Assembly (NCBI GenBank): GCA_030528665.1
Contig: JAUMYK010000022.1
Location: 1-17,846 of the forward strand
Length of the DNA stretch: 17,846 bases
Direction: 5' to 3'
DNA from: a bacterium
GTDB taxonomy: Bacteria > Patescibacteria > JAEDAM01 > Absconditabacterales > Absconditicoccaceae
Positions 1-17,846 of this stretch are shown piece after piece (positions within the stretch are counted from its first letter, which is position 1; the number at the start of each line of letters is the position of its first letter). The notes below the pieces were generated by a model. That model did no database searches. It had not been told where the DNA came from and saw only the letters and a list, made by a program, of their open reading frames with translations. The position numbers were made by a program, and so were the translations under genes.

Positions 1-2190
1 CTCTGCAAAGCTATACTTTTTACTTTCAGCAAGGAGATAGTACTTTCTGTAGATCGAAAGATTTTCCTCCCCTTCTGGCAAAACTTGCATCGCATTTCGT
101 ACCGCTAATCCTTCTTCATCTTTGAGATAATAGGCAGTTCAGGATTTAAAGATATTTCGTCCTGATTTTACACCATTCAGATATCTGATGAGATGAATAT
201 CTACCTCATGAGCAAGCAAAGCCTGAAGTTCTTGTTCTGAGATTTGAAGATTTTTTGCGATATTAATACTGACTGTTTTTCCCATTCTTATCGACATTCT
301 TGAAAAGTTTGTACTACTCTCCACAATTTCGACTCCAAAAATTCACTTTTCAGTCAAGTATTTTTCCACTTGTTCACGCAACTGTGGGAAAGTCAGATTT
401 TTCCCCTTTTTTTGTGCTTCTCCATTACTCTGCAAGATTTTTTCTTTGCTCATTTTCAATACTTCTGGATTGAACGCTCCAAATAAGGCGATATTCTCCT
501 TTTCAATAGTAGTAAAATCTTGCTGTGTATAGGCTTGTAATAAGCTTGCCTTGTGACTCAGCTCCTCTGCTTTATCTTTGAAAAGCTGTAAAACCGGACT
601 TTTAAGGTATGAGGACTCTAGATGTTCACGAAATTTTTTGAGCTCAGTATTTCGCTTTTCTTGCAAATTTAGATTTGGAAATTTATAGTCAAAGATTGGA
701 TTATACTCTCCTTTTGCTGAGATAAAGCGATCCAGCTCTGCAAAATAATTGATCGGTCTAAGTCTAGCAGTAAGATTATATCTTTTAGAAAACTTTTCTA
801 ATTTTTCATCAATCATATGGAGTTCTGCAGTTTCCATAGCTATAATTTTCTTGGGATTGAGAATATTGACTTGAATACTTTCTTTTCTCAATGGTTTTAG
901 TAAAAACTTTGATGCAGCTCTTTGCCCAAGGATGAGTTTTCCCTCTCCGCTTCCTATTTCATATTTCAGGTTTTTCAGCATAATCTCATTATCTGGAAGC
1001 TCGAGATGTAGGTGTTTAGCTCAGAATTTTTTAATCCTTTGAGCAATATCTGGAGAAATCTGATTTTTTTTATAGTGCAGATCCACCTCAACCAATAGCG
1101 TATGCGTCTCCTCCTGCTCTCCATCAAAGAGCTTCAGTTTACCAATCTGTGAGAGATAGAGGATTTTACTCTCCTTGAGTGCAAGGGTCTCCTCTCTAGA
1201 AAAGAGAGTTTTTGCAATTGCTACACCTTTTTCTGGGTCTTGGACTTTGAGATCAATCACTTTTTGCAATACAGATTTAAGTCTGATATTTGCGATCTTT
1301 TGCACTTCTAAACCTGCTCTTGCATTGATTTCTAGGAGTTTTGGTCCATTTTTTGTCACTACTCGGTCTAAGGCAAGGTAGCCTAAATTGACAAAATACT
1401 GCACTTTGGAAGAATAAAACAAAATATCGTTCCAAAAAGGGATTTGCTTCCCCTGATAATGTGCAAACTCAGTCGGAAATTTGCTCGTATAAATTTTATT
1501 TTTGTAGAAAATTGAGCTAATTTTACCCGTACCAATATCGATTCCACAGCCTATTCCCCCAGCATTGAGATTAGCCTTTCCTCCAGATTGAGCTGTAGGA
1601 ATCCTGATCATCGCTGCTACTGGGACAAGATTAAAGGTAATAATTCTCAAATCTGCAAGTCCAAATTGACAAAACTCCTTAAATCCCTCCCCTGGAACCA
1701 GTTTTTCCTCGATAATTGCTTCATCCGTCATTGTGAGTGAAAACTTTCCATCTAAGATATCGATAGTTCTTCTTTTCAGGTCTGCCTCTGAGATCAATTC
1801 TCCCTGCATCTGAAAAAGGTTTTCCATGATCGAGGAATCAGAATTATCTTGCTCTTTCTTAGTCAAAAAAGAAAAGAATGAAAAACCAGACTTTTTCTTT
1901 GGGCTCTGCCCTTTTCCAAAACTCTTGAGAATACAAATCCCTTTTCCCTTACTTCCATGATTGGGTTTAAGCACAAAATCTTTGTGAGGAATAGTACTAA
2001 AATCAAAGTCTGCAAGCTGTTTACGAGATTTTATAACTGCATAAGTCTGAGCAAAAGGGATCCCTCTCTCCCCCAAAAATTTTTTGGTTTGGAGTTTGTT
2101 GTCTGCGAGGCGGATCGCCTTTCTCGGATTTCGTTTTTTGATATAGTGGAGATTTCTGGCATTATTTCCTAGAATTCAGAAGTTCAACAT
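1..2190 (-). CDS. ATP-grasp amino-acid ligase fused to DUF1704 metallocarboxypeptidase domain (3' partial)
   Basis: One open frame of 730 codons when TGA is Gly (TGA at 2176, 1021, 343, 139, residues 5, 390, 616, 684); the C-terminus lies beyond the left edge. Residues 1 to about 370 resemble the RimK-related alpha-L-glutamate ligase family: N-terminal LGNNARNLHYIKKRNPRKAI, a nucleotide-binding KPNHGSKGKG, a SGGKANLNAGG segment and the metal-binding LEINARAG typical of ATP-grasp enzymes. Residues about 415 onward match DUF1704: INYFAELDRF, then the zinc motif HEVDIH (HExxxH, residues 661-666) followed by RYLNG, and EEGLA (692-696), the counterpart of QEGLA. Family knowledge: DUF1704 includes the MATCAP tubulin tyrosine carboxypeptidases. 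Inferred role: adding and removing a residue on a peptide or protein; substrate unknown. The ATG at 2190 is chosen because homology begins there; it lies 11 nt after the toxin stop, so the gene is probably co-transcribed with the toxin-antitoxin pair. Confidence 0.88.
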
Positions 2191-2201
2191 CGTCAGGATG
2201 A

Positions 2202-2462
2202 TTATTTATAAATATCGCCTCTTGCACCTGCATCGTAAAAGTAAATAATAAGCTGCTCTTCTTGGATACGGAAGAGGAATCTCCATTTTCACAATCTCAG
2301 TCTCCATCTATCTTTTCTTCCTTGCAAAAGCTTAATATCCAGCAAAGGAGAAAGTCCTGTATTTTCCAGAATCATCGCTGCGTGAAAAAAGGAATCCTGT
2401 ACTTGAGGATGTTTTTGCAAGAATTTGAGCACTTTTTTTTCAACTTTTACTTGGTAGGTCAT
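2202..2462 (-). CDS. RelE/ParE-family toxin (type II toxin-antitoxin)
   Basis: 86 codons, intact only if TGA at 2289-2291 is Gly58. The sequence has the family's shape: MTYQVKVEKKVLKFLQ start, a helical middle, then DRWRLRLGKWR (51-61), a hydrophobic strand LIIYFYD, and the terminal RGDIYK. RelE/ParE toxins act as ribosome-dependent mRNA endonucleases (RelE) or gyrase poisons (ParE); the sequence alone does not tell which. Gly58 sits in the R-x-G-x-x-R turn that is strongly conserved in the family, so the recoded reading is convincing. The ATG overlaps the end of the antitoxin gene by 16 nt, implying translational coupling. In a standard-code host the product would stop after 57 residues and lose the C-terminal strands and basic residues. 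Confidence 0.85.
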
Positions 2463-2731
2463 TGCAACAGCCTTTGTGCCTGAGATAAAGAAAAACTCTC
2501 CTGATCTCCACGGAGCGATGCCTCATACGCTTTCAGATTTTCCTCTGTTTCCTCGTTTCGATCATATTCACTATCACAGGACAAAAGCCCAAATCTGATC
2601 TGTTTTCCAAGATACGCCTCTACACAATAGGTAAAAAATGCTTTGGTCGTCAGCCCTTCCGCTGCAAGCTGAGCTTGAAACTGCTTTTTCTTTTCTGCAC
2701 TTGGGAGGGTAAATGCGATTTGATTACTCAT
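2447..2731 (-). CDS. RHH/RelB-DinJ-like antitoxin
   Basis: 94 codons with one TGA (2459-2461, Gly91) and a TAA stop at 2447. The N-terminal third fits a ribbon-helix-helix DNA-binding fold: strand NQIAFTLP, helix AEKKKQFQAQLAAEG, turn LTT, helix KAFFTYCVEAYLGKQ. The C-terminal half is acidic and probably unstructured, as expected for the toxin-wrapping part. The ATG at 2731 is preferred over an in-frame GTG at 2782, because the latter falls between the -35 and -10 boxes of the predicted promoter and would add a 17-residue tail unlike RHH proteins. It should repress its own promoter and neutralise the toxin encoded just downstream. The exact family (RelB, DinJ or other) is uncertain. Confidence 0.78.
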
Positions 2732-2755
2732 AGAATAATTTTTTAATAGTAAAAA

Positions 2756-2784
2756 TTCACTTAAACTATAGTTATTTTTCACTT
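2756..2784. promoter_or_regulatory. Candidate antitoxin operator
   Basis: A perfect 10-bp palindrome AACTATAGTT (2764-2773) covers the -10 box and is flanked by two direct copies of TTCACTT (2756-2762 and 2778-2784) spaced 22 bp start to start, close to two helical turns. RHH antitoxins commonly bind short repeats over their own promoter. Binding is inferred only. Confidence 0.35.
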
Positions 2785-2792
2785 GAGTACAA
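2765..2792 (-). promoter_or_regulatory. Promoter of the antitoxin-toxin operon
   Basis: Read on the minus strand: -35 TTGTAC (2787-2792), 16-bp spacer, -10 TATAGT (2765-2770). Transcription would begin near 2757, about 26 nt before the antitoxin ATG. It follows directly on the ung terminator, so the toxin-antitoxin and ligase genes form their own unit. Confidence 0.55.
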
Positions 2793-2812
2793 GCGATTTT
2801 GCATACAAACGG

Positions 2813-2848
2813 AAAAAAACAAAAACCTGACTTAGCACAACAGTTAGG
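2813..2848 (-). terminator. Intrinsic terminator after ung
   Basis: On the minus strand CCTAACT (2848-2842) pairs with AGTCAGG (2832-2826), seven positions with one mismatch, followed by a U-rich tract (TTTTTGTTTTTTT, 2825-2813). The ung TAA lies in the 5' arm. It separates the murD-fic-ung unit from the toxin-antitoxin promoter. Confidence 0.6.
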
Positions 2849-3521
2849 CTTTTATATCTCGATCAATAGGCGTTTTCCCTAGTGCAGTCAGGATTTCATT
2901 GGTTTTGCTAAACGGGCGAGAGCCAAAAAATCCTCTCTCCGCTGAAAAAGGCGAGGGATGCGGAGAAGCGATCACAATATGCTTAGTCTCATCAATCAAG
3001 ACTCTCTTTTTTTGTGCACAGGCACCTCGAAGAATAAAAACCAGTCCTTCTCTCTCCTCTGAAAGGAGTTGTATTACCGCATCAGTAAAAGTCTGCCATC
3101 CTGCATCTTTGTGTGAGTTTGGCGAGTCTTTACGGACTGTCAAACCTGCATTGAGGAGAAAAACCCCTTGATCAGCTCGTTTTTGGAGATTGCCGTGGGC
3201 AGGAGGATCGATATCCAGATCAGCTTTCAATTCTTTGAAAATATTTCTCAAAGAAGGAGGGATTCTGATCCCCTCAGGCACAGAAAAACTCAGTCCGTGA
3301 GCCTCCCCTGCTCCGTGATAGGGATCCTGACCCAAAATCACGACCTTGACCTGCTCAAAAGGCGTCGCATCAAAAGCACGGAAAATATCCTTGCCTGCAG
3401 GATATACCGTATACCCAGCCTGAAATTCGGATTGCAAAAAGCTTTTGATCTGTGCAAAGTAGGGCTGAGTAAATTCGGTTTCAAGGCGGGATTTTCGTGA
3501 AGGGTGGATGTGTACGTTCAT
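2844..3521 (-). CDS. ung: Uracil-DNA glycosylase, family 1
   Basis: 225 residues, the usual length, with no TGA codons. Removes uracil from DNA as the first step of base excision repair. All family 1 signatures are present: the water-activating GQDPYH (64-69, Asp66), the uracil-stacking GLSFSV (76-81), LLNAGLTV (122-129, Asn124 reads uracil) and the DNA-intercalating HPSPFS (188-193, catalytic His188). One oddity: the strand usually ending in W-G reads FILRGACAQKK, with Arg165 where most Ungs have Trp. The ATG at 3521 gives the expected IHPS start region. Third gene of the murD-fic-ung unit, 21 nt after fic. Confidence 0.97.
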   Translation of the reverse strand: MNVHIHPSRKSRLETEFTQPYFAQIKSFLQSEFQAGYTVYPAGKDIFRAFDATPFEQVKVVILGQDPYHGAGEAHGLSFSVPEGIRIPPSLRNIFKELKADLDIDPPAHGNLQKRADQGVFLLNAGLTVRKDSPNSHKDAGWQTFTDAVIQLLSEEREGLVFILRGACAQKKRVLIDETKHIVIASPHPSPFSAERGFFGSRPFSKTNEILTALGKTPIDRDIKA

Positions 3522-3542
3522 CGGTAGGATTGTATAGGTAAA

Positions 3543-4097
3543 TTAGGGATGTGCTTGATAGCCCTCATAATAATAGGATTGCTCAATCCCCTTGAAGATC
3601 ACTTCTTTGCTCTCAATATCTGAGCTTAGATGAGCAGAGAGGAGCGTTCTGAGTTCGAGGTCATTGATAGGGCTTCTTTCCATAGCTTGGAGATAGAGGA
3701 TTTTATCTATTTTTTCTCGGTTGATGATTTTTTGAAGGCGGGATTTGAGGAGTTGATCCAGCCAGATACGCATTGATCTCCCATTTCCCTCCAAAAAAGG
3801 ATGTGCGATATTCATCTCCACATATTTAGCGATAATTTCTTCAAAGGCCTGATCTGGCATTTGTTCGATCTTTTGGAGGATGTCTGTCAAATAGAGGACA
3901 TTCGCAAACCTAAATCCGCCTTTTGACATATTTTGCGTGCGAACCTTGCCTGCAAAATCATACAAACCTTGAAAAAGATGATAATGGATTTGACACAAGC
4001 CGTCCAAGTTCCCTACTGGGATTTTGTTGATTTTACCAGATGTAAAAAGGGCATAGGCTTGCTGGAGACTTTGATGATCGATGTGATGGGACTGCAT
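3543..4097 (-). CDS. fic: Fic-domain AMP-transferase, class III-like with C-terminal autoinhibitory motif
   Basis: 184 residues, no TGA codons. The Fic active site is complete: HPFLEGNGR at 99-107 (catalytic His99). A flap-like [13 protein letters not shown] occurs at 58-70. Near the C-terminus, SYYYEG (174-179) fits the inhibitory S/T-x-x-x-E-G/N motif whose Glu blocks productive ATP binding; its C-terminal position defines class III. Overall the protein closely resembles my memory of Neisseria meningitidis Fic (about 190 aa), which AMPylates DNA gyrase subunit B and is released from inhibition by autoAMPylation on dilution. The target here is inferred. It lies 24 nt after murD and 21 nt before ung, apparently co-transcribed, with no separate antitoxin gene, consistent with internal inhibition. 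A cell-filamentation role is an alternative reading of the family name. Confidence 0.93.
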
Positions 4098-4121
4098 AGC
4101 TCAACAAGGAAATAAAAATAC

Positions 4122-5429
4122 TTATTCAGATTGCCCTTGGCGGATGACCTCCTCTTGAAAGGCTTTTCCCTTTTCTTCAAAGTTTTTCCAAAGACCGTAA
4201 GGACATGCGGTAGAAAGCAGGCAGACTTTGCCTTTTGGGGTATGTTGATAAGCAAAGGCTACGGCATCTTCCATACGCTCAGCGTGCAAGATATTTGCTG
4301 CTGTGGTTCCTAGAAGTTTTTGCATTTTTTGACCTGTTTGAGGGAAAAAGACAATATTCTGAATTCAGCTTTTTTTTACCTCTTGCATCAAGGGAAGAAA
4401 ATCAAATCCTCTATCTGTCCCGCCGAGAAAGATCGTTCCCAACTGAGATCCAAAGGTTTTTATTGCCTCAATTGTGGAATCTGGGGTCGTAGAAATTGCA
4501 TCATCATAAAAAATGATCCCCTGAAACTCCCCTACTCTCTGTAATCTATGCGGCAATCCTTCAAAAGTCCTGATGGTCTCTTGGATACTCGTGATAGGAA
4601 TTTGTAATGCAATACCAATCCCAATCGCGAGGCTAATATTTTGCAGATTGTGATCGCCGAGGAGCAGGCGGTCTTGGGTAGGGAAAAGTTCCTGAAAATT
4701 ATGCGTAAAATAGCCGTGATCTCGACTTGTTATTCCTCCAATGCCATAGGTATGAAGGTCTGGATAGTGATCTTGGAGATTAAACTCCTCTGCTGTTTTT
4801 GCTAAGACAAATCTCTGCTCCGCATTCGTTAGGATATTAAACTTGGCATCATAATAGGCATCAATACTCCCATGCCAATCCATATGCACTGGAAAGAGAT
4901 GCCCAAGTACAGCAATACTTGTCTGAGGTCTAAAATCTTCGAGCATAAAGCTTGAAAGTTCAGCGACAACATAATCATATTCTTGATTAAAATCTATTTC
5001 TTCAAGTACAGGATTTCAGATATTCCCTACCAATTTAGTCTTAAATCAAGCATTTTTGAGCATAGTATATACCAGAGCCGACATCGTAGACTTTCCCTTG
5101 CTTGCCGTAATAGCAATGACTTTTCATTGATAATTTTCAAAGAAAAAATGCATCTGCGTCAGAATTTTATCTTTTTGTGCAAGGACTTCTGGAGTATAGG
5201 GAACACCTGCAGACTTAAAAATCACATCATACTGATCTAGATGGGTTAAATATTCTTTTCCTGTCTGCTGTGCGATACCTGGCTGAGCAAGCTGTTGAGC
5301 ATTAGCATCCAGTACGGTAATCGTATCAAATTCAAAATGGTTCTCGAGAAGAAAATTGAGTGTGGATTTCCCTTCTAAACCGAAGCCGAGGATAGCGATT
5401 TTTTTGCCTGCGAACTGTTTGGTATTCAT
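4122..5429 (-). CDS. murD: UDP-N-acetylmuramoyl-L-alanine--D-glutamate ligase
   Basis: 435 residues with four TGA-encoded glycines (5124, 5046, 5016, 4365; residues 102, 128, 138, 355). Cytoplasmic ATP-dependent ligase that adds D-Glu to UDP-MurNAc-L-Ala in peptidoglycan synthesis. Visible in order: Rossmann-like GFGLEGKS (15-22), P-loop ITASKGKST (107-115), VGNIGNPVLE with the UGA Gly at GNIG, AELSSF, the HMDWH segment (usual Asp of the DHxD region is Val), YYDAK with the lysine that is carbamylated in MurD, GDHNLQN, DDAISTTPDST, GGTDRGFDF, and a C-terminal LLSTACPYG...NFEEKG. The recoded GNIG and the joined C-terminus make the TGA reading secure. Its own promoter lies 33 nt upstream. First gene of the murD-fic-ung unit. 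Confidence 0.96.
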
Positions 5430-5461
5430 CTGATCGGCAATAAAGACTAAAGTAGAATATG

Positions 5462-5489
5462 GTTATAGTGATTTTCTCTAGAAGTGCAA
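5462..5489 (-). promoter_or_regulatory. murD promoter
   Basis: Minus strand: -35 TTGCAC (5484-5489), 16-bp spacer, -10 TATAAC (5462-5467), 33 nt from the murD ATG. It sits just downstream of the terminator of the preceding unit. Confidence 0.55.
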
Positions 5490-5537
5490 GAGCTGAGAAG
5501 GAGCTTTATATCTTGCATTTCTCTCTTCCACAATAAA

Positions 5538-5564
5538 GAAAAAACCAGCCTCAATGCGCTGATT
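5538..5564 (-). terminator. Intrinsic terminator of the sufD-like unit
   Basis: Minus strand: AATCAGC (5564-5558) pairs with GCTGGTT (5549-5543), 7 bp with one wobble and an 8-nt loop, running into a T tract that ends near 5538. It lies about 26 nt after the stop of the four-span membrane protein and before the murD promoter. Confidence 0.6.
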
Positions 5565-5589
5565 TTGACTTTCAAATATTTTAAGCTCA

Positions 5590-6204
5590 TTATTCCAATT
5601 CCTCATCTTCGAAAAGGTGCTGGAGGACTCTTTTGTTTTCTTTGGTCTTGGGAGTAGCTTCTTCATCGATAATATTCAGGATTTTGGTTTTTTGTGAGTT
5701 CTGGTTTGCAGATTTTCGTACATCTACAATACTAATTACCAATCCAACCACCAAGATCGTCAACTGTGTCCCTAATCCTCGAGAAACCGTGATAGAACCT
5801 GTCTGCTGTCCTACTAATCCAAGCGTATCGAGGATTCCCATATAGGCACTTGCAATCACCCACAAAAAGATAAAGTTTAATACTGGCTCACTTTCCCTAA
5901 ATCCAAAACACTTTACCACAAAACTTTTGAATCTCATATGCATATTTCGCCCCAAGAGGAAGATCATTGCAAGACCAATAACCATAAGCGATTTGAAATA
6001 AGTAGCACTCAAAAGTCGCACGGAATGAGCAGTTTCTCCATTGGTAATCGGAGAGACTTTCGCTATCGGGAAAAGGAGGAGACTGAGTCCAAACACCAAC
6101 AAAAAGAGAACAAAAAGCTTTTGTTGTTTGGTATAATTGGTAAATCTACGAGCATATTTTTGTCCCAGTCTAAGAGCATTGGAGAGATGGCTTTTTTTGT
6201 GCAT
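5590..6204 (-). CDS. Four-span integral membrane protein, unknown function
   Basis: 204 residues from ATG 6204, no TGA. I do not recognise a family. A basic N-terminus (MHKKSHLSNALRLGQKYARR) is followed by four hydrophobic segments at about 29-48, 68-86, 107-126 and 144-161, then a charged cytoplasmic-looking tail rich in Lys, then acidic (HLFEDEELE). The loops between spans 1-2 and 3-4 are short. An extended TTG start at 6273 is possible but adds an unlikely 23-residue leader almost touching the previous stop. Last gene of the unit, 72 nt after the 132-aa gene and before the terminator at 5538-5564. Confidence 0.7.
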   Translation of the reverse strand: MHKKSHLSNALRLGQKYARRFTNYTKQQKLFVLFLLVFGLSLLLFPIAKVSPITNGETAHSVRLLSATYFKSLMVIGLAMIFLLGRNMHMRFKSFVVKCFGFRESEPVLNFIFLWVIASAYMGILDTLGLVGQQTGSITVSRGLGTQLTILVVGLVISIVDVRKSANQNSQKTKILNIIDEEATPKTKENKRVLQHLFEDEELE

Positions 6205-6276
6205 TGTGATAAGAGAAGAAATAAAAAAGATTGAAAACTGACTCTGATATAGTGATTTTGTAGAAGAGATCAAGAG

Positions 6277-6675
6277 CTATTTTGCTAGGAGGATTTGACC
6301 TTGCTTTTCAAGGTGGGTCAAAAGAGTTTGCCTCTCATCAAGTGTCGTGAGAAATGTTCGCACTGACTGATCTACAATAATAAGTTTTTGCCTTGGAAAG
6401 GATCAGCTTTTTATTTTTTTTATTAGTTCCTCTGCACTTGTTTGTCCTTTTTTTCGCAGAGGGATAGCACTTTCAACATCCCCAACAAGCACAAATTCCT
6501 CAGGCTCAATCTTGCCTCTTAGGAGCTTCAAGTACGCATCCAAGAGAAATGCAGCTCTATGAGCAATCAGGATCTCTTCAGTAGCATATTTTTCAAGGTA
6601 TCCTGCTATCTCTTGATACCCTAGCGTATCTTCAAGCTCAAGGAGATCAAGCACTAAGTCAAAATATTTACGCAT
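6277..6675 (-). CDS. Hypothetical 132-aa protein following the SufD-like gene
   Basis: 132 codons with TGA at 6403-6405 read as Gly91 and a TAG stop at 6277. Not recognised. The first half is predicted helical and Leu/Glu rich (MRKYFDLVLDLLELED, QEIAGYLEKYATEE, AAFLLDAYLKLL); a Lys-rich stretch (LRKKGQTSAEELIKKIKS) precedes the TGA, and the tail has a short hydrophobic strand (KLIIVDQ) and a helix. No signal peptide or membrane span is visible, so it is probably cytoplasmic. Its ATG overlaps the end of the SufD-like gene by 8 nt (ATGCGTAA), implying coupled translation and perhaps a partner role. Without the recoding it would stop after 90 residues. Confidence 0.72.
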
Positions 6676-7327
6676 CTGCAGTCTTTGTTTCAAAAGTTAA
6701 AAAATCTGAAATCAGTTTGCTTTTTGCCTCTTGATCCTCGAGTGTCCCCTCAAAAAGCCTCTCTGGATATGAAGAAATCAAAAGCTGTCTTGCGGCTAGA
6801 GCAGAGAGTCCCTTTGACTGAAGATAGAAGAGTTTTTGCTCATCAAGACGGTAGATTTTAGCTCCATGGGCAGCAGCGATATTATTTGCCTGAATATCCA
6901 AAATAGGCAGATTTCTAACATTTACCTGATTGCCAAGAATAATGGTCTCCTCGAGTAGGGTACTTGAACTTTGCTGAATTCCTGGCTCCATATAGATAGT
7001 CGCACTGGCATGACTTTTGGCATTTGCATTGACCAAAGCCACGATGGTCAAATCCAATTTACAGTGAGAGTGGAGCAGATTGAGCTGCACATTGATCTTT
7101 GAGGGATGATTGTCTCTAATAGGTGTCAAAAGAAAGAGTTCAAGATGCGAGTGATCCTGCGTAGTATTGACCTGCAGATCGAGGTCGCTATTCTGCACAA
7201 GTGCTGCATATTTGAGTGGCTGTGTATTTTTGAGATTAAGGATTTTTTGTCCAGTAAAGCCATCTCGTAGCTCAAAAATTGAATTATCTATAAGATTGAG
7301 TGGTGTGTGATTATTGGTTGCTCGCAT
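6668..7327 (-). CDS. SufB/SufD-family Fe-S cluster assembly protein (short, SufD-like)
   Basis: 219 residues. The C-terminal part carries the family hallmark: NLPILDIQANNIAAAHGAKI then LDEQKLFYLQSKGLSALAAR (about 139-180), matching the SufBD core including the AHGA histidine (His154), equivalent to the functional His of SufD. Only one cysteine (Cys89) is present and the conserved SufB cysteine is absent, so SufD-like is the better label. It is much shorter than SufD (about 420 aa): the N-terminal helical domain is missing and the protein is essentially the beta-helix core. SufB and SufD scaffold cluster assembly with the ATPase SufC; no sufB, sufC or sufS lies in this window. The ATG at 7327 overlaps the previous gene's end by 17 nt, and the stop overlaps the next ATG. 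Confidence 0.85.
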   Translation of the reverse strand: MRATNNHTPLNLIDNSIFELRDGFTGQKILNLKNTQPLKYAALVQNSDLDLQVNTTQDHSHLELFLLTPIRDNHPSKINVQLNLLHSHCKLDLTIVALVNANAKSHASATIYMEPGIQQSSSTLLEETIILGNQVNVRNLPILDIQANNIAAAHGAKIYRLDEQKLFYLQSKGLSALAARQLLISSYPERLFEGTLEDQEAKSKLISDFLTFETKTADA

Positions 7328-7610
7328 TATCTTGAGATTGAGAGGTAAAGCCGTAGTTTTCTTCTCACTGGTAGAGTGATGAGAGAGTCTCTTCTGAGAG
7401 TAAATCCTCAAAATCTGAAACCAAAAACTGGATTGTCTCATCATTGGTAGGCACTGTGATCTGCACATCAGAAGTTGTAGGTATTTGCTCAAAAAAGTCA
7501 GGGTTTTCTATTTTATGGTTGATCTGTTGGCTCCAGCGGAGTACTAGAAATGCACCAATACTACATAAGATCGCCAAGAGTAGCAAAATGATCTGTCTTT
7601 TTGTAATCAT
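7311..7610 (-). CDS. Small single-span membrane protein, unknown function
   Basis: 99 codons with TGA at 7365-7367 as Gly82 and TAA at 7311. Basic start MITKRQ, then one strong hydrophobic helix (about residues 7-25, IILLLLAILCSIGAFLVL), then a hydrophilic, acidic, Ser/Thr/Asn-rich domain presumably outside the membrane. No family recognised. It is the first gene of the minus-strand unit that contains the SufD-like protein and overlaps that gene by 17 nt, which suggests coupled translation. The hydrophobic segment could be an uncleaved signal anchor. Confidence 0.68.
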
Positions 7611-7640
7611 CAGCTCGGAATAGAGAATATAAACAAAAAC

Positions 7641-7668
7641 AGTGTACAGATACGCTACCAGAAATCAA
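7641..7668 (-). promoter_or_regulatory. Candidate promoter of the sufD-like unit
   Basis: Minus strand: -35 TTGATT (7663-7668), 16-bp spacer, -10 TACACT (7641-7646), about 31 nt before the ATG at 7610. Both boxes are moderate matches; an alternative -10 (TATATT) lies closer to the gene. Confidence 0.35.
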
Positions 7669-7710
7669 TCTTTTTGAAAGGAAAATCAAGTGATGGCGAT
7701 TTTTCGTGAT

Positions 7711-7833
7711 GAGGTAGGGAAAATGATGAAAAAAAGTCTGACTTTTTTGCCTTTTCTTTTTTTTTGTGTATACTTGTGCTAGGCTTTATTTTGCATAAGA
7801 TAGCTGATGCCGCTACAATGATGTACAGCGCGC
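7711..7833 (+). other. Displaced signal-peptide coding segment upstream of the ATPase gene
   Basis: A near-ideal ribosome binding site GAGGT (7711-7715) stands 7 nt before ATG ATG AAA AAA AGT at 7723, giving MMKKSLTFLPFLFF, a typical signal-peptide start, in the same frame as the ATPase. The frame hits TAG at 7780, but a one-base shift in the T9 run (7757-7765) continues as CILVLGFILHKIADAA, a hydrophobic core plus an A-D-A cleavage-type site. Dropping one base near 7833 returns to the ATPase frame as YSALEEAIASS. Either a two-indel sequencing or natural lesion, or a 19-codon leader ORF. Confidence 0.5.
7747..7774 (+). promoter_or_regulatory. Candidate promoter of the ATPase gene
   Basis: -35 TTGCCT (7747-7752), 16-bp spacer, -10 TATACT (7769-7774), 32 nt before ATG 7807. 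It overlaps the displaced signal-peptide segment; if translation truly begins at 7723 this match is coincidental. Confidence 0.3.
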
Positions 7834-10800
7834 TTGGAAGAGGCAATTGCCAGCAGCCAAGACCTCAACAATCTCTCAAAACTCACCCAAACCGCTTGGG
7901 AAAGTCAAAAATCTGAGTGTATTCAAGCATTTGGAGGATTTTCTGCGATTAGGAGTTTTGTTCAGAGTAAGGCTGAACAGGCACACTCCTCTGCTCCAAG
8001 CGCTCCTTCACTCCAAGAGCAATGCGAAACTCAGCTGATTGAAGTTTTTAGACAGGATTTTACCCAAAAAAATAATCTTTCAAAACTGACTACCCAGGCA
8101 CGAGGTAATCAAAAAACGGAATGTCTCCAGCTCTTGGGAGGATTTTCACAGTTACCAACCTTTCTCAAAAATATTGAAAACCATTATCAAGAAAATTATG
8201 TCCCAGGTGTCAGTGGAAGCAGCCCTTCAAAATCCATACAAACTCCTACGACTCCAATCTCTAGTCCAAGCAATCAGGATACCCTTCTCACCTATACTGG
8301 AACAACAAATACTCCTCCATCACTGGGAAGCCTAGAAGATCAGCACTGGGCTACTGCTAAGATGATTGGGATGTATGTGCTGTATTTTTTGATTACAGTA
8401 GTTTCAATTGCTGTATTGACTGCTATTGTGAGGTTGATCCTTAGATATGTCTACTCTTTTTTAAACAACAGGAGGATGGTCTTCCTCAAAGTAATGCTCC
8501 CAAAAACCGATGGGAAAACTGATCGTGAGCAGGAAAAGGAGATCGCCAAAGATATGAAAGAAAAAATCTCGAGAATGTCTCAGCTCTACAACGGCTTACA
8601 TAAAATTGCTGAGCTAAGTACCTGGGAAATGATGATGCATAAAATTTTTGGTAAACAAAAAATCGTTCTGATCTATCAATATGAGAAAGGACAACTAGGA
8701 TTTATCATTGGAACCTATCCTGAGTATCAAAATATTGTGGAGAGTGCAATCTCTGCCCAGTTTGCTAATTGTTCTCTAGAAAAAGTCAAAAAACCTGATC
8801 CTTTTCAGAAAAAATACTACGATATTATGCCTCTTGAACCTGAAAAAGATCCTGTCTATACGATCAAAACCTATAAACAAATGCCTGATGATCCGATCAA
8901 TAATTTGATTGATACAATGAGTAAAATCTCGATTTATGATACTGTTACCGCTATCCTTGTCATCAAACCAGAAAGTTCCGCCTACAATGCGAGAAGACAA
9001 AAGGCTGCAGATAGACTCTACAAAGGGCTAGATCTGTATGAAACCAGGCGATGGCATTGGAAAAATCTGATCAATCCTTTCAGGTTTCTCTCCTTTTTGT
9101 TTATGGGACCAAGTGAAAAGCTTCTTTCCAACAAAAATCAGGAAGAAAAGGTCACTATGGTGAGAATGGTAAAAGCCAAAGAAGAAACGATGAATACTAT
9201 TGGTGAAGAAGCTGGAAATCCAATCTACAAATCAGGATTGATTATCATTAGTTCCTCAGATGTAGAGGGGCAAGCTAGAAATAATCTCAAGGCAATGGAA
9301 TCTGCTTATAATGTCTATACCGATGAATATGCTAATAGACTCCAAGATGACAATACCAAACACGATATTTTCTCTGGGATTTTTATACCACTATGGAAGA
9401 TCGCGGTACAGTTTTATCTGACAGGTTTTTTCTTTAAGTACTCCTACTTTTCGACCAATGAGCTGAGTTCATTATATCACTTTGCTGATAGTGTCTACAA
9501 TCGTTCACCAATCATTGAATGGATGCAGTATAAAGTCTTGCCTGCACCATCCAATTTGCCTCAATTTAGCGATGATGAGTGGAATGGTAAACTTATGACT
9601 GGTATCCTCGCTGAGAAATATAAGAAAGGAAATCTGTCTGAAATTCTCAAAGAATACTGAAATCACCGAGCTGTAGGCAAAAAAACTGTGGAAGAGGACA
9701 AAATGACCCCTCTTGAAGAATATCAATCCAAACATCCTCAAGCCGTGATTGTAGAAGAAGGAGAAAAAAAACTGATCGATGGTCACGAAATTATTAGCAA
9801 AGGAGATCAATCACTGGTAAGAGAGATTGTCTCTACACAGACTGTTCAAGGTTACAAGCTGTACAAAAATGCAGTTCTCCTCTGAACCAATATCTACAGA
9901 AATCAGCTCTCTCCTGTCTATATGAAGAGAGAGGATAGAACCAGACATCACTATATGATTGGAAAGTCTGGTACGGGTAAATCCGTTTTCCTCCAAACTA
10001 TGGCAAGACAAGACCTCTGGAATGGAGATGGAATCTGTTTGATTGATCCTCACGGTGATCTGGCAGAAGATGTCCTCAGCTTTGTACCTAAAGAAAGAGC
10101 AAAGGATGTAGTCTATTTTGATGCAGGAAACGAAGATCGTCCTATGGGTCTCAATCTCTATGAAATTAACTCTCTGGATGAAGCAGATAGAACCGTAAAT
10201 GATGCAACAGAAATCTTTTTGAAAATGTTTGGACCAGAAATTTTTGGACCAAGAATCCAGGAATATTTCAAATATGGAAGTCTAACGATTTTGGAGGATT
10301 TTGATGATAGACCAACCCTTTTGGATGTGGTAAGACTCTTTACCGATGAGGCATATAGAGAAATCAAAACTGCCAAAGTCACCAACGCTGTCGTGAGAAA
10401 CTGGTGGGAGAGAACCTATAACTCTATGGGAGATAGAGAAAAAGCTGAGATCATCCCATACTTCTCTTCTAAATTTGTATCTTTCAATACCAATAGACTG
10501 ATCAGAAACATCATCTGACAAACCAAGTCAGCATTCAATTTTGATGATGTGATGAATAATCAAAAGATTCTATTAGTAAATCTCTCTAAAGGTAAAATCT
10601 GAGAACTCAACGCACAACTTCTCGGTATGATTCTCGTATCCAAAATCTACAACTCAGCTATGGGAAGAGCAAAACTTGATCCTAAAGATAGAAAAGATTT
10701 TTATCTCTATGTGGATGAGTTCCAAAACTTTGTATCAGGAACTTTTGCTGATATTCTCTCGGAGGCGAGAAAGTATAGACTTGGACTGATTATGGCACAC

Positions 10801-11223
10801 CAATATATCGCCCAACTCGAAACAGGGAAAGGCAATGGAGAAGGTGGAAAATCTGATGTAAAAGCTGCAGTATTTGGTAACGTGGGTACGATGATGAGTT
10901 TTAAAATCGGTGCACCAGATGCGGAGTTTATGGAAAAGGAATATGCTCCTCTCCTCTGACCACAAGATATCGTAGGAATTGCCAACTATAAATCCTATAT
11001 CAAACTCAATATTGATAATGCAACTTCCAAGGTATTTAGTATGAATTCGATCTATACCAAAGATTATCAAAACAAAAAAATTGTACCACTCCTCCAAGAA
11101 TACTCCTCCAAAAAATATGGAAGAGCAAGAGAGTTTGTCGATGCTGAGATTTCTAATAGACTCGGTGTAGGCGGAGATTTTGGCTTGGATGATCTCCCAA
11201 GTACTCCAATGGGAGAAGAATAA
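7807..11223 (+). CDS. Membrane-anchored VirD4/TraG-HerA-type ATPase (T4SS coupling protein-like)
   Basis: 1138 codons to TAA, with TGA as Gly at 7819, 9658, 9883, 10516, 10600 and 10957. Order: a duplicated N-terminal unit (about 21-54 and 90-123), a Ser/Thr/Pro-rich linker (133-178), a membrane helix (about 186-214) followed by basic residues, a roughly 450-residue alpha/beta region like that preceding the ATPase in many CPR homologues, then the motor: Walker A GKSGTGKS (719-726), LIDPHGDLAEDV, NIIGQ, VNLSKGKIGE, Walker B YLYVDEFQNF (Asp970, Glu971), MAHQYIAQL. Relatives couple DNA or protein substrates to type IV secretion or pilus machinery; no other such gene is nearby, so its role is inferred. 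ATG 7807 is the first start after an in-frame TAG at 7801, but the true N-terminus may lie at 7723. Confidence 0.87.
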
Positions 11224-11225
11224 TC

Positions 11226-11251
11226 CTCTTCAAGAGTTCAAAATTGAAGAG
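11226..11251 (+). terminator. Stem-loop directly after the ATPase stop
   Basis: Perfect 8-bp inverted repeat CTCTTCAA (11226-11233) / TTGAAGAG (11244-11251) with a 10-nt loop, 2 nt after the TAA. No T tract follows, so it may protect the mRNA 3' end rather than terminate. Confidence 0.4.
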
Positions 11252-11600
11252 TTAAGAATTAAGAGCATCCTCAAGCTGAGACCTCCCTCTATGAGTGAGG
11301 TGCTGAGCAAAGCGAAGGGAGCTAGTTTCTAGATCAGGTTTGGAGTAACGAGGGGTTCAAGTCTGCAATAGCGAGCAAATACCACTCCAGTACTAGCAAG
11401 TTCCAAAAGAGTTAAGAGTTAAAAATTAAGAGTGAAGAGAAGCTATAGATAATTCATACCTCTTAACTCTACATTCTTAACGAGAAAGCTGGAGAAAGCG
11501 TTTTCGCGGGATATTGTCCCGCACTCCGATGCGGGGAACTTAATTCAGCATCTTAGCAAGCGGATAGGATTCCGGATCAAGTCCGCAATGACGAAAAAAT
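11249..11600. repeat. Intergenic repeat cluster in a 449-bp gene-free stretch
   Basis: No gene is visible between 11224 and 11672. GAGTTAAGAATTAAGAG (11249-11265) recurs in altered form at 11409-11432, and its first part is inverted at 11460-11470: AGAGTTAAGAG (11408-11418) pairs perfectly over 11 bp with CTCTTAACTCT. Two diverged copies of TCAAGTCYGCAAT..CGA occur at 11356-11374 and 11576-11594 (15 of 19 identical). The block is visibly richer in G+C in places than the flanking genes and looks like remnants of small interspersed palindromic elements. No transposase or tRNA is seen. Confidence 0.55.
11506..11535. repeat. Two mutually exclusive GC-rich hairpins
   Basis: GCGGGA (11506-11511) pairs with TCCCGC (11517-11522) around TATTG, while CCCGCA (11518-11523) pairs with TGCGGG (11530-11535) around CTCCGA. 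The two perfect 6-bp stems share bases 11518-11522, so only one can form at a time. They resemble REP-type palindromes. Confidence 0.5.
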
Positions 11601-11607
11601 TACAACC

Positions 11608-11641
11608 CTGAAGTCATCCCTCAAACCACTTCAGCTTTTTT
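11608..11641 (+). terminator. Intrinsic terminator between the convergent units
   Basis: Perfect 7-bp stem CTGAAGT (11608-11614) / ACTTCAG (11628-11634) with a 13-nt loop, followed by C and six Ts (11636-11641). It would stop plus-strand transcripts from the ATPase gene before the convergent minus-strand gene ending at 11673. On the minus strand a T run follows after 9 nt, so it may work both ways. Confidence 0.6.
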
Positions 11642-11672
11642 ATGAGTACACCAAACAGGCTATCCACTATAA

Positions 11673-13010
11673 CTATACCAGCGGAATAAAGGACTTACTT
11701 TGCATTTTAGGCAAAAGGAGCATTGGCACTAGGAGATCAGCTTGGATTTGATAAACTAGAGTAGGATTGATCAAGGTCGTAGGAAGAGATGACTTAGCGG
11801 TATGGATACCTCGCTGTGCAATAGCAGTAGCTAGAGTCTCCTGAGTAACTCTCGTAGGATAATCACTTAGCTCATAGGAAGCAAAACTATAGCCAGTGAG
11901 TCTTAGAATAACTCATATATCAGTATCATAAAGAATCGTAATACCTTGTGGCTCTCCATCGATCGTATATACTGTTTTACCTTGAAAAAGCTGAGGGATA
12001 AAGAGAGTAATGATCCCCTCGTATTTTTGCTCTCATTGAGGAAAAGTAAATACACCGTAATTTTGTAAACTTAATCACCAAGATGTTATCTGATTTTTTA
12101 TCGTTTTTGTGATCGTTTTTTGTGTTTGTGGAGGGATAGTGAGATCTGGAGATGATCCAATGCGAGTATGTCTCTCAATATCGAGAGTTGCACTACCCAA
12201 TCAGAGCCTAAAACGATACTCTTTATCACTAAAAGTCAGATCTTCAAGCACAGCATCCTTTAGCTTTCTCAACTGTACTCCAGGTAAAGAGAACTGTTTG
12301 GTAGATGCTAAGAGTTCAGGTAATGGAGCAGAAAGGCGCCTTCCCACAGGCAAAGCGGTCGGAATATGAGGGATGTTAGTTGGTAGAACACGATATTGTG
12401 GATCAAGAGGCTTGAGTACTGGGGATTCATCAGCTTGGAGATATTGGAAAAGTGGCGTTTGCTCCTCAAGATTGCCAAAGGCAAGCGCTCAGGTCGTAAG
12501 GAAAAATTTAGAAGAATTGAGGAGTTGAGGCTTGTGATGAAAAGTGAGAAATCAGAATAAAAACGCAACTAATACCGCTGCAATCGCAAAACAAAATCCT
12601 GCAAAATAAAATCTAAAATGATGCCAATAATACTGAAAATATCTTGGATTGTGCCTCATTTGCTCTTGAAGCTTGCTTTGGAGTTTGAGTTTGAGTTGAG
12701 CATGAAAATGCGTAGTATCTAGCATACTGCTTTGCTGTTGATAACTTTCTCGTTGTTGAGCAAGAAGCGTAGCTACTACAGTTCTGATCTGCTCTTCAGT
12801 AATGCTCTGATCCTCAGGCAACGCAAGCAAATAATTGAGCAATGCATCAGCCACACGCGTTGTCAGCATCTGAGCAAGTGCTGTATTGGCATCAGTTTTT
12901 TGCATCAGTTCGGTGAAAATCTCTGGAGCTAATGCATCATATATCGCAGCAAAACTACGATGATCCCCTAGAGAAAAGTGAACCAAGCGTGGGGTCAGAT
13001 TTTTATTCAT
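11673..13010 (-). CDS. Single-span membrane protein with large extracytoplasmic domain, unknown function
   Basis: 445 codons ending in TAG, continuous only with TGA as Gly (12552, 12489, 12201, 12075, 12033, 11913; residues 153, 174, 270, 312, 326, 366). No family recognised. Residues 1-130 are hydrophilic and largely helical with Gln/Leu-rich stretches and no signal peptide; about 132-153 is a single membrane helix (FYFAGFCFAIAAVLVAFLFG); about 155-445 is a predominantly beta-looking domain with segments such as YEGIITLFIPQLFQG, KTVYTIDGEPQGITILYD and ELSDYPTRVTQETLATAI. The topology, cytoplasmic N-terminus and external sensor-like C-terminus, is that of membrane regulators such as anti-sigma factors, but no sigma factor gene adjoins, so this is only a suggestion. 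It lies 51 nt after uvrA with a possible terminator between. The even use of UGA suggests a long-resident gene. Confidence 0.75.
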
Positions 13011-13032
13011 TTTTAAACAAAAAGCTAAAAGT

Positions 13033-13059
13033 CTGATCAGATCGTATCGTTTTGATCAG
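13033..13059 (-). terminator. Possible terminator after uvrA
   Basis: Perfect 7-bp inverted repeat CTGATCA (13033-13039) / TGATCAG (13053-13059), loop 13 nt, just past the uvrA stop. On the minus strand it is followed by ACTTTTAGCTTTTTG. The stem is AT-rich, so read-through into the next gene is likely. Confidence 0.4.
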
Positions 13060-13061
13060 TT

Positions 13062-16000
13062 TTATCAAGTGATTTTCCCATTTTCCAGTCTAATAATATG
13101 ATCTGCAAACTTTAAAATATCCTCATCATGCTCAATCATCAGTATCGTATCCCCTTTTTCGAGAAATCTTTTAAGCACTTTGAGTAACTTCTCAATATCG
13201 GCAGGATGAAGCCCTACTGTCGGCTCATCCAAGAAATACACCGTATTGCCCCTATATTCTTTGAGAAGGTGTTTAACAAGTTTGAGTCTCTGAGATTCTC
13301 CTCCTGAAAGCGTGTGTGCAGGCTGTCCCATCTTGAGGTATCCAAGCCCAATTTCTACCATCAGCTCCAGTTCTTGTTTGATGTGATCCATCTCTTCAAA
13401 AAAATCTAATGCTTCATAGATATACATATCCAAGACTTGACTAATCGTTTTCCCTCTCCAGAGAATGCTGAGAATTTCAGGTTTATATCTTTTTCCATTA
13501 CAGAGATCACAGTGTACATAGGTATCAGGGAGAAACTGGAGTTCAATTTTTTTGTATCCATATCCACTACAGGCAGGACAAGCACCTTTTTCAGAATTAA
13601 AACTAAAATGAGAAGCGTTGAATCCTAAATACTTTGCCTCCAGTGTCCCAGCATACAGGAGCCTAATTTTATCAAAGACATTCACAAAGGTAGCTGGACA
13701 GCTTCTCGGTGTCTTTCCAATACTGGACTGGTCTACATAAATGGTATTTTTAATATATTCCTCTCCTCTGATCGTATCTACACCAATCTCCTGATAAAAC
13801 TCCTGAAGAGCAAGGTTTTCAAAATGTGCATACTCCTCTGCTCTCATAATTGGCGCTGCAAGAATCTCTTCCCAGATGAGTCCCTTTTTCAACAGTTGGA
13901 GTCTGATATAACTTTGTACAAATTTTTGCCTTTCATTGAGAAATCTATAAAGCGTGGTGTACATCAGTGTGGTTTTCCCTGCGCCTGAGGGTCAGGTAAT
14001 GATTGTAAAACTTCACAGATTGAGCTTTACATTGATGTTTTTGAGGTTAAACTTGCGAGCATTTCTGATTTCTACTCGCTGTTTACTTGGATGATGCTCA
14101 AAATCAACAGTAACCTGACGTTTTCCAGTAATAAAGTCAGAAGTGAGCGTTTTTGCTTTGAGAAAATCCGTATAACTCCCATTGAAAATCAGCTCCCCAC
14201 CAAAATCTCAGGCTCCTGGACCAATTTCTACTACTCGGTCGGATGCCTTGATAAATTCTTCATTATGTTCTACTACAATAATCGTATTTCCCATTGCCTG
14301 AAGCTGTTTGATAGAGTTGATCGCCTTGCGAATCTCCTCAGTATCCAAGCCAATCGTTGGCTCATCCAAAACATACACAATGCCTGTAAGTTTATTTCCT
14401 AGCTGTTTTGCAAGTCTTAGTCTCTGAATCTCTCCTCCTGAAAGCGTGTCTACACCTCTAGTAAGCATCAAATACCCGAGTCCAAGCTCCTGAATCGTTC
14501 TTGCCCTATCAAGTAAAGGGGTCAATATTCTTTGGAGAAGGTTTTGTGGCTTGAGACTAGAGGACTGATACAGCTCAAGAAAAGCAATTAAAAGATTCAG
14601 CTCCATCTTTTGTAAATCTCGGATATTAAACTTTATCAGGGCTGGATCATAGGGTTTAGCGGAAGGAATATATTCTTGATTGATAAAAATTTGGGGTAAA
14701 AAGTTGGATAAATCAGATTTTTTTTTGATTTTTGTCGCCTCAAGTGTCAGGAAACAATGCAAACTCTCTGTTTTGAGTCTCGATCAGAAACATCCAGGAC
14801 AGGTCTTCATATTAAGCATTGCCTGAAAATCCACAGTCAAAAGCCCTTTACTATACTGTTCTTTGATAATTTCCTCTACTCCATTATACTTCAGACTCGT
14901 TCGTTTCTCTCCTGTTTTGATTCTTAACAACTCTCCATCCCCCTCTAAAATAGCTGTCAAAAACCATTCTGGCTGGTCTGACCAATTTTTCTGAGGATCC
15001 ATACTATATTTTTCACATAACTTTTTGAGAATGCCTTGTCCTAAACTACTCTCTCTCCATGGCAAAATCGCCTCTAGAACTGGACTATGAGGGTCTATCA
15101 ATTTATCCAAGTCTGCCTGCAAAATTTCTCCAATTCCCAAGCACTGCTGACAAGCTCCTTCCTGCCTATTGGGAGAAAAGTGCTGGGTTGTAAACTCAGG
15201 ATAGGTAATATTACAAGTAGGGCAATACATTTTATCCGTAAATCGCTGGATCAACGGCAACTGTAGTATACTATCAGATTTTTGAGCTTTTGTGCTTGTT
15301 TTTTTAGCAGAAGAAAAAGAAATACTGGCTCAAAAACTGGATTGTACTTGCTTTGTCTGAGTGATCTTAGGTTCCAAGAGAGACTCGGCAAGATAGACCC
15401 CAAATTTTTTGCTTTCAGAAAGGATTTTGATAATATCCTCTTTCAATCTATTGATTTTGGTTTCCTCTAGAGTAATACGATCATAGATTCCATAGCTTTT
15501 GAGCGGAAAATAAGTGTCTGGAACATTAGGGTCCTCGAGATAGAAATATTCGATCGGATCTGGCTTGTCAGGATTTTGAGATAGGAGAAGAAATCTGGTA
15601 AATCCTCAGCCTTTTTCTACCTTTTTTCTATTGGATTGAACAAATTTGAGCAGTTCAGATTTAGTGGTTAGTGTGTTGCTTTCCTTGAGAAGATAGATTC
15701 TTTGATTAGCATAGTGATCTTGAAGGGTTTGGAGGATCTGATCTACGGTTTGTGGCTTAATCTGCTGTCCACAATTTCGGCAATAACTATCCCCTAATTT
15801 TGCAAAAAGCAGTCTAATATAATCATCAATCTCGGTTAAAGTTCCCACTGTCGATCTGGAGTTTCCTACTCTCTTGTTTTGCTCAATTGCAATCGCTGGA
15901 GAAAGCCCGCTACAGTAGTCAATCTCTGGTCTATCTCATAAATTGAAAAATTGTCTCAAATAACTTGAGAGTGATTCAATATATCTATACTGCCCTTCTT

Positions 16001-16220
16001 TATAAATCGTTTGAAAAGCCAATGAAGATTTTCCTGATCCACTCACTCCAGTAATGGTAATAAGTTTATTTTTAGGTAATGTGAGGTCAATATTTTTTAG
16101 ATTATTCACCCTAATCCCCTCAAAGACAAGCTGGTCTCCCCCTGGAGGCAATGCGGAAATTGTGGATCAGTTTTGAGATTTTTTGCTACGAGAAGCGTTT
16201 TTTTTGGAGGTCGGTGTCAT
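13062..16220 (-). CDS. uvrA: Excinuclease ABC subunit A
   Basis: 1052 residues with nine TGA-encoded glycines (16167, 15936, 15606, 15330, 14784, 14208, 14013, 13992, 13065). UvrA is the dimeric damage-sensing ATPase of nucleotide excision repair that loads UvrB. First ABC half: Walker [11 protein letters not shown] (57-66), [10 protein letters not shown], zinc pair CPTC...CQQC, CPGCFGSRLK, signature LSGGEIQR (about 593-600), [13 protein letters not shown]. Second half: Walker [11 protein letters not shown] (UGA Gly743), zinc module Cys881/884/904/907, [21 protein letters not shown]. It is about 110 residues longer than the usual 940, yet ends early ([14 protein letters not shown]), lacking the usual DLGPEGG tail. 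ATG 16220 is the first Met upstream of the conserved start and adds a Ser/Lys-rich leader. The last sense codon is TGA immediately followed by TAA. Confidence 0.96.
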
Positions 16221-16256
16221 CTGCAAACGGAATAGATGGGGTAAAGAGTATCTTGT

Positions 16257-16284
16257 AGCATAACTAAATATAGAGCAATTGCAA
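16257..16284 (-). promoter_or_regulatory. Candidate uvrA promoter
   Basis: Minus strand: -35 TTGCAA (16279-16284), 16-bp spacer, -10 TATGCT (16257-16262), 36 nt before the uvrA ATG. It lies in the 219-bp divergent region between uvrA and glyS; no LexA-type box was recognised. No confident glyS promoter was found there. Confidence 0.4.
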
Positions 16285-16439
16285 GGAATTATCCATTGAA
16301 AAGGGGAAAGGCAAGAGTAAATTGTGAGAAAAATACTTGCTTTTTTGGATCAAATCCATAGCCTTGTGCTTGATAAAGCTACATATCTTTGTCGCATAAG
16401 GTTTTTTTAGCCTTCTTTACACTTTTGATCACAAGAAAA

Positions 16440-17846
16440 ATGAAACTCTCACTTGATACCATAGTTGCATGGGCAAAAAGAAAAGGATTTGTCTATCCAA
16501 ACTCAGAAATTTATTGAGGACTTGCTAATGCCTGGGATTTTTGACCATATGGAGCACTTCTCAAGAAAAACATTGCAGATCTTTGGATCAAACATTTTAC
16601 CCAAGAAAGGGATGATGTTGTTTTTATGGATACTGCTATTATTGCACATCCAACGACTTGGCAAGCAAGTGGACACTTAGCAAGTTTTGCTGATGCTTTG
16701 ATTGATGATAAAAAGACTGGACAAAGATTTAGAGCCGATAAGATTATTGAAGAATATTTTGAAAAGATAAGAAACTGACTCTCCGATGAGGCGCTCGCTG
16801 AAAAACTTCAAGTTTCCAACCTTTCTCCTGAATCTCGAGGAAATGAAGGTATGGAAAAGTTTATCAAAGCTAATATCCCGAACAATCCCAATACTGGGAA
16901 TCCTGCTGAATGGACAGAATGCAGAAACTTCAACCTCATGCTCAGCACCACGCTTGGTCCAGTAGCTGATGAGAGTTCAAAAGTATATATGAGACCTGAG
17001 ACTTGCCAATCTCTGTTCACGGATTTTAAAGCAGTATTAGATACTACGAGAGCAAGGATTCCGTTTGGACTCGCTCAGATCGGAAAAGCTTTTAGAAACG
17101 AAATCACTCCAGGACAATTCCTCTATAGAACCAGAGAGTTTGAACAGATGGAGATTGAGTATTTTGTACCTGCAGATCCTGATAAAGCAATGGAGATCTA
17201 CAATCAATGGAAAGCTGACTGTATGCTCTATTGGACTGAAGTGATTGGAATCAATCCTGAACACTTGAGATTTAAGGATCACGAAAAATTGGCGCACTAT
17301 GCAGCTGCTGCAGTAGATGTAGAATATACATATCCTCGAGGATTTGGAGAGATCCAAGGTATCCACAATAGAACAGACTTTGATCTTAAGCAGCATCAAG
17401 AATATGCAGGTAAAGATATGCAATATACTGATCCTTACACTGGAGAGAGATATATTCCGTGGTGTATAGAGGCTTCGTTTGGGCTTGGTCGTCAGGTGAT
17501 GGTTGCGATGCTTGAGTTTTATGATGAGGAACAACTTGAAGATGGAAGTTCTCGTATCGTTGTGAGATTTCCAAAACAGCTGGCTCCGATCAAATTTGCG
17601 ATCCTTCCGCTTGTCAAAAAAGATGAAAAGCAGGTCGCAACCGCAGAAAAGATTTTCCGTGACCTGAGCAAGACTTTTAAATGTGAATACGATGATGGAG
17701 GTGCTATCGGAAAAAGATATAGAAGGCAAGATGAAATCTGAACTCCTTACTGCATTACAATTGATCCAGAAACTGTAGATGAAAGTTCACTAAACTTTGG
17801 AACGGTGACCATCAGAGAAAGGGATTCTATGCAGCAAAAGAGAGTC
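16440..17846 (+). CDS. glyS: Glycyl-tRNA synthetase, class II alpha2 type (3' partial)
   Basis: 469 codons from ATG 16440 to the right edge, in frame throughout with TGA as Gly at 16515, 16542, 16776 and 17739. It charges tRNA-Gly with glycine; here it would also have to charge the UGA-reading tRNA-Gly(UCA). Signatures: EIYGGLANAWDFGPYG (23-38, two UGA glycines), RDDVVFMD, HPTTWQASGH, RFRAD, motif 2 IGKAFRNEI followed by YRTREFEQMEIEYF, GIHNRTDFDL, motif 3 EASFGLGR, and the anticodon-binding domain LPLVKK, GGAIGKRYRRQDEIGTPYC with UGA Gly434. The zinc-binding cysteines found in some GlyRS insertions are absent. The catalytic core is complete; only the end of the anticodon-binding domain is missing. 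No Shine-Dalgarno precedes the ATG (CACAAGAAAA). Divergent from uvrA. Confidence 0.97.

Follow-up and report, generated by a model that had tools for sequence, protein, structure and literature searches.

A bacterial protein that joins an ATP-grasp ligase, a degenerate retropepsin-like domain and a MATCAP domain: a candidate polyglutamyl writer-eraser

The fusion gene and its three domains

We analyzed a stretch of DNA of 17,846 nucleotides, which is called the window throughout the text. A single open frame runs on its minus strand from position 2190 to position 1, where it leaves the window. Translated with table 25, the frame gives 730 residues with in-frame UGA codons at residues 5, 390, 616 and 684; if it is translated with table 11 the gene is broken. 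Residue 684 supports the reading of UGA as glycine in this gene, since all 77 aligned rows have Gly there and some of them come from code-11 loci. The closest homologue among those listed in a protein search has 811 amino acids and is 70% identical across the entire query, and the homologues are mostly 800-830 amino acids long. Therefore approximately 80 C-terminal residues of the window protein lie past the window edge. The features are collected in Table 1.

Table 1. Positions of the fusion gene, its domains and motifs, and other genes of the window
Feature	Position	Strand	Remark
ATP-grasp / retropepsin-like / MATCAP fusion gene	1..2190	-	table 25, 730 codons inside the window
ATP-grasp ligase domain, residues 1-330	1201..2190	-	Pfam ATPgrasp_ST 12-310; RimK fold
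Retropepsin-like domain, residues 340-437, degenerate	880..1173	-	RimB/RloA family
Catalytic Asp-Thr-Gly site, here Asp-Leu-His, residues 370-372	1075..1083	-	motif broken
UGA codon, residue 390	1021..1023	-	within the retropepsin-like domain, position not conserved
MATCAP/DUF1704 metallocarboxypeptidase domain, residues 451-730	1..840	-	Pfam match 488-697; cut by the window edge
HEVDIH motif, residues 661-666	193..210	-	E662 aligned to E281 of TMCP1/MATCAP
UGA codon, residue 684 (Gly)	139..141	-	Gly invariant in 77-row alignment, including code-11 rows
EEGLA motif, residues 692-696	103..117	-	E693 aligned to E316 of TMCP1/MATCAP
Small ORF	2202..2462	-	overlaps the next ORF
Small ORF	2447..2782	-	
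Fic/DOC protein	3543..4097	-	
Large protein	7807..11223	+	weak type IV coupling-protein matches

The sequence-only reading of this DNA had proposed that a RimK-like ATP-grasp ligase is joined in frame to a DUF1704 domain, and both domains were found in one frame. We detected ATPgrasp_ST (PF14397) at residues 12-310 (E 7e-47; hmmscan, Pfam), and the best fold matches of residues 5-333, obtained by VIA-align of the whole-protein model, were RimK. The fold-nearest relatives, RimK with RpsF and LysX/ArgX with LysW, modify the C-termini of proteins or carrier proteins. The model TIGR02291 for RloC-like glutamate ligases gave 196 bits for the window protein, which is under the NCBI cut-off of 314.2, and 306.6 bits for the split relative L120. 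At E up to 1 the window protein did not match the TTL family (PF03133); some relatives gave weak TTL matches.

Further, MATCAP (PF08014, formerly DUF1704) matched residues 488-697 with E 1.6e-16 and 60.7 bits against a cut-off of 27, inside residues 415-730, where the domain had been expected. The two metal motifs proposed for it are in place, and the HExxxH and distal Glu residues (H661, E662, H666, E693) are intact and invariant in all 77 aligned proteins. The domain of the window is cut by the edge, and nearly full coverage of the profile was observed in relatives, for example L059 and L012. The QEGLA equivalog TIGR02421 gave 70.5 bits for the window protein, truncated as it is, under the NCBI cut-off of 338.65; the full-length relatives L012 and L059 gave 78.4 and 194.8 bits. 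Judged by sequence, the C-terminal domain belongs to the MATCAP metallocarboxypeptidase family and is predicted to be a peptidase. In the literature searched we found neither biochemistry of bacterial MATCAP relatives (DUF1704, QEGLA) nor a reaction assigned to them.

The junction of the two domains had been placed at residues 370-415, crossed by a UGA read as Gly. The UGA is there, at residue 390, but the region lies inside a separate domain of retropepsin fold (residues 340-437). This middle domain had no PF05618 match of its own in Pfam, and a sequence search of the PDB with its profile gave nothing at E up to 10; in three split relatives (L101, L120, L104) the homologous part matches PF05618 above the cut-off. 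Foldseek gave nothing below 1e-3 for the middle domain, and the ranking consisted of retropepsins and pepsins with a few unrelated rows (LolCDE, BceAB) among them, in keeping with a retropepsin fold. As no Foldseek match fell below 1e-3, we based the identity of the domain on the agreement of homology to the split relatives, shared register and fold ranking. It is a decayed retropepsin of the RimB/RloA family, peptidases that cut polyglutamate. Because the motif is broken and the stretch where the flap would be is shortened, the domain is probably inactive as a peptidase.

Just upstream of the fusion gene lie two small overlapping ORFs in a toxin-antitoxin-like layout, neither of which had a Pfam match at E up to 0.001.

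Occurrence of the fusion and the genes around it

At E up to 1e-3 the protein search yielded 459 homologues, and 119 of the 120 listed (the best 120 of 459) contain both PF14397 and PF08014. We also scanned genome contigs. No match was obtained with a single protein as the query, and an alignment of 21 sequences gave 107 encoding stretches, of which 80 loci were kept. The loci include members of Absconditabacteria/SR1, Gracilibacteria, Peregrinibacteria and Peribacteria, and the fused architecture was found under both genetic codes. When the 80 loci are translated with code 25, 74 have both domains in a single frame; with code 11 the number is 44, and some of these are pieces of genes broken by UGA. 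The remaining six loci are four contig-end fragments (L029, L064, L074, L078), two overlapping frames (L065) and the ligase part alone (L079). In the IQ-TREE phylogeny of 58 chosen rows the window protein pairs with L009 (100/99) and is grouped with L017 and L025; the SR1 RAAC1 protein (L012) joins this group in the FastTree phylogeny of 130 rows.

An assembly error, a frameshift or a wrong code might make two genes seem fused, and the four in-frame UGA codons and the cut at the window edge would fit such an artefact. Against this, the architecture is common to 119 of the 120 listed homologues and occurs in code-11 genomes in which the gene has no in-frame UGA. The fusion does not depend on recoding, because 39 fused genes are in loci assigned code 11 by a script and because Gly 684 is invariant. 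An artefact is already refuted, with a negligible probability left to it, and the fusion of ATP-grasp and MATCAP is confirmed. The expectation that standard annotation would hide the protein did not hold, as NCBI calls the relatives 'tyrosine/phenylalanine carboxypeptidase domain-containing protein'.

The commonest neighbour, found in 55 of the 80 loci, is a protein of approximately 500 residues, and members of this family match PF14402, the 7TM part of RloB. We searched for RloB-like genes with a profile, on the same strand and within 6 kb, in loci offering a flank of 2 kb or more upstream and of 6 kb or more downstream. Such a gene was detected near the fused gene in 14 of 21 code-25 loci and 23 of 27 code-11 loci (37/48 in total) and was not found in the other 11 of the 48 under these settings. 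The gene precedes the fusion in 32 of 34 code-11 cases and follows it in 13 of 16 code-25 cases. The window ends before the place where it would be expected.

Both the fused and the split arrangement were found in our survey. Seven operons (L101, L120, L191, L192, L194, L195, L200) have the separate genes in the order RloB, ligase-retropepsin, MATCAP. On plasmids of Sinorhizobium medicae (L121) and a Mesorhizobium (L122) a QEGLA (MATCAP) gene directly precedes a glutathione synthetase gene and is clustered with an N-formylglutamate amidohydrolase gene; in L121 two group II intron maturase genes lie between the amidohydrolase gene and the other two. These cases agree with the adjacent ligase and DUF1704 genes that the sequence-only reading named for other bacteria. 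A MATCAP relative is present in 119 plasmid records.

The rhizobial set looks metabolic, with QEGLA between N-formylglutamate amidohydrolase and glutathione synthetase, and RimK also produces free polyglutamate (PMC11957791, excerpt). On this view the two domains would synthesize and degrade a small peptide or glutamyl metabolite, such as an osmolyte or precursor, instead of modifying a protein. The activity of the fold-nearest ligases on protein or carrier-protein C-termini speaks against this small-molecule pathway, which we regard as rather unlikely.

Several other arrangements were observed. In 11 of the 20 stand-alone MATCAP loci examined (L102, L103, L105, L107-L112, L115, L116), mreB is immediately upstream on the same strand, at a distance of 3-36 bases; in a twelfth case (L106) the distance is 1263 bases. 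In several of these loci a ligase-retropepsin gene and additional ATP-grasp genes are found nearby. We considered MreB as an acceptor, and since its last residues vary across these loci no substrate is claimed. RimK-like ligase genes occur near the ligase part in 14 loci, one of which, L079, has the ligase part alone, and another, diverged MATCAP-like family (HEISTH and QEGVA in L009) occurs in 8 loci; both are mostly in Absconditabacteria, and loci with such extra genes include L002, L005, L007, L008, L009 and L012. In the diverged family the L023 member has no Pfam match and the L005 member is below the cut-off. Further, two ligase-retropepsin proteins, L126/L204 (G261) and L133/L209 (G080), have 856 and 922 residues with an extra C-terminal part, which did not match the MATCAP profile.

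The retropepsin motif with and without MATCAP

The split ligase-retropepsin protein has many homologues (7964 of 8000 scored sequences at E up to 1e-3). We observed DTG in 130 of 130 ligase-retropepsin proteins, 120 of them listed in the search and 10 from loci. Among MATCAP-fused proteins D[TS]G was present in 6 of 92, and Asp was kept at the first position in 47 of 92. As the 120 proteins had been picked by likeness to an intact query, the count was repeated on a motif-independent sample. A PF14397 search of 379 Patescibacteria genomes gave 114 matches at E up to 1e-30, spread over 113 genomes. After filters had removed G001, G015, G119 and G260, there remained 110 proteins from 109 genomes.

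In this sample D[TS]G was intact in all 44 ligase-retropepsin proteins whose genome has no MATCAP match, in 21 of 22 with MATCAP elsewhere in the genome, in 4 of 8 whose next gene on the same strand is MATCAP and in 4 of 36 MATCAP-fused proteins, two of which have short frames (G110, 623; G050, 671). The sole exception with MATCAP elsewhere, G305, was grouped with the neighbours, because its MATCAP frame overlaps the ligase frame on the same strand. The motif was therefore broken in 37 proteins, all of them MATCAP-linked (32 fused, 4 adjacent, 1 overlapping), and intact in 65 of 65 unlinked ones. In the five neighbour-type proteins with loss, including G305, Asp is changed to Asn. The first Asp is kept in 19 of the 36 fused proteins, and in the window as well (D370).

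The loss is accompanied by changes outside the motif. The median distance from the motif to the second conserved block was 61 residues in fused proteins, 70 in the Asn group and 102 in unfused proteins, and the flap-like G..R pattern was found in 8/36, 1/5 and 55/65, respectively. No PF05618 match was found in the genomes of the 36 fused proteins and the Asn group of five, compared with 49 of 68 other ligase-retropepsin genomes; we take this as supporting evidence only, because the profile misses 19 of 68 genomes with an intact motif.

The IQ-TREE phylogeny of 58 chosen rows was used to count events; the FastTree phylogeny (130 rows) implied a larger number of changes within the fused proteins. 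The main fused group and L071 are on one side of a branch (100/98), the fused G233 and G284 are apart from it beside an unfused intact protein (100/99), and the Asn group is separate (100/100). Given these three separated placements, the 37 cases correspond to about three independent events.

So few lineages would fit a decay of the retropepsin unrelated to MATCAP, whose target would then be altogether different, and the motif is kept in four fused and four adjacent cases. That all 37 proteins with a broken motif are MATCAP-linked, against 65 of 65 unlinked proteins with an intact one, makes such drift improbable. We prefer the exchange of one eraser for another: the coupled loss is most simply explained if MATCAP has assumed the task of removing the glutamates that the ligase adds. 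Both erasers can coexist, since DTG is kept in four of the nine cases with MATCAP next in the operon (G305 included). Separately, in seven genomes (G035, G172, G240, G306, G315, G322, G365) a stand-alone PF05618 retropepsin and MATCAP lie on the same strand within approximately 3 kb, and the two erasers seem to coexist there in one cluster; G172 and G322 have a small ATP-grasp match beside the pair.

A candidate polyglutamyl writer-eraser

The tubulin ligases TTL/TTLL are ATP-grasp enzymes. They add Tyr or Glu and are opposed by MATCAP/TMCP, which is the likeness to our protein; unlike it they are separate proteins in eukaryotes, and the window ligase lacks a TTL Pfam match. The rhizobial QEGLA operon resembles the fusion in that a MATCAP gene adjoins an ATP-grasp gene, and differs in having another ATP-grasp family, separate genes and an extra amidohydrolase.

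The Rlo system of Pseudomonas aeruginosa consists of the retropepsin RloA, the inactive transglutaminase-7TM protein RloB and the ATP-grasp protein RloC (PMC12239564, excerpt). The fusion shares with it an RloC-type ATP-grasp, an RloA-type retropepsin fold and, in relatives, an adjoining RloB-like membrane gene. In contrast to Rlo, ligase and retropepsin are one protein here, with a degenerate retropepsin and an additional, fused MATCAP domain; RloA of Pseudomonas is a separate secreted enzyme, whereas here the domain is inside the fused protein. RimK/RimB and the RimBK hybrid (PMC11957791, excerpt) likewise combine a glutamate ligase and a retropepsin eraser, in the hybrid in one polypeptide, but there RimB is N-terminal and active, while here the domain is C-terminal to the ligase, its motif is broken and a metallopeptidase is added. 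With MATCAP/TMCP1 and TMCP2 (PMC10499314, excerpt; PDB 7z5g) the protein shares a homologous catalytic domain (profile E 1.5e-19) with E281 and E316 conserved. These are tubulin carboxypeptidases and deglutamylases; the window protein is bacterial and fused to its presumed counter-enzyme.

According to excerpts of the published reports, RimB removes the glutamates added by RimK and stimulates RimK, and a hybrid of the two is active (PMC11957791); reporters carrying eight or ten glutamates were cut by RloA, those carrying six or fewer were not, and D48A and D48N served as inactive controls (PMC12239564); and TMCP1 and TMCP2 shorten polyglutamate chains (PMC10499314). Since the eukaryotic enzymes act on such chains, a polyglutamyl writer-eraser is the best reading. 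The retropepsin-type domain and the RloB neighbour also point to polyglutamate rather than to tubulin-like tyrosine. In the same kind of excerpts, rlo mutants have cell-shape and osmotic phenotypes (PMC12239564), and disruption of an RloB-type gene in Shewanella leads to overproduction of vesicles (PMC12096838); together with RloB itself these point to the envelope.

We lean, with slightly better than even confidence, towards a cytosolic bifunctional polyglutamyl writer-eraser in which MATCAP has replaced the retropepsin, its activities, amino acid and acceptor being predicted from the domains, conserved residues, neighbours of relatives and coupled loss seen in the sequences. The ATP-grasp domain, of RloC/RimK type by family and fold, would activate a C-terminal carboxylate with ATP and add glutamate. 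The MATCAP domain would remove residues at the same end, to judge from its conserved active-site residues and from the shortening of polyglutamate by eukaryotic TMCP. The middle domain would descend from a RimB/RloA-type retropepsin, the older polyglutamate eraser. Having no Asp-Thr-Gly and, judged by its shortened length, no flap, it may be kept as a scaffold or as an activator of the ligase, RimB being known to stimulate RimK. The acceptor is likely to be associated with the RloB-like membrane neighbour, that is, with the envelope.

The order of the two reactions might also be reversed, with MATCAP maturing the acceptor: it would cut back the encoded C-terminus, and the ligase could then attach glutamate or a different residue. 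Tubulin detyrosination precedes retyrosination in this way. The domains and the fusion would be identical, and a fused peptidase acting on the same tail fits either order. The coupled loss of the retropepsin, on the other hand, is explained by an exchange of erasers and not by a maturation step, and no conserved small acceptor gene was apparent among the neighbour clusters (frames of at least 60 residues). We therefore find a priming role unlikely and retain the writer-eraser as the preferred reading.

Ligase-retropepsin hybrids (RimBK) and the rlo operon are already published. In the open-licence literature searched we found no report of MATCAP/DUF1704 joined with ATP-grasp. Both the architecture with MATCAP and the exchange of erasers seem not to have been described before, and we regard them as a variant of the RimK/RimB and Rlo systems. 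On a broader scale, and only as a tentative suggestion that is more doubtful than probable, bacteria may have a write-erase polyglutamate code in which the unrelated retropepsin and MATCAP erasers interchange (at least three times in our sample), which acts on the envelope or cell-shape machinery (RloB; the mreB-MATCAP clade) and is the counterpart, perhaps the source, of the tubulin TTLL/TMCP code.

In summary, one kind of eraser has apparently displaced another, as the remnant of an older peptidase between the ligase and MATCAP suggests a takeover. The fusion with a ligase and the decay of the retropepsin lead to the prediction that bacterial MATCAP domains are polyglutamate exopeptidases. 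One purified protein could let writing and erasing be measured together, and the fusion offers a handle on the substrate of the rlo operon. It may also be a route to asking whether the eukaryotic tubulin code arose from a bacterial one.
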